DNA from: Flexithrix dorotheae DSM 6795
GTDB lineage: Bacteria > Bacteroidota > Bacteroidia > Cytophagales > Flammeovirgaceae
Length of the DNA: 64,000 nt
Reading direction: 5' to 3'
NCBI RefSeq assembly: GCF_000379765.1
Contig: NZ_KB903520.1
Coordinates: 1-64,000 of the forward strand
The notes under the pieces were generated by a model that was not told the origin of the DNA, ran no database searches, and saw nothing but the letters and a program-made list of their open reading frames with translations. The position numbers and the translations under genes were made by a program. The stretch's first letter is position 1, and the number at the start of each line of letters is the position of its first letter. Below, one piece after another: positions 1-64,000 of this stretch.

Positions 1-1
1 A

Positions 2-1267
2 TATGCTATCGCCAATTCCGCGACCACTAAAAATGCTTTTCTGGATATGGAATCGGCAGAAGGCAGGGTTAGGGAATTATTGGCTGACGGTTATCCTCAA
101 ATAAATGGGTCATTGGCTCTAACTGATAATTTTAACCTGCAAACCACTTTTCTTCCAGCTGAGTTTTTTGCTGATGATCCTTCAGAAGTGCCGGATGATG
201 CTCCTCCAGTACCGGTGAAGTTTGGGGTTAGGTATTCGGGAAATGCGGGTATTTCTGCAAGGCAACTGATTTTTGATGGTTCTTTTTTTCTTGGGGTGAA
301 AGCGGCAAAAACGTATACAGAACTTTCTCAAAAACAATATGCCAGAACTAAAATTGAAACAGCTGAGGCGGTTTCTAAAGCGTATTATGGAGTACTTGTC
401 ACAAAAGAAAGGCTGGAGCTGGCCACAGAGAATTTAGGCAGGTTGGATTCTCTCCTAAGACAAACCACAGCCATGTACGAAAATGGCTTTTCCGAAAAAC
501 TTGATGTAGACAGGATTAGGGTAAACTATAATGTTTCGAAAACACAGGTGGCTAATTTCAGCCGTATGCTTATTGTTCAGGAAAATCTTTTGAAGTTTCA
601 AATAGGAATGAATGTGAAGAATTCTTTGGCTCTAAAAGAGAGTCTTGACGATTTTACGCCAGGTTCAATTGTTTTTGATAAAGGCAATTTTGATTATAGC
701 CAGCGAATTGAATATTCGATTTTGCAAACCCAAAGGGAACTGGATCAGATGAATATTAAACAATATAAAGTGAAATATTATCCTAATCTGTATTTGGATG
801 CTGCTTTTGGGGCTAATGCCGGGGAAAGTAAAAGAGGGATGTTATTTGATCCGAGAGACGGGTGGTTTAGTTATGGTTATTACGGTCTGACATTGCAAAT
901 GCCCATATTCGATGGGATGCGAAAAAAGTATCAGATTCAGCAGGCCAAAATTAAAGCCCAGCAAACTGAAAACCTTGCATTTAATATGTTTAATACCATT
1001 GACTGGGAGCAGGCACAGGCTAAAATCGACTGGGAAAGCAGTTTGAGTACACTGCAAGCGGAGGAGGAAAATATGGGCTTAGCTCAAAATATTTATAATA
1101 CTACAAAAATAAAATTTCAGGAAGGTATTGGTCAAAGTTTGGATATTGTAAATGCAGAAACTTCCTTAACTGATGCACAGACCAATTATTACCAGGCTTT
1201 GTATGAAGCAATGATTTCTGAAGTAGAATACCTGAGGTCAATTGGCAGATTATGGGCTGATGAATAA
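2..1267 (+). CDS. TolC family outer membrane efflux protein (5' truncated)
   Basis: This is the outer-membrane channel of a tripartite efflux pump. The frame is open to the left edge of the window from base 2, so the N-terminus and signal peptide are missing; the ATG at 47 is internal. The visible 421 residues show the TolC pattern: a long helical stretch with conserved small residues, a central beta-rich part, and near the C-terminus a second helical half ending in a segment like NAETSLTDAQTNYYQAL, typical of the family. It lies 66 bp before a membrane-fusion protein and then an RND permease on the same strand, which supports the assignment. Substrate is unknown. Confidence 0.9.
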   Translation, partial: YAIANSATTKNAFLDMESAEGRVRELLADGYPQINGSLALTDNFNLQTTFLPAEFFADDPSEVPDDAPPVPVKFGVRYSGNAGISARQLIFDGSFFLGVKAAKTYTELSQKQYARTKIETAEAVSKAYYGVLVTKERLELATENLGRLDSLLRQTTAMYENGFSEKLDVDRIRVNYNVSKTQVANFSRMLIVQENLLKFQIGMNVKNSLALKESLDDFTPGSIVFDKGNFDYSQRIEYSILQTQRELDQMNIKQYKVKYYPNLYLDAAFGANAGESKRGMLFDPRDGWFSYGYYGLTLQMPIFDGMRKKYQIQQAKIKAQQTENLAFNMFNTIDWEQAQAKIDWESSLSTLQAEEENMGLAQNIYNTTKIKFQEGIGQSLDIVNAETSLTDAQTNYYQALYEAMISEVEYLRSIGRLWADE

Positions 1268-1333
1268 CAGGGTATTCCAACAGAAAAACTCAAACTTTAA
1301 AGAATTTCTAAAAGCATAATAAAAATAAATACA

Positions 1334-2497
1334 ATGAAGATTTACAGCAGTAAATTAATAATCGCTTTAGTAACTATCTGGATGGCGGCTTGTAACCAGC
1401 CTCAGGCTCCAGAAAGTCTTGAAGAAAAGAAGCAGGAACTTGCTGAACTGAAAAAAGAGCAGGTTGAAATAAAAGAAAAAATTGTGGCCCTCCAAGAGGA
1501 AATTGCCTCAATTTCGGGAGAAAATAAGCAAAAGGATTTGAGAAGAATTGAGGCTATTCAGCTCACCGCTCAACCTTTTAATCATTTTATTGAAGTTCAG
1601 GGGGAAGTACAGTCCGATCAAAACGTGATGGTAACTCCGGAAATGAATGGTGTAATTTTAAAGAGACTGGCGCAGGAAGGTGATTTTGTGAAAGCAGGTC
1701 AGGTAATTGTGGTTTTGGATGCAGAAGTACTGAAAAGAACAATAGCCGAAATCGAAACCAAACTGGAATTGGCCAATACCATGTATGAAAGACAAAAGAA
1801 CCTGTGGGAACAGCAAATTGGTTCGGAGGTGCAATACTTACAGGCAAAAAATACCAAGGAGTCTTTAGAGAAGAACCTTGAGGCACAAAAAGCACAACTG
1901 GCAAATGCTAATGTAAAATCACCGATCAGTGGAGTGCTGGACGAGTTTTTTATGAATAAAGGGGAAATGGCCACTCCCTCTGCTCCATTGGCCAGAGTTG
2001 TGAATGTGGCTCAGGTGAAAATTTCTGCAGATGTTTCAGAAGCTTATACCAAGTATGTGAAAAAAGGAGATTCAGTTACGGTAAATTTCCCAGCTATCGG
2101 TGAGAGCATTAAAGTGCCGATCAGACACGTAGGACAATTTATAAACGCACAAAACAGAACTTTCCGAATTGAAATGAAAGCATCTAATAAGGATGGGTTT
2201 TTAAAACCAAATACCCTGGCAGTGGTGAAAATTAATGATTTTTCGAAGGAAGATGCAGTTGTTGTGCCTTCCAACATAATCCAGAAGGCTACCAATGGCG
2301 ATACTTTTGTGTTTGCCATTGACAAGAAGGATAAGACCGGAAAAGTGAAAAAGGTGGTAATCAAAAGTTCGAAGTCATTTAATGGGAAATCTCTTGTTGA
2401 AGAAGGTTTAAAACCAGGAGATTATGTAGTTGGAAAGGGATATAATGAAGTAGTGGCAGGAGATGAAGTAAATATAGTGGAGGAAAGGAAAATCTAA
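1334..2497 (+). CDS. Efflux RND transporter periplasmic adaptor subunit (HlyD/MFP family lipoprotein)
   Basis: Membrane-fusion protein linking the inner-membrane RND permease to the TolC channel. The first about 20 residues form a lipoprotein signal ending in MAAC, so Cys20 is probably lipidated. Residues 28-65 are a Lys/Glu-rich coiled coil, followed by a split biotinyl-lipoyl-like domain (RLAQEGDFVKAGQVIVVLD and later NVKSPISGVLDEFF) that brackets a helical hairpin, then the beta-barrel and membrane-proximal domains. Length 387 aa is normal. It sits between the TolC and RND genes and is surely one operon with them; no internal promoter or terminator is evident before it. Confidence 0.93.
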   Translation: MKIYSSKLIIALVTIWMAACNQPQAPESLEEKKQELAELKKEQVEIKEKIVALQEEIASISGENKQKDLRRIEAIQLTAQPFNHFIEVQGEVQSDQNVMVTPEMNGVILKRLAQEGDFVKAGQVIVVLDAEVLKRTIAEIETKLELANTMYERQKNLWEQQIGSEVQYLQAKNTKESLEKNLEAQKAQLANANVKSPISGVLDEFFMNKGEMATPSAPLARVVNVAQVKISADVSEAYTKYVKKGDSVTVNFPAIGESIKVPIRHVGQFINAQNRTFRIEMKASNKDGFLKPNTLAVVKINDFSKEDAVVVPSNIIQKATNGDTFVFAIDKKDKTGKVKKVVIKSSKSFNGKSLVEEGLKPGDYVVGKGYNEVVAGDEVNIVEERKI

Positions 2498-2550
2498 TAC
2501 CCTCTGCCACTAAAAATTGAATTGCCAGACTATAAATTTTTATTAAGCAT

Positions 2551-2613
2551 CCGTGTGGTTTTTTAGGGTAAAAATCTGTTTCCCAATACTTTATAAAAGA
2601 TGAAATCACACGG
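2551..2613 (+). repeat. Inverted repeat in the adaptor-permease spacer
   Basis: CCGTGTG at 2551-2557 pairs with CACACGG at 2607-2613, and the pairing extends a few A-T/G-T steps inward over a loop of about 40 bases. It lies between the adaptor and the RND permease genes just before the permease start. It may be an mRNA stem that sets the relative expression of the two genes, or chance. Only the pairing is seen. Confidence 0.35.
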
Positions 2614-2650
2614 TTAATTTTGATTTACTACTTAAAATATCAGAAAAATA

Positions 2651-5600
2651 ATGGCTGAAAATCAAGAAAATAATACTGATAATAATGAGGAGCAGGAGGG
2701 GGCAGCTTTAAATCAGGTTACGGATGAAAAAAAGAATATTACCCGGGAATTTGGGATCAGTAGTTTCTCCCTGAATAATTCTACGAGTGTTTTCATCCTT
2801 ACTATGATTATAGTGCTTTTTGGGTTCATTTCCTTTTATTCTATGCCCAAAGAGTTATTTCCAGAGGTGGCTTTCCCAACGGTTTATATTAATACGCCAT
2901 ATCCTGGAAACTCCCCTGTGGATATTGAAAACCTGATTACCCGACAGATTGAGAAGCAATTGAAATCGATTTCCGGGGTCAAGAAAATTAATTCTACATC
3001 TGCTCAGGATGTTTCCATTATCGTAATGGAGTTTAATGAAGATGTGGACATTACCAAAGCACTCACGGATGTGAAAGATGCGGTGGATAAGTCTAAAAAA
3101 GACCTGCCCACTGATCTGGATGACGATCCTTTGGTGCAGGAAATTGATGTGTCAGAATTGCCTATTATGGTGATTAATATTTCCGGTGATTTTGAAATTG
3201 AAAAATTGAAGGATTACGCAGAGTGGCTGGAAGATGAACTGGAAGAGCTGAAGGAAGTTTCTAAAGTGAATATAAGTGGTTCGGTTGATCGGGAAATCCA
3301 GATTAATGTGGATTTGTTTAAAATGGATGCCCGTAAAATTACCTTTAACGACATTGAAACAGCTATTCGGAATGAAAATTTATCCATGTCTGGTGGGGAT
3401 GTCCTAACGGAGGGATATAGAAGAGCTCTAAGGGTTTCTGCAGAGTTCAACAATATTGAGGATATCAGAAATATCATTGTAAAATCTGAGGATCAGAATA
3501 CCATCTATTTGAAGGATATCGCTGAGGTGAAAGATACTTATGTAGAGAGAGATAGTTATGCAAGGCTTGGGGTAACTTCTTTTCCTGAGGAGGGTAATTA
3601 TCCTGTAATTTCGCTCCAGGTGGTGAAAAGAAGTGGGGAAAACCTGATTAATGCCGATGAAAAAATCAATAAATTACTGGAAGATGCAGTGGGCACGAAA
3701 TTACCCTCAAATTTAAATATTGCCATTACTGATAATCAGGCAGATAGAATGAACCTGCAGTTGGATAACCTGATTAACAGTATCATTTCGGGGATTATCC
3801 TGGTAGTGTTGGTGCTTTTGTTTTTTATGGGTTTAAGGAATGCGATTTTTGTGGGTATTGCCATCCCGCTTTCCATGCTTATAGCCTTTATTCTTTTGGG
3901 AAGTACAGGAAATACTATCAATACCATGGTATTGTTTTCCTTAATTCTCGCCCTGGGAATGCTGGTGGATAATGCCATTGTGGTTATCGAGAATATTTAC
4001 CGATTAATGGAGCAGGGATACACGCCTATCAGGGCTGCAAAAGAGGGAGTTGGAGAAGTTGCCGTGGCGATTATAAGTTCTACTTTAACCACCTTGGCAG
4101 CTTTCTTACCTTTGGCTTTCTGGGGAGGCCTGGTTGGAGAATTTATGAAATTTCTTCCGATTACTTTGATCATTGTTTTAGCCTCCTCACTTTTTGTAGG
4201 TTTAGTGATTAACCCTGTGGTAGCTGGTCAGTATATGAAAGTGGATAAAAGTCAAAGCCAAACTCCTTCAAAAAAGAAGAAGTTAATGATTTTTGGTCTG
4301 GCTTTGATTACAGTGGCTTTCCCTTGTTATTTTGCTTTGGGGGGAAATTATATTTTAGGCAACCTTCTGATGATTTCAGGGATTTTTACGCTTTTGAATG
4401 CATTTGCCTTCAGACCTGCGGCTTTTTGGTTTCAAAATACATTACTTGTAAAACTGGAAAACATTTACCTCAATACACTTAAGTTTGCCTTAAGCGGATT
4501 CAGACCTTATTTCTTCTTTGGTGGAACGGTGATATTTTTATTTTTATCGCTAATGATGTTTTCGGCCAATGCTCCAAAAGTCTTGTTTTTCCCGGATAAC
4601 CAGCCAAATTACATTTATGTATATGCTGAAGCTCCATTGGGAACAGATGTGGAAACTACCAATAGAATTACAAACGAATTGGAAGATAAGGTTTTTGAAG
4701 TTTTAAAACCATACAGCAAGGTAGTAAAATCGATTGTTACAAATGTGGGACGAAATACTGCAGACCCTCAGGAAGCCATTACCGGAGGCTCAGGTGATGT
4801 TACTCCCCACAAGAGTAAAATATCTATTGGTTTTGTAAAGTATGAAGAAAGAGGCGGAGTAAATACCAGAGACCTCTTGAAACTTGTAGGAGAAGCAGCT
4901 AAAACAATTCCCGGATTAAAAGTTTCTACCGGAAAGGAAAATTCAGGTCCTCCTGTAGGGGCGCCTATTAATTTGGAAATTAATGGTGATGATTATATTA
5001 CCCTGATTCGTGAGGCCGAAATCCTTAAAAATAAAATTGATAATTCAGGGATTGAAGGGATTGAAAATCTTGAGCTTGACATCGAAACGGGAAAACCCGA
5101 ATTACTGGTGAACATTGACAGAACAAAAGCCAGAAGATTTGGATTATCTACGGCAATGCTTGCCGGAACCATGAGGACGGCCATTTATGGTAAAGAGGTT
5201 TCCAAGTTTAAAGATGGGGATGATGATTATCCCATTCAGTTGAGATTAGCTGATAAGTATAGGTACAACATTTCTGTATTGCATGATCAGCGGTTGACTT
5301 ATAGAGACAATAAAGGCAAATTTCACCAGATTCCGGTTTCTGCTGTAGCCGATTTGGAATACAGTTCTACTTATGGTTCGGTGAAAAGAAAGGATTTGGA
5401 CAGAATGGTTACATTGAGTTCCAATGTGATTGAAGGTTATAATGCCAATGAGGTGGTTGCGGAAATGAAAACTTTACTGGCTGACCATGAATTACCCGAT
5501 GGATATCAGTTTAAATTTACAGGGCAACAGGAAGAACAGGCTGAGTCTTTTGCCTTCCTGGTGAAAGCACTTCTCATTGCAGTATGTTCTATTTTCATGA

Positions 5601-6172
5601 TTTTGGTTTCCCAGTTTAATTCCACCGTGAAACCATTTATAATCATTGGGTCTGTTGTATTCAGTTTAATTGGGGTGTTTTTGGGAATGACTGCCTTCGG
5701 TGACGATTTTGTAATTATCATGACTGGTATTGGAATTATCTCTCTGGCCGGTGTGGTGGTGAATAATGCCATTGTATTAATTGATTATATTGACCTGACC
5801 AGAGAAAGAAAACGAAAGGATCTTGGAATAGCAGAGGATGTTCACCTGGATAAACAAAACTTTATTGAATGTCTGGTGGAAGGCGGCTACACCAGGTTAA
5901 GACCTGTGCTTTTAACTGCGATTACCACCGTACTTGGTTTAGTACCACTGGCTACCGGATTCAATATCGATTTCTACGGTATGTTTGCCTATTTTGAACC
6001 ACAAATATTTGTAGGAGGAGAAAACGCAGATTTCTGGGGACCAATGGCCTGGACAGTAATTTACGGGTTAGTGTTTGCCACTTTCCTTACCTTGGTGATT
6101 GTGCCTGTGATGTATTTGATTTCTGATAGAATTATCTTCAGAATGAAAAAATTGACTGGCAAAGCCCATTAA
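2651..6172 (+). CDS. Efflux RND transporter permease subunit (AcrB/MexB superfamily)
   Basis: Proton-driven inner-membrane pump of the tripartite system. The 1173-aa protein has the RND layout: TM1 at about 47-67, a large periplasmic loop, a TM2-TM6 bundle at about 375-525, a second loop, and a final TM bundle. The TM4 motif reads LGMLVDNAIVVIENI, i.e. one Asp where AcrB has an Asp-Asp pair. The paired motif in the second half is AGVVVNNAIVLIDYI. It starts with an acidic Asn/Glu-rich cytoplasmic tail of about 35 residues before the usual start of the family. It follows the adaptor gene by 153 bp and ends at an intrinsic terminator. Confidence 0.94.
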   Translation: MAENQENNTDNNEEQEGAALNQVTDEKKNITREFGISSFSLNNSTSVFILTMIIVLFGFISFYSMPKELFPEVAFPTVYINTPYPGNSPVDIENLITRQIEKQLKSISGVKKINSTSAQDVSIIVMEFNEDVDITKALTDVKDAVDKSKKDLPTDLDDDPLVQEIDVSELPIMVINISGDFEIEKLKDYAEWLEDELEELKEVSKVNISGSVDREIQINVDLFKMDARKITFNDIETAIRNENLSMSGGDVLTEGYRRALRVSAEFNNIEDIRNIIVKSEDQNTIYLKDIAEVKDTYVERDSYARLGVTSFPEEGNYPVISLQVVKRSGENLINADEKINKLLEDAVGTKLPSNLNIAITDNQADRMNLQLDNLINSIISGIILVVLVLLFFMGLRNAIFVGIAIPLSMLIAFILLGSTGNTINTMVLFSLILALGMLVDNAIVVIENIYRLMEQGYTPIRAAKEGVGEVAVAIISSTLTTLAAFLPLAFWGGLVGEFMKFLPITLIIVLASSLFVGLVINPVVAGQYMKVDKSQSQTPSKKKKLMIFGLALITVAFPCYFALGGNYILGNLLMISGIFTLLNAFAFRPAAFWFQNTLLVKLENIYLNTLKFALSGFRPYFFFGGTVIFLFLSLMMFSANAPKVLFFPDNQPNYIYVYAEAPLGTDVETTNRITNELEDKVFEVLKPYSKVVKSIVTNVGRNTADPQEAITGGSGDVTPHKSKISIGFVKYEERGGVNTRDLLKLVGEAAKTIPGLKVSTGKENSGPPVGAPINLEINGDDYITLIREAEILKNKIDNSGIEGIENLELDIETGKPELLVNIDRTKARRFGLSTAMLAGTMRTAIYGKEVSKFKDGDDDYPIQLRLADKYRYNISVLHDQRLTYRDNKGKFHQIPVSAVADLEYSSTYGSVKRKDLDRMVTLSSNVIEGYNANEVVAEMKTLLADHELPDGYQFKFTGQQEEQAESFAFLVKALLIAVCSIFMILVSQFNSTVKPFIIIGSVVFSLIGVFLGMTAFGDDFVIIMTGIGIISLAGVVVNNAIVLIDYIDLTRERKRKDLGIAEDVHLDKQNFIECLVEGGYTRLRPVLLTAITTVLGLVPLATGFNIDFYGMFAYFEPQIFVGGENADFWGPMAWTVIYGLVFATFLTLVIVPVMYLISDRIIFRMKKLTGKAH

Positions 6173-6195
6173 TTTGAAACATAGATAATTAGGAG

Positions 6196-6235
6196 AATCC
6201 CCAATCGGATATTGATTTGATTGGGGATTTTTTTA
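6196..6235 (+). terminator. Intrinsic terminator of the efflux operon
   Basis: AATCCCCAATC (6196-6206) pairs perfectly with GATTGGGGATT (6219-6229), with a 12-base loop and a run of eight T after the stem. It ends the TolC-adaptor-RND operon and its T-run touches the stop codon of the convergent gene at 6233. Confidence 0.9.
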
Positions 6236-7651
6236 TTGCAGAATGAGGGCTACCCAATTCCCCTTTCCGGGGCATTCCAAAGTTGTTTCCCTACCTCCGG
6301 ATATCTTACTTTCTGGAGACCATTCACTAGTGGAGATATTCAGCCATATCAAGTTAAATTCTCCTTCAAAATTAGACAGGTCAATTTTTACTTCTCCGCC
6401 ATTGGTGAAATAAATGGCATATTCTTTTCCTGGAATTCCTCTTACATAAGCTTCATTTTCAGATCGGTCTTCAAGAATTTCTGTAATGGGCCGACCATTA
6501 AAAAAATCCATCTTGTCAGTTAACAAACGCATACTTTTGATGACTGCCAGGGCTGTTTCATTTAAGCCCTGCCCTGAAGTGGGCCGGTGGAATCTGGCAC
6601 TTGCCGTGCCCATAAATACATTTCGACAAAATGATTCAATAGCATTTTTAGTGGTTTGATGTCTTCCTCCATCATTTCCATAAATTTTCACATTGTTGGC
6701 AGGCCTTACCGTTCCGGAATTTTTAATTTTTTGAAGTTGTTTCATCCCAATCTCCCAATGCTTCTCTCCAGTATTATGATTGTTTTGGGAGATATCTGCA
6801 AAATCATAAATTTCAGGGTGATCTATGGTTTCCCTATGGGCCACATGCGACAAATCCCAGGGATCCCACATTTCTGTGGTAAAAATCTTTTTTCCATTTT
6901 CTGAAGCTACTTTTTTCATATAAAGAGACCAAAATTTTCCCCATTCTGAAGTCACTGAGGTTTCATTGTCCATGCAATAAAGTACATGATCAAATTTTAG
7001 TGAAATGGAAAGTAGTTTATCCACAAATTTTTGCTGATACCCAAGCAGCCTCAAATTACTTTCCTGAGCAGGAACCGACCAGAAAAAATTGTTTTCTACA
7101 AAAGTAGGATGGGTGCTTACTTTTGTGGGTAAATGAGTAGCCTCCTCAGAATAGTTTTTATTATTTTTTGGATTAAAAGGATTAACATTCCAATTTTCCC
7201 TGTAAAAGTCGAAAGTTGCCCATACTTCCAGTTGCACAATGATTTCTCTTTGTGAGGTTTCTTCCAGAAAATTGGATAACCTGTGCCAGTACTCTTCATT
7301 CCACTGGTTTAAGTCATATTTGCCATCTGCACTTAAATGAAATGGCCAAACATTACCGCTATCTCTGCTAGACATGGTATTCCTGACGTAATTCCCTCCA
7401 ACCGATTGCAACAATTCCAGGTGTTTTTCAAGATCAGGATACTGAAATAAATTATCTTCAACAGAACCACCTAGTAATAGCAATGGCTCACCTTTGTATT
7501 GCCAATAGGCAGGAAAATCTGTGGAGGGCTGAATATAACCCGATTTTGAGTTTATGGTGCCTTCCTGCTGCGCATTTGGAGAGGGATGATGACATGAATT
7601 TAAAATAAAAAATGATAAGAGAATAGGAAATAAGCTTGTTAGTTTCTGCAT
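6233..7651 (-). CDS. Putative glycoside hydrolase-like lipoprotein (TIM-barrel type)
   Basis: Secreted lipoprotein of 472 aa. I prefer the start at 7651, since the longer frame (7726) adds an unlikely leader before a good lipoprotein signal (MQKLTSLFPILLSF...LNSC). The mature protein begins with a short N-terminal strand region (YWQYKGEPLLLLGGSVEDNLFQ) and reads like a cellulase-superfamily TIM barrel: a VGGNYVRNTMSSRD strand, IIVQLEVWATFDFY, then HVLYCMDNETS, whose Glu is a candidate acid/base, and KIFTTEMWDPWD. A small C-terminal beta domain follows. Substrate cannot be told from the sequence. It stands alone, convergent with the efflux operon. Confidence 0.7.
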   Translation of the reverse strand: MQKLTSLFPILLSFFILNSCHHPSPNAQQEGTINSKSGYIQPSTDFPAYWQYKGEPLLLLGGSVEDNLFQYPDLEKHLELLQSVGGNYVRNTMSSRDSGNVWPFHLSADGKYDLNQWNEEYWHRLSNFLEETSQREIIVQLEVWATFDFYRENWNVNPFNPKNNKNYSEEATHLPTKVSTHPTFVENNFFWSVPAQESNLRLLGYQQKFVDKLLSISLKFDHVLYCMDNETSVTSEWGKFWSLYMKKVASENGKKIFTTEMWDPWDLSHVAHRETIDHPEIYDFADISQNNHNTGEKHWEIGMKQLQKIKNSGTVRPANNVKIYGNDGGRHQTTKNAIESFCRNVFMGTASARFHRPTSGQGLNETALAVIKSMRLLTDKMDFFNGRPITEILEDRSENEAYVRGIPGKEYAIYFTNGGEVKIDLSNFEGEFNLIWLNISTSEWSPESKISGGRETTLECPGKGNWVALILQ

Positions 7652-7844
7652 TCTTTTGGAGTTTTGAACTAAAATAAGGATAGAAAAAATATTATTTCTA
7701 ATAAATGATCCAGCTATTTTATTCACTATGAATAAGTTATGGTTTCAAATAAAGATGTAAAAACAGTTTTTCTTTTCTCAACTAAAATTACTCACCTTAA
7801 AGCAACCAGTCAATAATCATTTCCCCAATTTAATTTAAAATACG

Positions 7845-9026
7845 ATGGAGCAGGATAATAATAATTTTAACATGGTCGCAAAAACCCTCTTTGGATTGGA
7901 GGAGGTTTTGGCAAAGGAAATTAAACAATTGGGAGGGAAAGATGTAAAAGTCCTGAACCGAGCGGTAAGTTTTAAAGGAGATAAAAGGCTCATGTATAAA
8001 GCTAATTTATGCCTTCGAACCGCAATTAGTATTCTGAAGCCTATTCATGAGTTTATTACCAGAAATGAACATACGCTTTACGATCAGGTAAAAGCCATTG
8101 ACTGGACCAAATGGCTTGATCTGGATAAAACATTTTCTATAGAAAGTACAGTGCAGTCAGAGTATTTCAACCATACTAAATATGTGGCTTTAAAAGCCAA
8201 GGATGCCATAGTTGACCAGTTTAAGGAAAAGTTTGGAGAACGGCCCTCAGTGGATCGTGAAAAGCCTTATTTAAAGTTGCACATTCACATCTCTCAACAG
8301 GAATGCACAATTTTGCACGATAGTTCAGGATATCCTTTATTTAAAAGAGGATACAGAACACAAACTAATAAAGCCCCTTTGAATGAGGTTTTGGCAGCCG
8401 GACTGATTCTGCTTTCCGGCTGGGATGGGAAAACGACCTTTATCGACCCTATGTGTGGTTCGGGGACTATTCCAATAGAAGCCGGATTGATAGCTGGAAA
8501 TATTCCTCCAAATATCCACAGAAAGTATTTTGGTTTTCAATTGTGGGATGATTTTGATGAAAATCTTTGGGAAGAAGTGATCGCAGAGGCAAAAGCAGGG
8601 GAAAAGGAAATACATTGTAAAATCCTGGCTTCAGATGTTTCCGATGATACTATGGATATGGCCGGAACAAATATAGAGGCTGCAGGGTTAGATGAAGTAA
8701 TCAGATTAAGTAAAAAGTCTTTTTTTGAAAGGGATGCTCCTCCTGCTCCGGGATTATTAATTGTAAATCCGCCCTATGGAGAAAGGATTGTGCCCGAAAG
8801 AATTATGGCTTTTTATAAAAAAATGGGAGATAGGCTGAAGGAAAATTATTCGGGTTATGATGCCTGGATCATTACCTCCAATGCCGATGCCGTTAAAAAA
8901 ATTGGATTAAGACATTCTAAAAGGCTTACTTTATACAATGGGTCTCTTGAATGCAGATTTCTGAAATATGAAATGTATAGAGGAACTAAAAAATCGTTCT
9001 CTAAAAAAGAAAGAAGACCGCATTAA
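7845..9026 (+). CDS. THUMP domain class I SAM-dependent RNA methyltransferase (RlmL/YpsC-like)
   Basis: Cytoplasmic 393-aa RNA methyltransferase. The N-terminal 160 residues form the THUMP/ferredoxin-like RNA-binding module (MVAKTLFGLEEVLAKEI at the start is characteristic). The C-terminal half is a Rossmann methyltransferase with FIDPMCGSGTIPIEAGL as the SAM-binding motif and NPPYGER at residues 308-314 as the catalytic N-P-P-Y motif of N2-guanine methylases. By family the substrate is probably a 23S rRNA guanosine (the activity of the RlmL N-terminal half), but tRNA methylases share this design. It is a single gene between unrelated neighbours. Confidence 0.88.
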   Translation: MEQDNNNFNMVAKTLFGLEEVLAKEIKQLGGKDVKVLNRAVSFKGDKRLMYKANLCLRTAISILKPIHEFITRNEHTLYDQVKAIDWTKWLDLDKTFSIESTVQSEYFNHTKYVALKAKDAIVDQFKEKFGERPSVDREKPYLKLHIHISQQECTILHDSSGYPLFKRGYRTQTNKAPLNEVLAAGLILLSGWDGKTTFIDPMCGSGTIPIEAGLIAGNIPPNIHRKYFGFQLWDDFDENLWEEVIAEAKAGEKEIHCKILASDVSDDTMDMAGTNIEAAGLDEVIRLSKKSFFERDAPPAPGLLIVNPPYGERIVPERIMAFYKKMGDRLKENYSGYDAWIITSNADAVKKIGLRHSKRLTLYNGSLECRFLKYEMYRGTKKSFSKKERRPH

Positions 9027-9125
9027 GTTAAAATACTATATAATTTTCAATCATCTCTATTACCAAAATATGTTTATTAACAAACCTTTACAAATCAGCA
9101 TTTTAAACATTTAACAACAAAAGAA

Positions 9126-10475
9126 ATGTATAAAATAGATGTTCCGGAATCAAATATTCCCAGGGTAGTAATAATAGGAGGTGGTTTTGGTGGCTTGAAA
9201 TTGGCCAAAACACTTAGAAATAAGGACATTCAGGTAGTTCTGATCGATAAAAATAATTATCATACTTTCCAGCCCTTGTTATATCAGGTGGCTACAGCAG
9301 GTTTGGAACCAGATGCAATTGCTTTTCCCATCCGTAAGATTTTCAAAACCTATAAAAATTTCTTTTTCAGGCTGGCAGAGGTGGAAGGAATTGATAGAGA
9401 AACCAATAAAATTATTACCAATATTGGGGAACTGAGCTATGATTTTCTGGTTCTGGCTACTGGTTCAAAAACCAATTATTTTGGTAATCAGCAAATTCAA
9501 AAACTTGGGATGCCCTTAAAAACAGTTGTTCAGGCACTGGATTTAAGAAGTTTAATGCTTCAGAATTTTGAGAAAGCTATTCTTTCCTCTGATGTGAATA
9601 CCAGAGAAAGCAGGATGAATTTTGTGATTGTAGGTGGTGGACCAACCGGGGTGGAGCTTGCCGGTGCCCTTGGAGAACTGAAAGGACATGTGTTGCCTAA
9701 AGATTATCCGGAACTCGATGTAAGAAGAATGCAAATTCATCTGGTGGAAGCCGGGCCTAGGTTATTACCAGGATTGTCTAATGTGTCATCTGAAAAATCA
9801 TTGGCCTACCTGAAAAAACTGGGCGTGAATGTCTGGCTCAATACTATGGTAAAAGGTTATGACGGAACAATTGTGAAAATGAGTTCTGGAAAAAATTTAT
9901 ATACCAAAAACCTGGTTTGGTCGGCTGGAGTGATGGGGAATATGATTGATGGAATCCCGAAAGAAAGTATAACTCAGGGAAACAGAATTCTGGTGGATGA
10001 ATTTAACAAGGTGAAAGGATTTGAGCAATTCTATGCCATAGGAGATGTGGCAGCCATGATTAATGATGAAAACCCAAAAGGGCATCCTATGGTGGCTCAG
10101 GTCGCTATTCAGCAGGGTGAAAACCTGGGGAAAAACATTTTGAATCAGATAAAAGGAAAAGCGCCTAAACCATTTAAGTATAATGACTTAGGTTCTATGG
10201 CAACTGTGGGAAGAAATAAGGCAGTGGTGGAACTTAGTAAATTTAAATCTCAGGGGCCTTTTGCCTGGTTTATCTGGATGTTTGTGCACTTAATGTCCTT
10301 GGTTGGATTTAGGAATAAAGCTATTGTTTTGGTGAACTGGTTGTGGAATTATATTAATTATGACAGAGGAATCCGTCTGATTATCAGGCCTTATAACAGA
10401 CAAAAAGCAGAACTAAAGGAAAATGGGGTAGAGGAAGAATCTGCAGCCACTACAATTTCTGAGGAGGTTGGTTGA
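9126..10475 (+). CDS. ndh: Type II NADH dehydrogenase (NDH-2, NAD(P)/FAD-dependent oxidoreductase)
   Basis: Single-subunit NADH:quinone oxidoreductase that passes electrons from NADH to menaquinone at the inner face of the membrane without pumping protons. Residues 14-23 contain the FAD-binding GGGFGG motif, the NADH-binding motif VGGGPTGVELAGAL lies near residue 170, and FYAIGDVAA near 300 is the second FAD contact. The C-terminal part (about 375-430) carries the amphipathic/hydrophobic membrane anchor (FAWFIWMFVHLMSLVGF) typical of NDH-2. Length 449 aa is normal. It stands 99 bp after the methyltransferase and 38 bp before a WG-repeat protein. Confidence 0.92.
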   Translation: MYKIDVPESNIPRVVIIGGGFGGLKLAKTLRNKDIQVVLIDKNNYHTFQPLLYQVATAGLEPDAIAFPIRKIFKTYKNFFFRLAEVEGIDRETNKIITNIGELSYDFLVLATGSKTNYFGNQQIQKLGMPLKTVVQALDLRSLMLQNFEKAILSSDVNTRESRMNFVIVGGGPTGVELAGALGELKGHVLPKDYPELDVRRMQIHLVEAGPRLLPGLSNVSSEKSLAYLKKLGVNVWLNTMVKGYDGTIVKMSSGKNLYTKNLVWSAGVMGNMIDGIPKESITQGNRILVDEFNKVKGFEQFYAIGDVAAMINDENPKGHPMVAQVAIQQGENLGKNILNQIKGKAPKPFKYNDLGSMATVGRNKAVVELSKFKSQGPFAWFIWMFVHLMSLVGFRNKAIVLVNWLWNYINYDRGIRLIIRPYNRQKAELKENGVEEESAATTISEEVG

Positions 10476-10513
10476 GCGGATACTAAACCTAAAAACGATT
10501 AAGTGAAATTTAA

Positions 10514-11713
10514 ATGTTCAAATTTCCTTCATTCCTAACAATAGTTTTTTCTTTAATGGTTGGCCTTCAGTTGCAGGCACAGACCATTAATAGTAAAGAA
10601 TTATACCCTGTTTTGGAAAATAGAAGGTGGGGATATATAAATGGTAAGGGACAAGTAGTCATTAAGCCTCAATTTTATGGTGCAGGTGTGTTCTCTGAGG
10701 GTTTAGCTCCAGTCAGGAAAAATGGTTTTTATGGGTTTATCAATAATGAAGGAAAATATATCATAAATTTCAGGTATGATTTTGCCGAACAATTTTCCGA
10801 AGGTTTTGCAAGAGTCTGGAAGAATAGTCAATGTTATTTTATTGATAAAAGTGGGGGAATTGTGATTAGGGAAAATGGATTTAATATTAGGTCTAAGTTT
10901 TCTGAAGGATATGCCTTGGTATCAATTAAAGAGAATAATAATATCAGAAGAAGTGTAATTAATAAGCAGGGAGAAGTTATTAATAAAAAGAGGCTCCTAA
11001 AACAGCTTTTAAGAAGGTTGTATCCTAATGAAAATAAAAAAATGAAATTTACTAACGGTTTGAATTTCATTTGTGAAGACAGTTTGTGTGGGTATCAAGA
11101 CGAAAGGAAAGTATTTGTATGGAGGTATAAAGAGACTGATGAACGGCTCGATACTTTGAATATCGATTTTATGATGAGTGGATATTTTTTTGCCTTTAAC
11201 TCACCAGAAGGAATTTGTAATGGATGTGCTCGCTCAGTAAACTATCTTAAGAAGATTGAGGAAACTTCATGTTTCCAGCCTAATAGAATTGGTTTGGAAG
11301 TGAATGATTCAGTAGTTGCTACATTTGCGCATAATTATTTAGGAAGGAAAGTCTTTTTGTATAATACAACCAAAGATACTATTCATTTTACGGCTCAGGA
11401 TAGCAGGATTAATTTAAAAACTCAGGCCTTAAATAAGGATGGTAAGTGGCAAGACATAGAATTCCTTATGGATAGTTGGTGTGGGAACAGTTATCATACA
11501 CTGGATTTAGCTCCCCAAAAATATTGGGAGTTCAAAATGCCAATCTATAATGGAGAATTTAAAACTTTATTAAGATTAGTGTTGAGTACTTCCTATGGAG
11601 ACAATTCAAAAATTTTTTACAGTAATGTATTTGAAGGGTATGTAAATCCTGGACAGTTTTGGAGAAAAAAGAGCTATACTCCAACAAACTTTATGGACCC
11701 GTACTTAAATTAA
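10514..11713 (+). CDS. WG repeat-containing secreted protein
   Basis: Exported protein of unknown role. A signal peptide (about 1-22, ending QLQAQ) is followed by three WG repeats of about 45 residues, seen as RRWGYINGKGQVVIKPQFYGAGVF, KNGFYGFINNEGKYIINFRYDFAEQF and NSQCYFIDKSGG. The C-terminal 220 residues are not repetitive and include a Cys-containing stretch (EGICNGCARSVN) and a beta-rich end. It follows ndh by 38 bp on the same strand and may be cotranscribed, but no functional link is apparent. WG repeats are thought to form beta-sheet binding surfaces; nothing in the sequence gives the partner. Confidence 0.8.
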   Translation: MFKFPSFLTIVFSLMVGLQLQAQTINSKELYPVLENRRWGYINGKGQVVIKPQFYGAGVFSEGLAPVRKNGFYGFINNEGKYIINFRYDFAEQFSEGFARVWKNSQCYFIDKSGGIVIRENGFNIRSKFSEGYALVSIKENNNIRRSVINKQGEVINKKRLLKQLLRRLYPNENKKMKFTNGLNFICEDSLCGYQDERKVFVWRYKETDERLDTLNIDFMMSGYFFAFNSPEGICNGCARSVNYLKKIEETSCFQPNRIGLEVNDSVVATFAHNYLGRKVFLYNTTKDTIHFTAQDSRINLKTQALNKDGKWQDIEFLMDSWCGNSYHTLDLAPQKYWEFKMPIYNGEFKTLLRLVLSTSYGDNSKIFYSNVFEGYVNPGQFWRKKSYTPTNFMDPYLN

Positions 11714-11778
11714 AAAATAAGTTTCTTTGATTCAGATAATGTCCTTTTTAAATAAATTAGAAAAAATACATTCAAGCC

Positions 11779-11809
11779 TGGTTTTATAAATCTGATTTTC
11801 TTAGCTTTG
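11779..11809 (+). promoter_or_regulatory. Bacteroidota-type promoter for rpsP
   Basis: TAGCTTTG at 11802-11809 matches the TAnnTTTG -7 consensus of the Bacteroidota primary sigma factor. A TGG (11779-11781) at the expected distance is only a partial match to the -33 TTG. The rpsP ATG is about 50 bases downstream. Confidence 0.6.
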
Positions 11810-11860
11810 CAGCCAATTTAAGATGGACGGGATCCATTCACTAAACAAGTCAAAAGTAAT

Positions 11861-12517
11861 ATGGCAGTTAAAATTAGATTTGCCCGAAGAGGGCGAAGTA
11901 AAAAGGCATTATTTGATATAGTAGTTGCCGATTCTAAGTCACCACGAGATGGTAGATTTATTGAAAAATTAGGATTATTTAATCCTCATACGGATGAAAA
12001 TAACCTAAACTTTGAAAGAGCTTTGTATTGGGTAATGGTTGGAGCTCAGCCTACTGATACTGCAAGAAGCTTACTTTCGAAAGAAGGTGTAATGTTGAAA
12101 AAACACTTACAAGTTGGGGTAAATAAAGGAGCAATCACTCAGGAAGTTGCTGATCAGCGATTTGAAGAGTGGAAAACTTCAAAATTATCTCAAAAAGAAG
12201 CTGAAGAAGCTGCAAAAGCTAAAGCTATTGCAGATAAGAAGGCTGCCGATGAAGCTGAAATGAAGAAATTGAGAGAGGCGGAGAGAAAAGCTGAGGAAGA
12301 AGCTAAAGCTGCTGCTGTTGCAGAAGCTCAGGCAAAAGCTGAAGCAGAGGCTCAGGCTGCAAAAGAAGCAAAAGCTGAATTGGAAAAAGCCAAGGAGGAA
12401 GAAGCTGCACCAGCTGAAGAAGCTAAGGCAGAGGAAGCTCCGGCTGAAGAGACTCCTGCTCCGGAAGCTAAAGCAGAGGAAGCTCCAGCTAAAGAAGAAG
12501 AAAAGAAAGCAGAGTAA
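11861..12517 (+). CDS. rpsP: 30S ribosomal protein bS16 with long Ala/Glu/Lys C-terminal extension
   Basis: Small-subunit ribosomal protein. Residues 1-90 are the canonical S16 core (MAVKIRFARRGRSKK, DSRDGRFIEKLG-like segment, NPHTDENNLNFERALYWVMVGAQPTDTARSLLSKEG read in pieces). From about residue 108 to 218 the protein is a low-complexity, highly charged, probably helical tail of Ala, Glu and Lys. Bacteroidota S16 proteins usually carry an extension, but this one more than doubles the protein. The gene has its own promoter and terminator and is not followed by rimM-trmD, its usual partners in many bacteria. Confidence 0.96.
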   Translation: MAVKIRFARRGRSKKALFDIVVADSKSPRDGRFIEKLGLFNPHTDENNLNFERALYWVMVGAQPTDTARSLLSKEGVMLKKHLQVGVNKGAITQEVADQRFEEWKTSKLSQKEAEEAAKAKAIADKKAADEAEMKKLREAERKAEEEAKAAAVAEAQAKAEAEAQAAKEAKAELEKAKEEEAAPAEEAKAEEAPAEETPAPEAKAEEAPAKEEEKKAE

Positions 12518-12548
12518 TTTCTTTAAGCAAGTTATTCTTCTAAAATAT

Positions 12549-12583
12549 AAAAGCGTTGAATGCTAAATTCAACGCTTTTTTTA
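12549..12583 (+). terminator. Intrinsic terminator of rpsP
   Basis: AAGCGTTGAA (12551-12560) and TTCAACGCTT (12568-12577) form a perfect 10-bp stem with a 7-base loop, followed by seven T. The A-run before the stem means it could also stop the convergent esterase transcript. Confidence 0.92.
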
Positions 12584-12610
12584 TGCTTTTTTCTTTACCA
12601 GTTCACCTGC

Positions 12611-13930
12611 TTATTTAGAAACTCCCAATTTTTCAAAAAGCCACTTGTTGGCCAGTTCTCCCTGCTCGGGATACGTCCAGTGTCCGGTATCCAAAAACTT
12701 ATGTAACTCCTTCGGAGACGATATGACATTATAGGCGGCATGCATGGAAGTTGGTGGGCAAACATTGTCATTATAACCCCAGGAATACCAACCAGGAATG
12801 GTTAAGCGTCTTGCAAAATTGACAACATCATAATAGGATACAGTTTCTACCCAGTTAGGATAGCTCTCCTCATCATAGTTTGTGAACATATGAGGCCATC
12901 CTCCGGCTCTTTCATGCAGATAACCAGTCACATCAGAAAGGGCAGGATAGAATGCTGCCAGATATTTTATTCTTTTATCTAACCCTGCTGTAATAATAGA
13001 TAAGGCACCTCCCTGACTTCCTCCGGTTACGGCCAGGTTTTCTCCATCAAATTCTGGTAGAGAATAAATAAAATCAATGGCTCTTACACAACCCATATAT
13101 ACCCGCTTGTAGTAGTATTTGTCTCTGTTTTCCAGACCATAATTCTGATAACCAGAAAGCGCCCCGGTTCCTAATGCAAGGTATGTTTCTTCAGGAAGAT
13201 TGACTGGAATACCATGAATCCCGACTTTAAAAACAATAACGCCTTTTGCAGCCCGATCATCTCTGCCATAAGGCCGGATTCCCGCCCCAGGTACGCCCAA
13301 GATAGCAGGATACTTTCCTGGTTGCTTAGGTACTGAAAGCATACCGTAAAACCGGCTGATTCCCCTCCAGGAATTGGGCATTTTAAAGCTTTGTAAACTC
13401 ACATGGTAAACATTGACATCGGGAGTGCATTGCTCGGGCACAAGGGTGACATTGGCATCCATGGGAATCTCACTTAATTCCTTTCTGGCTTTTTCCCAGA
13501 ATTCATCGAAGTCATCGGGGTTGGGAACCGTAGGTTCTATTTTTTCAGGAGCAAAGCCAGCCGTTCCCCAACCAGTATATTCCTTTCCCTCATATTCCAT
13601 AGAAACTTTACACCGTAGAAACCCTGGTTTATTAATTTTTATGCCTTTAATGGTTGTGCTACCATCTTTCAAAAGCAGTTCACCATTTTCCTGTTCCTCC
13701 ATTTTTTCCAAACCAATGGAATACCTGATTTTGGATTGAGGAAGTAGCTGCCCGTTTTTAATAATTTTTACCTCAAAATCGGCCCTTTCTCCTAGTGCGT
13801 AAGTCCAGTTTTGCTGGGTTGGGGCCACATTTACAGTGATAAGTTGTTGCTTAGGCTGAGCAACTACTGACAGCACTGAAAAAAAGCAAAAAAAGGTAAA
13901 TAGAGTGGTTTGTTTGATTAGTTCTTTCAT
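12611..13930 (-). CDS. Acetylxylan esterase / cephalosporin-C deacetylase family protein (AXE1)
   Basis: Secreted alpha/beta-hydrolase likely to remove acetyl groups from polysaccharides such as xylan. Residues 1-25 are a signal peptide ending SVVAQ. About 100 residues of N-terminal beta domain precede the AXE1 domain (about 135-435). The catalytic triad is visible: Ser305 in GGSQGG, Asp388 in GYNDNVCPP and His417 in LDTGHW. The AXE1 signatures GIRPYGRDD and YYYKRVYMGCVRAIDF are also present. At 439 aa it is longer than stand-alone AXE1 enzymes (about 320 aa) because of the extra N-terminal domain. It is a single gene; true substrate is inference. Confidence 0.88.
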   Translation of the reverse strand: MKELIKQTTLFTFFCFFSVLSVVAQPKQQLITVNVAPTQQNWTYALGERADFEVKIIKNGQLLPQSKIRYSIGLEKMEEQENGELLLKDGSTTIKGIKINKPGFLRCKVSMEYEGKEYTGWGTAGFAPEKIEPTVPNPDDFDEFWEKARKELSEIPMDANVTLVPEQCTPDVNVYHVSLQSFKMPNSWRGISRFYGMLSVPKQPGKYPAILGVPGAGIRPYGRDDRAAKGVIVFKVGIHGIPVNLPEETYLALGTGALSGYQNYGLENRDKYYYKRVYMGCVRAIDFIYSLPEFDGENLAVTGGSQGGALSIITAGLDKRIKYLAAFYPALSDVTGYLHERAGGWPHMFTNYDEESYPNWVETVSYYDVVNFARRLTIPGWYSWGYNDNVCPPTSMHAAYNVISSPKELHKFLDTGHWTYPEQGELANKWLFEKLGVSK

Positions 13931-14047
13931 ATTTACATTGTTAAAAAATACCTCAAGCTTAAAATAAAAATCCTAACCTATATCCAATTTAACTTCAATA
14001 TAGATTAGAATCTAAGTATTAAGATTATTTACCCAAATATAAAAACC

Positions 14048-14776
14048 TCAATGAGATTTCAAATCATTGAGTTGCCAATTATATTCATAAAAATCAATTT
14101 CAAAATTTCCATCCAGGTCTTTGCCATAATATTTTCTGACGTACTCCATTAGTGAACCTGTTTCTCTGGTGAAGTCTTCTTTATACCAATTGAATATTTC
14201 TGATAACAATATTTTATTTGCCCCCTTATTAATTTTGGTAAATTCCGGATCATTAATCGCTTTTTTAGTTTTGTTGTTTAGTTGCTGGTCCAATTTATCT
14301 GGCACGTAAGCATAATTAACAATTACTGGGCATCCTTTAGCCGCACAAACCAGTGCAAAATGTATCCTTGAATCCTTGAACTCCTTTCTTATTTTGTCAT
14401 TTTCCAGTTCGTTCAGTGTCAATGCTTCCCCTGCTACCTGGTGTTTTTTCTTATCAAAAAATCCGGGAATATCCATAGGGGAACTAACGGGATAATTTTC
14501 CACAATGCTTTTGATTACCAGTAAATTGTAGGCATTAATATAAAAAGCCTTTTTTTCATCATCAGATTTTCCGGAAAGGGAAATAGAATTTATAGTGTTT
14601 ATTAAAGCATTAATTTCACCTTTATTTTCTGAAATTCTGGAGTAATCCACCGCATTGTTGAGGATATTTCTATTTAAAAACTCATCGGTTTTATTGAAAA
14701 AATCATTTATAGACTGGGCTGAAGAGGCATAAGCAATTCCTATAATCAGGTAACAAAAGATCAAAAATTTGGACAT
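14048..14776 (-). CDS. DUF547 domain-containing exported protein
   Basis: A 242-aa secreted protein of unknown function. A signal peptide (about 1-20, YASSAQ end) is followed by the DUF547 domain, recognised by FYINAYNLLVIKSIVENYP, the DIPGFFDKKKHQVAGEALTLNELEN-type segment and IHFALVCAAKGCPVI with its conserved Cys residues. The DUF547 fold has been compared with papain-like or transglutaminase-like folds, but no activity is established and none should be inferred here. It stands alone on the minus strand between the esterase and a divergent MFS gene. Confidence 0.85.
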   Translation of the reverse strand: MSKFLIFCYLIIGIAYASSAQSINDFFNKTDEFLNRNILNNAVDYSRISENKGEINALINTINSISLSGKSDDEKKAFYINAYNLLVIKSIVENYPVSSPMDIPGFFDKKKHQVAGEALTLNELENDKIRKEFKDSRIHFALVCAAKGCPVIVNYAYVPDKLDQQLNNKTKKAINDPEFTKINKGANKILLSEIFNWYKEDFTRETGSLMEYVRKYYGKDLDGNFEIDFYEYNWQLNDLKSH

Positions 14777-15101
14777 AATATTCTGGGTTTAAATTAATTT
14801 TCAGGTTTAAAAATATCGGCTATTTTTCATTTAATCTGTCAGGATAATGACACAACAGGGGTTCGTAAGAAAAAATTCAAAGCCATACTCCGGGAGGGAA
14901 TCAATGAGGTATTAAAAGCTCTTTGTAGTAGGGTTTATTTAATTATTCTCATATAAAATAATAAAATTTGAATATCATGAAGGTTTGATCAAAAATGTGA
15001 ATTCATTACTTTTAGAGCCAGTAGTTAAAAATCAAATAATTTTTACCCAAAAAGCCAGAAAGCTTTTTGTACAATTTCCAATAATAAAAACACAATTAAA
15101 T
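14777..15101. other. Divergent intergenic region without recognisable gene
   Basis: 325 bp between the DUF547 gene (minus) and the MFS permease (plus). It must hold both promoters, but I see no confident TAnnTTTG box, no RNA gene and no coding frame with a good start. The plus-strand frame is open back to a TTG at 14985, but that extension of 39 residues is not like the family. Confidence 0.6.
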
Positions 15102-16316
15102 ATGGATCTTAAATTACGGTTTCAGCTATCTACCATGATGTTCCTGAATTATTTCATTTGGGGGGCCTGGTATGTAACAATGGGGACCTATCTTGGAACT
15201 ACGCTTTCATTTAGTGGAGCAGAAATAGGAGTATTATATGGAGCCGTTTCAGTAGCAGCTTTGGTTTCACCATTTTTTGTAGGGATGATTGCCGACCGTT
15301 TTTTTGCCACAGAAAAAATTCTTTCATTCCTCCATTTTGTGGGAGGCATTTTGTTTATTCTCATTGCCCAGTCCACTGAATTTAGCTGGTTTTATCTCTT
15401 TTTCCAGATATACATGCTCTGCTTTATGCCAACCATTGCACTGACTAACTCCCTGTCTTTTAGAAACCTGAGTGATCCCAACGGAGAGTTTCCCGGAATC
15501 AGGGTATTAGGTACCATAGGTTTTATTGTGGCAGTAAATATTATAAGTTTTTCCAAGTTAGAGGCAAGTGAGATGATGTTTTATTTGGCGGCAGCCTCAT
15601 CTTTTGTTTTAGGTGGATTTTCATTAGTGCTGCCAAAAACACCTCCAAAAGATAAAGGACAAAAAGTTACCGTATCTGATGTTTTAGGATTGAAAGCCCT
15701 GAATTTGCTCAAAGGGCGTTCCTTTTTGGTGTTTTTTATTGCCTCTGTTTTAATCTGTATTCCTTTGGCTTTTTATTATGCCTGGGCCAATCCTTTTCTA
15801 AATGAGTTGGGAATGGAAAATGCCGGAGCCAAAATGACTTTAGGTCAGGTTTCCGAAACGGTCTTTTTATTGGTAATGCCATTTTTCTTCAGGAGACTTG
15901 GGGTGAAATGGATGCTTGTGGTGGCTATGATATCCTGGGGTTTAAGGTATTTCCTTTTTGCCTATGGCGACCTGGGAGCTTTGGAATGGATGCTTTATGG
16001 TGGAATAATCCTTCACGGAATTTGTTATGATTTCTTCTTTGTAACCGGGCAAATTTATGTGGATAATAAAGCTGGAGAAGAAGTGAAAGGTGCTGCGCAG
16101 GGGCTGATTACTTTTGCTACCTATGGGCTGGGAATGTTAATTGGCTCTTATATTTCCGGTTGGATTGTAGATTATTACCTGTCGGCTGACGGCCTGACCC
16201 ATAACTGGAAGGAAATCTGGATGGTGCCTGCACTGGGAGCCATGGGAGTACTTCTGTTATTTGTGTTATTCTTTAAGGAGAAAAAACAGGATGAAAAGGT
16301 AGAAGTGAATGCCTAG
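15102..16316 (+). CDS. MFS transporter, nucleoside:H+ symporter (NHS) type
   Basis: Inner-membrane permease of 404 aa with about 12 TM helices. The start at ATG 15102 gives MDLKLRFQLSTMMFLNYFIWGAWYV read in pieces, the typical N-terminus of this branch; the upstream TTG at 14985 would add an atypical leader. The family signature FIWGAWYVTMGTYL in TM1, MIADRFFATEKIL in loop 2-3 and the central loop KTPPKDKGQK support an NHS/NupG-like importer of nucleosides or related compounds. No nucleoside catabolic gene is adjacent, so the substrate is uncertain. Confidence 0.85.
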   Translation: MDLKLRFQLSTMMFLNYFIWGAWYVTMGTYLGTTLSFSGAEIGVLYGAVSVAALVSPFFVGMIADRFFATEKILSFLHFVGGILFILIAQSTEFSWFYLFFQIYMLCFMPTIALTNSLSFRNLSDPNGEFPGIRVLGTIGFIVAVNIISFSKLEASEMMFYLAAASSFVLGGFSLVLPKTPPKDKGQKVTVSDVLGLKALNLLKGRSFLVFFIASVLICIPLAFYYAWANPFLNELGMENAGAKMTLGQVSETVFLLVMPFFFRRLGVKWMLVVAMISWGLRYFLFAYGDLGALEWMLYGGIILHGICYDFFFVTGQIYVDNKAGEEVKGAAQGLITFATYGLGMLIGSYISGWIVDYYLSADGLTHNWKEIWMVPALGAMGVLLLFVLFFKEKKQDEKVEVNA

Positions 16317-16344
16317 CCATTCCCTGAAATATTTATCCCGGGAA

Positions 16345-16384
16345 AAAAACTTTGCCTCAAATGGGGGGCAAAGTTTTTCTTTTT
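16345..16384 (+). terminator. Intrinsic terminator after the NHS permease
   Basis: AAAAACTTTGCC (16345-16356) pairs with GGCAAAGTTTTT (16367-16378), loop of 10 bases, then CTTTTT. It isolates the permease from the MATE gene 60 bp later. Confidence 0.88.
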
Positions 16385-16442
16385 AGGGACTATTGAAAAT
16401 TTAATTACTTTTAAACTGCTCAACCTGAAATTCCCTTTTCGG

Positions 16443-17741
16443 ATGAATAAAAAAATTCTAAAACTAGCCATTCCCAATATCCTGAGTAACCTGACTATTC
16501 CGTTGCTCAGTTCAGTAGATACTGCTTTGGTGGGGCACCTGGACGGATTACATTATTTGGGTGCGATTGCAGTGGGTGGAATGATTTTTAATTTCATTTA
16601 TTGGGGATTTGGGTTTCTGAGAATGGGTACCACCGGACTGACAGCTCAGGCATTTGGCAATGATGATAAAGCAAATATTTCGTTGGTTTTTACCAGGGCA
16701 ATTCTTTTAGCCATGCTCATCAGCTTTATTTTAATAGTGCTCCAAAAACCAATAAGCTTACTGGCTTTTTACCTGATAAAGGCTTCTCCTGAGGTGGAAG
16801 TTTTTGCCCAAAGCTATTACAACATTCGGATATGGGCGGCTCCCGCAACTTTGATGCTTTATGCGATTCATGGCTGGTTTTTAGGTATGCAAAATGCCAA
16901 ATACCCTTTAATCCTGGCGATAGCTGTAAATTTGGGTAATATTGGGTTTAGTGTGTTTTTTGTGAAAGTTTTACACCTCAATTCTGATGGGGTGGCTCTG
17001 GGGACAGTTTGTGCACAATATATGGGGTTGGTTCTTGGCTTTTTCTTATTATTGAAAAAATATAGGGCTAGTTTTAAAAAACTGATTTTCAGCCAGATTG
17101 TAAAGGGTGATGAACTAAAGCGGTTTTTAAGTCTCAATTCCGATATTTTTATCCGTACCTTGTGCCTGGTCTTCGTGTTTACTTATTTCACAGCAGAATC
17201 TGCAAAATTTGGAGATGAAATATTAGCGGTAAATACCATTCTCATGCAGTTCTGGACTATTCTGGCCTATGGAATAGATGGCTTTGCCTTTGCCGCAGAA
17301 AGTCTTGTGGGGCTATACATTGGAAAAAAGGAACAAGCTAATATGCGGCAGGTAATTAAACTCTTATTTCTCTGGACTATTGGGTTGGGATTGGCCATTG
17401 CCCTGGTTTATTGGCAGTTCGATGAGGCTTTACTTTCTTTATTTACCGACAAAACAGGTATCATTGTATTGGCTGGTCAGTTTATTATTTGGACTATTTT
17501 AGCGCCCTTAGTCAATGGTTTTTGTTTTATTTGGGATGGTATTTTTTTAGGAGCAACTGACACAAAATCACTTAGAAATTCTATGCTCATCTGTACCTTT
17601 TTAGTATTTCTTCCCATTTATCATTTCACAGCATCCGATCTTGGTAATAATAGTTTGTGGATTGCCATGTTTGTTTTTATGATTTCCAGAGGAATTACCC
17701 TCTCCTTTATTGCCTGGAAACAAATTCCTAAATGGACTTAA
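16443..17741 (+). CDS. MATE family efflux transporter (DinF-like)
   Basis: Inner-membrane cation-coupled exporter with 12 predicted TM helices in two six-helix halves, 432 aa. The N-terminal LAIPNILSNLTIPLLSSVDTALVGHL and LGAIAVGGMIFNFIYWGFGFLRMGTTGLTAQA (read in pieces) are characteristic of the DinF branch of MATE. Members export drugs, organic acids or siderophore-like compounds; the sequence does not show which. Start at ATG 16443 is the only reasonable one. It is bounded upstream by a terminator and so has its own promoter, perhaps in the A/T-rich stretch just before the start. Confidence 0.9.
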   Translation: MNKKILKLAIPNILSNLTIPLLSSVDTALVGHLDGLHYLGAIAVGGMIFNFIYWGFGFLRMGTTGLTAQAFGNDDKANISLVFTRAILLAMLISFILIVLQKPISLLAFYLIKASPEVEVFAQSYYNIRIWAAPATLMLYAIHGWFLGMQNAKYPLILAIAVNLGNIGFSVFFVKVLHLNSDGVALGTVCAQYMGLVLGFFLLLKKYRASFKKLIFSQIVKGDELKRFLSLNSDIFIRTLCLVFVFTYFTAESAKFGDEILAVNTILMQFWTILAYGIDGFAFAAESLVGLYIGKKEQANMRQVIKLLFLWTIGLGLAIALVYWQFDEALLSLFTDKTGIIVLAGQFIIWTILAPLVNGFCFIWDGIFLGATDTKSLRNSMLICTFLVFLPIYHFTASDLGNNSLWIAMFVFMISRGITLSFIAWKQIPKWT

Positions 17742-17918
17742 ATTGTTGGATTTTATTAAAAAATCCCTGCACGTTTTTTTTTGAATATCCGCTTTAAATT
17801 CTTGTCTATTTAGTGCGCTATTGCCTCTTATCGATTTTTTTGGAAATAAAATTAGAAAAGTCACGTGTTAAGGAGAGTTTACCTAAAAACAGAAATTATC
17901 TTCTTAAACCAAACAAGT

Positions 17919-19661
17919 ATGCTGAATAGAATAATACTACTATTAATGGCCTTTGGCTTTATGTTAATCCTTAATGCACCGCTGATGGCTCAACAGCCAT
18001 TAGAACATGAAAAAACGGTGATAAAAAAAGAAAACGGAACAATTTACTGGCATGGAGATTTACCCGTATATTTCTTTATTTCAACCAATAAAGATGGAAG
18101 CAATCCTATACTTCTGGAAAAAGGAAATGCAGAAAAGTATACCAACCCTTATTTTTTCGATACTGAAGGGGTCAATTTTGTAAGAACCAGGTGGGCAATT
18201 GATCCTGCAACTAAAAAACCTGTTGTTCCGGCATTGGAAGTGGAATTTGAGGTGGAAAGAGATTTAACTGCGCCCAAAAGTTCTCTATCTCTTGAAGGAG
18301 CTCCAAAATTCGTGGCAGAAGGAAAGTTATTTTATGGGAAATCCCTAAAAGGAGTATTGAAAGCAGAAGATGAAATATCAGGAGTGAAAACGGTTTATCA
18401 CGCAATAAATGGTGCAGCTTATTCAGCCTATCAGAATCAGTTGGATTTTTCTAAAGAAGGGGATTATTCACTGAATTATTATTCAGTTGATATAGTTGGA
18501 AATCCTGAAGAACCAAGAAGTAAAATATTCACGGTTGACGCGACTGCTCCAATTACGAATTATATTCTTCATGGGGACAGGTCGGATAATATATTATCTC
18601 CCAGAACAACCATTGCACTTTCTTCCACTGATGCTGCTTCACAGGTTAAACATACTTATTATGAATTTGAAGGTAAAGGAAAGCAGGTATATGGTACTCC
18701 TCTTAAAATGTCCAGCCTGGCTGATGGGGAGCACGTACTGAAATATTATTCAACCGATAATGTGGAAAATGAAGAAGGCGCCAATTCATATGCATTTTAT
18801 TTGGATAAAACAGCTCCGGATGTAATGTCGGAAATGATAGGGGCCAGATACCAGAATGGTGGGAAAACTTTTGTGGCTGGTCAGACTAAATTGAAACTTA
18901 CGGCAAGAGACAATAAGGCTGGTGTTGAAAATATTTATTATTCAGTTGATGGCGGAGAGTTTTTAGTTTACAATAAACCATTTATTCTGGACAAAAAACA
19001 AGGAAGCTCTATTGTCAGGTTTTACGCGATTGATAAAGTAAAAAACAAAGGAAAGTCTCAAACCAATTCTGAAATGGGTAATTTATACCTGGATTTAACC
19101 GCACCAAAAGTGAGTAATTCCTATTCAGGACCACAGTTTTTTAACAGGGATACTATGTTTATTACCAGCGAGACAGAAATCATTCTTAAAGCCACAGATT
19201 ATGAATCGGGAGTTGAAAAAATAGGTTATTCCATTAATAAAGGGTCAGAATTAGTTTATAATGAGCCTTTTAAAATCGAAAAAGATGGCTACCATGATAT
19301 TGAATATTTTGGTGCTGATCACGTAGCTAACAGAAGGAAAGACAATTTTTTCCTTATTGTAGATAATAAAGGCCCTGAAATATTTTATCACTTAAGTATG
19401 GATGCTATAGGAAGTATGCAGCTTAAAGATCATTCCAGTCCACTTCCTGTTTATGCCGCACACACCATGTTGTACCTGGCTGCGACTGATAGAGCCGTAG
19501 GCACTGATAAAATTTTTTACTCTCTGGACGGAGAACCTGAAAGGCTATACACACAACCTTTAAAAACTACCAAAAAAGGTTTAAGGACACTTACTGTAAG
19601 AGCTGTAGACCAATTAGGTAATGAAACTAAAAGCGAATTAATTGAAATTGTAATTCAATAG
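17919..19661 (+). CDS. Secreted OmpL47-type beta-sandwich repeat protein
   Basis: A 580-aa exported protein built of at least five repeats of about 90-100 residues. Each opens with a D-x-T-A-P or related motif (DLTAPKSS, VDATAPITN, LDKTAPDV, LDLTAPKV, VDNKGPEI) and contains a strand such as GVENIYYSVDGGEFLVYNKPF. This is the OmpL47/Ig-like pattern found in Bacteroidota surface proteins. I chose ATG 17919, which gives a clean signal peptide (MLNRIILLLMAFGFM...MAQQ); the GTG at 17865 adds 18 unlikely residues. No C-terminal sorting domain is evident. Function unknown; adhesion or envelope scaffolding is a guess. Confidence 0.85.
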   Translation: MLNRIILLLMAFGFMLILNAPLMAQQPLEHEKTVIKKENGTIYWHGDLPVYFFISTNKDGSNPILLEKGNAEKYTNPYFFDTEGVNFVRTRWAIDPATKKPVVPALEVEFEVERDLTAPKSSLSLEGAPKFVAEGKLFYGKSLKGVLKAEDEISGVKTVYHAINGAAYSAYQNQLDFSKEGDYSLNYYSVDIVGNPEEPRSKIFTVDATAPITNYILHGDRSDNILSPRTTIALSSTDAASQVKHTYYEFEGKGKQVYGTPLKMSSLADGEHVLKYYSTDNVENEEGANSYAFYLDKTAPDVMSEMIGARYQNGGKTFVAGQTKLKLTARDNKAGVENIYYSVDGGEFLVYNKPFILDKKQGSSIVRFYAIDKVKNKGKSQTNSEMGNLYLDLTAPKVSNSYSGPQFFNRDTMFITSETEIILKATDYESGVEKIGYSINKGSELVYNEPFKIEKDGYHDIEYFGADHVANRRKDNFFLIVDNKGPEIFYHLSMDAIGSMQLKDHSSPLPVYAAHTMLYLAATDRAVGTDKIFYSLDGEPERLYTQPLKTTKKGLRTLTVRAVDQLGNETKSELIEIVIQ

Positions 19662-19687
19662 GACTGAATAATATTATTTAAAATATT

Positions 19688-19722
19688 AAAGAGGCTGCCC
19701 TTTACAAGCAGCCTCTTTTTAT
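19688..19722. terminator. Bidirectional intrinsic terminator
   Basis: AAAGAGGCTGC (19688-19698) and GCAGCCTCTTT (19708-19718) form a perfect 11-bp stem with a 9-base loop. T-runs on the right for the plus strand and A/T-rich sequence on the left serve the convergent HAD gene as well. Confidence 0.9.
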
Positions 19723-19753
19723 TTTTCTTTAAGAAAAGAAACTAAAGAATTTT

Positions 19754-20368
19754 CTAAAATTCCAGATTTAAGATATCTACATTCCCTGTGATGTGAATGG
19801 TTTTCAAACCTGTTTTTTTTGCCCCTTCAATGTTATCAAAATTATCATCAATGAAAACTGTTCTCTCCGGGTCCAGTTGGTTTTCATCAATAATTAATTG
19901 ATAAATACTGGTGTTTGGTTTCCTGTCTTTTACAATATGGCTGTAATAGGTTTTTTCAAACATATCTTCCAGAGTAAGACCGTTATAATTTTCGCTTAAT
20001 CTTTTCCCTGCTTCTATCAAATGTATAGCATTGGTATTACTCAGCAAAAAAGTTCTTTTCCTTTCTTTTAGAGTCTTTACCAATTCAATTTTTTCTTTGG
20101 GAAAGTCCAATAACATGGCATTCCAGGCCGCGTCAATGGTGGCATCGTCTGCAGTGATATTGAATAATTTCCGCAGTTCCGCCCTAAATTCTTCAGGGGT
20201 TACCTGGCCTGTTTCAATGGCATCGATTACAGGTTGTTGCTGCTTGCCATTAAAAACTTCAAAGAAATCGATTTCCATTAGCTCATTAAAGCTACTTATG
20301 GTTTTGTGAAAATCGAGATTCATGATTACTCCACCCAGGTCAAATATGATGTTATCAATGTTTTTCAT
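19754..20368 (-). CDS. HAD family phosphatase (subfamily IA, YihX-like)
   Basis: Cytoplasmic haloacid-dehalogenase-superfamily hydrolase of 204 aa. The nucleophile motif is FDLGGVIMNLD near residue 10, with the D-x-G form typical of YihX-like sugar phosphatases in place of DxDGT. Motif II is FLLSNTNAIH near 113, the conserved Lys lies in DRKPNTSIY, and the acidic motif IDDNFDNIEGA near 178 completes the metal site. The cap is helical, between motifs I and II. It likely dephosphorylates a small sugar phosphate such as alpha-glucose-1-phosphate; the true substrate is unknown. Confidence 0.87.
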   Translation of the reverse strand: MKNIDNIIFDLGGVIMNLDFHKTISSFNELMEIDFFEVFNGKQQQPVIDAIETGQVTPEEFRAELRKLFNITADDATIDAAWNAMLLDFPKEKIELVKTLKERKRTFLLSNTNAIHLIEAGKRLSENYNGLTLEDMFEKTYYSHIVKDRKPNTSIYQLIIDENQLDPERTVFIDDNFDNIEGAKKTGLKTIHITGNVDILNLEF

Positions 20369-20834
20369 AAATTAAATTTGGTAAAACTGTAGTTAAATTT
20401 TGCGTTAAAATTAAGGGTAATAATTTAAGAAAACCGGAACAGAATCTTAATTGAAACAAAGATACTTTTTCAACGAATTATACTTAAATTCGAGAAATTA
20501 ATAATTTATGAATATCTGGAGGTAATATTTTTTAATTTAATAAAGAATTCAATTATTTTTTGATGATCACTAATAAAATCATAAATTTATTGATGATTTC
20601 ATAATTAAAGTGCCCTATCTCTTAGTGACTTTGAGAAAATATCACTAGTCTAAGTATTTTAGTCTAAAATTCCCTATTTTTAATATTTAAATAATCTAAC
20701 AAAATATTAAAATAGTTATATTTTTAAAATCTTGGTTTTGTTCTTTATGTAATATTTTTTCTTATTTGCATCCAATTTCTCCGGAACGGGAGGGCAATTG
20801 ACAGTTTTTATTTACTCAAATCAAACAATTTCCC
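20369..20834. other. Very AT-rich divergent intergenic region
   Basis: 466 bp between the HAD gene (minus) and pntAA (plus), unusually poor in G and C. It presumably holds both promoters. A TTG at 20738-20740 followed 22 bases later by TATTTG (20763-20768) is a weak candidate for pntAA. I see no coding frame, RNA gene or repeat. Confidence 0.5.
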
Positions 20835-21962
20835 ATGCGAATTGGAATAATTAAAGAGGAGCAAGACGCGAGAGTGGCAATTATCCCTGAAGTTGCCAAA
20901 AAAATTAAAGAGGAAGGCAATGATATATTAGTAGAAAAAGATGCTGGAGCCTTATCATTTTACACCGATCAGGATTATGAAACAGCCGGAGCTACAATTC
21001 TTAGTCAGGACGAAATCCTAAAGGAAAGTGAAGTAATTATTTCCATACACCCCCTGAGTGAAGAGGCTTTGGCAAAAGCTTCCGGGAAAATGGTAATTTC
21101 GTCCTTCCAACCATTTGCAGATGCTCAGATTCTGGATAAATTGAATGCAGCAAAAGTGAGTGCCATGAGCCTTGACATGATCCCAAGGATCACTATAGCA
21201 CAGGCGATGGATGTACTTTCATCTATGGCATCAATATCCGGATATTTAGCTGTGATTGAAGCGGCTAAACGTTTGCCCAGGTATTTCCCCATGCTTACTA
21301 CAGCAGCAGGAAGTATTCCTCCATCCAAAATTTTAATTATTGGAGCAGGGGTAGCAGGCTTGCAGGCAATTGCCACTGCAAAAAGATTAGGAGCTGTAGT
21401 TGAAGCATTTGACACCAGAGCAGCCTCTAAAGAAGAAGTGCAGAGTTTGGGGGCAAAGTTTGTGGAAGTAGAAGGAGCAACTGATGACAAAGGAGCTGGT
21501 GGATATGCCGTAGAGCAATCTGAAGAATACAAGCAGAAACAGAAAGCATTAATATTTGAAAAAATTACTAAAGCTGATGTAGTAATTACAACTGCCCAGC
21601 TTAGAGGAAAGCCAGCACCGAAACTCGTAACAAAGGAAATGCTGGATAAAATGAAGCCGGGTTCAGTGGTGGTAGATTTGGCTTCTTCTACCGGTGGAAA
21701 CTGTGAAGTGACTGAAGATAATAAAACGGTGGTTTACAATCATATTTATGTGATTGGAAATTCTGAATTAGCCGCCAATATGCCCATGCATGCCAGCCAG
21801 CTATATAGTAAAAATATCCATAATTACATCAAGACTTTTATTAAGGAAGGAAAATTAGAGCTGGATTTTGAAAATGAAATTGTTTCTTCATCTTGTATTA
21901 CGCACGATGGAAATATTCTTTATCAAAACCCTATTCCTAAGAAGGAGGTAGAAAAGCAATAG
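20835..21962 (+). CDS. pntAA: NAD(P) transhydrogenase subunit alpha part 1 (NAD(H)-binding domain I)
   Basis: Peripheral cytoplasmic subunit of the proton-translocating transhydrogenase, which uses the proton-motive force to reduce NADP+ with NADH. The 375 residues match the alanine dehydrogenase/PNT fold: MRIGIIKEEQDARVAIIPE at the N-terminus, the RMT-loop equivalent, and the NAD-binding Rossmann motif KILIIGAGVAGLQAIATAKRLGA near 165. The segment GAGGYAVEQSEEYKQKQ is the mobile-loop region. It is the separate alpha1 polypeptide of the three-gene form, and pntAB and pntB follow on the same strand. It supplies NADPH for biosynthesis. Confidence 0.95.
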   Translation: MRIGIIKEEQDARVAIIPEVAKKIKEEGNDILVEKDAGALSFYTDQDYETAGATILSQDEILKESEVIISIHPLSEEALAKASGKMVISSFQPFADAQILDKLNAAKVSAMSLDMIPRITIAQAMDVLSSMASISGYLAVIEAAKRLPRYFPMLTTAAGSIPPSKILIIGAGVAGLQAIATAKRLGAVVEAFDTRAASKEEVQSLGAKFVEVEGATDDKGAGGYAVEQSEEYKQKQKALIFEKITKADVVITTAQLRGKPAPKLVTKEMLDKMKPGSVVVDLASSTGGNCEVTEDNKTVVYNHIYVIGNSELAANMPMHASQLYSKNIHNYIKTFIKEGKLELDFENEIVSSSCITHDGNILYQNPIPKKEVEKQ

Positions 21963-22131
21963 ATCAGCTTTAATATGTTGCTGAAGTTGCTATTATAAAG
22001 CTCCATTTTAATTCCCTTTTCGGGGGGTAAGGGTAAATTGGATTGATAAAATCCAATTACTTCATATTCCGAAAAGAGCCTGAAAAGCTCAAGACTAAAA
22101 GAGTATTGGTACTTACAAAAATAATTTTATA

Positions 22132-22437
22132 ATGATGTTTGAATTTTTACAGGAGAATTTGATGATGTTTTATCTCCTCACATTTGCCGTTTTCCTTGGC
22201 ATGGAGGTGATTTCAAAAGTTCCAACCGTGCTTCATACACCACTTATGTCAGGCGCAAATGCCATTAGTGGGGTTGTGGTAATTGGAGCCATCCTACTTA
22301 TCAGACAAGCTCAGCCAGACAATTATCTGGTGTTAATTTTGGGTTTTCTGGGAATCGCTCTGGCCATGATCAATGTGGCAGGTGGTTTTGCCGTGACCAA
22401 CAGAATGTTTGATATGTTCAAAAAGAAAAAGAAGTAA
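22132..22437 (+). CDS. pntAB: NAD(P) transhydrogenase subunit alpha part 2 (membrane domain)
   Basis: A 101-aa membrane protein with three predicted TM helices (about 11-27, 35-62, 65-90). It is the alpha2 membrane domain of the three-subunit transhydrogenase, recognised by FLGMEVISKVPTVLHTPLMSGANAISG, read here in pieces, which is highly conserved. It lies 169 bp after pntAA and 178 bp before pntB, longer spacers than usual for this operon. Together with the pntB membrane part it forms the proton channel. Confidence 0.95.
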   Translation: MMFEFLQENLMMFYLLTFAVFLGMEVISKVPTVLHTPLMSGANAISGVVVIGAILLIRQAQPDNYLVLILGFLGIALAMINVAGGFAVTNRMFDMFKKKKK

Positions 22438-22511
22438 GGATCCTGGATCATTATTTCTTTTAAGAAATCAAATTTAAATAAGGGGCGGGTACCACCAGCA
22501 AGAAATAAGTG

Positions 22512-22536
22512 AGGATTTGCAGTGCGTGTAAATCCT
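22512..22536 (+). repeat. Hairpin in the pntAB-pntB spacer
   Basis: AGGATTT (22512-22518) pairs with AAATCCT (22530-22536) over an 11-base loop. It lies about 80 bases before the pntB start. It lacks a good T-run, so it may be an mRNA processing or stability stem rather than a terminator. Only the pairing is seen. Confidence 0.4.
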
Positions 22537-22615
22537 GTTTATTAACAGTGAAATTAAAAACTTGTAAATGCCTGTGGCACAAGTCCTGTCATCAGAAATA
22601 TAAAAATATACTACC

Positions 22616-24004
22616 GTGTGGAATATAATTACAGAATACACATATCTAATTAGTATCATCCTGTTTATCATGGGATTGAAAAAATTAAGTCACCCTGAGA
22701 CTGCCAGAAATGGAAATTTACTTGCAGCTGCAGGGATGGGTCTGGGTATACTCATAACCCTGATTTTTCCAATGGAAGGCGCTCCAAATAACTATGCCTG
22801 GATTGCTGGTGGAATGATAGTGGGTGGAGGTATAGGGCTATTTGTAGCCCAAAAAGTGCTCATGACCAAAATGCCTGAAATGGTTTCCCTTTTCAATGGT
22901 CTTGGAGGTGCCTGTTCAATGTTGATCGCCTTCGTTGAATTATATAACCTGGAGCCGGGAACGTCTTTAGGTGATGGACAGGGATTAACTACCTTATTTG
23001 CCCTGTTTATTGGCAGTATTTCCTTTACTGGTAGTTTAATTGCCTATGGAAAACTAGATGGCTTTTTAAGAGATTCATTGGTTTTGCCTGCACCGCAATT
23101 CATCAATATGGGATTGTTAATTGTAATTTTAGGGCTGAATGGTTATGCCATGACCCTTCCCGGAATTGACATAACCTGGATATTAATATTAACAGGTGTT
23201 TCTCTGCTTTACGGAGTAACTTTCGTTACGCCAATTGGGGGGGGAGATATGCCGGTTGTAATTTCCTTATTAAACTCATTTACAGGATTAGGGGCGGCAG
23301 GAGCCGGATTAATCTATGGAAATCAGGTGATGGTGATTGGTGGAATCCTGGTAGGTGCTTCAGGAACAATTCTTACCGTATTAATGTGTAAAGCTATGAA
23401 CCGATCACTGTTAAATGTAGTAATTGGTGGATTTGGTGGAGGTGGTCAGGCTTCAGGTTCTTCCAGAGATGAAGTGGTGAAAGAAGCCAGCCATGCTGAT
23501 TTGGCAATCCAATTGAAATACTCACAAAAAATAATGGTGGTTCCTGGTTACGGATTGGCTGTGGCTCAGGCACAACATACCATTCATGAACTTGAGAAAA
23601 ACCTGGCAAGTGAAGGAGTAGAAGTAAAATATGCCATTCACCCAGTTGCAGGTAGAATGCCGGGCCATATGAACGTGTTATTGGCGGAAGCTGATGTCGA
23701 TTATCAAAGATTGCTGGAGCTGGAAGAGGCGAATAAAGAAATGCCTTCAGTAGATATGGTACTGGTAATTGGAGCGAATGATGTGGTAAACCCTGCCGCA
23801 AAAGAAGATCCTTCAAGTCCAATTTATGGTATGCCTATTCTGGATGTAGAATTAGCCAAAAATATTACAGTGCTTAAAAGAGGAATGAGTGCCGGGTATG
23901 CCGGTATTCAAAATCAATTGTTCTTCGGAGATAAAACCAAAATGCTTTTTGGTGATGCAAAAGCATCTATTTCCAAACTGATTGATGAAGTGAGTAATGC
24001 ATAA
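22616..24004 (+). CDS. pntB: NAD(P) transhydrogenase subunit beta
   Basis: Integral membrane and NADP(H)-binding subunit, 462 aa. About nine TM helices occupy residues 1-260; the C-terminal domain III (about 285-462) binds NADP(H), with VPGYGLAVAQAQHTIHELE as the nucleotide-binding fingerprint, HPVAGRMPGHMNVLLAEADV and VIGANDVVNPAA as other conserved blocks. The start is GTG at 22616, giving WNIITEYTYLISIILFIMGLKKLS at the N-terminus, which matches the normal beginning of the family; no ATG lies near. It ends the operon at a strong palindromic terminator. Confidence 0.95.
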   Translation: MWNIITEYTYLISIILFIMGLKKLSHPETARNGNLLAAAGMGLGILITLIFPMEGAPNNYAWIAGGMIVGGGIGLFVAQKVLMTKMPEMVSLFNGLGGACSMLIAFVELYNLEPGTSLGDGQGLTTLFALFIGSISFTGSLIAYGKLDGFLRDSLVLPAPQFINMGLLIVILGLNGYAMTLPGIDITWILILTGVSLLYGVTFVTPIGGGDMPVVISLLNSFTGLGAAGAGLIYGNQVMVIGGILVGASGTILTVLMCKAMNRSLLNVVIGGFGGGGQASGSSRDEVVKEASHADLAIQLKYSQKIMVVPGYGLAVAQAQHTIHELEKNLASEGVEVKYAIHPVAGRMPGHMNVLLAEADVDYQRLLELEEANKEMPSVDMVLVIGANDVVNPAAKEDPSSPIYGMPILDVELAKNITVLKRGMSAGYAGIQNQLFFGDKTKMLFGDAKASISKLIDEVSNA

Positions 24005-24029
24005 GTCATTGGCTCATTTGCTGAGAATA

Positions 24030-24069
24030 AAAAAATGGGAATGGATTTTAAAATCCATTCCCATTTTTT
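24030..24069. terminator. Bidirectional terminator, perfect palindrome
   Basis: A fully self-complementary 40-base sequence centred between 24049 and 24050: the arm AAAAAATGGGAATGGATTTT is followed directly by its reverse complement. As RNA the centre will open to a short loop. It serves pntB on the plus strand and the small convergent gene ending at 24069, whose stop codon it touches. Confidence 0.9.
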
Positions 24070-24356
24070 TAACTTACTTCTAATTCTTCTTTTTTTTCCG
24101 GTCTTTTTTCTCCCAAAAGCTCCCCGATTCTGCCTTCTTCCTTCAGTTTGGAAATCAATAGGGTAATTTCCTTAATGGCGACTCCAAGAGGGATCATTTC
24201 CCCATCGTAGTCAATAAATTCAGCCTGTCTTTGCAAAATCATTTTTGTTCTTTGGGCCAGATCAATTCTTAGAAATTGGAAAAGGTCCAGAATTTCATAA
24301 TCCGTATGGGATTTTTTGATTGAAACATGAGCTATTTTTGTGCAATTTAATTCCAT
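24069..24356 (-). CDS. Hypothetical 95-aa protein
   Basis: Unrecognised small protein. It has no signal peptide or TM segment. The central part (DYEILDLFQFLRIDLAQRTKMILQRQ, read in pieces) looks helical, followed by FIDYDGEMIPLGVAIKEITLLISKLKEEGR and a Lys/Glu-rich tail. Composition and amphipathic pattern are those of a real protein, the gene ends exactly at a shared terminator, and it lies 124 bp from the amt start on the same strand, though downstream of amt. A nitrogen-related role would be pure guilt by location. Moderately sure it is coding. Confidence 0.6.
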   Translation of the reverse strand: MELNCTKIAHVSIKKSHTDYEILDLFQFLRIDLAQRTKMILQRQAEFIDYDGEMIPLGVAIKEITLLISKLKEEGRIGELLGEKRPEKKEELEVS

Positions 24357-24479
24357 GTTTTTTGAATTTTAGCTTTTTGGATCACCTGAGTTTTCAGACC
24401 TCCATTTTTTTTGGATTGATGATTTTTTTAGGTTGAGTAGTGAAATACTGGCAAATCATAACATCTGCATTTTTCTTAA

Positions 24480-25859
24480 TTAACCCATTTCCTGAAGTAA
24501 TTCTCTCAACTCCTGCTCTGAAAGCTCCTCTTCAGTGGCATCTGGTTTATCTTTTGATTCAGTCTGTATAACTGAAGGTGGAAAAATGCTAATGCCATTT
24601 CTTTCTTCATCTGGAGAAACTCTTAACCCCACGGTTTTCTTTAAAATGATGAACATTAAATAACCTAATCCTCCGGCCCAGATAAAACAGGTCACTACAC
24701 CAAGGCATTGTACACCTAACTGCACCCATCTGCTATGTGCTAACTGCTCTTCAGGGGCGAAAAATACCAGTGCGATTGTACCAAACGCTCCGCAAAACCC
24801 ATGAATTGGGATGGCCCCGACAGCATCATCTATTTTCATTTTTTTCAGTAGAAAATCATAGCCATAATTGTGGACCAAGCCTGCCAATCCACCAATGATG
24901 ATGGATGCAAATGGAGACTGAATATGTGGGGAGGCCGTAATAGCGACCAGTCCGCCCAGCACACTTCCAATTAATTTTTCGAAAATGCCATCTTTCTTTT
25001 GGAAAATGAAACAATGGAAATAACCTATCAGACCTCCTGCAGCTCCGGCCAGATTCGTGTTTAAGATAATTGATCCTACATCATTTCCCCAAGCCAGTGT
25101 ACTCCCTCCATTAAATCCCCACCAGCCTAACCAGAGCAATATTAACCCCAATACTCCATAGGGTAAATTATAGGCCTTGATAGGTTTGGGATTCCCTTTT
25201 CTATCAAATCTGCCAAGTCTTGGGCCTAGTAAATACAAACCAGCCAGAGAAACCCAGGCGCCAACCGAATGAACAACAGTTGAACCTGCAAAATCGATAA
25301 ATCCTAAATCAGCCAACCAGGCAGAATTGTTTTCAAAGAATAAATTACCCCAGCTCCAGTGCCCGAATACCGGGTAAATAACCAAGGCAATGAAAAAGGA
25401 GGCGGTGAGATAAGGGATAAAACCAGTTCTTTCCGACATGGCTCCCGAAACGATTGTAATAGCGGTTCCTACAAAAGCTAATTGGAAAATAAAAAATATA
25501 CTTCCCAATGAGAGCCCTCCCTCAATATCAAAACTTTCCGGGAGAAACATATTTGTACCCACAATCCCCTGGGAACTGTTTCCAAACATAAATCCGAAGC
25601 CTACCATAAAAAATACAAGGCTACACACAATCCAGTCGATCAGATTTTTCATGGCTACCGTTTCGATGTGTTTTTTTCGGACCAGGCCGACTTCAAGGCA
25701 TTTGAATCCGGCTTGCATCAGAAATACAAGTCCTGCTGCCACTAATACCCAAAGGGCATCAAAATTAGATTGGACTTCATTTGTAGTAACAGAATAGCTT
25801 TCTGCAGAACAGAGATAAGGGAAAAGGATTACAGAAAATAACACCAGTAATTTTTTCAT
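24480..25859 (-). CDS. amt: Ammonium transporter (Amt/MEP/Rh family)
   Basis: Inner-membrane ammonium channel, 459 aa, with a cleavable signal peptide (about 1-19) and 11 TM helices. The family blocks are clear: WVLVAAGLVFLMQAGFKCLEVGLVRKKH near the N-terminus, the first pore His in STVVHSVGAWVSLAG, and the second in GAIPIHGFCGAFGTI. A C-terminal tail extends past the conserved GLRVSPDEERNG to an acidic end (EEELSEQELRELLQEMG). No glnK/PII gene is adjacent, which is unusual compared with proteobacteria but common in Bacteroidota. It is divergent from a small membrane protein 546 bp away. Confidence 0.95.
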   Translation of the reverse strand: MKKLLVLFSVILFPYLCSAESYSVTTNEVQSNFDALWVLVAAGLVFLMQAGFKCLEVGLVRKKHIETVAMKNLIDWIVCSLVFFMVGFGFMFGNSSQGIVGTNMFLPESFDIEGGLSLGSIFFIFQLAFVGTAITIVSGAMSERTGFIPYLTASFFIALVIYPVFGHWSWGNLFFENNSAWLADLGFIDFAGSTVVHSVGAWVSLAGLYLLGPRLGRFDRKGNPKPIKAYNLPYGVLGLILLWLGWWGFNGGSTLAWGNDVGSIILNTNLAGAAGGLIGYFHCFIFQKKDGIFEKLIGSVLGGLVAITASPHIQSPFASIIIGGLAGLVHNYGYDFLLKKMKIDDAVGAIPIHGFCGAFGTIALVFFAPEEQLAHSRWVQLGVQCLGVVTCFIWAGGLGYLMFIILKKTVGLRVSPDEERNGISIFPPSVIQTESKDKPDATEEELSEQELRELLQEMG

Positions 25860-26405
25860 TTAGTGCTTTAAAATTTAGGGTAAAAAATAGTTAAGTGGAT
25901 AAATAGTTAGTTTTTTTAAACTAAAAAAATAGGTAATTATACGTAGGTCTGTTAGTTGAGATTTAAAACTGTTTGAGAACGATAGGAAGGATTGAAGTGT
26001 ATAGTGTTTGGAAAAACTACGAGGTTTTTCTTAGAAAATAGTTGGGAATTAGAGTTTTAGTAAGTAGTTTGTATTAGGTGAGTTAAGGAAATCAAATTCA
26101 GGGAGAGATTTTCGGGTTTTGATTTAAAACTTTAAATTGGTTTTTGCGGTTTGTTATTTCTGTAAAATTCACAAATTGAAATATAGCCAGATTAAATCGT
26201 TTAAAATTTAAACAGAATTTTTTGACCCTTTCAGACAAACTCAATCACCAACACTATTTTTTGTAATTGTTTTTCGGTTAAAAAATTGAGCAACGGGTAG
26301 GTAATATTAAAATTTGATTTTTCTAAAACTATCTAAAAAGGAGATAGTTTTTCTTAATAATTAATGTGCCGTGAATGGAATTCTGGTACTTAAAATCCAA
26401 TCAAA
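25860..26405. other. Long intergenic region upstream of amt and a small membrane gene
   Basis: 546 bp between amt (minus) and a 58-aa gene (plus). It contains a short inverted repeat TTAGTTT/AAACTAA (25907-25924) about 50 bp before amt, and near its other end a terminator-like hairpin (26325-26356). I see no coding frame and no confident promoter box. The size and the hairpin make a small RNA or a long regulated leader possible. Confidence 0.5.
26325..26356 (+). promoter_or_regulatory. Terminator-like hairpin in the leader of the 58-aa gene
   Basis: AAAACTATCT (26325-26334) pairs perfectly with AGATAGTTTT (26342-26351) over a 7-base loop, followed by TTCTTAA. It lies 50 bases before the start of the small gene. 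It could be an attenuator, or the 3' end of a small RNA made from the upstream region. Confidence 0.5.
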
Positions 26406-26582
26406 ATGATTAAAGATAAAAATGCATATTGGCTATATCTGTCAGCAGCCATATTATTGATGGGGCTGGGGATTTATTATTTTCTATTCGAAATAAATAA
26501 AAGCCACTGGTGGGTGATTTTGCTCAGCGGTTCTGTATTTAATATGTTCCTGGCATTCAATGTTAAGAAAAAGGAAGAATAA
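26406..26582 (+). CDS. Small membrane protein, 58 aa
   Basis: A short gene below usual size limits. The frame from ATG 26406 to TAA 26582 encodes MIKDKNAYWLYLSAAILLMG..., with two hydrophobic helices (about 8-29 and 34-51) joined by a short loop FEINKSHWW and ending in a basic-acidic tail KKKEE. The pattern of a two-TM hairpin with charged ends is typical of real small membrane proteins, and a strong terminator follows 22 bp after the stop. I do not recognise the family. It is divergent from amt. Confidence 0.7.
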   Translation: MIKDKNAYWLYLSAAILLMGLGIYYFLFEINKSHWWVILLSGSVFNMFLAFNVKKKEE

Positions 26583-26604
26583 AGAAATTGGTTTTAATAC
26601 ATAA

Positions 26605-26640
26605 AAAAAGGAATTGATTAGGTTCAATTCCTTTTTATTT
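26605..26640. terminator. Bidirectional intrinsic terminator
   Basis: AAAAAGGAATTGA (26605-26617) pairs with TCAATTCCTTTTT (26624-26636) over a 6-base loop, with T-rich sequence following. It separates the 58-aa gene from the convergent sulfatase. Confidence 0.9.
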
Positions 26641-26657
26641 TTCCAAACGAGGTATAT

Positions 26658-28118
26658 CTACTGTTGGGCGATGAAAGGAAATACCTCAGACTCTACATGT
26701 TCCTGAGCCATAATTTCACTCATTTTCTCCACAATTTCAGGATGTTGGTAGGCAATGTTATTTTCTTCCCCCGGATCATTATCTAAATCATACAAAGCAA
26801 TAGGGGCTTCAGGATTTTTAAGTACGCCTAATCTTACACCTTTCCAGTTTTTGATTCTTACAGCTTGTTTGCCTCCCTGCTCATGAAATTCCCAATACAG
26901 AAATTCGTGTTCTTTTTGTTCTCCTTCTCCGGTAAGAGTCGGCAAAAAGGAAATTCCATCAATTCCTTCCGGAGCGGTAGTTCCTCCAATTTCCGCTACT
27001 GTTGGTAAAACATCCCAGAAGGCAGATATATGTGCAGTTTCAGTTCCAGGCTTTATTTTCCCTTTCCATGAAGCAATCATTGGCACTCTGATACCTCCTT
27101 CATACAAATCTCTTTTGTAACCCTGGAAAACACCATTACTATTAAAAAACTCGGGATCAGCACCACCTTCCAGGTGAGGACCATTATCACTGGTGAACAT
27201 GATAATGGTATTTTCAGCAATTCCGTGTTTCTCCAGCTTTTCCATGATGTCCCCAACTGCATTATCCAGATGTGTCATCATAGTAGCAAATGCGGCATGG
27301 GGCATTTCCTGAGAACCATAGGGACCCTTTCTGTAACTTTCTCCACTGTCTACTCCTTTATATGGCGTTTCGGGATATTTTCCTTTAAACCGGGCAAAAA
27401 TGGAATCATCTGGTACTATAAGCTCGGCATGCGGAATGGTGTAAGGTAAGAATAAGAAAAATGGCTGATCTTTTTTATCGTCAATGAATTTCAAAGCTTG
27501 TTCGTGGATCACGGCATGGCTATATTGCTCGGTTTTGCCATTTTCATTTCCCTCCATTATTATTTTCTGATCATTTTTCCATAAATGCCCTGGATAGAAA
27601 TTATGGGCTAAACGCTGACAGTTATAACCAAACCATTCATCAAAACCCTGATTTTCCGGAACTCCTTCGCTTCCCGGACCGCCTAATCCCCACTTTCCAA
27701 AGCCTCCTGTTACATAACCGGCATTTTGCATGATTTCCGCAACAGTCACTATTGAATCCGGAATGGGCTCCTGGCCTTCCGGTTTAAGTTCTTTATTTCC
27801 TCTGATGTACGTATGGCCAGTGTGGTAGCCAGTCATAAGGGATGACCTTGATGGCGCACAAACAGTTGTTCCGGCATAGTGGGAAAGGAATTTCATTCCT
27901 CCGGCCGCCAGTTTATCAATATTGGGCGTAGCAAACTTTTCCTGCCCGTAGCAACCAAAGTCCCCATATCCGGCATCATCCACTATCATATAAATGATAT
28001 TTGGTTTATGTACTGTAACTTCAGCTGGTGGTTCTTCCTGCTTTTGAGATTGATTATTACAAGCCCAAATGGCGCTTATAACCATTAAAACTAATAAATG
28101 AGATTTTTTCATTTTCAA
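26658..28118 (-). CDS. Sulfatase (formylglycine-dependent, arylsulfatase type) lipoprotein
   Basis: Secreted lipoprotein enzyme that removes sulfate esters. Lipobox Cys20 follows SAIWAC. The metal-binding start is IIYMIVDDAGYGDFGCYG (Asp47, Asp48), and the catalytic Cys87 lies in CAPSRSSLMTG, the C-x-P-x-R signature converted to formylglycine. TSDNGPHLEGG near 312 gives the second metal ligands, and GKWGLGG carries the conserved Lys. Length 486 aa is normal. Its maturase is not in the window. Substrate is unknown; sulfated algal or host glycans are likely. ATG at 28112 (MKKSH) is an equally good start. Confidence 0.92.
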   Translation of the reverse strand: MKMKKSHLLVLMVISAIWACNNQSQKQEEPPAEVTVHKPNIIYMIVDDAGYGDFGCYGQEKFATPNIDKLAAGGMKFLSHYAGTTVCAPSRSSLMTGYHTGHTYIRGNKELKPEGQEPIPDSIVTVAEIMQNAGYVTGGFGKWGLGGPGSEGVPENQGFDEWFGYNCQRLAHNFYPGHLWKNDQKIIMEGNENGKTEQYSHAVIHEQALKFIDDKKDQPFFLFLPYTIPHAELIVPDDSIFARFKGKYPETPYKGVDSGESYRKGPYGSQEMPHAAFATMMTHLDNAVGDIMEKLEKHGIAENTIIMFTSDNGPHLEGGADPEFFNSNGVFQGYKRDLYEGGIRVPMIASWKGKIKPGTETAHISAFWDVLPTVAEIGGTTAPEGIDGISFLPTLTGEGEQKEHEFLYWEFHEQGGKQAVRIKNWKGVRLGVLKNPEAPIALYDLDNDPGEENNIAYQHPEIVEKMSEIMAQEHVESEVFPFIAQQ

Positions 28119-28345
28119 TAGAAAGTAAAAATAGAAATATAGATTGATTTCAAAACCTTAAATCTAGGGCTGGCTTTTGGATAAGACAAATGAAGTCAGG
28201 AAATTCTGAAACTTATATTTATTTTTCTGGATCTGTTTTTAGGATCAGGGCAAAATGTTACAAAAAGAAATTTTTAAATAAAATATTTTTCATTTTTCAA
28301 ATTCCACTTAACTTACCATTAATTTAAATTGGCATATTTGCGCTT

Positions 28346-28849
28346 ATGGAAGATCAATCATATACAGGAGAATTATTAAGGACAATTATTTCAGAACTTA
28401 GGGAAAGGTTGTTGGGCGTATCTGAGAGTAGGAGTGAGGTAAAGCCTGCACCAGAAAAATGGTCCCCAAAGGAAGTGATTGGGCATTTAATTGATTCAGC
28501 TGCTAATAATCATCAGCGATTTGTAAGGACGCAGTTTCAGGATAATATGATTTTTCAGGGTTATGATCAGGATGCCTGGGTGGCTGTTCAAAATTACCAG
28601 GGCCATACCTGGAAAGATCTGGTTAATCTGTGGTATTATTACAATTGGCATCTTTCCCAGGTGATGGATGCTGTTCCCGATGAAATTCGTTACAGGGAAT
28701 TTGAAAATCATAATCTACATGAAATGGCTTATATTAAAATTGATAAAGAAAAACCTGCGATGTTAGAATATTTTATGCAGGATTATATCCGGCATTTGGA
28801 GCATCATATCCAACAGATATTTGCCAATTACGAAAAGAAATCAACGTAA
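28346..28849 (+). CDS. DinB superfamily protein
   Basis: Cytoplasmic four-helix-bundle protein of 167 aa. The DinB metal-binding pattern is visible: His in KEVIGHLIDSAANNHQRF, His in YYNWHLSQ, and His in IRHLEHHIQQI. Members bind a metal ion; some use small thiols in conjugation, and most have no known role. The gene has its own upstream region (TATTTGC at about 28337 resembles a -7 box) and ends at a bidirectional terminator. A second, exported DinB protein is encoded at 46.2 kb. Confidence 0.85.
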   Translation: MEDQSYTGELLRTIISELRERLLGVSESRSEVKPAPEKWSPKEVIGHLIDSAANNHQRFVRTQFQDNMIFQGYDQDAWVAVQNYQGHTWKDLVNLWYYYNWHLSQVMDAVPDEIRYREFENHNLHEMAYIKIDKEKPAMLEYFMQDYIRHLEHHIQQIFANYEKKST

Positions 28850-28850
28850 A

Positions 28851-28886
28851 AAAATGGGATTTGAAATTCATCTCAAATCCCTTTTT
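28851..28886. terminator. Bidirectional intrinsic terminator
   Basis: GGGATTTGA (28856-28864) and TCAAATCCC (28873-28881) form a 9-bp stem with an 8-base loop, flanked by A-run and T-run. It serves the DinB gene and the convergent oxygenase gene. Confidence 0.9.
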
Positions 28887-28943
28887 AATTCCGCTAAGTA
28901 AAATCGAAATCAAAAAACATATTTTTTGAAATTAAATACATTT

Positions 28944-29924
28944 TTATTTTTTAGCACCTAATCCAATCTCCGCCAATCTTTCAGCTAAAAATTTCCCAGC
29001 AGTAATATCTGAGTAGCGTTTGGGATTTTCTGCATCAACACAACTTTCCAGACAAGTAAGGTCCATTTCTGATTTTGGATGCATGAAGAAAGGAATAGAA
29101 TACCTTGATGTATTCATTTTATCTTTTGGAGGATTTACCACACGGTGAATCGTTGATTTTAACTTATGGTTGGTCAGTCTGTCCAGCATATCACCTACAT
29201 TTACCACAATCTGGTTGGGAAGAGCGGTAATTGGAATCCACTCTCCATCTCTCCTCAAAACCTGTAACCCATCGGCACTTGCTCCCATTAGCAATGTGAT
29301 GAGGTTAATATCCCCATGTTCGGCTGCTCTCACGGCATCTTCGGGTACTTCTTCCGGATTTTCAATAGGGTAATAGTGTATAGGTCTCAGGATACTATTT
29401 CCTTTGGAAGCTCTTTCTGCAAAATAGTTTTCTTCCAAATCCAAATAAATGGCAATTGCCCGAAGCATCTCTAATCCGGTTTTTTCCAAAGTGGTAAATA
29501 CTTTGGTCCCGATTTCTTTAAATTCAGGAATTTCGTCTGGCCAGATATTATCCGGGTAATCATCAAAATTATGATTTTTGCGATCCAGGTCTGGCTGACC
29601 GATGTGGTAAAATTCTTTTAAGTCCCCTGTGGTTCTGCCTTTTGCATGCTCTTTTCCTTTGGAAATATAGCCCCGCTGATTAAATATTTCTGGCTTTTCA
29701 TATTTCTTCTTTATTTCATCACTCAGCGCAAAAAATTTCTTCACAGTTTCATAAAGCTGAGTGGTCATTTCATCGGTCAGTCCATGGTTTTTAATGGCCA
29801 CAAATCCAATATTCTGGTAAGCCTCCCCCAGGGCATTCACAAAAGCCATTTTTTTATTTTCATCTCCTGAAGTGAAGTCGGCTAAATCAAGAGAAGGAAT
29901 TGAGTCGTAAAGTTTTGATTCCAT
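28944..29924 (-). CDS. Isopenicillin N synthase family 2-oxoglutarate/Fe(II) dioxygenase
   Basis: Cytoplasmic non-heme iron oxygenase of 326 aa. The N-terminal DIOX_N domain (IPSLDLADF..., GFVAIKNHGL) and the C-terminal jelly roll are both complete. The iron ligands are His203 and Asp205 in EHGDINLITLL and His260 in STIHRV; Arg274 and Ser276 in RYS bind 2-oxoglutarate. The family covers antibiotic, hormone and small-molecule oxidation; no biosynthetic cluster surrounds this gene, so the substrate is unknown. Confidence 0.9.
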   Translation of the reverse strand: MESKLYDSIPSLDLADFTSGDENKKMAFVNALGEAYQNIGFVAIKNHGLTDEMTTQLYETVKKFFALSDEIKKKYEKPEIFNQRGYISKGKEHAKGRTTGDLKEFYHIGQPDLDRKNHNFDDYPDNIWPDEIPEFKEIGTKVFTTLEKTGLEMLRAIAIYLDLEENYFAERASKGNSILRPIHYYPIENPEEVPEDAVRAAEHGDINLITLLMGASADGLQVLRRDGEWIPITALPNQIVVNVGDMLDRLTNHKLKSTIHRVVNPPKDKMNTSRYSIPFFMHPKSEMDLTCLESCVDAENPKRYSDITAGKFLAERLAEIGLGAKK

Positions 29925-30043
29925 ATTTTTTGGTAAAAGCAGGAATAGTCCTGATTAAAAAAACGTAAATTAAATGAATTTTTGAACAACTAGAAGGCAA
30001 TTGCATATTGTTTTTTTATCCTCAGTTGCCGAAGCACAAATGT

Positions 30044-33000
30044 TTAATGGGGAATACTTTTTTTCCCTTTTCGCTTCACTATAAAGTATAAAAAAACAGC
30101 CACAATGAAAAACAAAAATGCTCCTGAAATCAACAATGCCATTGAGGTACCTTCCCTCACAATGGTTTCAGGGGAACCCATAAAAATGAAATTGGCCCAA
30201 TAATATGGTGCTGCAGTAATATTGTCTGCTTTCTTCAAATAGCTAAGTTTGGCATTTCGAAGGGCTCGTGATTTCGAATTACCCTTTTTAATTTCCTTAT
30301 AAAAATTCCCCATTATGTCTTTGGTTGACTGATCCGAAGCAGGCCACATACTCATCAAGATATTGGGCACTCCGGCATACAGAAACCCCCTTGCCAGACT
30401 CATCACTCCTTCCCCTTGGTAATATTTGCCAATTCCCGTGTTGCAGGCACTCAAAGCGACTAAATCGGCATTTAATTCCATGTTATACAATTCATATGTA
30501 TTTAATAAACCATTCTCAATAGTATCATGTTCCGCATCAAAAATTAGTTTAGAATACATGGGGTTTTCATCGTTTATCAGTGTGTGGGAGGCAATATGAA
30601 TAATGCCATGGTCCGGACTTTTTTGCTTAAACTGAAATTCGGTGGCCTCTGGGCCTGTAACTGCAATGCCCTCCATCAGCTTGGCTATTGATTCTACCTC
30701 TTCCTGAGCATATGGAAGGGGAGGAGAAGATGTTAGTAGTGACCTTTCGGAAGTATTTAGCGCTAAAAGATTTTCATTGTTTGCCTCAGAATAAATTGGC
30801 GCAAACCCTATAAATGAGTCATTTTCCTCAGCTCTAGGCAAAGGATGGAAAAGTGAACTGCCTGAATAATGATAAGCTACTTCAAAATCTCTAATGAGGT
30901 AATTATAGGCCTGATAGCTGTCTTTTTTGGGGTGTTGATCCTGAATAAGGATTTCAAATGGAATATAATTGAGTAAATCGTCCGGAATAACGATTAATTT
31001 TTTGATTTCCCCCTTTTTATATTGGCCCAATACTTCGGCTAAAAGCAATTGGTATAAATAGCAGCTTTCTTCAAAAAGAATTTTTTTATCAGGTGATTTT
31101 AAACTTTTTGCCAAAAGCTGAATACTACTTTCAAAATCAATAGGTTTTTCGGTTTTAAAATATCTTAAATTCTCCTTATCCAAATAAAAAAGGTAAATCT
31201 CATTTTCCCCGATAAAGAATTCAAGGAATAAAGTTTTCGGTTCCAGTTTTTCCTGGAGGGAAAGCACTTCAAATTTCGGAGCCTGATATTTTAACTGAAA
31301 ATAGGAGGGATAATCGGCTTCCAGATCTTCCACCAGGGTTTCCAGTTCGTTTATCAGGTTAAAATATTTACCCTGGAATTCTTTAATCTTTTCATTACCA
31401 GATTCTTGCTCTTTTTCTTTCCGGATTAAATTTTGAAGGTAAGCAATCTCCTGTTTGAGGTCTCTTTCCTTTTCCAATAACGACTCATCAATTCCGGCAA
31501 TCTTTTTAGCTTCTAAATCCTGCAGGGCATCTTGTAGTATGGCAGCTTTGTTTTTCTCCGCATAAAAAAGCGCTTTTTCCAGATAACTTTCATGATTTGT
31601 CAATTCAAATAGAGCAAGGGAATTTTGAATAGAAGCTTCCAGTATTTTATGGTTCTTTTTCCCCAACACCATTTTAGAGCCCATTCCCGAAATTCCCCAG
31701 CGCAACTGATCACTCAATTGACTAATCAGGGTAAAAGTTTCGGCAGCGCGATTGAAATCCTGAACTTTTGAAGTACTGTCCATTTGTGCCCATCCTTTGT
31801 TTTGGAAAACCTGAGCCCGCAAAAACAAAGAGATTAAAAGCGCTCTCTGATCCATTATATTTTCCATTGTAGGTTGGGATAGCCAGTCTTCTACAGATGC
31901 TGAAAAAGTGAGAATAGCTAATGATTTATCGAGCGAATCCAGCGCTTTTTCAAACTGTTTTTGGGCCAGGAGCACCCTTCCGGTTTCCTGATATACCACA
32001 GCCATCCGGACATTATCCTGGCCTATTGTCTTTGCATAAATGGAGATGGCTTTTTGATATTCATTTAGGGCAAGGTCATATTTCCCCATTTTTTCATAAA
32101 CCATTCCGGTGGTAGTGTAATTCTCGGCAATATTTGGATGGGCATTCCCAAAGTTGGATTGATCTATTGTCAAAGCCTTTTTTAGGGTGGTAAGGGATTG
32201 CGCATATTCCCCCATCTCTTTGTAAGAAATGGCCATATTGTAATAGTCTCCAGCCACATATGGATGGTTGGGGCCGGAAAGTTTCTGGTCAATTTCCAAA
32301 GCCTTTTTATAATAATTAATTGCCTCGTAATAATTCTCTAACTCAGAATAAGTGATGCCCATGTTCACATAAGAAGCGGCAATGGCTGGATGAGTTTTAC
32401 CAAAAATTTTCCTCCTAATGTCTAATGACCTTTGATAATACTCCAGAGCTTTTGAAAAATCTCCCCTGGTTCTGAAGATAATGGCCAGGTTATTATAGGA
32501 AGTAGCTACATCTGCATGGTCTTTTCCAAATAATTTCAGCCTGATTTTTAATGATTTTTCATGGAATTCCAGTGCTTTATGGTAAGCATTTTTATGGCCA
32601 TAAACTACACCCAGATTACTATAACTTTGCGCCACATCCGGAGCGTTTTCCCCGGAAATTTCTTTCCTGATTTCCAGTGATTTATTGTAAAAGGTGATAG
32701 CCTGATCTAAATCACCAAGGTTATCATAAAGGACACCTTTCAGGTTATATCCCTCGGCAACATCTTGATGTTTCTCTCCCAGAATATTCAACTGAATTTC
32801 AAGAGATTGATCTATAAAGTTCATGGCAGAATCAAAATTTCCTTCCCCAAAATTTACCATTGCCAACTCGGAAAGATTTCGGGCGATAGTGGGATGATCG
32901 CCTTTTATCAATGCTTGTCTAATTTCTAGGGCCTGATGCAGGTTTTTGGAAGCAGTGGAATAATCCCCTAAGATATCGGCTATCATTCCAGTATTGTGCA

Positions 33001-33376
33001 AGCAGGTGGCTGTGGTGAGGTTTTTTAGGCCAAACTTCATTTTACTTAAGGAATAGGCTTCTCCAAATACTTGTTGAGCCGCATTAAACTGACTAAGTTT
33101 CCTGTAATTATGGCCAATGAGGTTCAGGCAATCAATCTCCCTTTTTACAAAGCCAAACCGACTGAATTCTATTTTGGCTTTATTCAAATAAAAATTACTG
33201 CTATCCGGTTTTTCATTTTCCATCAACTTTATTCCCATTTGGAAATAACCTTTAGCAGCAGTTGTATCCTGAAAGGTAATCAGACGCAACGAAAATTTAT
33301 CCTGGGGTAGGTTAAAGTAGCTGTTAAAGGGGAAATTAAGATGAAGAAACAAACTACAGATATATACAAAAAGCAT
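30044..33376 (-). CDS. CHAT domain protein with N-terminal TPR array and C-terminal TM helix
   Basis: A 1110-aa protein with a caspase-like protease domain. Residues 1-22 are hydrophobic and signal-like. Residues about 45-490 hold roughly ten kinesin-light-chain-type TPRs of 42 residues, each with a signature such as YYKKALEIDQKLSGPNHPYVA. A helical linker with coiled-coil character (about 575-700) leads to the CHAT domain (about 760-1060), whose dyad is intact: His931 in IASHT and Cys978 in SACNTG. A TM helix at about 1074-1095 is followed by KRKGKKSIPH. Positive-inside reasoning puts the TPR and CHAT parts in the periplasm. Substrate unknown. Confidence 0.9.
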   Translation of the reverse strand: MLFVYICSLFLHLNFPFNSYFNLPQDKFSLRLITFQDTTAAKGYFQMGIKLMENEKPDSSNFYLNKAKIEFSRFGFVKREIDCLNLIGHNYRKLSQFNAAQQVFGEAYSLSKMKFGLKNLTTATCLHNTGMIADILGDYSTASKNLHQALEIRQALIKGDHPTIARNLSELAMVNFGEGNFDSAMNFIDQSLEIQLNILGEKHQDVAEGYNLKGVLYDNLGDLDQAITFYNKSLEIRKEISGENAPDVAQSYSNLGVVYGHKNAYHKALEFHEKSLKIRLKLFGKDHADVATSYNNLAIIFRTRGDFSKALEYYQRSLDIRRKIFGKTHPAIAASYVNMGITYSELENYYEAINYYKKALEIDQKLSGPNHPYVAGDYYNMAISYKEMGEYAQSLTTLKKALTIDQSNFGNAHPNIAENYTTTGMVYEKMGKYDLALNEYQKAISIYAKTIGQDNVRMAVVYQETGRVLLAQKQFEKALDSLDKSLAILTFSASVEDWLSQPTMENIMDQRALLISLFLRAQVFQNKGWAQMDSTSKVQDFNRAAETFTLISQLSDQLRWGISGMGSKMVLGKKNHKILEASIQNSLALFELTNHESYLEKALFYAEKNKAAILQDALQDLEAKKIAGIDESLLEKERDLKQEIAYLQNLIRKEKEQESGNEKIKEFQGKYFNLINELETLVEDLEADYPSYFQLKYQAPKFEVLSLQEKLEPKTLFLEFFIGENEIYLFYLDKENLRYFKTEKPIDFESSIQLLAKSLKSPDKKILFEESCYLYQLLLAEVLGQYKKGEIKKLIVIPDDLLNYIPFEILIQDQHPKKDSYQAYNYLIRDFEVAYHYSGSSLFHPLPRAEENDSFIGFAPIYSEANNENLLALNTSERSLLTSSPPLPYAQEEVESIAKLMEGIAVTGPEATEFQFKQKSPDHGIIHIASHTLINDENPMYSKLIFDAEHDTIENGLLNTYELYNMELNADLVALSACNTGIGKYYQGEGVMSLARGFLYAGVPNILMSMWPASDQSTKDIMGNFYKEIKKGNSKSRALRNAKLSYLKKADNITAAPYYWANFIFMGSPETIVREGTSMALLISGAFLFFIVAVFLYFIVKRKGKKSIPH

Positions 33377-33482
33377 AATAACTGATTGATTAATTGTAGA
33401 AAAATGTGATTGGATTTTGTTTTACTCAGAAAGTCAGTTTGATAATTTCCTTTCTTAATTTAAGACCATTTTTCCAGAAGTC

Positions 33483-33518
33483 AAAAAAATATTCTACCTA
33501 AAATTTAAGTAGAATATT
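33483..33518 (-). terminator. Intrinsic terminator of the beta-barrel gene (minus strand)
   Basis: AATATTCTAC (33488-33497) pairs with GTAGAATATT (33509-33518) over an 11-base loop. On the minus strand the stem is followed by seven T (33483-33489 region), so it ends transcription from the gene at 33585-34358 before the CHAT gene. Confidence 0.85.
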
Positions 33519-33584
33519 CGTATGAAATAATTAGCTTTATTGGATTGCAAGTGGAGTTTTTTACATCAAAACTGTTCTTGTGAT

Positions 33585-34358
33585 TTATTCAGAGAATCTG
33601 AGGTTTTTTCTTTTAGAAGAATATGATTCCTTAAATAGCGGATTAAACTTCAATTTATAGGAGAGTAATAATCTAATTGATCTGTTTTTGGAAGTATAAT
33701 CTCCTTTATAGGTATCTAATAAGCCGTGGTTGTAAACCAGGTTTACACCAATGCGTTTTGTAAGATCATAGCCTACCCCAAGAACCAAATCCAGATCTAC
33801 TTTTTTCATATTTTCAGTTCCTTTCTCTTGAGTTTCATGGCCAAAAGCATTGGTTTTAGATTTCTCGGACAATAGAAATCCGGGGGTTAATCCCGGAATA
33901 AAACTGAATTCTTTGAGGCCTGGAAACGGGGCAATATTGAAAAGGAGGGGAAGAGAAATGTACTTCCTCACTGATTGGCTATTGATGCCATTTGCACTGC
34001 TAATTGCAGCTCTTCTTTCTCCAGGTATTTCATATTCAGGGACCTGATAGGTGGATTCACTTTTTCCTCCCTTTGTTTCAAAGACTAAACCCGGCCTAAA
34101 GGCAGTATTTTCAGAAAGTTGGACAGGAACCAGGAAACCAAGAGTTACCACAGGAAGCATTTTTGTTTTGCTTTCCATGTAATCTCTTTCTTCATCCGAA
34201 CCGGTCCAGCCCAATCCTGGGCCAAGAATAGCCTGTAAACGAGCAGAGCAATACATTTTTTGGGTTTTTTCTGAAATTTCCCGTTGGCCTTGTGCATGAT
34301 GAGCAAGTAGGATCAAAGAGAACAGCACGGAGCAAATGTGAATTATTCCTGGTTTCAT
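33585..34358 (-). CDS. Outer membrane beta-barrel protein (porin-like)
   Basis: A 257-aa exported protein. Residues 1-25 are a signal peptide ending HHAQGQ. The rest shows alternating hydrophobic strands separated by polar turns (MLPVVTLGFLVPVQLSENTAFRPGLVFETKGG read in pieces; KYISLPLLFNIAP; GVNLVYNHGLLDTYKGDY), typical of eight-stranded PorT-like or OmpW-like barrels in Bacteroidota. The barrel-ending strand IRLLLSYKLKF is followed by 20 extra polar residues. It is on the same strand as the preceding small lipoprotein gene, 69 bp apart. Function unknown. Confidence 0.78.
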   Translation of the reverse strand: MKPGIIHICSVLFSLILLAHHAQGQREISEKTQKMYCSARLQAILGPGLGWTGSDEERDYMESKTKMLPVVTLGFLVPVQLSENTAFRPGLVFETKGGKSESTYQVPEYEIPGERRAAISSANGINSQSVRKYISLPLLFNIAPFPGLKEFSFIPGLTPGFLLSEKSKTNAFGHETQEKGTENMKKVDLDLVLGVGYDLTKRIGVNLVYNHGLLDTYKGDYTSKNRSIRLLLSYKLKFNPLFKESYSSKRKNLRFSE

Positions 34359-34427
34359 AGTTTCAAATTTTTGAATGGTTGGAAAAGTAATATCAATGCC
34401 ACAGGACTAAATCTGTAAGAATGGCCC

Positions 34428-34664
34428 TTAGTCTTTTTGTGGCTTGTACTTGTTACCAGAAAATTTCTGAGGATGGGCAAAAGGGGATTTTATGATTTTT
34501 TTGGCATATACTTTTTCCCCGGCTTTTTGCTTATGCAGTGAAGTATTGGCTTCCTGGCAACAGGAAGGACACATAATGCAGTGGATACAACTTTGTAACA
34601 TTATAGAAATAAAAATCACTGCAAGAAAGGTGAATAGTTTTTTGGTAAATGGTAATTTTCCCAT
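34428..34664 (-). CDS. Small cysteine-cluster lipoprotein, 78 aa
   Basis: A short envelope protein. Residues 1-25 form a lipoprotein signal ending LQSC, so Cys26 is probably lipidated. Immediately after come CIHCIMCPSCC, leaving Cys29, Cys32, Cys35, Cys36 and His28 next to the membrane anchor, a layout that could bind a metal or form disulfides. The rest is a basic, unstructured tail (KAGEKVYAKKIIKSPFAHPQKF in pieces). The combination of signal, lipobox and spaced Cys makes it credible as a real gene. I do not recognise the family. It precedes the beta-barrel gene on the same strand. Confidence 0.72.
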   Translation of the reverse strand: MGKLPFTKKLFTFLAVIFISIMLQSCIHCIMCPSCCQEANTSLHKQKAGEKVYAKKIIKSPFAHPQKFSGNKYKPQKD

Positions 34665-34986
34665 GGTACAAGTTTTTTGGAAATTATTGGAAAGTATTTG
34701 TAAAGGGAGGTATACCGGGCAGGGAAAAGGTAAACGTACAGAGGAAAAAATTAGATGAAATGATAAAAACTAAACATATGAAGGAATTTCATTTGATTTC
34801 CTAAAGTAAGTTAAGGGATTTTGAAGGAACCATTTATTCCAACAAATTAGCATTAGAAAATTATTTTACCTGTTTACACTTCTTAACAAACTTTTGTACA
34901 TTTTCCTGTTGACCTTTATGGAGAAAAAGTCACTTAAAGGGAATTAATTTTTTAAATCAAAAAACTATTTTAAGGAAAACCAAACT
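34665..34986. other. Divergent intergenic region
   Basis: 322 bp between the Cys-cluster lipoprotein (minus) and the DUF6588 gene (plus). It should contain both promoters. I see no coding frame, RNA gene or strong repeat in it. Confidence 0.5.
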
Positions 34987-35892
34987 ATGATAAAAAACAA
35001 AATTATTTATTTGTTACTCTTTTTTACTTTCTCCTTGCAATGGGGGTTCAGCCAAAACCTGGAAGATTTTGTTTCCAAATATTCAGGAAAAAATGGCACT
35101 GGATATATGCAGCCCCTTTCCGATGCTTTTGGGGCCAACATGAACAGTGGTTTATTCCGGGATGCCAAAGTAAAGAAGAGCGGATTTCAAATGTACCTGG
35201 GGCTGGTCACTACTACTGCCCTGATTTCAAATAATAGTAAAACATTTAGTGCAGAAACTGAAGACGGTTTTACTCCTTCACAAACGGTAACAGCCCCAAC
35301 CATTTTTGGAAGTACAAATGTGGTGGTGGCTAAAGGAGATGAAGGTACCGAAACCTATTTTCCAGGCGGCTTAGGGATGGATATTATGCCAGTTGCATTT
35401 CCTCAATTGAGCATTGGTTCGATTTTGGGCACGGAGGCTACAGTAAGGTTTTATGCCTTTGATGTGAGTGAAGATTTAGGTAAATTGAATATGCTCGGGC
35501 TTGGAGCTAGACATAGTATTTCCCAGTATTTAACTGAAACTTTTCCAATCGATCTGGCAGTTGGGTATTACTGGAATTCCTTTTCAGTGGGAAATATAGT
35601 AGATGCCAAATCTAATTTTATTAGTCTACAGGGAAGTTATGAAACCGGAGTGCTTACCGTTTATAGTGGCCTTGGTTTGGGTTCTTCTAAGATGGATTTG
35701 GAATATACCACCGATCAGACTGGAGAAGAGGAAACTATAAGCCTGGCTTTGGAAACAAAGAACAAACCTAAATTTACCCTGGGGCTCGGGTTAAATCTTG
35801 GAGTATTCAGGCTAAATGCGGATTATAACCTGGGAGTAGAAAATGTGTTTTCTGCCGGTTTAGGATTTGCATTTGGAGCAGATCAGGAATAA
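34987..35892 (+). CDS. DUF6588 family outer membrane protein
   Basis: Exported protein of 301 aa. Signal peptide about 1-22 (QWGFSQ end). The start of the mature part, GYMQPLSDAFGANMNSGLFRDA in pieces, followed by a lipid-facing beta-rich body with Gly-ending strands (GLGLGSSKMDLEY, LGLGLNLGVFRLNADYNLGVENVFSAGLGF in pieces), matches DUF6588, a family of presumed outer-membrane beta barrels in Bacteroidota. Function is unknown. It lies 37 bp before a small lipoprotein gene and the two are probably one operon. Confidence 0.82.
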   Translation: MIKNKIIYLLLFFTFSLQWGFSQNLEDFVSKYSGKNGTGYMQPLSDAFGANMNSGLFRDAKVKKSGFQMYLGLVTTTALISNNSKTFSAETEDGFTPSQTVTAPTIFGSTNVVVAKGDEGTETYFPGGLGMDIMPVAFPQLSIGSILGTEATVRFYAFDVSEDLGKLNMLGLGARHSISQYLTETFPIDLAVGYYWNSFSVGNIVDAKSNFISLQGSYETGVLTVYSGLGLGSSKMDLEYTTDQTGEEETISLALETKNKPKFTLGLGLNLGVFRLNADYNLGVENVFSAGLGFAFGADQE

Positions 35893-35929
35893 ACTTTCAA
35901 CCTACAAATTCAAAAAACAGAACTGGATA

Positions 35930-36517
35930 ATGAAAAGAATAATAGCAATAATAATTTCCTCTATAATGCTTATGGGATGTGATACGCAAACTTTCAATTT
36001 TGTGGTCAATCTGGTGAGTAATTATGAATATGATATTAAACAAACCGGGGATTTTGAGGAATCCCAAAAAGTGACCAAAGCCGAATTTGATTTACTTCTA
36101 ATTGACCTGGACCTTCCGGATGATGCCGAAATAAAAAAGGTTTCCATTGAAAGTATTGGATTGGCTTTTACCCCTGATGCTCAAAATGAGGCCACCAGTA
36201 TTATTTCAACAGGCGTCTATGAGGATGATTCGAATGGCAAATTTAATATTTTCGAAAATTGTGAAGCGGAAATTCCTGCTACTTCTGGTGAAGTGGTGGA
36301 AGTTTCAGGTTGCCTGAATCAGGCCGGAGTGGATGCGTTAACAGACAAATTCTGGGGATTCATCACCGATACGGATGACGAAGATTTTACCGTATATTTT
36401 TCAGGGACCACTGAACCTGGAAATGCTTTTGTCTCCTCAAAAATAAGTGTAAGAATAAAAGGCAATATTGTTTTAGAAAATGAAGTAGAAGTTCCTTTCT
36501 TTATGGGGAAACAGTAG
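35930..36517 (+). CDS. Hypothetical lipoprotein
   Basis: A 195-aa lipoprotein of unknown role. I chose ATG 35930, giving MKRIIAIIISSIMLMGC with a clear lipobox (Cys17); the frame is open further upstream but that would overlap the DUF6588 gene and lose the signal. The mature part is acidic and beta-rich, with a single disulfide-like pair (NCEAEIPATSGEVVEVSGC). It follows the DUF6588 gene by 37 bp, so it is probably a partner of that outer-membrane protein. It ends at a set of three hairpins. Confidence 0.75.
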   Translation: MKRIIAIIISSIMLMGCDTQTFNFVVNLVSNYEYDIKQTGDFEESQKVTKAEFDLLLIDLDLPDDAEIKKVSIESIGLAFTPDAQNEATSIISTGVYEDDSNGKFNIFENCEAEIPATSGEVVEVSGCLNQAGVDALTDKFWGFITDTDDEDFTVYFSGTTEPGNAFVSSKISVRIKGNIVLENEVEVPFFMGKQ

Positions 36518-36537
36518 GAGTCGGGATTTTTACAAAT

Positions 36538-36627
36538 GGAGAAGTGGCAAACTTCTCCCTTTGTAATCTTTTCAATCTAATGCTATTCGGAATTTGTAAT
36601 TCCGAAATGCTATGCTAGCATTTTTAA
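36538..36627 (+). terminator. Three tandem hairpins ending the DUF6588 operon
   Basis: First, GGAGAAGT (36538-36545) with ACTTCTCC (36551-36558), followed by CTTTG. Second, TTCGGAATT (36586-36594) with AATTCCGAA (36598-36606), three-base loop. Third, AAATGCTA (36605-36612) with TAGCATTT (36616-36623), three-base loop, followed by T-run to 36625. The first and third look like intrinsic terminators; the second shares two bases with the third, so those two may be alternatives. Confidence 0.75.
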
Positions 36628-36707
36628 TCCTGATTAAATCCACACAAGAACAATTGCAATCCAGCTGAAACAAGCATTGTATTAAAATGCCAAGGTATTA
36701 AAATAAA

Positions 36708-36739
36708 TAACCCTTACATGAAAAATCATATAAGGGTTA
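36708..36739 (-). terminator. Intrinsic terminator of sufB (minus strand)
   Basis: TAACCCTTA (36708-36716) pairs with TAAGGGTTA (36731-36739) over a 14-base loop. Read on the minus strand the stem is followed by TTTATTTTAAT. It lies about 40 bp after the sufB stop codon and so ends a single-gene transcript. Confidence 0.8.
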
Positions 36740-36776
36740 AAAAATTACGATTGATTAATTTTTTACTGAGCAAAAA

Positions 36777-38228
36777 TTATCCTACACTGCCCTCAAGGCT
36801 GATGGCTAATAATTTTTGAGCTTCTACGGCAAATTCCATTGGCAACTGTTTTAGCACCTCCTTAGCATAGCCATTTACAATTAAAGCCACTGCCTGCTCA
36901 GGATCAATTCCCCTTTGGCCGCAATAGAATATCTGATCTTCTCCGATTTTTGAGGTAGTCGCTTCGTGCTCTACCATAGCGGATTTATTATCTACTTCAA
37001 TATAAGGGAAAGTATGTGCCCCACATTTATCGCCCATGAGCAAAGAATCACACTGAGAAAAGTTTCTGGCCCCTTCTGCTCTTTTCATTACCTTCACCAA
37101 ACCTCTGTAACTGTTTTGACTCTTTCCGGCAGAAACCCCTTTAGACACAATTCTACTTTTGGTGTTTTTACCAATGTGAATCATTTTGGTTCCGGTATCA
37201 GCCTGCTGGTAATTGTTTGTTACCGCTACAGAATAAAATTCTCCAATGGAATTATCTCCTTTCAAAATACAACTTGGGTATTTCCAGGTAATGGCAGAAC
37301 CAGTTTCAACCTGAGTCCATGAAATTTTGGAATTATCTCCAAAACACAATCCCCTTTTGGTTACGAAGTTGTAAATACCTCCTTTACCATTCTCATCACC
37401 AGGATACCAGTTTTGTACTGTAGAATATTTTACCTCAGAATCTTTGGACGCGTAAATTTCAACTACCGCAGCGTGCAATTGATTTTCATCCCGCATTGGT
37501 GCGGTACATCCTTCCAGGTAACTCACATAAGATCCTTCTTCTGCTACAATTAAAGTTCGCTCAAACTGTCCTGTATTAGCTGCATTAATCCTGAAATAAG
37601 TGGATAATTCCATAGGGCATTTCACACCTTTTGGAATGTAACAGAATGATCCGTCACTGAAAACAGCAGAATTCAGTGCTGAAAAATAGTTGTCAGCCAC
37701 AGGAACTACCGAACCAATATATTTTTTCACCAACTCAGGATGGTCCTGAATCGCTTCACTGAATGAACAAAAGATAATACCAAGTTCACTAAGTGTTTCC
37801 TTGAAAGTAGTGGCTACGGATACACTGTCAATAACAGCATCTACAGCCACACCAGTCAACCTTTTCTGCTCAGTAAGGGAAATACCTAATTTTTCGAATG
37901 TCTTCAGCAACTCAGGATCAACCTCATCCAGTGATTTGGGTTTGGTTTTTTGCTTGGGTGCTGAATAATATATAATATCCTGGAAATCGATTTTGGGGAA
38001 TTTGACATTTGCCCAATTCGGTTCCTCCATTTTCAACCAGGTATTGAAAGCCTTTAATCTCCATTCCAACATCCACTCAGGCTCTTCTTTTTTGGCAGAA
38101 ATAAGTCTTATCACATCCTCACTTAAACCTTTAGGAATTTCATCAGCTTCAAGATTGGCAGTCCAACCATGCTCATATTCCTTGGAGGTAAATTCTTCTA
38201 AAATCTCAGAGTCTTTATCTACACTCAT
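36777..38228 (-). CDS. sufB: Fe-S cluster assembly protein SufB
   Basis: Core scaffold subunit of the SUF iron-sulfur assembly complex, 483 aa, cytoplasmic. The SufB signatures are strong: [41 protein letters not shown] in pieces, [33 protein letters not shown] in pieces, and [25 protein letters not shown]. In the SUF pathway it works with SufC (ATPase) and SufD, using sulfur from SufS. No sufC, sufD or sufS is next to it: it is followed by a terminator and a convergent lipoprotein gene, which is unusual. Start ATG 38228 is clear. Confidence 0.96.
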
Positions 38229-38577
38229 TTATGCTTGTTTTTATTTAGATTCAAACTAAATTACAAAAATATAATAAAATTTTAATCTTAGACCTTTTTC
38301 TTCATTAATTTGAAAATGATTTATCATTAAAGAAACAAGGTGATTTTCTAACCCCTTTTAATTGTATATTAGAAGTGGTTTTGAATTAAAATTTATCTAA
38401 CTACATAGATAAACAATTATGTTCTTTTTCTGTTCAAATTGCCAATTAAATATATCTATCCCGGATTGGTTTTTCCTATGTAGCTCAACATATTTTACCA
38501 TGGAAATAAGTTTTTAGGGTTGAAATTTTTTTGTTGATTTGAATTTTTATTTTGTTTCTGACTAAAATTAATAATAA
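38229..38577. other. Divergent intergenic region upstream of sufB
   Basis: 349 bp between sufB (minus) and the UMF1-type gene (plus). On the minus strand a TAttTTTG box occurs about 40 bases before sufB, without a clear -33 TTG. A 32-codon ATG frame at 38419 has no recognisable features. I see no RNA gene or repeat. Confidence 0.45.
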
Positions 38578-39912
38578 TTGAACTTGCAGGCTAAAAGTGA
38601 ACCCCAGGAAATAATTAAGGATAATCCAAAAATTATTAATGCATGGTGTTCCTACGATTGGGCTAATTCTGTTTATGCACTCACCATTTCCTCTGCCATA
38701 TTTCCTGTTTATTATAATCAGGTAACCAGGGCTGCTTTTGATGGGGATAAGGTCCAGTTTTTTGGATTTTCTATTGAAAATACCGTACTCTACACTTACT
38801 CTTTATCTTTTGCTTTTTCTGTAATTGTACTTATTTCCCCTATTCTTTCGGGCATTGCCGACTACGGTGGCTGGAAGAAAAGAATGATGAAGTTTTTTGT
38901 TTATCTGGGTGGAGGTGCCTGTATCGCTTTGGCCTTTTTTAATGGGAAAAATATTGAATTTGGAATAATTGCCAGCACACTGGCCTGCATAGGCTGGGCT
39001 GGCTCCCTGGTTTTTTACAATTCCTATCTGCCGGAAATTACCACACCCAATCGCTTCGATAAAATAAGCGCTAAAGGCTTTGCCATGGGCTATGTGGGCA
39101 GTGTAATCCAGTTAATTTTCAGTTTAATCATTGTCTTAAATCCCGAAGTATTTGGGATAGATCCTGAAAGTAAATTTCCCGCTCAATTATCATTTTTAAC
39201 AGTTGGAGTCTGGTGGATTGCCTTTGCCCAAATTGCTTTTCATTATCTTCCTTCCAATATCCACCACCGAAAGCCTACAAGAGGCCATTTGTTTAAAAAA
39301 GGCTACAAAGAATTGTATGGGGTTTTTAAACAGGTTTTGAAAATGAAACCCATTAAAAGGTTTCTCACCGCTTTGTTTTTTTACAATGCCGGGGTGCAAA
39401 CCGTGATGTTGTTGGCTGCTACTTTTGGAGAAAAGGAAATTGCCCTGGATACCGGCCAGTTGATCATGACAGTTTTGATTATTCAGCTGGTGGCGATTGC
39501 CGGGGCCTATTTATTTGCTCGAATATCCGAGTTGAAGGGAAATAAAATGTCCATCCTCATAATGCTGGTAATTTGGGTAGGGATTTGTATTGATGCCTAT
39601 TTACTGAAAACATCTACAGAATTTTATATCCTTGCTTTTTTTGTAGGGATGGTGATGGGCGGAATTCAGTCCATGTCCCGCTCTACCTATTCAAAACTTG
39701 TTCCTCAGGAAACGGTAGATACCACTTCTTTTTTTAGTTTTTATGATGTCACAGAAAAGTTTTCAATTGTAGTAGGCACATTTGTATATGGTGCCATGGA
39801 GCATTATACAGAAAGTATGCGGGATGGCGCTTTGGCTCTGGTTGCCTTTTTTATTGTAGGGTTATTGTTTCTTTTACGGTTTAGAATGCCTGAAAAAGAA
39901 ACGGTGGTTTAA
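38578..39912 (+). CDS. UMF1 family MFS transporter
   Basis: Inner-membrane major-facilitator protein of 444 aa with 11-12 TM helices. KIINAWCSYDWANSVYALTISSAIFPVYY near the N-terminus is the UMF1 signature (read in pieces), and ISGIADYGGWKKRMM-like and MGGIQSMSRSTYSKLVP segments confirm it. The reading frame opens right after a stop codon at 38575-38577, and the only early start options are TTG at 38578 or 38584, so this gene uses a non-ATG start. Relatives are linked to autophagy permeases and unknown exporters; the substrate is not known. Maf follows after 12 bp. Confidence 0.88.
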   Translation: MNLQAKSEPQEIIKDNPKIINAWCSYDWANSVYALTISSAIFPVYYNQVTRAAFDGDKVQFFGFSIENTVLYTYSLSFAFSVIVLISPILSGIADYGGWKKRMMKFFVYLGGGACIALAFFNGKNIEFGIIASTLACIGWAGSLVFYNSYLPEITTPNRFDKISAKGFAMGYVGSVIQLIFSLIIVLNPEVFGIDPESKFPAQLSFLTVGVWWIAFAQIAFHYLPSNIHHRKPTRGHLFKKGYKELYGVFKQVLKMKPIKRFLTALFFYNAGVQTVMLLAATFGEKEIALDTGQLIMTVLIIQLVAIAGAYLFARISELKGNKMSILIMLVIWVGICIDAYLLKTSTEFYILAFFVGMVMGGIQSMSRSTYSKLVPQETVDTTSFFSFYDVTEKFSIVVGTFVYGAMEHYTESMRDGALALVAFFIVGLLFLLRFRMPEKETVV

Positions 39913-39924
39913 TTTGGAATAAAT

Positions 39925-40497
39925 ATGTTAAAGACAAAAAATAAAATTATACTGGGTTCGAATTCACCCAGGCGAAAACAGCTTTTGAGTGATTTGGGAA
40001 TTGAATTTGAGGTGAAAGTAAAACCTACTCCGGAAGATTTTCCTGAAGATTATCCTCCCCAAAAAGTGGCAGAGTTGCTTGCCAGACGAAAAGCCAATGC
40101 CTTCAAACTGGAGTTGAAACCAGATGAGTTAATTATTACTGCAGATACTACTGTGGTAATGGGGAATAAACTACTGGAAAAACCGGCAGATGCAGCAGAA
40201 GCCGAATATATGATAAAAGCATTATCGGGGAAAAAACACGAAGTGATTTCCGGAGTTTGTTTGCTTTCGGTTGATCAGGAAATTAGCTTTAGTGACACCA
40301 CAGAGGTTTATTTCAATGAATTGTCCGATGAAGAAATTAACTATTACATTCAAAAGTTTCGACCATTTGACAAGGCCGGTGCCTATGGTATCCAGGAATG
40401 GATAGGTATGGCAGGCATTTCCAGAATTTCAGGTTCTTTTTACAATGTAGTGGGCTTGCCTGTGGCCAGGCTTTATCAGGAATTGAAAGGATTTTAG
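39925..40497 (+). CDS. maf: Maf family nucleotide pyrophosphatase
   Basis: Cytoplasmic house-cleaning enzyme that hydrolyses non-canonical or pyrimidine NTPs to NMP and PPi. 190 aa is the usual size. The signature ILGSNSPRRKQLLSDLGI at the N-terminus, ARRKANAF, TADTTVVMGNKLLEKP and DKAGAYGIQEW (all typical Maf blocks) are present, so it is probably a dTTP/UTP pyrophosphatase (YhdE-like). It follows the MFS gene by 12 bp, likely cotranscribed, and ends at a strong terminator. Confidence 0.93.
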   Translation: MLKTKNKIILGSNSPRRKQLLSDLGIEFEVKVKPTPEDFPEDYPPQKVAELLARRKANAFKLELKPDELIITADTTVVMGNKLLEKPADAAEAEYMIKALSGKKHEVISGVCLLSVDQEISFSDTTEVYFNELSDEEINYYIQKFRPFDKAGAYGIQEWIGMAGISRISGSFYNVVGLPVARLYQELKGF

Positions 40498-40536
40498 AGT
40501 TACTCTTTTTTAGTTTCCTATGGAATTAAATAATTA

Positions 40537-40588
40537 AAAACCTTCTCCTAAATCCTTCCAATAGGGGATAGGAGAAGGTTTTGATTTA
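40537..40588. terminator. Bidirectional intrinsic terminator
   Basis: AAAACCTTCTCCTA (40537-40550) and TAGGAGAAGGTTTT (40569-40582) form a perfect 14-bp stem with an 18-base loop. It lies between maf and the convergent gene at 40598; T-rich sequence is present on both sides. Confidence 0.9.
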
Positions 40589-40597
40589 ATATTTTTC

Positions 40598-41359
40598 TTA
40601 CTTTTTAATCATTTCCAAAAGTGGAATGAAGGGATCCTGGTTTAATTCAAAATGCTGAAAATCTTGTCCTGCTTTTAAATCAGTGATTTCAATGTCTAAA
40701 AGGTCATTTTGATGCAAAGTAGCTACTTTGGCTCCTGTGCTTAAGGTTTTCCAGTCTTCCCAGGTGAATTCCAGGCCACCGATGGGAATAATACTTACCC
40801 ACATTTTCCAGCTGGTTGGCTGGAAATTCTCATCATATAACCAGACATAGGCATCTCCAGGTGTTACTCCTCCGGATGAATAGGAGATTTTTAGCCCTTT
40901 CCTTCCATCTTCAAGAGTAACCAGACTCCTTTCAGTACCGGGATCATAAAGTTTGGCAGCTGCATTTAGCCAAAAACTATCATTACAAAAGTAGGCCCAG
41001 GCCTTATCTACAAGTTTCTGATTTTCCCCTCCGGTGATCTCTGTGCTATTTTCGTAACTTTTGCCCTTTATGCTATCCATATTCACCAATACTTCCTTTT
41101 CCCCCCAGCTTACTTTTACAAAATTTCTTTCCTTATCCCACAAATAGGTATGCATTCCCTTGAATGTCCAGGCTACAAGTTTAGTTGAATCCCATGCAGG
41201 TTCATTTATTGATTTTAGCATGTTTTGAGCCACTTGCTCAGCTTCGGGGCCTTCCTTACCCAAGGGCTCTTTCTCATGGCTGATAAATCCCCAGAGAAAA
41301 ATGATTATTAAAATAGCCAAAACGACAAGGCCTGTGAATTTTAATATTTTTTTTAGCAT
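40598..41359 (-). CDS. Hypothetical membrane-anchored protein
   Basis: A 253-aa protein with one N-terminal TM helix (about 8-27), so anchored in the inner membrane with the rest outside the cytoplasm. The soluble part contains several Trp-rich stretches (AWTFKGMHTYLWDKERNFVKVSWG in pieces; EFTWEDWKTL) and alternating strands, suggesting a beta-rich, perhaps lipoprotein-carrier-like (LolA-like) fold. Homologues seem common in Bacteroidota but I cannot assign a family with certainty. It is alone on the minus strand, divergent from the ROK gene. Confidence 0.72.
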   Translation of the reverse strand: MLKKILKFTGLVVLAILIIIFLWGFISHEKEPLGKEGPEAEQVAQNMLKSINEPAWDSTKLVAWTFKGMHTYLWDKERNFVKVSWGEKEVLVNMDSIKGKSYENSTEITGGENQKLVDKAWAYFCNDSFWLNAAAKLYDPGTERSLVTLEDGRKGLKISYSSGGVTPGDAYVWLYDENFQPTSWKMWVSIIPIGGLEFTWEDWKTLSTGAKVATLHQNDLLDIEITDLKAGQDFQHFELNQDPFIPLLEMIKK

Positions 41360-41564
41360 CTTGATTTCTGATTTATTTTAATTTAGTGCCTCTCGGTTTT
41401 AATAATAGCAAAAGATTAAAACTCAAAACAAAGAAAAAGGTTAGGAATATTTTCAATAATCATCCTTAAATTTTTGACCTGTTAATTAATTCTTTTAATA
41501 TTGGATTGGAATGTGGAAGTGTTTGCTACTTTAAAAAAAGAGTATCCTCCTGCATGGCTAAAGT

Positions 41565-41606
41565 CTTCCCTTTAAATTTCTGTTTCAAATGGGGAAGCGT
41601 TTTTTC
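41565..41606 (+). promoter_or_regulatory. Terminator-like hairpin upstream of the ROK gene
   Basis: CTTCCC (41565-41570) pairs with GGGAAG (41592-41597), with further A-T pairs inside, and is followed by CGTTTTTTCTT. No plus-strand gene lies before it, so it is either a leader attenuator of the ROK gene starting 50 bp downstream or the end of an unannotated RNA. Confidence 0.4.
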
Positions 41607-41656
41607 TTAATATTAAATAAGTAAAAGTACTTAAATACCGAAATAACACATATCAA

Positions 41657-42568
41657 ATGGAAAAATTCTTAGGAATTGATATTGGAGGAACAAATGTAAA
41701 ATTTGGTCTGGTAGAAACTACAGGAAATTTAATCTATAAGAAAAAGTACCCAACAGCTGAGGTAGGAGAGGATGGAAAATTCATTAAGAATTTTAAAAAA
41801 ATTCTGACCAAACAACTCGAAAAAAATCCGAGTGTAAAAAAGGTGGGAATTGGTGTGCCTGGAACACTTTCCAAAGACAGGCTCTGGACACTGGAATTAC
41901 CAAATATCCCTGGTCTGGAAAAAAAGCGGTTTTTAGGAGAATTGAAAGATCATTTTAAAGACATTGTTTTTCATGTGGAAAATGATGCCAATGCAGCTGC
42001 TCTTGGAGAATATTACTTTGCCGAAAATAAAGTTCCTGATAATTTTATCTTTATTACTCTGGGAACAGGAGTTGGGGGAGGAGCCGTGATTGACGGACAA
42101 ATCTTTAAAGGGGGTGATGGCAACGGAATGGAAATTGGCCATATCGTTTCCAGCAATGGTAAAACTATTGAAGAAAATATTGGGAAAAAGGGGATTTTGG
42201 GCATGGCCCTTACTACTTTGGAGGGTTATGAAGGACGATCAGTCCTTTCGGAAATGGGCGTTTTAAATCCTAAAAAGGTAGTGAAAGCCGCTCATGGACA
42301 GGATAGTCTGGCGCTTGAAATTTTCTCTGATGTAGGAAAATATCTCGGAGAAGCCATAGTAAGCGCTATCAGGTTGCTGGATGTAAAAACTGTTTTAATT
42401 GGAGGTGGAGTTTCCGATACTTTCGAGTATGTAAGACATAGCATGTACGATTCCATTAATCATTATCTCACACCCTATTATACGGATAAACTGGATATCA
42501 GACTGGCTACATTGGGAAATGAAGCCGGAATTATCGGGGCCGCCTCTCTGTGTTTTATTGAAGATTAA
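41657..42568 (+). CDS. ROK family sugar kinase lacking the zinc motif
   Basis: Cytoplasmic sugar kinase of 303 aa in the actin-like ATPase fold. GIDIGGTNVKFGL at the N-terminus is the phosphate-1 motif, VENDANAAALGE carries the catalytic Asp110, ITLGTGVGGGAVIDG is phosphate-2, and the sugar-binding EIGH is at 159-162. The usual C-x-C-G-x-x-G-C-x-E zinc motif right after that His is absent: residues 163-185 contain no Cys. Zinc-free ROK proteins include strictly polyphosphate-type glucokinases, so a glucokinase role is possible. It precedes a second sugar kinase and MurQ on the same strand. Confidence 0.88.
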   Translation: MEKFLGIDIGGTNVKFGLVETTGNLIYKKKYPTAEVGEDGKFIKNFKKILTKQLEKNPSVKKVGIGVPGTLSKDRLWTLELPNIPGLEKKRFLGELKDHFKDIVFHVENDANAAALGEYYFAENKVPDNFIFITLGTGVGGGAVIDGQIFKGGDGNGMEIGHIVSSNGKTIEENIGKKGILGMALTTLEGYEGRSVLSEMGVLNPKKVVKAAHGQDSLALEIFSDVGKYLGEAIVSAIRLLDVKTVLIGGGVSDTFEYVRHSMYDSINHYLTPYYTDKLDIRLATLGNEAGIIGAASLCFIED

Positions 42569-42617
42569 AGGTTTTTAAATTGATTATTAGCCTATTACCT
42601 TTGCTTTAACGTATTGT

Positions 42618-42654
42618 ATTTTACCAAATGCTGAAATAATTGTTTTGGTAAAAT
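42618..42654 (+). repeat. Inverted repeat before the second kinase gene
   Basis: ATTTTACCAAA (42618-42628) and TTTGGTAAAAT (42644-42654) are perfect 11-base complements separated by 15 bases, ending 37 bp before the start of the BadF-type kinase. It may be an operator for a regulator of the amino-sugar genes, or a weak stem in the mRNA. Confidence 0.5.
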
Positions 42655-42690
42655 TATTCTGGCACCCAGCCTATTATTCTTTGCATTCTC

Positions 42691-43530
42691 ATGATATTAA
42701 TAGCAGACAGCGGATCTACCAAAACTGATTGGGCGGTAGTAAGTGAAAAAGGAAAAATTACTACCATTAAAACACCTGGAATAAATCCCTATTACCAGGG
42801 TGCTGATAGTATTATTAAGGCCCTGAAAATCAACCTCAAACCTGAATTAACTGCGTTCACTATTCAAAAGGTTTATTTTTATGGCGCTGGTTGTACCGAT
42901 GAAAAGGGAGAGGTGGTGAAACAGGCCTTGAAAAAAATATTTCCCAATATTGAAATTGCAGTAAATAATGACCTTCTTGCTGCGGCAAGGGCAACTTGTG
43001 GCCATGAAAAGGGAATTGCCTGTATTTTGGGAACTGGTGCCAATTCTTGTTATTTCGATGGAATTACTATTCAGGAAAATGTGCCACCCCTGGGCTATAT
43101 TTTAGGGGATGAAGGCAGTGGAGCGTATATCGGAATAAAATTGCTCAGCAATTTTTTGAAAGGAGAGTTTCCCGAATTGTTGAAAGTCTCCTTCATGGAG
43201 TCCTATCAGATTAAAAAAGACACTGTTCTGGAAGCAGTATACAGAAAACCATACCCCAACAGATACCTGGCTGGATTTTCCAGGTTTGCCCACAGATATA
43301 AAAATCATCCCTACATCATAAAGTTGTTGGAGGAGGGTTTCCAAGGCTTTTTCGACAGGAATGTGATGAAATATGAAAGCTGTAATACAGTGCCTGTGCA
43401 CTTTGTTGGAAGTATAGCTTTTCATTTTAAAGACATTCTGGTTCGTGAATCACAGAAAAAAAAGATAATTTTGGGAAATATTTTGGAGAGTCCTATTACA
43501 GGACTGGCTGATTACCATCAACCAGCCTGA
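42691..43530 (+). CDS. BadF/BadG/BcrA-type N-acetylamino-sugar kinase (MurK/NagK-like)
   Basis: Cytoplasmic kinase of 279 aa. MILIADSGSTKTDW is the phosphate-1 motif of the eukaryotic-NAGK/BadF branch, CILGTGANSCYFDG and GDEGSGAYIGIKLL are the other ATP- and sugar-binding motifs. In Bacteroidota such kinases sit beside MurQ and phosphorylate N-acetylmuramic acid or GlcNAc (the MurK of Tannerella is the known case). Here murQ follows 74 bp later, so MurNAc kinase is the best guess. No MurNAc permease is in the group. Confidence 0.86.
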   Translation: MILIADSGSTKTDWAVVSEKGKITTIKTPGINPYYQGADSIIKALKINLKPELTAFTIQKVYFYGAGCTDEKGEVVKQALKKIFPNIEIAVNNDLLAAARATCGHEKGIACILGTGANSCYFDGITIQENVPPLGYILGDEGSGAYIGIKLLSNFLKGEFPELLKVSFMESYQIKKDTVLEAVYRKPYPNRYLAGFSRFAHRYKNHPYIIKLLEEGFQGFFDRNVMKYESCNTVPVHFVGSIAFHFKDILVRESQKKKIILGNILESPITGLADYHQPA

Positions 43531-43604
43531 CAATTACGAGAACCTTAACTACATAAATAATTACTATCATGATCAAATTTTGTAATATTAAAAGCACATA
43601 AAAG

Positions 43605-44417
43605 ATGAGTACAACAGAGTCTTCTTCCAAATATGATAATTTGGAAAAAATGCCATTATTTGACCTGCTGAAGAACATTAACAAGGAAGACCAGACAGTT
43701 CCCCTGGCAGTGGAAAAAGCTATCCCTTCTATTCAGAAACTGGTTGAGGAAATCGTGAAGCGAATGAAAAATGGCGGAAGATTATTTTACATTGGGGCGG
43801 GAACAAGCGGAAGGCTTGGCATAGTGGATGCCTCAGAATGCCCTCCTACTTATGGGGTGCCACACGGAATGGTTATCGGGCTAATGGCTGGTGGAGATGA
43901 AGCCATCAGGAAGGCCGTGGAATATGCTGAAGATGATTTTGAGCAGGCGTGGAAAGACCTGCAAGCATTTGACATCAATGAAAAAGATACGGTAATAGGC
44001 ATTGCCGCTTCAGGGAGAACTCCTTACGTAATAGGTGGATTGAATGATGCTAGGAAGGCTGGGATGCTAACCGGCTGTATTGTTTGTAATGAAGGGTCGA
44101 AGGTGGCTGCAGCTGCGGAGTTTCCTGTGGAGGTTGTAGTGGGGCCTGAGTTTGTAACCGGAAGCACCAGAATGAAGTCCGGAACTGCACAGAAATTAGT
44201 GCTCAATATGGTATCTACTTCGGTAATGATTCAGCTTGGGAAAGTGAGGGGAAATAAAATGGTGGATATGCAGCTGAGCAATCATAAACTCGTTAACCGG
44301 GCCATTAATATGGTGATGGAAGCTACATCGGTTTCGGAAGAAAAAGCAAAAGAATTGCTGGATGAATATGGTTCTGTGCGTGAAGCAGTGGATCACTATA
44401 TGCAGGAATCTAACTAG
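43605..44417 (+). CDS. murQ: N-acetylmuramic acid 6-phosphate etherase
   Basis: Cytoplasmic SIS-domain enzyme that cleaves the lactyl ether of MurNAc-6-phosphate to give GlcNAc-6-phosphate and D-lactate, a step of cell-wall recycling. YIGAGTSGRLGIVDASECPPTYG contains the catalytic Glu78 (E. coli Glu83 equivalent), VIGIAASGRTPYV is the SIS phosphate-binding turn and GSTRMKSGTAQKLVLNM is the family fingerprint. At 270 aa it is slightly shorter than E. coli MurQ (298), as is usual in the phylum. It follows the MurK-like kinase. Confidence 0.96.
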   Translation: MSTTESSSKYDNLEKMPLFDLLKNINKEDQTVPLAVEKAIPSIQKLVEEIVKRMKNGGRLFYIGAGTSGRLGIVDASECPPTYGVPHGMVIGLMAGGDEAIRKAVEYAEDDFEQAWKDLQAFDINEKDTVIGIAASGRTPYVIGGLNDARKAGMLTGCIVCNEGSKVAAAAEFPVEVVVGPEFVTGSTRMKSGTAQKLVLNMVSTSVMIQLGKVRGNKMVDMQLSNHKLVNRAINMVMEATSVSEEKAKELLDEYGSVREAVDHYMQESN

Positions 44418-44447
44418 GACTTTTTTTTAAGATTTTTACTTTTATTT

Positions 44448-44510
44448 TGGCTGAAATCAGGTGAATTATTTGAGATAAATAATCCCGGGTTTCAGCCATT
44501 TATTTTGCCA
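44448..44510 (+). terminator. Long hairpin after murQ
   Basis: TGGCTGAAA (44448-44456) pairs with TTTCAGCCA (44490-44498), and inside it ATTATTT pairs with AAATAAT around a short loop, giving an extended stem. It is followed by TTTATTTTG. Probably the terminator of the kinase-murQ transcript, 30 bp after the stop. Confidence 0.75.
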
Positions 44511-44578
44511 AATCTGTCAAATGTTATTTCCTCAAAGGATATTATTTTGTTTATTGGAAAAGGTAAAAAAAGTAAAAC

Positions 44579-45739
44579 ATGGAAATTGAAAAAAAGCAAA
44601 ACCGAAGAGATTTTATTAAGAAAACTGGAGCAATTGCAGGCAGCATAGTAATGGGCGCTCAGTTGTCATTGGCTGCATCACAGCCAAAACTTACCAACAA
44701 GCTTCCTAAATGGAAAGGATTTAACTTTCTGGATTTCTTTTCCCCGGATCCTAATAAAGGCAGAGGAAAATCAAAAGAGGAATATTTTAAATGGATGAGT
44801 GATTGGGGGTTTGATTTTGTGAGGTTGCCCATGGCATATCCTTATTATGTGAAATTTGACCGTGAAAAACCTATTACCACTTCCAGGATAAGAAAATTTG
44901 ATAAAAAAAGAGTGGAGGAGATTGAGGAACTGGTTTATCTGGCTCATAAATACAATTTACATGTGAGCCTAAATTTGCACAGAGCTCCCGGGTTTTGTGT
45001 AAATGCTGGATTTCAGGAACCTTATAATTTATGGACCAGTGAGGAAGCCATGGAGGATTTTGCTTATCACTGGAAGTTTTGGGCGAAGCGGTTTAAAAAT
45101 GTTTCCAGAGAAAAAATTTCCTTTGATTTGCTTAATGAACCCTGTGTGCGGGAAGATATGAATGATCAACATTCCAAAAGATCGGCCATACCCGGAGACC
45201 AATACAGGAAATTGGCACTCATGGCTTCCAAAGCCATAAGAAGTGCAAATCCTGATCATTTAATTATAGCGGATGGTAACAATGTAGGACGTGATGTAAT
45301 TCCCGAAATTATGGATTTGGATATTGGCCAGAGTTGCAGGGGTTATAATCCGGCCATTATTTCCCATTATAAAGCCAGTTGGGTGTATAAAGATTCCAGT
45401 AATTTACCTGAACCAAAATGGCCTGGCCAGGTGGGTGATCAATATTTAAGTAAAGCCATGCTGGAAGAAATGTATAAACCCTGGATAGAATTGGTGCAAA
45501 AAGGAGTTGGCGTGCATTGCGGAGAATGTGGAGCCTATAATAAAACCCCGCATGATGTATTTTTGGCCTGGTTCAGTGATGTAACCGATGTTTTAACGGA
45601 AAACGGAATTGGGTTTGCCCTGTGGGAATTTAAAGGAAGCTTTGGAATTCTGGATTCAGGAAGAGAAGATGTAGATTACGAAGACTGGTATGGTCACAAA
45701 CTAGATCGGAAATTGTTGGATATGTTGATGAGTAAATAG
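44579..45739 (+). CDS. Glycoside hydrolase family 5 (cellulase-type) protein, Tat-exported
   Basis: Secreted endoglucanase-like enzyme of 386 aa. Residues 6-16 form a twin-arginine signal (QNRRDFIKKTG) followed by a hydrophobic stretch to about 34. The TIM barrel shows VRLPMAY, HVSLNLHRAPGF, the acid/base Glu187 in LLNEP, and the nucleophile Glu316 in HCGECG, with the aromatic subsite motif ALWEFKG after it. Substrate could be cellulose, mannan or another beta-glucan. It is 162 bp after murQ, beyond a terminator, so probably a separate transcript. Confidence 0.92.
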   Translation: MEIEKKQNRRDFIKKTGAIAGSIVMGAQLSLAASQPKLTNKLPKWKGFNFLDFFSPDPNKGRGKSKEEYFKWMSDWGFDFVRLPMAYPYYVKFDREKPITTSRIRKFDKKRVEEIEELVYLAHKYNLHVSLNLHRAPGFCVNAGFQEPYNLWTSEEAMEDFAYHWKFWAKRFKNVSREKISFDLLNEPCVREDMNDQHSKRSAIPGDQYRKLALMASKAIRSANPDHLIIADGNNVGRDVIPEIMDLDIGQSCRGYNPAIISHYKASWVYKDSSNLPEPKWPGQVGDQYLSKAMLEEMYKPWIELVQKGVGVHCGECGAYNKTPHDVFLAWFSDVTDVLTENGIGFALWEFKGSFGILDSGREDVDYEDWYGHKLDRKLLDMLMSK

Positions 45740-45771
45740 ATGTTTAAATCATAAAAACTGATTAATTAAAT

Positions 45772-46043
45772 TCTGAAAAACAATTTCAAGCACTGATACA
45801 AAGATTAAATCAATCAGACTATTGGCAGGATAAAGATTTTGATTGGTTTAGGGAAATTTTTGGAGTCGATAAAAAAGGCAAAAATTTATTTGCAATCTGC
45901 TTAAGGAATATGATTTTGAATCAGATAGCTTATTTAAACTATGGAGGCTTGCTGAAATAGTAAGAAGGGGAGATGTGTTGGGGTTTGCGGGAGGAAGCAT
46001 CTTTCTGACTAGACTTTTTTTGCTTACTTTTTTTTGTCAATGA
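45772..46043 (+). pseudogene. Frameshifted remnant of an unknown gene
   Basis: From 45772 one frame reads QALIQRLNQSDYWQDKD, then FDWFREIFGVDKKG, and after the short A-run at 45880-45884 the coding pattern continues in a different frame as CNLLKEYDFESDSLFKLW and RLAEIVRRGDVLGF, to a stop at 46041. One missing A in that run would join them. No start codon precedes the piece. It looks like the decayed end of a helical protein gene, perhaps part of an exchange scar; family not recognised. A palindrome overlaps its end. Confidence 0.45.
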
Positions 46044-46057
46044 CAAAAAAAAGTAAG
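46023..46057. repeat. Perfect 35-bp palindrome
   Basis: CTTACTTTTTTTTGTCA (46023-46039) and TGACAAAAAAAAGTAAG (46041-46057) are perfect complements around one central A. Similar poly-T/poly-A palindromes are scattered between genes in many Bacteroidota. It lies in a gap of 433 bp between the GH5 gene and the DinB gene, beside the gene remnant. Confidence 0.85.
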
Positions 46058-46172
46058 TTGGGTTGAAGGGTGAAAACCCTTGGGATATGTTGGGGAAATA
46101 TGGGTAAATGGTAAATAAGGCTTCAAAAGCATCTAGTAGTGCTGAAAATTACCAAATGCATTTGAAACCTTC

Positions 46173-46766
46173 CTACTCCTTTGTTTTCCCCATAAAAACA
46201 CTTACTCCTTTTGGCATGGGATTTCCGGAACTTCTTCGGAAAGTAACAACCTGACCTACATGGTAAATGGCATCGGCAACTGGTCCGTTGATCATGTTCC
46301 AGAAGGGAAACTCAGACTTATTATCACCTCTTTGAAATACCACTAAAAATTCATCAAAATCTTTTTCCTTACAGTTCCTTAGAATTTCAGATGCTTCTTT
46401 TAAATTTTGTAATGTCCTGGCCCGGGTCTCCTCAAAAGTCAGTTTTTCATCCTTTCCCGATCGAATATTAGGTTGCTTTTTAGTGGCGTTCACCAATGTA
46501 TTTGAAAGTCCCAGAATATGGTCTAGCGTTTCCTGACTGGTTCTGGTGGCTTCTCCTTCCGGCTTATAGTTCAGGTCCTTTTCGGTTAATCCTTCTGTTG
46601 CCCAATAATATCGGTAGCCCAGTCCTTCCACCATTCTGGCCATCACATTTCCCGGAGAATAGCTTTCCGGATAAGGAGGGATTTCTTTAAGGGGTAAATC
46701 ATTTTCCTGAGCCATAGTGGTAAAAGATAAAAAAAGCAATAAAGCAATTGCTGCGAGCTTGTTCAT
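46173..46766 (-). CDS. Exported DinB-like protein
   Basis: A 197-aa protein with a signal peptide (1-19, TTMAQ end) and a DinB four-helix core. Candidate metal ligands are His in TLDHILGLSNTL and His in DAIYHVGQVV; a third is not obvious, so metal binding is less certain than in the DinB protein at 28.3 kb. YRYYWATEGLTEKDLNYKPEGEATRTSQETLDHI in pieces is typical of the exported branch in Bacteroidota. Its role is unknown. It lies downstream of menD on the same strand, 93 bp away, with no terminator seen between. Confidence 0.82.
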   Translation of the reverse strand: MNKLAAIALLLFLSFTTMAQENDLPLKEIPPYPESYSPGNVMARMVEGLGYRYYWATEGLTEKDLNYKPEGEATRTSQETLDHILGLSNTLVNATKKQPNIRSGKDEKLTFEETRARTLQNLKEASEILRNCKEKDFDEFLVVFQRGDNKSEFPFWNMINGPVADAIYHVGQVVTFRRSSGNPMPKGVSVFMGKTKE

Positions 46767-46859
46767 TTTTGAGTAGTTGATTTAGGGTATAGGTAAATCT
46801 TTTAGCGCCCTAAAGATATAAAAAGGATAAGTTTTTACACGATCCTTATTAAGGATTAC

Positions 46860-48560
46860 TTAAGAAATGATTTTCCCCACTTCGGCTTTATAGTTTAAGA
46901 ATACTTCCTGGCAGGTTGCCTGATCTGTTTGGATTTCGAGGATTTTTGGTCCTTCTTCACCAGATAAAAATTTTGGTAATTGTTTTTGAAAATCTGCTCT
47001 GGAATTAGCGATAGAATACTCGAAATTAAATTCATTGGCCAAACTTTCCCCATCCAGATTTTGCCGGGTTACAAAATATTCTTCTAACTCCTTAAGTTTT
47101 CTTGGCCCCTCAATCATTCGGAAAATTGTTCCTCCATGATTGTTAAGCAGTAAAATCCTGATATTCTTTTTCAGGTAATTATTCCAAAAAGCATTTCTGT
47201 CATAAAAAAAGGCAAGGTCTCCGGTAATTAAAAATTGCACCTTATCAGAAACAAGCGAATGCCCTATCATGGTGCTGGAACTGCCATCAATGCCACTGGT
47301 TCCACGGTTAGCAAAAACTTCTGTTTCCTGATTTTCCTTTAAATTAATAAAATTCGCATACCGCACCGACATGCTGTTGGCCAAATGAAGGTTACTGTTT
47401 TTTGGGAGGTCTTCCAATACTGATTTCACCGATTCAAATTCTGAAAAAGTCTGGTTTTGGAAATAGTTTTGGTGGAATTTTTCAATTTTTTCATCCTCCT
47501 TTTTCCAGGTTTCTAAAAATGAATGATGGCTTTCCTTTTCCAGGTTTTGATTCAAAAGTTCCCTGAAAAAATAATCAGCCTGCACCCGGATAATATCTGT
47601 AAGACATTGAAAAGTATCCGCCACATTTCCCTCTTCCTGAATGTGCCAATGATATTTGGGAGGATTTTTTCGCAAAAATAACTTCAGGTTTTTAGAAATG
47701 ACAGAGTTCCCAAAAGTGATAAGCAATTCTGGTTGAAGTTGGGTTAAATTAGAGTTGGAATTAGCCAGAAAAGCATCCTGATGCCTGATGGCATTTTTGG
47801 CATTAAAGGCATTGGAAATAATATCGGCAACCACAGGAACATGGAGCTTTCCCAGAGTTTCGTTCAACGATTTATCTTTTCTTCCCTGACCAGCTACTAC
47901 CAATATTTTGCGGTAGCTTTTCCATACTTCCGCTTTGGTTTTCCATTGTTTATGCAGGAGTATACCTGAATTTTTTTCCTCCCTGATAATTCTTCCCGAA
48001 GTGAATTTGATTTCCTGATCTGCTTTTGGATAAAATGGCTCACGAAAAGGCAGGTTGACATGCACAGGTCCGGGAACTCCGTTTTTACTCAAATTGATGG
48101 CCTCATTTATTATTCGGTTCACATGCCATTTGGCATCCGGGTGGGAATAATTTGCAGGCAATTGGTAGGAGGCTTTGATATGGTTTTCAAAGATATTTTG
48201 CTGTCGGATAGTCTGTCCGTCCTGTTGATCAATCCACTCAGGTGGGCGGTCAGCTGTGAGCACTATCAAAGGAATATTTTGATAAAATGCTTCCGCTATG
48301 GCGGGGCCATAATTTAAAGCCGCTGTACCTGAAGTACAGGATATAACCACTGGTTTTCTGAGCTGTTGTGCCATGCCAAGTCCCACAAAAGCAGCTGATC
48401 TTTCATCGCTTATGGTAATGGCTTTAATTTCCGGATGGTGGGTAAATGCAATGGTGAGAGGAGCAACCCTTGAGCCTGGGGAAAGCACCACATTTTTTAC
48501 TTCGTGTTGTGCAAAAATTTCAGCAATGTTTAAAATGGTTTGGTAAGAATAATCTTCCAT
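46860..48560 (-). CDS. menD: 2-succinyl-5-enolpyruvyl-6-hydroxy-3-cyclohexene-1-carboxylate synthase
   Basis: Thiamine-diphosphate enzyme of menaquinone biosynthesis, joining 2-oxoglutarate-derived succinic semialdehyde to isochorismate. The 566 aa carry the MenD blocks: VVLSPGSRVAPLTIAF near the N-terminus (PGSR binds isochorismate), SDERSAAFVGLGMAQ with the ThDP-activating Glu, CTSGTAALNYGPAIAEA, LTADRPPEW, ANRGTSGIDGSSSTMIGHS and LITGDLAFFYDRNA for Mg/ThDP. Cytoplasmic. Other men genes are not adjacent. Menaquinone is the quinone used by NDH-2 in this phylum. Confidence 0.96.
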   Translation of the reverse strand: MEDYSYQTILNIAEIFAQHEVKNVVLSPGSRVAPLTIAFTHHPEIKAITISDERSAAFVGLGMAQQLRKPVVISCTSGTAALNYGPAIAEAFYQNIPLIVLTADRPPEWIDQQDGQTIRQQNIFENHIKASYQLPANYSHPDAKWHVNRIINEAINLSKNGVPGPVHVNLPFREPFYPKADQEIKFTSGRIIREEKNSGILLHKQWKTKAEVWKSYRKILVVAGQGRKDKSLNETLGKLHVPVVADIISNAFNAKNAIRHQDAFLANSNSNLTQLQPELLITFGNSVISKNLKLFLRKNPPKYHWHIQEEGNVADTFQCLTDIIRVQADYFFRELLNQNLEKESHHSFLETWKKEDEKIEKFHQNYFQNQTFSEFESVKSVLEDLPKNSNLHLANSMSVRYANFINLKENQETEVFANRGTSGIDGSSSTMIGHSLVSDKVQFLITGDLAFFYDRNAFWNNYLKKNIRILLLNNHGGTIFRMIEGPRKLKELEEYFVTRQNLDGESLANEFNFEYSIANSRADFQKQLPKFLSGEEGPKILEIQTDQATCQEVFLNYKAEVGKIIS

Positions 48561-48646
48561 ATTATCAGCATATCTGTTGTAGTTCAGGCAAAATTGAACT
48601 TTATTTATTGAAAATTAAATTTTTGTATAATCAATCTGAAAATCCT

Positions 48647-49447
48647 TTGGTTTTTCAATTTCAATCTGTCTTAAAAAAACTTTTTTTCCTCTCTTTGTTT
48701 TTTGTGTGCTTCCAATCCTTAGGTCAGGATACCGCAAGGTCTGTCACTAATCAATTTTGGCTGGATTACCTGCCTGGGTTTTATTTTGCAAAAAGGTGGG
48801 AAATGCAGGCTCATGCTGGTTTCAGGACAGTAGATGAATTATCCTGGTACCATTTTAATGTGGGCAACTCTGTGCGGTATCATTTCAATTCTCCAGTAGA
48901 CCTTAGAGCCGGACTAAGATTTTTCTATTTTAATTACAAGGATTATTCGAATACTTTTGAGACCAGAACATGGCAGGGTGCTAATTTTTCCTGGCCGGTA
49001 ATTTCCTGGTTTAAAATCAACCACCTATTCCGTTATGAACAAAGGTGGGTCCGCTCACTGGATGATGGAGAGGTTTCTTTTTCAGACAGAGGAAGATATC
49101 GGATTTCCACTGCTCTCCCATTTAAAAGAAACGTGCAGGAAAAATATTTTTCTTTGCTTTTTTCAATTGAATTATTCCAGGATTTTAAGCAAACAGAATC
49201 CATCAATATTTTTAAGAATAATGACAGGGCCAGAGGGATGGTGGGTTTAAAATATAAAATCACACCGGATTGGAGTTCAGAATTTCAGTTCACCACTCAA
49301 AGCTCCAAAAGCGGAACAGATGGCAAAAGGGAAACCACAGATTTGCTCTTCTCCATTAAGGTAAGAAGGTTAATCAGGTCTTTGAACTATAGGGATGATA
49401 AAAAGCCAGGCAAGAAAATGCGAGAGGGGGAAAAGCTGGCAGATTAA
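48647..49447 (+). CDS. DUF2490 domain-containing outer membrane protein
   Basis: Exported beta-barrel-like protein of 266 aa with this start. There is no ATG in the usable region; the frame runs back into the menD antisense, so I chose TTG 48647, which leaves a short signal peptide (KKLFFLSLFFVCFQSLGQ). DUF2490 features are clear: NQFWLDYLPGFYFAKRWEMQAHAGFR in pieces, LRAGLRFFYFNYKDYSN, INHLFRYEQRWVRS and RARGMVGLKYKITPDWSSEF. The family is a 12-14-stranded presumed barrel of unknown role. TTG 48623 is an alternative start. Confidence 0.8.
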   Translation: MVFQFQSVLKKLFFLSLFFVCFQSLGQDTARSVTNQFWLDYLPGFYFAKRWEMQAHAGFRTVDELSWYHFNVGNSVRYHFNSPVDLRAGLRFFYFNYKDYSNTFETRTWQGANFSWPVISWFKINHLFRYEQRWVRSLDDGEVSFSDRGRYRISTALPFKRNVQEKYFSLLFSIELFQDFKQTESINIFKNNDRARGMVGLKYKITPDWSSEFQFTTQSSKSGTDGKRETTDLLFSIKVRRLIRSLNYRDDKKPGKKMREGEKLAD

Positions 49448-49658
49448 TGTAAGTGCTTTAAGGGAATTTTAAATTGTAATTTTTGCTTCTAAATGTACTT
49501 GCAACTTCATTCAAAAAAATTAAAATACTGGCAGACTTCATGATAATTGCCAAAATCTCCTAGGTATAAATCCCCGCCATCTTGAAACAAAATTTTGAAA
49601 ACTTTTACTTGTACTGTATGTTTAATTATAAATGGAATTTTAATTGAATTCATTAAAA

Positions 49659-50069
49659 ATGAAGACTTTATATGAGAGCCCTTTTTTAAGGCTTGGTTAT
49701 TATAAACCTCAAAAATTAGTCGAAGCAATTTGGCTCTCTGAAACTGCCGGGATGACTGAAATTCAATATCAAAAAGTATTCACTGATTATTTGGTGGTTT
49801 TGAATCAAAACCCTCCTGCAAAGTTATTGATTGACGAACGCCAAATGTTATTTACGGTGAACCCTGACTTACAATTATGGGTAACCGATATGGTAAAGCA
49901 GGAATTGAAATGGAAATTGGAAAAAATTGCCATTGTAGTCAATTCTGATTTAATTCAACAACTGGCAGCGGAGCAACTGATGCAAGAATCTGATTCTTCC
50001 AATATTACAATCACTCAATTTTTTGAAGAAAAGGAAAATGCTATTAAGTGGTTGACAGATCCTCTGTAA
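49659..50069 (+). CDS. Hypothetical STAS/SpoIIAA-like protein
   Basis: A 136-aa cytoplasmic protein. ATG 49659 (MKTLYESPFL) is preferred over the TTG at 49644. The pattern of alternating strands and helices (PQKLVEAIWLSETAGMTEIQYQKVFTDYLVVL in pieces; PAKLLIDERQM; IAIVVNSDLIQQLAAEQLM) suggests an STAS/SpoIIAA-like alpha/beta fold seen in many small Bacteroidota proteins, but I do not see a diagnostic motif. It stands alone between the DUF2490 gene and a repeat-rich gap. Family assignment is low-confidence; coding status is good. Confidence 0.65.
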   Translation: MKTLYESPFLRLGYYKPQKLVEAIWLSETAGMTEIQYQKVFTDYLVVLNQNPPAKLLIDERQMLFTVNPDLQLWVTDMVKQELKWKLEKIAIVVNSDLIQQLAAEQLMQESDSSNITITQFFEEKENAIKWLTDPL

Positions 50070-50570
50070 TTGGGATATTTTAAAATGCATGGTCATACTA
50101 CTAGACATTTATACAAATTGAATTATTAAAACTTACCAACTTTACTTCCTCCCCCTACCCCCTCTAAAGGGGGAAATGTATTTTCCCCTTTGGAGGGGGT
50201 AGGGGGTCAGACCAAATAGTTTTGTGATGGAAAATTTTTTAAAAAAAACTTTCCCTACCCTTGGAGTGCCGAACTACTTCCAGAAGGGGAAAATGATTAC
50301 AACTTAAAATTTTAATATGTTTAATTAAAAAACTCAGCTTATTTTTCAAGGTAAAAAACAGACTCAAAGTGGCTTTTCCCCTCACCGAGGGGGTTAGGGG
50401 GAGGTTTTTAACTCTCCTTTAAAAACCATACAAAAGGAATTTCTAAAAGAACATATCTTTCTAAGATTATTTTTGTCCAGTAGTCTGATACATGGTTTCT
50501 TTTTTGAATTTTAGGGAAAGGAAGAACTCTCCCTTTCTTTTTGGGGTTAAACCAAAAACTACCTAATGCT
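50070..50570. repeat. Intergenic region with G/C-rich interspersed repeats
   Basis: 501 bp without a gene. It holds an inverted pair at 50151-50206 (CCCCCTACCCCCTCTAAAGG type against its near-complement ending TAGGGGG), a degenerate middle copy near 50263-50291 (CCCTACCCTTGGAGT type) and a third at 50377-50404 (CCGAGGGGGTTAGGGGGAGG). These resemble a short repeat family common between Bacteroidota genes and stand out against the AT-rich background. Likely mobile or recombinational debris. Confidence 0.7.
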
Positions 50571-51239
50571 ATGAAATACACCCTGGCTTTTGATGTTTAT
50601 GGAACCCTGATTGATACCTCCGGGGTGTTCGATGCTTTGGAAAAACGAGTAGGAATGCAGGCTAAGGCATTTATGGAAATGTGGCGAAATAAGCAGTTGG
50701 AGTATTCCTTCAGGCGGGGATTAATGAATCATTATATAGATTTTTCTGTTTGCACTGCCCAGGCTTTAGACTATTGTTGTCTCGCTTTTAAAATTAACCT
50801 TAGCAAGGAGCAGAAATCTTCATTAATGGAAGTTTATAAAGTTTTACCCGCTTTTCCAGATGCGAAGGCAACTTTGGCAGAATTGAATGGAACGGGCCAT
50901 CGGTTGTTTGCCTATTCCATTGGAAGTAGAAATGCTGTAAGCGAATTATTGGTAAAGGCAGATATTCTTCACTTTTTTGAAGGAATTGTGAGTATGGAAG
51001 AATTGAAGACGTTTAAACCCAACCCGAAAGGTTACGCCCATTTCAACAAAGTTACGCACACTGAAATATCAAAGTCCTGGTTGATTTCCGGAAATTCATT
51101 TGATGTAATTGGGGCCTTGAGTTATGGTATGAAGGCAGCCTGGGTAAAGCGTTCTCCCGATCAAATTTTCGATCCATGGGGTATTGAACCTACAAAAATT
51201 ATAAGTTCAATTGCTGAGTTGAAAAATGCTTTGGACTAG
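50571..51239 (+). CDS. Haloacid dehalogenase type II (HAD family)
   Basis: Cytoplasmic HAD enzyme of 222 aa from ATG 50571 (the TTG at 50541 only adds a leader). The nucleophile motif is FDVYGTLIDTSG near residue 7, with the L-2-haloacid dehalogenase form D-x-Y-G-T. Motif II, AYSIGSR, carries Ser; the Lys lies in ELKTFKPNPKGY, and ISGNSFDVIGALSYGMKAAWV is the acidic C-terminal motif. The family hydrolyses short 2-haloacids or acts on related small substrates. It is alone, next to the convergent MBL gene. Confidence 0.9.
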   Translation: MKYTLAFDVYGTLIDTSGVFDALEKRVGMQAKAFMEMWRNKQLEYSFRRGLMNHYIDFSVCTAQALDYCCLAFKINLSKEQKSSLMEVYKVLPAFPDAKATLAELNGTGHRLFAYSIGSRNAVSELLVKADILHFFEGIVSMEELKTFKPNPKGYAHFNKVTHTEISKSWLISGNSFDVIGALSYGMKAAWVKRSPDQIFDPWGIEPTKIISSIAELKNALD

Positions 51240-51243
51240 TTAA

Positions 51244-52647
51244 TCAAATTCCCTTAAACAAAACCACTGATTCCATATAATCAGGGACTTTTGTATTCCA
51301 GTTAAACTCCTGATGAAGAATGGTGGCCAGTGTCTGGGCACTTTTTTCCTCTCCATGGATTACAAAAGTCAGTTTCGGATGTTTTTTAAATCCTTTCAGC
51401 CATTGCAGTAATTCTTCCTGATCGGCATGGGCAGAAAGACCGTCAATAAATTCTATTTTGCAATTTACTTTCACCATTTGCCCAAATATTTTAATCTCTT
51501 CCTCTCCATCCACAATGCGTCTTCCCCGGGTACCTTCTGCCTGGTAACCAACTAAGAGCAAAGAGTCATTTTTTCTGGGCAATCTATTGTAAAGGTGATG
51601 TAAAACTCTTCCACCAGTCATCATACCACTGGCAGAAATGATGATGGCATTTTTCTGAATATAATTTAAAGCCACCGAGCCCTCATGGGATTGCACTATA
51701 TTCAGGTGTTTGGAAAGCTTTATGAACGATTCATTATTTTCAAGGGCATCATCCTCAATTTTGTGGTATTTGGTATGGTGGCTGTAAATACTGGTGGCGG
51801 TTATGGCCATTGGACTATCCATAAAAACCGGAATTTCGGGAATTTCCCCACTGGCATACAAGTCTTTTATGTACATGAGCAAAGTTTGGGTTCTGCCAAT
51901 AGCAAATGCGGGTATCAGTACACATCCATTTCTTTCACAAGCTGCATTGATGGCATCAGCCAGATTTTGTTTGGGATTAACCATCGGATTATTTCTGTTT
52001 CCATAAGTAGATTCCACAAAAAGGATATCTGCTTCTTCAATAATTTCCGGAGCATAAAGAATCGGATCATTAAACCTGCCAAGGTCTCCTGAAAACACAA
52101 TCTTTTTCCGCTGGTTTTCTCCCTGAATAAATACTTCTACAATGGCTGCTCCCAAAATATGCCCGGCATTCTGGAAGCGAAAAGTGATCAATTCATTAAT
52201 TTTTACCTCCTCTTTAAAATCAAGTCCTTTTACTTTCGGAAGCACTTTTAAAACATCTTTTGTATCGTAAAGCGGCTTAGGATCTTTGTGTTTGGAATAG
52301 CCCTTTTTCTTGGCATAGTTTGCTTCTTCTTCCTGCAATTTTGCGGAATCTTTAAGCAATATTTCCAGTAATTCACCCGAAGCGGTTGTACAAAAAACAG
52401 GGCCGTCATAGCCTTCTTTAAAAAGCTTGGGTAAATAGCCGCTATGATCCAGGTGGGCATGGGTGAGGATAATCGCGTCAACCTCAGCCGGATCGATGGG
52501 AAAATTATCCCAGTTTCGCTTTCTTAATTCTTTTAATCCCTGAAATAGTCCACAGTCAATTAATAATTTGTAGTCGTCTATTTCCAGTAAATATTTTGAG
52601 CCTGTAACGGTTTTTGCCCCTCCAAGGAATTTTACTCTTATATCCAT
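51244..52647 (-). CDS. MBL fold/beta-CASP metallo-hydrolase (RNA-processing type)
   Basis: Cytoplasmic zinc-dependent nuclease-like protein of 467 aa. ATG at 52647 gives MDIRVKFLGGAKTVTGSKYLLE, the normal start; the frame to 52731 adds 28 atypical residues. The metallo-beta-lactamase motif HAHLDHSGYLP is present, FQNAGHILGAAIVEV and SGDLGRFNDPIL supply other ligands, and the beta-CASP domain has VFMDSPMAITATSIY and ends in the RMMBL motif SAHADQEELLQWL. This is the CPSF73/Ysh1-like branch of RNA 3'-processing and decay nucleases. It overlaps nothing and ends 4 bp from the HAD stop, convergent. Confidence 0.92.
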   Translation of the reverse strand: MDIRVKFLGGAKTVTGSKYLLEIDDYKLLIDCGLFQGLKELRKRNWDNFPIDPAEVDAIILTHAHLDHSGYLPKLFKEGYDGPVFCTTASGELLEILLKDSAKLQEEEANYAKKKGYSKHKDPKPLYDTKDVLKVLPKVKGLDFKEEVKINELITFRFQNAGHILGAAIVEVFIQGENQRKKIVFSGDLGRFNDPILYAPEIIEEADILFVESTYGNRNNPMVNPKQNLADAINAACERNGCVLIPAFAIGRTQTLLMYIKDLYASGEIPEIPVFMDSPMAITATSIYSHHTKYHKIEDDALENNESFIKLSKHLNIVQSHEGSVALNYIQKNAIIISASGMMTGGRVLHHLYNRLPRKNDSLLLVGYQAEGTRGRRIVDGEEEIKIFGQMVKVNCKIEFIDGLSAHADQEELLQWLKGFKKHPKLTFVIHGEEKSAQTLATILHQEFNWNTKVPDYMESVVLFKGI

Positions 52648-52834
52648 AAAAAATTTATATTTTAGGATTTTCAATTGCCGGCACTGAATAAGGTTGAGCA
52701 ATTTCTTCTCAATTTCAATTAGTTGCGGCAAAAAAATATTTATACCTGATCAAAATCTAAAATTCAAAAAATTAAAATGTCCCGCTTTACCCTAAAATTT
52801 TTGAACGGGAATGATAACCTAAATATAAGAAAGT

Positions 52835-53590
52835 ATGTCGGAAGGAAGAACAGAAACTTTGGATAGAGAAGAACTTAAAAAGAAAATTTCAACCAAGAAA
52901 GATGAACGAAGGTTTTTGGAAGGACCGCACCGTTCTTATAACGAATTCCTAAGTGCTTTTAAGATTTTTAAGGAAGTCATAATGGGTTACAGGAAGCTTC
53001 GCAATGTGGGGGCCTGTGCTACTGTTTTTGGTTCGGCCCGGTTTAAGGAAGACAATGAATATTATCAAATGGCCAGGGCTGTTGGGGCTGAGTTGTCTAA
53101 ATCAGGATTTAATATCATGACAGGAGGCGGGCCGGGAATTATGGAAGCCGCCAACAGAGGCGCCAAGGATGTAGGTGGTTTGAGTATTGGTTGTAATATT
53201 TTGCTGCCTCACGAACAGGAGCCTAATCCCTATCTGGATAAATGGATTGACTTCAATTACTTTTTTGTGAGAAAGTTTATGTTAATGAAGTATTCTTATG
53301 CCTTTGTGGTTTGCCCGGGAGGATTTGGTACTTTGGATGAAGTGTTCGAAACACTCACTTTAATTCAGACTAAGAAAATTAAGGAATTCCCTGTAGTTGC
53401 TATGGGAACAGAGTTTTGGAAACATTTGAGAGAATTTAATAAAAAGAGTTTATTAGGAAATAAAACCATTTCTGAGTCAGATCTGGATCTGGTTTATATC
53501 ACCGATTCTCCAGAAGAGGCCAATGCTTATATTTGTGAAACTATGGTAAGCAGATATGGAGCAGACTGGAAACAGAAGCTTTGTAAGTAA
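52835..53590 (+). CDS. LOG family protein (TIGR00730-type, Rossmann fold nucleotide-binding)
   Basis: A 251-aa cytoplasmic protein of the LOG family. The signatures GGGPGIMEAANRGAKD and PGGFGTLDEVFE are complete; members are cytokinin-activating phosphoribohydrolases or nucleotide 5'-monophosphate nucleosidases. The extra N-terminal 50 residues are charged and match the larger LOG type in Bacteroidota. It is divergent from the MBL gene and 57 bp before the amidohydrolase. A nucleoside-monophosphate salvage role is likely. Confidence 0.92.
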   Translation: MSEGRTETLDREELKKKISTKKDERRFLEGPHRSYNEFLSAFKIFKEVIMGYRKLRNVGACATVFGSARFKEDNEYYQMARAVGAELSKSGFNIMTGGGPGIMEAANRGAKDVGGLSIGCNILLPHEQEPNPYLDKWIDFNYFFVRKFMLMKYSYAFVVCPGGFGTLDEVFETLTLIQTKKIKEFPVVAMGTEFWKHLREFNKKSLLGNKTISESDLDLVYITDSPEEANAYICETMVSRYGADWKQKLCK

Positions 53591-53647
53591 GCTTCCTGAA
53601 TTGAAAAAATACTTCAGGATAAAAAAACAAAAATTAATTAAATCGAA

Positions 53648-54835
53648 ATGAAGCATTTATTATTAGCACTTTTTTTAACCAGTTTATCTGTAAATTTAGT
53701 GATGTGCCAGTCAGCACAATCCGCTAAGGAAGTGAAGGTGAAAAAGGAAATGGAGGAAAAAAAGGAGAAAGAATTGGTCATGAGTTTTGAGGAGTACAAT
53801 CCCACTTCCACTCTGGTAGTTCCTGAAAATCCGGTGAGCCAGGCCAAATTTCCATTTATAGATGTGCATTCCCACCAGTTTAATATGCCTACTCAGGATT
53901 TATCTAAATTGGTTGATTCCATGGATTCTTTGAACCTGGCGGTGTTGGTGAATTTAAGTGGAAGAGGATTCCACAGGGTAGGAGATTTATTTGATGTAAA
54001 CGGAACCGACTATCTGGCAAAAGCAATGGCAAATGTGAAGAAAAACTATCCCAATCGCTTCATTGTGTTTACCAATGTATCATTCACGGGGGTGGGCAAG
54101 GAAGGCTGGGCAGAAAAAGCTTGCCTGGAATTGGAGGAGGATGTAAAAAATGGAGCAAGTGGTTTGAAAATTTATAAAAGTCTTGGGTTTAATGTGAAAG
54201 ATATTGAAGGGAACCGTGTTGCGGTGGATGATGAAAGACTTGATCCTATTTGGGCGAAATGTGCTGAGCTGGGAATTCCGGTAATTATCCACTCGGCCGA
54301 TCCGAAATCCTTCTGGGATCCTCAGGATGAAAAAAATGAAAGGTGGCTGGAGCTAAAATTGAAACCGGGAAGGAAAAGGGGGGCTGATAATCCTGTTCCC
54401 TGGGAGCAGATAATTGCCGAACAGCATCATGTGTTCATGAAACATCCTAAAACTACATTTATCAATGCACATATGGGTTGGTTTGCCAACAATCTGGGTA
54501 AACTTGGAGAGTTGTTGGATGAAATGCCAAACATGTATGTGGGAATAGGAGCAGTGATTGCAGAACTGGGCAGGCAGCCTAAAAATGCCAATTTATTCTT
54601 TCAAAAGTATCAGGACAGGGTATTGTTTGCCAAAGACAGTTGGCAGCCTGGGGAATTTCCTACTTATTTCCGGGTGTTGGAAACAGAGGACGAGTACTTT
54701 CCCTACTACAAAAAATACCATGCCTTTTGGAGGATGTACGGACTGGGTTTACCAGACGAGATCCTGAAGAAATTATATTATAAAAATGCAATTAAAATCA
54801 TCCCGGGGATTGACACAAGTCTTTTCCCGGAGTAA
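53648..54835 (+). CDS. Exported amidohydrolase family protein (TIM-barrel metal hydrolase)
   Basis: A 395-aa secreted hydrolase. Residues 1-20 are a signal peptide, then a Lys/Glu-rich stretch, then the amidohydrolase-2 barrel starting FIDVHSHQFN, whose His74 and His76 are the first metal ligands. Other conserved points are GLKIYKSLGF, IPVIIHSADP, TFINAHMGW and FAKDSWQPG, giving the metal-binding His and Asp of the superfamily. Substrate unknown; related periplasmic proteins act on small amides or carboxylates. It follows the LOG gene and precedes DUF2809. Confidence 0.86.
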   Translation: MKHLLLALFLTSLSVNLVMCQSAQSAKEVKVKKEMEEKKEKELVMSFEEYNPTSTLVVPENPVSQAKFPFIDVHSHQFNMPTQDLSKLVDSMDSLNLAVLVNLSGRGFHRVGDLFDVNGTDYLAKAMANVKKNYPNRFIVFTNVSFTGVGKEGWAEKACLELEEDVKNGASGLKIYKSLGFNVKDIEGNRVAVDDERLDPIWAKCAELGIPVIIHSADPKSFWDPQDEKNERWLELKLKPGRKRGADNPVPWEQIIAEQHHVFMKHPKTTFINAHMGWFANNLGKLGELLDEMPNMYVGIGAVIAELGRQPKNANLFFQKYQDRVLFAKDSWQPGEFPTYFRVLETEDEYFPYYKKYHAFWRMYGLGLPDEILKKLYYKNAIKIIPGIDTSLFPE

Positions 54836-54847
54836 ATCTTAATTATT

Positions 54848-55237
54848 TTGAAACTAACCTTCAATCTTAAGTACTTCATTCTGACAGTAATTCTGTTTTT
54901 AGTGGAAGTTTATATTGCGATTTATGTGAGAGATCAGTTTATTCGTCCCTTTTTTGGTGACTTTCTGGTGGTGATTTTACTGTATTGTTTTGGGAAATCT
55001 TTTATGAAAATTAAAGTAATTCCATTGGGGATAGCCGTTTTGCTGTTTTCTTACTTAATTGAATTTCTGCAATATTTAAAAATTGTGGAAATACTTGGTT
55101 TGGAAGGCAATACAATTGCCAGAGTAGTAATTGGAACTACTTTTCAGTGGGGTGATATTTTAGCATATACTCTGGGGATTTTGTTTGTGGTAATCGTAGA
55201 AAAAATTACTGCAAGAAAAAAGGAACTAACCATTTAG
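54848..55237 (+). CDS. DUF2809 membrane protein
   Basis: A 129-aa inner-membrane protein with four predicted TM helices. AIYVRDQFIRPFFGDFLVVILLYC is the DUF2809 hallmark, in pieces. The frame opens directly after the amidohydrolase stop in the same phase; no ATG is available, so TTG 54848 (LTFNLKYFILTV follows) is the likely start. Its stop codon overlaps the longest possible msrB frame, so amidohydrolase-DUF2809-msrB are probably one operon. Function unknown. Confidence 0.8.
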   Translation: MKLTFNLKYFILTVILFLVEVYIAIYVRDQFIRPFFGDFLVVILLYCFGKSFMKIKVIPLGIAVLLFSYLIEFLQYLKIVEILGLEGNTIARVVIGTTFQWGDILAYTLGILFVVIVEKITARKKELTI

Positions 55238-55275
55238 TGGCTTGGGTTGTTAGGAAAACAAATAAAATAAAAAAA

Positions 55276-55719
55276 ATGAATTGGAACGATGTCATAAGGT
55301 ATGCCAATAATGGTTCGCCTGAGCCTGATAGAAGAGTGGAGAAAACTGAAGCAGAATGGAAAGCACAACTCACTGCCGAGCAATATTATATCACCCGGCA
55401 AAAAGGTACTGAAAGGGCTTTTACAGGGGCCTATTGTGAAGCCCACGATCCTGGAAAATACAGTTGTATCTGTTGTGATAATTTATTATTCGATGCTGAC
55501 CTTAAATTTGAATCTGGAAGTGGCTGGCCGAGTTTTACGGAACCCGCAAAGGATAACGCCATAAAATACGAAAAAGACACCAGCCATGGCATGGTAAGGG
55601 TGGAGGTCATGTGTAATGTTTGCGATGCCCATTTAGGCCACATATTCCCCGATGGTCCACCGCCAACAGGTTTGCGGTTTTGTATCAATTCTGCTTCTAT
55701 TCAATTGGTGGAGGAATAG
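55276..55719 (+). CDS. msrB: Peptide-methionine (R)-S-oxide reductase
   Basis: Repairs oxidised methionine by reducing the R-sulfoxide. ATG 55276 gives 147 aa, the usual size. The structural zinc ligands are Cys64 and Cys67 (KYSCICCDN) and Cys113 and Cys116 (MCNVCDAHLGH); the catalytic Cys136 lies in LRFCINS. The other conserved block SGSGWPSFTEP binds the substrate. It is likely cytoplasmic, as no signal is present. It is the last gene of the amidohydrolase-DUF2809 operon. Confidence 0.95.
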   Translation: MNWNDVIRYANNGSPEPDRRVEKTEAEWKAQLTAEQYYITRQKGTERAFTGAYCEAHDPGKYSCICCDNLLFDADLKFESGSGWPSFTEPAKDNAIKYEKDTSHGMVRVEVMCNVCDAHLGHIFPDGPPPTGLRFCINSASIQLVEE

Positions 55720-55801
55720 GATTTACCCGTTAAAACTAATCAACTTTTTTGTTTGGCATGAGGTAAATCCAGTTCAACGAAATAATTTGCTTTGCCTTCC
55801 T

Positions 55802-55862
55802 AAGGCTCTTTTATTTACAATAAATAAAAAATTTAATGATGAAAAAAAGAGCCTTTTTTATT
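55802..55862 (+). promoter_or_regulatory. Terminator-like hairpin overlapping the lipoprotein start codons
   Basis: AAGGCTCTTTT (55802-55812) pairs perfectly over 11 bp with AAAAGAGCCTT (55845-55855), followed by TTTTTA. The 3' arm is codons 4 to 7 of the next gene and the loop holds both ATG codons (55836, 55839). It can terminate the msrB transcript while also sitting at the start of the sensor operon. Confidence 0.65.
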
Positions 55863-56474
55863 ACACTCCTTGGTCTTTGTATCTTTTCAGGTTGTACCGT
55901 ACTTTCATTTTATCCCTTATTCACAGAAAATGAATTGGTCAAAAATGATCAGCTGTTAGGGAAATGGCAAAGTATAAATGGCGATACCGTAATTTGGGAA
56001 ATCAGTTTTAAGGATAGCATTTGGATGGAAAAAATGAATAGCCCTTTTGATTTAGGCAGTAAAGAGATTCCCAACAGATTTACTTACACTTTAAATTTAT
56101 ATCTGAAGGGTGCTCCTGAAGAGGCAAAGGCTGAATTCCATGTGCATTTAGTGAAATTGGGCGATCAAACTTTTTTGGATTTTTATCCGGTAAATTGGGC
56201 TATGCAAAACACTATTCTTGCCTTCCACCTGATGCGGGTCCATACCTTTTCCAAAGTTGAATTTCATGAAAATGGCATGGAAATAAAATGGTTTGATTCT
56301 GAATGGTTGGAAGGGTTATTTGCAAATAACAGGGTAAGAATTCGTCATGAAAATAATGGAGCCAATATCCTTTTAACGGCAAAACCTGAAGAATTACAAA
56401 AGTTTATCCTCAAATATGGGAATGATAAAAATGCCTACAGTGAGGATTTGACTTACAATTTAAGCAGGTATTAA
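55836..56474 (+). CDS. Lipoprotein of the LytS/LytTR operon
   Basis: A 212-aa lipoprotein with signal MMKKRAFFITLLGLCIFSGC (Cys20 lipidated). The mature part starts near LLGKWQSINGDTVIWEIS, a G-x-W strand that suggests a lipocalin-like barrel, then alternating strands. Homology beyond that is not clear to me. The next gene, a LytS-type sensor kinase, begins one base after its stop, so the three genes (lipoprotein, kinase, response regulator) form a tight operon, and the lipoprotein may be a sensor partner at the outer side of the inner membrane or in the outer membrane. Confidence 0.82.
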   Translation: MMKKRAFFITLLGLCIFSGCTVLSFYPLFTENELVKNDQLLGKWQSINGDTVIWEISFKDSIWMEKMNSPFDLGSKEIPNRFTYTLNLYLKGAPEEAKAEFHVHLVKLGDQTFLDFYPVNWAMQNTILAFHLMRVHTFSKVEFHENGMEIKWFDSEWLEGLFANNRVRIRHENNGANILLTAKPEELQKFILKYGNDKNAYSEDLTYNLSRY

Positions 56475-56475
56475 G

Positions 56476-57522
56476 ATGATTTTAGGAAGAAATGTTTTGC
56501 CATTTGTTTATAGGGTAAGCCAGCACATTTTGTTTTGGATGACCTCCTTTTTGGGATTTGCGCACTTATTCAAAATTGGGGACACAGTACAAAAAATTGA
56601 TTATATTTTTGCAGGATTTTTTCATGTGAGTTTAATCTTAGGAGTCTATATCAATCTTTTATTTCTGATTCCGAAAATATTCCAGAAAGGGAAGTATCTG
56701 GCGTATGGTGTTTTTATTATTTTCACCATCATTGGGATGAACCTCCTTCATTATTATGTTTTTAATTCACTGATTGACAGGCTTCTTCCCGGGTATTTTA
56801 TCATATCATTTTTTGACCAAATTGATATCTTAATTTTCATAACTGCCTATTTATTAACTTCCTCACTTTTAAAAATTTCAAGAGGCTGGTTTAAGTTGCA
56901 GGAAATAAAGCATCAGTTGGTAAGGGCCGAAAAAGAAAAGTATCAGATCCAGTTAGATGCACTGAGGACTCAGATTAATCCTCATTTCCTTTTTAACAGT
57001 CTGAATGTACTTCATTCGCTGGCATTGAAAAAATCAGAAAAATCTGCAGATGCTGTAATTGATTTAGCGGATATTTTACGCTACGTTATTTATGATTCAA
57101 ATAGAAGTAAAATAAAAGTTAGTCAGGAAGTAAAATTAATCGAAGACTATATTAGTCTTCAAAAATACCGTATAGAGGAATCTTCCAGGATAGAATTTAC
57201 TGAAAAGGTTGAAAAAGATAATGAATTAGCTCCTATGCTCTTTTTGCCCCTTATTGAAAATAGTTTTAAGCATGGCATTAAAGGAGATTTGAACCAGACT
57301 TATGTGAAAATTAATTTGAAATCGGATGGCACTTGTACCTCATTTGAAATCGAAAATAATAAAGGCAAAGCCGAAGAAATAAATGATACAGAAAACAAGG
57401 GAATAGGTATTCAGAATATTAGAGCGAGATTGAAGCTTATCTATCCAGGAAAGCATAGATTTGAAGTGAATGAGACAGCGGAAGTTTTTAAAGTGCAACT
57501 ATTTATAGACCATGAAAATTAA
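56476..57522 (+). CDS. LytS/YehU-type sensor histidine kinase
   Basis: Inner-membrane kinase of 348 aa with four TM helices (about 12-34, 45-66, 74-97, 108-133) and almost no periplasmic domain. The His_kinase motif is at 166-180, with phospho-accepting His170 in QINPHFLFNSLN; LPLIENSFKHGIKG is the N-box and GIGIQNIRARL the G-box of the ATPase domain. The next gene is its LytTR regulator, overlapping by 11 bp. Because the kinase itself has little outside the membrane, the upstream lipoprotein is a natural input candidate. Confidence 0.92.
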   Translation: MILGRNVLPFVYRVSQHILFWMTSFLGFAHLFKIGDTVQKIDYIFAGFFHVSLILGVYINLLFLIPKIFQKGKYLAYGVFIIFTIIGMNLLHYYVFNSLIDRLLPGYFIISFFDQIDILIFITAYLLTSSLLKISRGWFKLQEIKHQLVRAEKEKYQIQLDALRTQINPHFLFNSLNVLHSLALKKSEKSADAVIDLADILRYVIYDSNRSKIKVSQEVKLIEDYISLQKYRIEESSRIEFTEKVEKDNELAPMLFLPLIENSFKHGIKGDLNQTYVKINLKSDGTCTSFEIENNKGKAEEINDTENKGIGIQNIRARLKLIYPGKHRFEVNETAEVFKVQLFIDHEN

Positions 57523-58207
57523 TTGTATTGTAGTAGATGACGAACCTGTGTCAAGGGATACCCTTCATCAATACATTTCCAATTGCCCTTCGCTTCATTT
57601 GGTGGAGGTTTGCAAAAATGCCATAGAAGCCTCCATGGTACTCAATACAAAGGAGGTGCATTTGATTTTTCTGGATATAAATATGCCAAAACTTTCCGGA
57701 CTGCAATTTTATAAATCTCTTGTGAATCCTCCTACAGTAATTTTCACCACAGCTTATCCGGAATATGCCGTGGAAGGTTTTGAAGTGGAAGCCATAGATT
57801 TCCTTTTAAAACCCTTCTCTTTCGAGCGATTTTTGAAATCTGTAAATAAGGTTTCTAACCTCCTGAAAATGGCACATAACAAGGATCAAAATGAAGCCTT
57901 TATTCTTTGGAAAGCCGATAAAAAAATTCATAAGGTAAAAATTGCGGAGATAGAATACCTAGAAGCGGTTGGAGATTATGTAAAAGTGGTTTATGGCAAT
58001 TCTTCCCTGTTGGTTCATTCTACTTTTCAAAATATTTTGGCTCAATTACCCTCGGAAAAAATTGTGCGAATACATAAATCATTTGCCATTGCCCTGAGCA
58101 AAATTAAGATAATTAGTGCCAACAAGGTAAAATTGAATACCACTTCCATTCCTATTGGCCAAACTTATAGAACAGGTTTTCTTGAGTTTATAAATAACAA
58201 TTCATAA
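57512..58207 (+). CDS. LytTR-type response regulator
   Basis: DNA-binding response regulator of 231 aa. The receiver domain has the acidic pair Asp9/Asp10, phospho-accepting Asp55 in IFLDINMPKLSG and Lys in FLLKPFS. The LytTR DNA-binding domain occupies about 130-230, recognised by IEYLEAVGDYVKVVY and VRIHKSFAIALSKI. It overlaps the kinase gene by 11 bp, as is typical of translational coupling. Its targets are unknown; the adjacent barrel protein at 58.5 kb is a candidate. Confidence 0.93.
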   Translation: MKINCIVVDDEPVSRDTLHQYISNCPSLHLVEVCKNAIEASMVLNTKEVHLIFLDINMPKLSGLQFYKSLVNPPTVIFTTAYPEYAVEGFEVEAIDFLLKPFSFERFLKSVNKVSNLLKMAHNKDQNEAFILWKADKKIHKVKIAEIEYLEAVGDYVKVVYGNSSLLVHSTFQNILAQLPSEKIVRIHKSFAIALSKIKIISANKVKLNTTSIPIGQTYRTGFLEFINNNS

Positions 58208-58483
58208 AGTAACTCCGGGTCCCCGGAAATCATTTTCTTAATATTTCAATTATTTCATTTGGTTTGAATATTATGTCTTTTTTGCAGGACAAATAAATTG
58301 ATTTTAATATAAAATTCTGTGATTTACAGTTGTGCGGTGTTGAAAATTATAGCTTTTCTTGTTTTATATTTCTTTAATGATATTTTTGAGTGGTAAATAC
58401 ATTAATAATTTGAAATTGCTCTGTTCTTAAGAATTTTTTTAAATTAAAAAGGAATATTATTTTACTATTATATTTTAAAAACT

Positions 58484-59122
58484 ATGAAAGTTTTATTCTT
58501 ATTAATATCTCTTCCATTTCTTTTCTGTTCGGTTCATGCCCAGGATATCATTACTACAAGAAATAAAGATGAATTAAAAGTAAAAATCATTGAGCAATCT
58601 GAAAGGGAAATAAAATATAAAAAAGAGGGATATGAGGATGGACCGTTAATCACCATTAAAACTCGTAGAGTAAAGGAAGTGAAATATCAGGACGGTACTG
58701 TGGATTTAGTGGGGAATCAAAACCCCCGGTGGAACAAGCCTTTTGGAGTGCATTTGGGTATTGCTTCAAATTTGGATGAAGCTTATATAAATTTAAGTAT
58801 GGATTATTTTATCATCCCTCAGGTATCAATTGAAGGTAATATTTCCATGGAATTTGAGTATCAAAACAGCATTTCTTTTGGAAGTAAATTCCATCTTAAC
58901 TCAAAATATTCCAATAAAAAGTTTACCCCATTTACCGGAGTTTTGATTGGGGAAAATAGTTACTCTAAATTTTTACAGTTGCCTTTAGGAGTGAATTTTA
59001 TAAATACGAAAGGATTAAACGTGGTGGGAAGTATTAGCCATCTGGCCTATATTAATTCATTTGAGAGTTATTATTCAGGATCAGATGTATTGCTGGAGTT
59101 TAAAGCTGGTTGGCGTTTCTAA
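58484..59122 (+). CDS. Hypothetical outer membrane beta-barrel protein
   Basis: A 212-aa exported protein, signal peptide about 1-19 (FCSVHAQ). Residues 20-75 are a charged, probably beta-strand-and-turn module (DIITTRNKDELKVKIIEQ in pieces), seen in some Bacteroidota envelope proteins before a barrel. The rest alternates hydrophobic and polar residues and ends in Phe (FKAGWRF), the usual barrel terminus recognised by the BAM machinery. Function unknown. It follows the LytTR regulator by 276 bp on the same strand. Confidence 0.75.
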   Translation: MKVLFLLISLPFLFCSVHAQDIITTRNKDELKVKIIEQSEREIKYKKEGYEDGPLITIKTRRVKEVKYQDGTVDLVGNQNPRWNKPFGVHLGIASNLDEAYINLSMDYFIIPQVSIEGNISMEFEYQNSISFGSKFHLNSKYSNKKFTPFTGVLIGENSYSKFLQLPLGVNFINTKGLNVVGSISHLAYINSFESYYSGSDVLLEFKAGWRF

Positions 59123-59157
59123 AAAAAATCCCCCTGACAGAGCACTGGCCAGGGGGA
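59121..59157 (-). terminator. Intrinsic terminator of the repeat-protein gene (minus strand)
   Basis: TCCCCCTG (59129-59136) pairs with CAGGGGGA (59150-59157) over a 13-base loop. On the minus strand the stem is followed by a run of eight T (59121-59128). It lies 35 bp after the stop of the gene at 59192. Confidence 0.9.
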
Positions 59158-59191
59158 GGCGATTAAACTAATTATTGTTAATCTTTTATTT

Positions 59192-59641
59192 TTATTTTAT
59201 CTCGCTTGTAGATGAAACAGGAGGAACTTCCTTCACTTTAGTTGGTTTTTCCTCATCTTTCCAAGGCTTATAATTTTTAGCTTTTGGTCCCATCAATGGC
59301 TTTCTGTTTGTTTTTGAAAGTACGATTAATTCAGCAGCCTCAGTGTCATCTTTCCACAATTTGTGATTTTTAGCCTGTGGTCCTGTTAAAATTGTCTCGT
59401 TATTTTTTTCAGTAGATACCACTGCTATTTTCTCTACATCTGTATTTTCCCATGGCTTGGCATTTTTTGCCTGAGGCCCCATTAGTCTGTTTTCAGCATT
59501 TTTTGAGGCAACAACTGCAGAATAATTGCTGTTGTCATGTTTCCATGGTTTAGCATTTTTGGCTTTAGGTCCTACCTGAGCCTGAGCCAACGAAAATCCT
59601 AAGAAAGTTAACGCAAATATTAAAAATAATCTTTTCATCAT
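59192..59641 (-). CDS. Secreted protein of four GPxAKNxKPW repeats
   Basis: A 149-aa exported protein, signal peptide 1-22 (LAQAQ). The mature part is four copies of a 31-32-residue unit, beginning at Gly24, Gly55, Gly87 and Gly118. Each starts GPxAKNxKPW (GPKAKNAKPW, GPQAKNAKPW, GPQAKNHKLW, GPKAKNYKPW), then an acidic patch, then a short hydrophobic strand such as SAVVASKN or IAVVSTEKN. The last unit ends in a Pro/Lys/Ser tail. The repeats suggest a small beta-rich or extended protein binding something through Trp and Lys. Family not recognised. It lies just downstream of a NarX/NarL-like system. Confidence 0.8.
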   Translation of the reverse strand: MMKRLFLIFALTFLGFSLAQAQVGPKAKNAKPWKHDNSNYSAVVASKNAENRLMGPQAKNAKPWENTDVEKIAVVSTEKNNETILTGPQAKNHKLWKDDTEAAELIVLSKTNRKPLMGPKAKNYKPWKDEEKPTKVKEVPPVSSTSEIK

Positions 59642-59690
59642 TGTATAAGTTTAAGAAACCTTTTATCTGTTTTAATTAATTCTTATACAA
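59641..59690 (-). promoter_or_regulatory. 5'-leader hairpin reaching the start codon of the repeat gene
   Basis: TTGTATAAG (59641-59649) and CTTATACAA (59682-59690) are perfect 9-base complements. Read on the minus strand, the 3' arm ends at the first base of ATG 59641, so folding would touch the start codon. A second short hairpin, CATCCGTA/TACGGATG (59766-59785), sits just beyond the response-regulator stop. Confidence 0.5.
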
Positions 59691-59793
59691 TTATACGCCT
59701 CAAATGAAGGGAAGTAACTCTAAGAAATTTGGTAATTTTGAGTAGTAGTATTTTGGTAGGATTAACATCCGTATTTTTACGGATGATTTTTAG

Positions 59794-60426
59794 CTAAATC
59801 AGCCTCAGTTTAGCGGCTTTTTTAATTAACTCTGCAGAATTTTTTACATCCAGCTTTTTCATCATATTTACACGATGAGTTTCTACGGTTCGGGTACTGA
59901 TAAATAACTTGTCCGCAATTTCTTTTGTAGTAAGGCCCTGAGAAATAAACTCCAGAATTTCAGTCTCTTTTGGAGATAACTTTTTCGGTTCACTTCCTTC
60001 CAGTGCCATGTTGCTGATCATCTTTGCTGATATTTCCTTATTGAAATACTTGTTCCCGTTTGCAACAGAATTTATAGCGGTTTTTAATTCTTCCTCATCT
60101 GTATTCTTCAATAAGTACCCGAAAGCCCCATCTCTTACACACTTTACAATATAATTTCCATCATTGTGCATGGAAAGGGCAATGGCTTTCACTTTTGGAA
60201 AATCCTTTTTCAGTACTTTTAAGACTTCAAAACCATCCATTTTGGGCATACTCAGGTCCAGTAAAATCACATGGGGTACTGTGCCGGTTTTCAAAAAAGC
60301 AATTAATTCTTCGCCATCATTCAGGCTGGCAATTATATCAAAATGATCATCGGCTGAAAGAAGAGAAGTAATTCCATCCCTGAATAATTTGTGGTCGTCC
60401 GCTATTATTAATTTTATTTTACTCAT
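59794..60426 (-). CDS. NarL/LuxR-type response regulator
   Basis: DNA-binding response regulator of 210 aa. The receiver has Asp10/Asp11, phospho-accepting Asp57 in VILLDLSMPKMDG and the Lys near 106. The C-terminal GerE/LuxR helix-turn-helix is at about 145-207 (LSPKETEILEFISQGLTTKEIADKLFISTRTVETHR, in pieces). It begins one base after the kinase gene, so both are one operon. The next gene downstream on the strand is the GPxAKNxKPW repeat protein, 152 bp away, a candidate target. Confidence 0.93.
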   Translation of the reverse strand: MSKIKLIIADDHKLFRDGITSLLSADDHFDIIASLNDGEELIAFLKTGTVPHVILLDLSMPKMDGFEVLKVLKKDFPKVKAIALSMHNDGNYIVKCVRDGAFGYLLKNTDEEELKTAINSVANGNKYFNKEISAKMISNMALEGSEPKKLSPKETEILEFISQGLTTKEIADKLFISTRTVETHRVNMMKKLDVKNSAELIKKAAKLRLI

Positions 60427-60427
60427 A

Positions 60428-62182
60428 TTACTTGCCTTTTTCTAAATTTTCCGGGTGCTCCAATAGATCAATTTCCACCTCCACTGTAGTTCCATTTTTG
60501 CCAGATTCTATGGACAAATAGCCATTAAATATGTTGACCCTTTCCCTAATGTTTTTCAATCCGGCTCCCGAGGATTTTTTATGGGTTTCAAAGCCTTTTC
60601 CATTATCAGCATAGAACAAACTGACTTGGTCATCAAACTCTGTAAGGGAGATTCGAATCATGGAGGCTTTTGCATGTTTTAAAGTATTGTTAATGAGTTC
60701 CTGGGTGATTCTGAATATTGTAATTCCAATTTCTGTATCAATCCTGGAGTCCTTTTCCTTGGTATTGTCATCATATTGAATATCTATTTCGGAAGAATCC
60801 CGAATAGTACCAACCAAATGGTTAAGCGCTTTTCCTACACCAAAATCAATTAAAGAAAGTGGCATAAGGTTATAGGACATTTGCCTGATTTCACGAATTG
60901 TATCGTCCAGCATTTTCTTGAGTTTCTCCTTTTCCTGATCGGAAATGGTGATGGTTTGTACATAGAGTTTCATACTGGTGAGCAAGGGCCCCAGCCCATC
61001 GTGAAGTTCCATGGCAAGTCTTTTCCTTTCCTTTTCCTGTCCTGTAATTAAGGATTTTTTGGCTTGCTTTCTGTTGAATTCTGCTTTTTGGTTGAAGTCC
61101 TTTAATTTTTGTCTCATGACTAACAAGGATTCGCCCAACATATCATTTTTACCGGAAGGCTGGTAGTCCTCATCCAGTTTCATTTCTCCAATAGCTTTTG
61201 AAAATTGTATAGCCCCGTTGATGGAATTGGTCAGGTCTTTCAGGGCGGAAAACATCTCATTCATTTCAATTGCCCTGGAGTTTTCATTTACCGTAATTTC
61301 ATAATTCCCCTTTGCCATGGTATTGAGCAAATTCCGCATCTTTAAAACCGGCTGAGAAAGCATATTGGTAAGCACAAGCGAGACAAAAAAGGCTATTCCA
61401 ATCACCAGCACGGAAATGAAAATCAGCTTTTTGGTGGTTTCCCACAAAGGTTGAGTCGCTTCCTCTACATCAATTTCGGATAAAATGGCCCATTTAATGT
61501 GCTGAAATTCAAGCGTATGATAAGCGCTGTAAACCATCACTCCCCGGTAATCTTCAAAAATCCCACTACCATTTTTGCCGCTTATAGCTTCTTTAGAGCC
61601 CACCGTTTGAGCATGAATACTAAACGGAGGTTTTTTGGGCATAAACCGGGAGATAGATCGCAAGTTGAAATCTTCTCCTACCAAATAAGTTTCTCCGCTT
61701 TCTCCCATTCCTGTTCTTTCCACTAAAATATGTTGGATATAAGGAGTTTGGTACAACTGGATAATGTATTGATTATCAGGGTTGATTTTTACAAAAGCCA
61801 GTTTTATTTTCCCATTTTCTGAGAACTCGGTTTTATCGTAAATGCCTTCTTCCAGGTGCTTGTTTTGCCTAAAGTAAATCAGTGTATCCGGTCGGTCTGT
61901 TTTAAAGGAATTGCTCAGGACCATTGGGAAATCTTCAATAATTTCGGCAGTGGTATTCGTTTGGGAAGCAATTTTAAAATCGATCCATTTTTGTTCCAGG
62001 TATTCTTCAATTTGGATTCTCTTGAGCCTTTTTATAGAAGTTAGGTGGAGTAAAACTCTTTGGTCGAGTGTATTTTTAAATTCTCGGTAATCGAAAATAG
62101 TAAGGAAAGCTACCGTAAGGGAAATGAGAGATATAATGTAGAAATTTATCCAAAACTTGATGCTTAGCGCATTTATTTTCAT
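60428..62182 (-). CDS. Sensor histidine kinase (NarX-like, HisKA_3)
   Basis: Inner-membrane kinase of 584 aa from ATG 62182 (the frame to 62218 adds 12 unlikely residues). TM1 at about 10-31 and TM2 at about 260-283 enclose a roughly 230-residue extracytoplasmic sensor domain, probably Cache-like (ERTGMGESGETYLVGED is typical of that fold). A HAMP domain follows, then HisKA_3 with the phospho-His in RLAMELHDGLGPLLTSMK, and a HATPase_c with GAGLKNIRERV. It precedes its regulator by one base. The Cache fold suggests it senses a small extracellular molecule. Confidence 0.93.
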   Translation of the reverse strand: MKINALSIKFWINFYIISLISLTVAFLTIFDYREFKNTLDQRVLLHLTSIKRLKRIQIEEYLEQKWIDFKIASQTNTTAEIIEDFPMVLSNSFKTDRPDTLIYFRQNKHLEEGIYDKTEFSENGKIKLAFVKINPDNQYIIQLYQTPYIQHILVERTGMGESGETYLVGEDFNLRSISRFMPKKPPFSIHAQTVGSKEAISGKNGSGIFEDYRGVMVYSAYHTLEFQHIKWAILSEIDVEEATQPLWETTKKLIFISVLVIGIAFFVSLVLTNMLSQPVLKMRNLLNTMAKGNYEITVNENSRAIEMNEMFSALKDLTNSINGAIQFSKAIGEMKLDEDYQPSGKNDMLGESLLVMRQKLKDFNQKAEFNRKQAKKSLITGQEKERKRLAMELHDGLGPLLTSMKLYVQTITISDQEKEKLKKMLDDTIREIRQMSYNLMPLSLIDFGVGKALNHLVGTIRDSSEIDIQYDDNTKEKDSRIDTEIGITIFRITQELINNTLKHAKASMIRISLTEFDDQVSLFYADNGKGFETHKKSSGAGLKNIRERVNIFNGYLSIESGKNGTTVEVEIDLLEHPENLEKGK

Positions 62183-62546
62183 GTTCCGCGTTTTTCTCGA
62201 TTGTAGGAAAATTGGCAAGTGCTTTTCCGTTTAGTTCTCCAGCATAAAATGGTGGTTTTGGTATTGATAAATTGGTGAAAAGGTGTAAATATTCAATAAT
62301 ACTAAAAGACAATGAAATTATCAAAGAAATAGGGATAGTGTAAAACTGGAATAAGGCAGGATTTGCTTATTTTTTCAAAAATAAGTATAAAAATACCCCT
62401 TCTTTGTAGAGTTTTCAGTCAAAATTCTATGATTGCCTTCTAATTGCACCTGCAATCTGCTATTGTCAATTTTCTGCCAGGTGTTATTTTAAAACTGAAA
62501 TGGCTGTTTAAATAAGGTATAACATAAATTCATTTCCTTATCAACT

Positions 62547-62574
62547 GATAAAAAAATTATTATGCCTACCTTTG
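62547..62574 (+). promoter_or_regulatory. Bacteroidota-type promoter for the FKBP gene
   Basis: TACCTTTG (62567-62574) is an exact match to TAnnTTTG. CTG at 62545-62547, 19 bases upstream, stands in for the -33 TTG. The FKBP gene starts 40 bases downstream. Confidence 0.6.
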
Positions 62575-62614
62575 CGCCTTTGCTTTAAGAGGATCATTAA
62601 TAATAACAATAAAA

Positions 62615-63394
62615 ATGAAAAACGGATTATTGATTTTTCTGGCGGTATTGTTTGTAACTACCGCATTTGCCCAATCTAAAAAAGAGCTGAAAGGAGAAAT
62701 CGAAACCTTAAAATTAAAAGCCGATTCTTTGGGAAAAGCTTCCGAAAAATTGCAATCACAAATAAACGAGTTTGAATCAAGAAAAAAAGTGGACATGAAT
62801 GACGAAATGCAAAAATTAAGTTATGCAATAGGAATTTTGATAGGGGAGAACCTAAAGAAAGACGGATTGCTGGATTCTATCACTGCTGAAGTATTTACAG
62901 CAGCACTAGAGGATGTGAAAAATGGCAACCAACAAATGCCTCCTCAGGAAGCCAGCCAGTTTGTACAAACTTTAATGGAAGGTGCTCAAAAGAAAAAGTT
63001 TGAGAAAAACATTGAAGAAGGGAAAAAATTCCTGGAAGAAAATGCAAAAAGAGATGGTGTGGTTACATTGCCAAGTGGTTTGCAATATGAAGTTTTGGTG
63101 GAAGGAAATGGTGCAAAACCAACTGCAAATGATAAAGTGACTACGCATTACCACGGTACTTTAATTGATGGAACTGTATTCGATAGTTCAGTGGAAAGAG
63201 GTCAGCCGGCTACTTTTGGTGTGGGACAGGTAATTAAAGGATGGACTGAAGCGCTTTTATTGATGCCAGAAGGTTCGAAGTGGAAATTATTCCTGCCTTA
63301 CGATTTGGCTTATGGAGAAAGAGGGGCTGGTGGTGCAATTGGACCATATGCTACCTTGGTATTTGAAGTAGAGTTGATCAAAATTGAAAAGTAA
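62615..63394 (+). CDS. FKBP-type peptidyl-prolyl cis-trans isomerase
   Basis: Periplasmic folding catalyst of 259 aa. Residues 1-20 are a signal peptide (TTAFAQ), then a coiled-coil (KKELKGEIETLKLKADSLG in part) and the FKBP_N dimerisation helix region (LSYAIGILIGENLKKDGL). The FKBP domain (about 155-258) has the usual VTTHYHGTLIDGTVFDSSVERGQP, FGVGQVIKGWTEAL and GSKWKLFLPYDLAYGERG blocks, in pieces. It resembles Mip/FkpA. It ends at a terminator that overlaps the approach to the GNAT gene. Confidence 0.93.
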   Translation: MKNGLLIFLAVLFVTTAFAQSKKELKGEIETLKLKADSLGKASEKLQSQINEFESRKKVDMNDEMQKLSYAIGILIGENLKKDGLLDSITAEVFTAALEDVKNGNQQMPPQEASQFVQTLMEGAQKKKFEKNIEEGKKFLEENAKRDGVVTLPSGLQYEVLVEGNGAKPTANDKVTTHYHGTLIDGTVFDSSVERGQPATFGVGQVIKGWTEALLLMPEGSKWKLFLPYDLAYGERGAGGAIGPYATLVFEVELIKIEK

Positions 63395-63450
63395 AAAGTT
63401 TGCTGCCTAACCCAATTAGGGAGGTGGTGAATGGTAATAATATAATAATG

Positions 63451-63482
63451 AAGGAGGGGCAATTGAGTTCCTCCTTTTTTTG
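63451..63482 (+). terminator. Intrinsic terminator of the FKBP gene
   Basis: AAGGAGG (63451-63457) pairs with CCTCCTT (63470-63476), with two G-U pairs extending it, followed by T-run to 63481. It ends only four bases before the ATG of the next gene. Confidence 0.8.
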
Positions 63483-63485
63483 CTT

Positions 63486-63983
63486 ATGAAAATCAGGATA
63501 GCCAACCCATCAGATGCAAATGCCATAAACCTGATATATAATCAGGCGGTAATTGCTAAACACCAAACTGCCGATCTTACTCCAATTCCTTTGGTAGAAA
63601 CGGAAAAATGGCTGGCAAATCACAACCCTGAAAAATATCCTGTTTTTGTAGCTGAATTGGATGGGAAAGTAGTGGGATGGATATCCATAAGCCCTCACAG
63701 GGCCGGGAGAGAAGCACTCAAATATACTTCAGAAGTCAGTTATTTTATTCATCAATCCCATCAGAAAAAAGGTATTGGCTCTGCATTAATGGACTATGTG
63801 ATTAACCATGCCCGGGATTTTGAAGCCAAAAACCTTTTTGCCATCCTGCTGGAAACCAATAAAGGAAGTATTAGGTTATTGGAAAAATTTGCATTCGAAA
63901 AATGGGGTTATCTGCCCAGGGTTGCCGAAATTGATGGCAGGGAAGTAGGCCAATTTTATTACGGAAGGCGAACCTACGATTAA
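63486..63983 (+). CDS. GNAT family N-acetyltransferase (phosphinothricin acetyltransferase-like)
   Basis: Cytoplasmic acetyl-CoA-dependent N-acetyltransferase of 165 aa, from ATG 63486 (the TTG at 63480 is less likely). MKIRIANPSDANAINLIYNQAV matches the start of the Pat/YncA-like branch, VFVAELDGKVVGWISISPHR is the beta-4 region, and QKKGIGSALMDYVINHA carries the acetyl-CoA-binding Q/R-x-x-G-x-G/A motif. NKGSIRLLEKFAFEKWGYLPRVAEIDGREVG is the C-terminal block. Its substrate may be an amino-acid analogue or a small amine. It has a terminator just upstream, so its promoter would lie inside the FKBP region. Confidence 0.9.
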   Translation: MKIRIANPSDANAINLIYNQAVIAKHQTADLTPIPLVETEKWLANHNPEKYPVFVAELDGKVVGWISISPHRAGREALKYTSEVSYFIHQSHQKKGIGSALMDYVINHARDFEAKNLFAILLETNKGSIRLLEKFAFEKWGYLPRVAEIDGREVGQFYYGRRTYD

Positions 63984-64000
63984 TTATTTTGAATTTGCCA

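Follow-up and report, generated by a model that had tools for sequence, protein, structure and literature searches.

A small exported GPxAKN repeat protein as the probable dedicated output of a two-component system in Flexithrix dorotheae and other Bacteroidota

Introduction

What is the product of a small open reading frame (ORF) that directly follows a two-component operon in Flexithrix dorotheae DSM 6795, and is it controlled by this operon? The ORF is located in a stretch of 64,000 nucleotides (contig NZ_KB903520.1, positions 1 to 64,000), here called the window. A preliminary description of the sequence had proposed a small secreted protein of four repeats, with Trp/Lys faces binding a polymer or surface, that is possibly controlled by the neighbouring NarX/NarL-type system. 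Comparison of the locus with its relatives makes it probable that the exported repeat protein is the dedicated output of the neighbouring two-component system. The system is of a familiar kind, while its dedicated exported repeat-protein output is unfamiliar. The unexplained ORF becomes a testable unit of kinase, regulator, operator candidate and one small exported protein (Table 1).

Table 1. Predicted features of the locus, in coordinates of the window
Feature	Position	Strand	Evidence or sequence
Small exported repeat protein, 149 aa	59192..59641	-	ORF call, family profile, dN/dS of relatives
Signal peptide, residues 1-21, probable cut between A21 and Q22	59579..59641	-	judged by eye
Repeat unit 1, residues 24-54	59480..59572	-	GPKAKNAKPW
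Repeat unit 2, residues 55-86	59384..59479	-	GPQAKNAKPW
Repeat unit 3, residues 87-117	59291..59383	-	GPQAKNHKLW
Repeat unit 4, residues 118-149, C-terminal tail included	59195..59290	-	GPKAKNYKPW
Intrinsic terminator of the repeat-protein gene	59129..59157	-	hairpin after the stop, then U's; -20.5 kcal/mol, z -3.3
Predicted -7 box, 23 bp after the conserved element	59688..59695	-	TATAATTG; promoter scoring
Conserved promoter element, about -33 region	59719..59736	-	ATTACCAAATTTCTTAGA, consensus TTTACCATTTTTCTTAGA; promoter comparison
Second, weak operator-like site, centred 14 bp upstream of the element	59743..59758	-	TACCAAAATACTACTA; promoter scoring
Main operator candidate, perfect palindrome	59766..59785	.	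CATCCGTATTTTTACGGATG; scans, conserved in relatives
NarL/FixJ-type response regulator	59794..60426	-	Pfam
Sensor kinase: Cache-like sensor, HAMP, HisKA_3, HATPase_c	60428..62218	-	Pfam, model, fold search

The repeat protein and its gene

The ORF and its coordinates had been given correctly in the preliminary description, which had left the minus strand unstated. The four GP-repeat units behind a signal peptide were likewise found as described: they start at residues 24, 55, 87 and 118 (spacings of 31, 32 and 31 residues), and all four copies follow the pattern GPxAKNxK[PL]W. M2 and Q22 are conserved in at least 90% of 35 aligned members of the family described below. The repetition is visible at the protein level; a DNA-level tandem repeat at the gene was rejected, as Tandem Repeats Finder reported nothing but a TTTTAT run of 15 bp, and so was an RNA family at the locus, for which the search gave no match. 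The genome (9.5 Mb, 101 contigs) encodes a single copy of the gene, which indeed carries its own strong terminator. Convergent with it lies a 212-aa ORF without Pfam match (58484-59122), and upstream of that ORF a second two-component pair is encoded on the plus strand (56476-58207), consisting of a His_kinase PF06580 protein and a LytTR regulator.

The structure prediction of the four-repeat protein that had been proposed as a check gave no usable fold. AlphaFold2 reached a mean pLDDT of 64.5 and a pTM of 0.26, values that may stem from the shallow alignment (35 rows), and only the helix of the signal peptide and short turns at units 2 and 4 were predicted with confidence, which is why the mature chain is probably disordered according to the model. 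The short hydrophobic strand that had been ascribed to each unit finds no support as structure, as the AlphaFold2 model of the window protein contains no beta strand; what recurs is a V/I/T-rich stretch about 16-22 residues past the G of each unit.

The mature proteins of the 35 members, for which the cut site was set by a rule of thumb, have a median pI of 9.9 (range 5.9-11.0) and a GRAVY of -1.29. Cysteine is absent from the mature part in 35/35 members, so defined, which does not fit a lipoprotein, and no C-terminal sorting domain of type IX secretion was found in the 35 members with Pfam and NCBIfam at E <= 0.1. These sequence properties support a small, basic, hydrophilic exported protein as gene product.

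A family of exported repeat proteins in Bacteroidota

Relatives of the protein were sought with two peptide patterns in one genome each of 84,980 species, which resulted in 34 confirmed loci, two of which belong to one MAG. A profile built from 35 proteins matches 33 of 390 genomes of the window's order, the own genome included, and 7 of 395 genomes drawn from the phylum, four of which are already in the order set. Homologues of the kind that the proposed profile search was aimed at thus exist, and they occur in at least five Bacteroidota families, namely Cyclobacteriaceae, Reichenbachiellaceae, Fulvivirgaceae, Flavobacteriaceae and Lewinellaceae; named hosts include Cyclobacterium, Algoriphagus, Reichenbachiella, Fulvivirga, Flavicella, Wenyingzhuangia and Flavilitoribacter. 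Of 12 pairs of relatives, the ten with a computable dS show a dN/dS of 0.06-0.24, with dS often near or above 1 and with one of the ten being a pair of the NYKH family treated below. Purifying selection acts in the tested pairs. The repeat gene is not a chance ORF, because relatives exist in at least five families and selection is purifying in these pairs.

The consensus unit across members is L-[KQT]-G-P-x-A-K-N-Y-K-P-W. As the pattern used for counting units fixes K/R at position +4 and N/K/A at +5, only the other positions serve as evidence; among these, K at +7 is found in 97/106 units and W at +9 in 89/106. Three units are the rule: they are found in 34 of the 35 aligned members, the window protein with four being the exception. 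A looser pattern applied to 64 loci (58 distinct proteins, window excluded) counted three units in 62 and four in two, and both counts of four come from one protein fetched twice (L049 and L114), in which the fourth 'unit' is an unrelated NSKAS stretch. Therefore, by the loose count all 58 distinct relatives have three units.

No known repeat family covering the unit was found in the collections searched. The preliminary description had not recognised the repeat, and searches of Pfam, NCBIfam and PDB sequences gave scattered weak matches and no credible match to the unit: PDB sequence searches yielded nothing better than E 0.77, and no Pfam or NCBIfam model matched the 35 members above its cut-off. 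Literature searches on motif strings and topics gave no paper recognised as relevant by its title or the start of its abstract. The GPxAKN proteins are a previously unnamed family of exported repeat proteins in Bacteroidota, often encoded beside their own kinase and regulator.

The binding of a polymer or surface, with the cationic repeat and its Trp residues forming a coat on LPS, exopolysaccharide or DNA, is favoured by the strongly basic and hydrophilic character of the protein and by the repetition of aromatic and Lys residues. However, the motif is tighter at positions +7 and +9 than charge requires and fits a specific partner better, and no polymer-binding family scored above its cut-off, so that this reading is considered unlikely. 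Since AlphaFold2 predicted no fold with faces, binding through short linear motifs would be a more economical picture than the Trp/Lys faces that had been assumed.

The neighbouring two-component system

The repeat gene starts 152 bp after the end of the regulator gene (59794) on the same strand, as had been stated. The regulator contains Response_reg (PF00072, 6.1e-26) and GerE (PF00196, 1.3e-20) domains and belongs to the NarL/FixJ type. The kinase, with a likely start at 62182, contains HisKA_3 (PF07730, 2.3e-08) and HATPase_c (PF02518, 1.2e-09) and is of the NarX/UhpB type; HAMP is sub-threshold in the window copy. NarX proper has an all-helical periplasmic nitrate-sensing domain. The model of the sensor half of the window kinase (pLDDT 86.5) instead shows a mixed strand/helix extracytoplasmic domain with many strands, its leading PDB matches are Cache-type domains of chemoreceptors (amino-acid) and kinases, with modest TM-scores, and dCache_1 gives a weak match in 7 of 25 kinases. 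According to the model, the sensor looks Cache-like rather than NarX-like, and the assignment as NarX/NarL-type holds for the HisKA_3/HATPase_c and Response_reg/GerE parts.

Conserved synteny with the kinase had been named as a check on the proposed control. In 26 of the 58 distinct loci (context A), the same strand encodes a regulator of the window type upstream of the gene, and before this regulator a window-type kinase or a fragment of one. The gap between regulator and repeat gene is 93-216 bp in 25 of these loci and 1,483 bp in one (L051), where a gene for a Na+/H+ exchanger sits in between. In the other 32 distinct loci no such regulator is encoded within the fetched stretch, and since these loci keep the gene, the function of the protein is, by gene context, independent of the regulator.

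Seen from the kinase, the association is close. Matches at E <= 1e-100 occur in 11 of the 390 genomes of the order, and nine of these encode the repeat gene. The exceptions are a genome of the window's genus (G001), in which the contig ends at the kinase, and G002, which keeps the kinase, the regulator and a one-mismatch version of the palindrome described below, and has a different 98-aa ORF downstream. This ORF (L138:6413-6709) matches no Pfam family and lacks an evident signal peptide; the arrangement possibly represents a swap of the regulator's target gene. Seen from the repeat gene, the kinase search found nothing at E <= 1e-35 in 24 of the 33 gene-bearing genomes of the order. As one of these, G011, contains a fragment of the kinase where a contig ends, 23 are left without the kinase.

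A palindrome as candidate operator

The perfect palindrome CATCCGTATTTTTACGGATG lies between the regulator and the repeat gene. In the 200 bp that precede the gene, 26/26 loci with the regulator contain its core TCCGTANNNNTACGGA with 0-3 mismatches, 14 of them exact, and the best sites in the 32/32 loci without it have 3-6 mismatches. Only one of the latter, L049, has a site with three, no worse than three loci with the regulator. Random 200-bp windows from the same loci gave an equal match in 0-7% of draws for context A, mostly in 0, the least unusual sites being those of L021 (7%) and L030 (2%). Together, the synteny in 26/58 and the palindrome in 26/26 loci strongly support, at the level of sequence, the earlier suggestion that the gene may be controlled by that system.

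The site is nearly unique. In an exact-pattern search of 20 distinct genomes (21 handles, one genome being present twice), ten have an exact site, one each, and in nine of these it lies in the repeat-gene promoter. In the tenth, G395 (Ochrovirga), the exact site lies between unrelated genes (L127:8021) and the site in the promoter deviates at two positions. With the reversed pattern as control, three genomes gave one match each. The window's own genome contains one exact site, and a common genomic repeat as source of the palindrome was rejected on this count. With up to two mismatches it contains 30 sites vs. 24 for the control pattern, no clear excess, and weaker extra targets of the regulator elsewhere in this genome are possible. 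With a nearly unique operator candidate of 16-20 bp, binding of the regulator to the palindrome is directly testable.

The promoters share a fixed geometry: in 24 of 28, the best TTTACCATTTTTCTTAGA match follows the palindrome centre at a distance of 14-15 or 37-40 bp. L109 and L111-L113 do not fit the spacing. As the element was picked by eye in these very promoters, a shuffling test of the element is circular. Promoters with the far element (n = 15) contain a further palindrome-like site of lower quality, centred 14 bp ahead of the element, with a mean of 6.07 of 12 matches vs. 1.3-5.0 at the other offsets tested. The Bacteroidota-type -7 box has the consensus TAnnTTTG. With the element confined to 12-17 or 36-41 bp from the palindrome centre, the -7 box score peaks at a single spacing of 23 bp in 25 promoters (mean 4.40/6 vs. 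2.96 for the next best); L111-L113, in which the element scored under 10/18, were left out of these, and L031 and L101, which are one locus, were both counted. A palindrome that keeps a constant spacing to the -33 region, upstream of it, agrees with an activator site, and it is from this position that we infer the direction of control. The analysis predicts an operator and a promoter for a NarL-type regulator in Bacteroidota; a full-text literature search for a NarL-type site in this phylum gave results that, by their titles, concern other subjects.

The palindrome could also be a mere transcription terminator, with the small gene expressed independently: it can form an 8-bp stem, and the terminator scan lists a terminator-like hairpin on the plus strand. 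On the minus strand, i.e., that of the regulator, no U-run follows the palindrome and the scan lists no terminator. Moreover, the sequence of the palindrome is conserved and not only its pairing, and its spacing to the promoter is fixed. In L051 the exact palindrome is found 1.4 kb from the regulator and stays before the repeat gene at -122, which argues that it is not the terminator of the regulator gene. Independent expression behind a terminator is highly improbable on these grounds.

Loci without the kinase and their nitrogen-related neighbours

The 23 genomes of the order that encode the repeat gene without the kinase all belong to one family (f19; context B). Sixteen of them were fetched, and a BBP2-like porin adjoins the gene in 16/16 and the ammonium transporter Amt in 15/16; the calls were made by BLAST to the proteins of L029 (PF07642, PF00909), with Pfam checks on L029, L023 and L024. 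Genes for GroES and DnaK lie convergent to and downstream of the repeat gene in this context. This neighbourhood raises the possibility that the protein is a nitrogen-uptake accessory for ammonium transport that docks, e.g., on Amt or on the BBP2 porin. In the same direction point L023, with glutamine synthetase, BBP2 and Amt alongside the gene, L021, with glutamine synthetase alongside, and L024, with Amt beside the kinase. As 18 genomes contain only 1-4 copies of Amt and 1-3 of Gln-synt_C each, Amt or GlnA should rarely be neighbours by chance. However, Amt and BBP2 stand together in a single conserved neighbourhood of one family, which has to be counted as one case. Amt or GlnA is found within the fetched flank in only 2 of the 26 distinct loci with the regulator, 10 of the 32 distinct loci without it have neither Amt nor porin in the stretch fetched, and the Amt gene of the window (PF00909, 24480-25859, minus strand) lies 33 kb away from the repeat gene. 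A role in nitrogen uptake is possible, though rather doubtful. Guessed from the Amt/BBP2/GlnA neighbours, an envelope adaptation tied to nitrogen supply may be the wider context, which is a weak suggestion.

Proposed mechanism

For the dedicated output of the two-component system, the following course of events is proposed. The membrane kinase with its extracytoplasmic Cache-like sensor would phosphorylate the NarL-type regulator, which would bind the palindrome ATCCGTA-N4-TACGGAT and activate one strong target, the adjacent gene. Its product, a small, basic and largely disordered protein, would be exported across the inner membrane by the Sec system. The motif L-x-G-P-x-A-K-N-Y-K-P-W, normally present in three copies about 30 residues apart and here in four, would serve as a short linear motif of multivalent action, by which the protein docks on a periplasmic or cell-surface partner. 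The parts of this scheme supported by sequence comparison are the family, the export signal, the synteny, the operator candidate, the promoter geometry, the near-uniqueness of the operator and the three-repeat rule; the family and the export signal likewise support the 'small secreted repeat protein' of the preliminary description.

The UhpB/UhpA-uhpT system is a NarL/FixJ-type two-component system with a single main target. The system described here resembles it in the HisKA_3 kinase, the Response_reg-GerE regulator and the one strong adjacent site, and differs from it in that the target is a small exported repeat protein and not a transporter and in that the sensor is Cache-like. CpxP and ZraP are periplasmic accessory proteins of two-component systems with an LTxxQ/Spy-like domain, and CpxP tunes the kinase CpxA. 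The window protein is like these a small exported protein beside a two-component system that probably controls it. In contrast to CpxP and ZraP, it has no confident helical fold and its family is present without the kinase in 23 of 33 genomes; no LTxxQ-type Pfam match was found in the 35 members at E <= 0.1.

By analogy, the exported protein could bind the sensor domain of the kinase and tune the kinase as a feedback accessory, or it could itself be the peptide signal that is sensed, in the manner of peptide pheromone precursors, which are cleaved to short peptides that activate the kinase. The genes are adjacent with one strong site, and kinases beyond a 100/100 branch of the kinase tree carry a protein with NYK motifs in the same place (12/23 loci, see below), as if protein and sensor diverge together. 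However, 23 of the 33 gene-bearing genomes have no kinase, and a peptide signal with its own gene as the sole strong target would lead to no output. In a distance-correlation test over 24 loci, which is weak for so short a protein and from which L046 (long branch), L028, L050 and L101 were left out, the distances of the protein do not follow those of the sensor domain after correction for the kinase domain and for the regulator (partial r -0.20, permutation p 0.92). They track the catalytic half of the kinase (partial r 0.56, 0/2000 permutations), and this correlation with the catalytic half and not with the sensor suggests shared descent more than sensor contact. A feedback role is therefore judged improbable.

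The NYKH family and diverged kinases

The distant kinases sit across the 100/100 branch from the window-type kinases in a tree that leaves out L028, L050 and L101 (fragments or duplicate). Twenty-three distant kinase matches with E values from 2e-37 to 3e-76 were fetched, although BLAST finds no kinase of this kind in one of them, L161, and in 12 of the 23 (L139, L141, L144-L146, L148, L149, L151-L153, L156, L157) a different small exported protein with NYK motifs is encoded within 700 bp after the regulator. These proteins, here termed the NYKH family as they have no public name, consist of a signal peptide followed by NYKHPNK...NYK...NYK; the ORFs have roughly 100-160 residues and their export was judged by eye. 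The analysis brings to light two families of exported repeat proteins, GPxAKN and NYKH, of which the latter is the more widespread: its profile matches 73 of the 390 genomes of the order at E <= 1e-5, and no Pfam model, the only collection searched, matches it above cut-off. In 28 of 33 ORFs (30 loci shown) exactly three NYK motifs are present about 30 residues apart, and many of these loci have no such regulator within the 1.5 kb examined. No clear common palindrome was seen by eye in the 12 NYKH-type promoters.

Both families share a common plan, i.e., exported proteins with three motifs about 30 residues apart, and differ in the motif itself. A match between the NYKH and GPxAKN profiles rests mostly on the signal peptide and gives no ground for homology. 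A bolder reading would place both in a class of Bacteroidota two-component systems with a disordered, exported peptide ligand of three motifs (GPxAKNYKPW or NYKHPN type) as dedicated output. The strict number of three copies, spaced by about 30 residues, would let one linear protein dock on all three protomers of a trimeric channel of the envelope, such as Amt or the BBP2 porin, and set its activity; the four-repeat protein of the window would be an expanded form. We regard this as very unlikely; if the three repeats are a trivalent ligand, this would be an unusual way to control envelope proteins.

The link of NYKH-type proteins to kinases may, from gene order, extend beyond the NarL-type pair. 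In L178, L182 and L191, NYKH-type genes adjoin a different kinase-like ORF, which in L178 has the architecture HAMP-HisKA-HATPase_c. In L167 (G195), the NYKH gene is present in three near-identical tandem copies.
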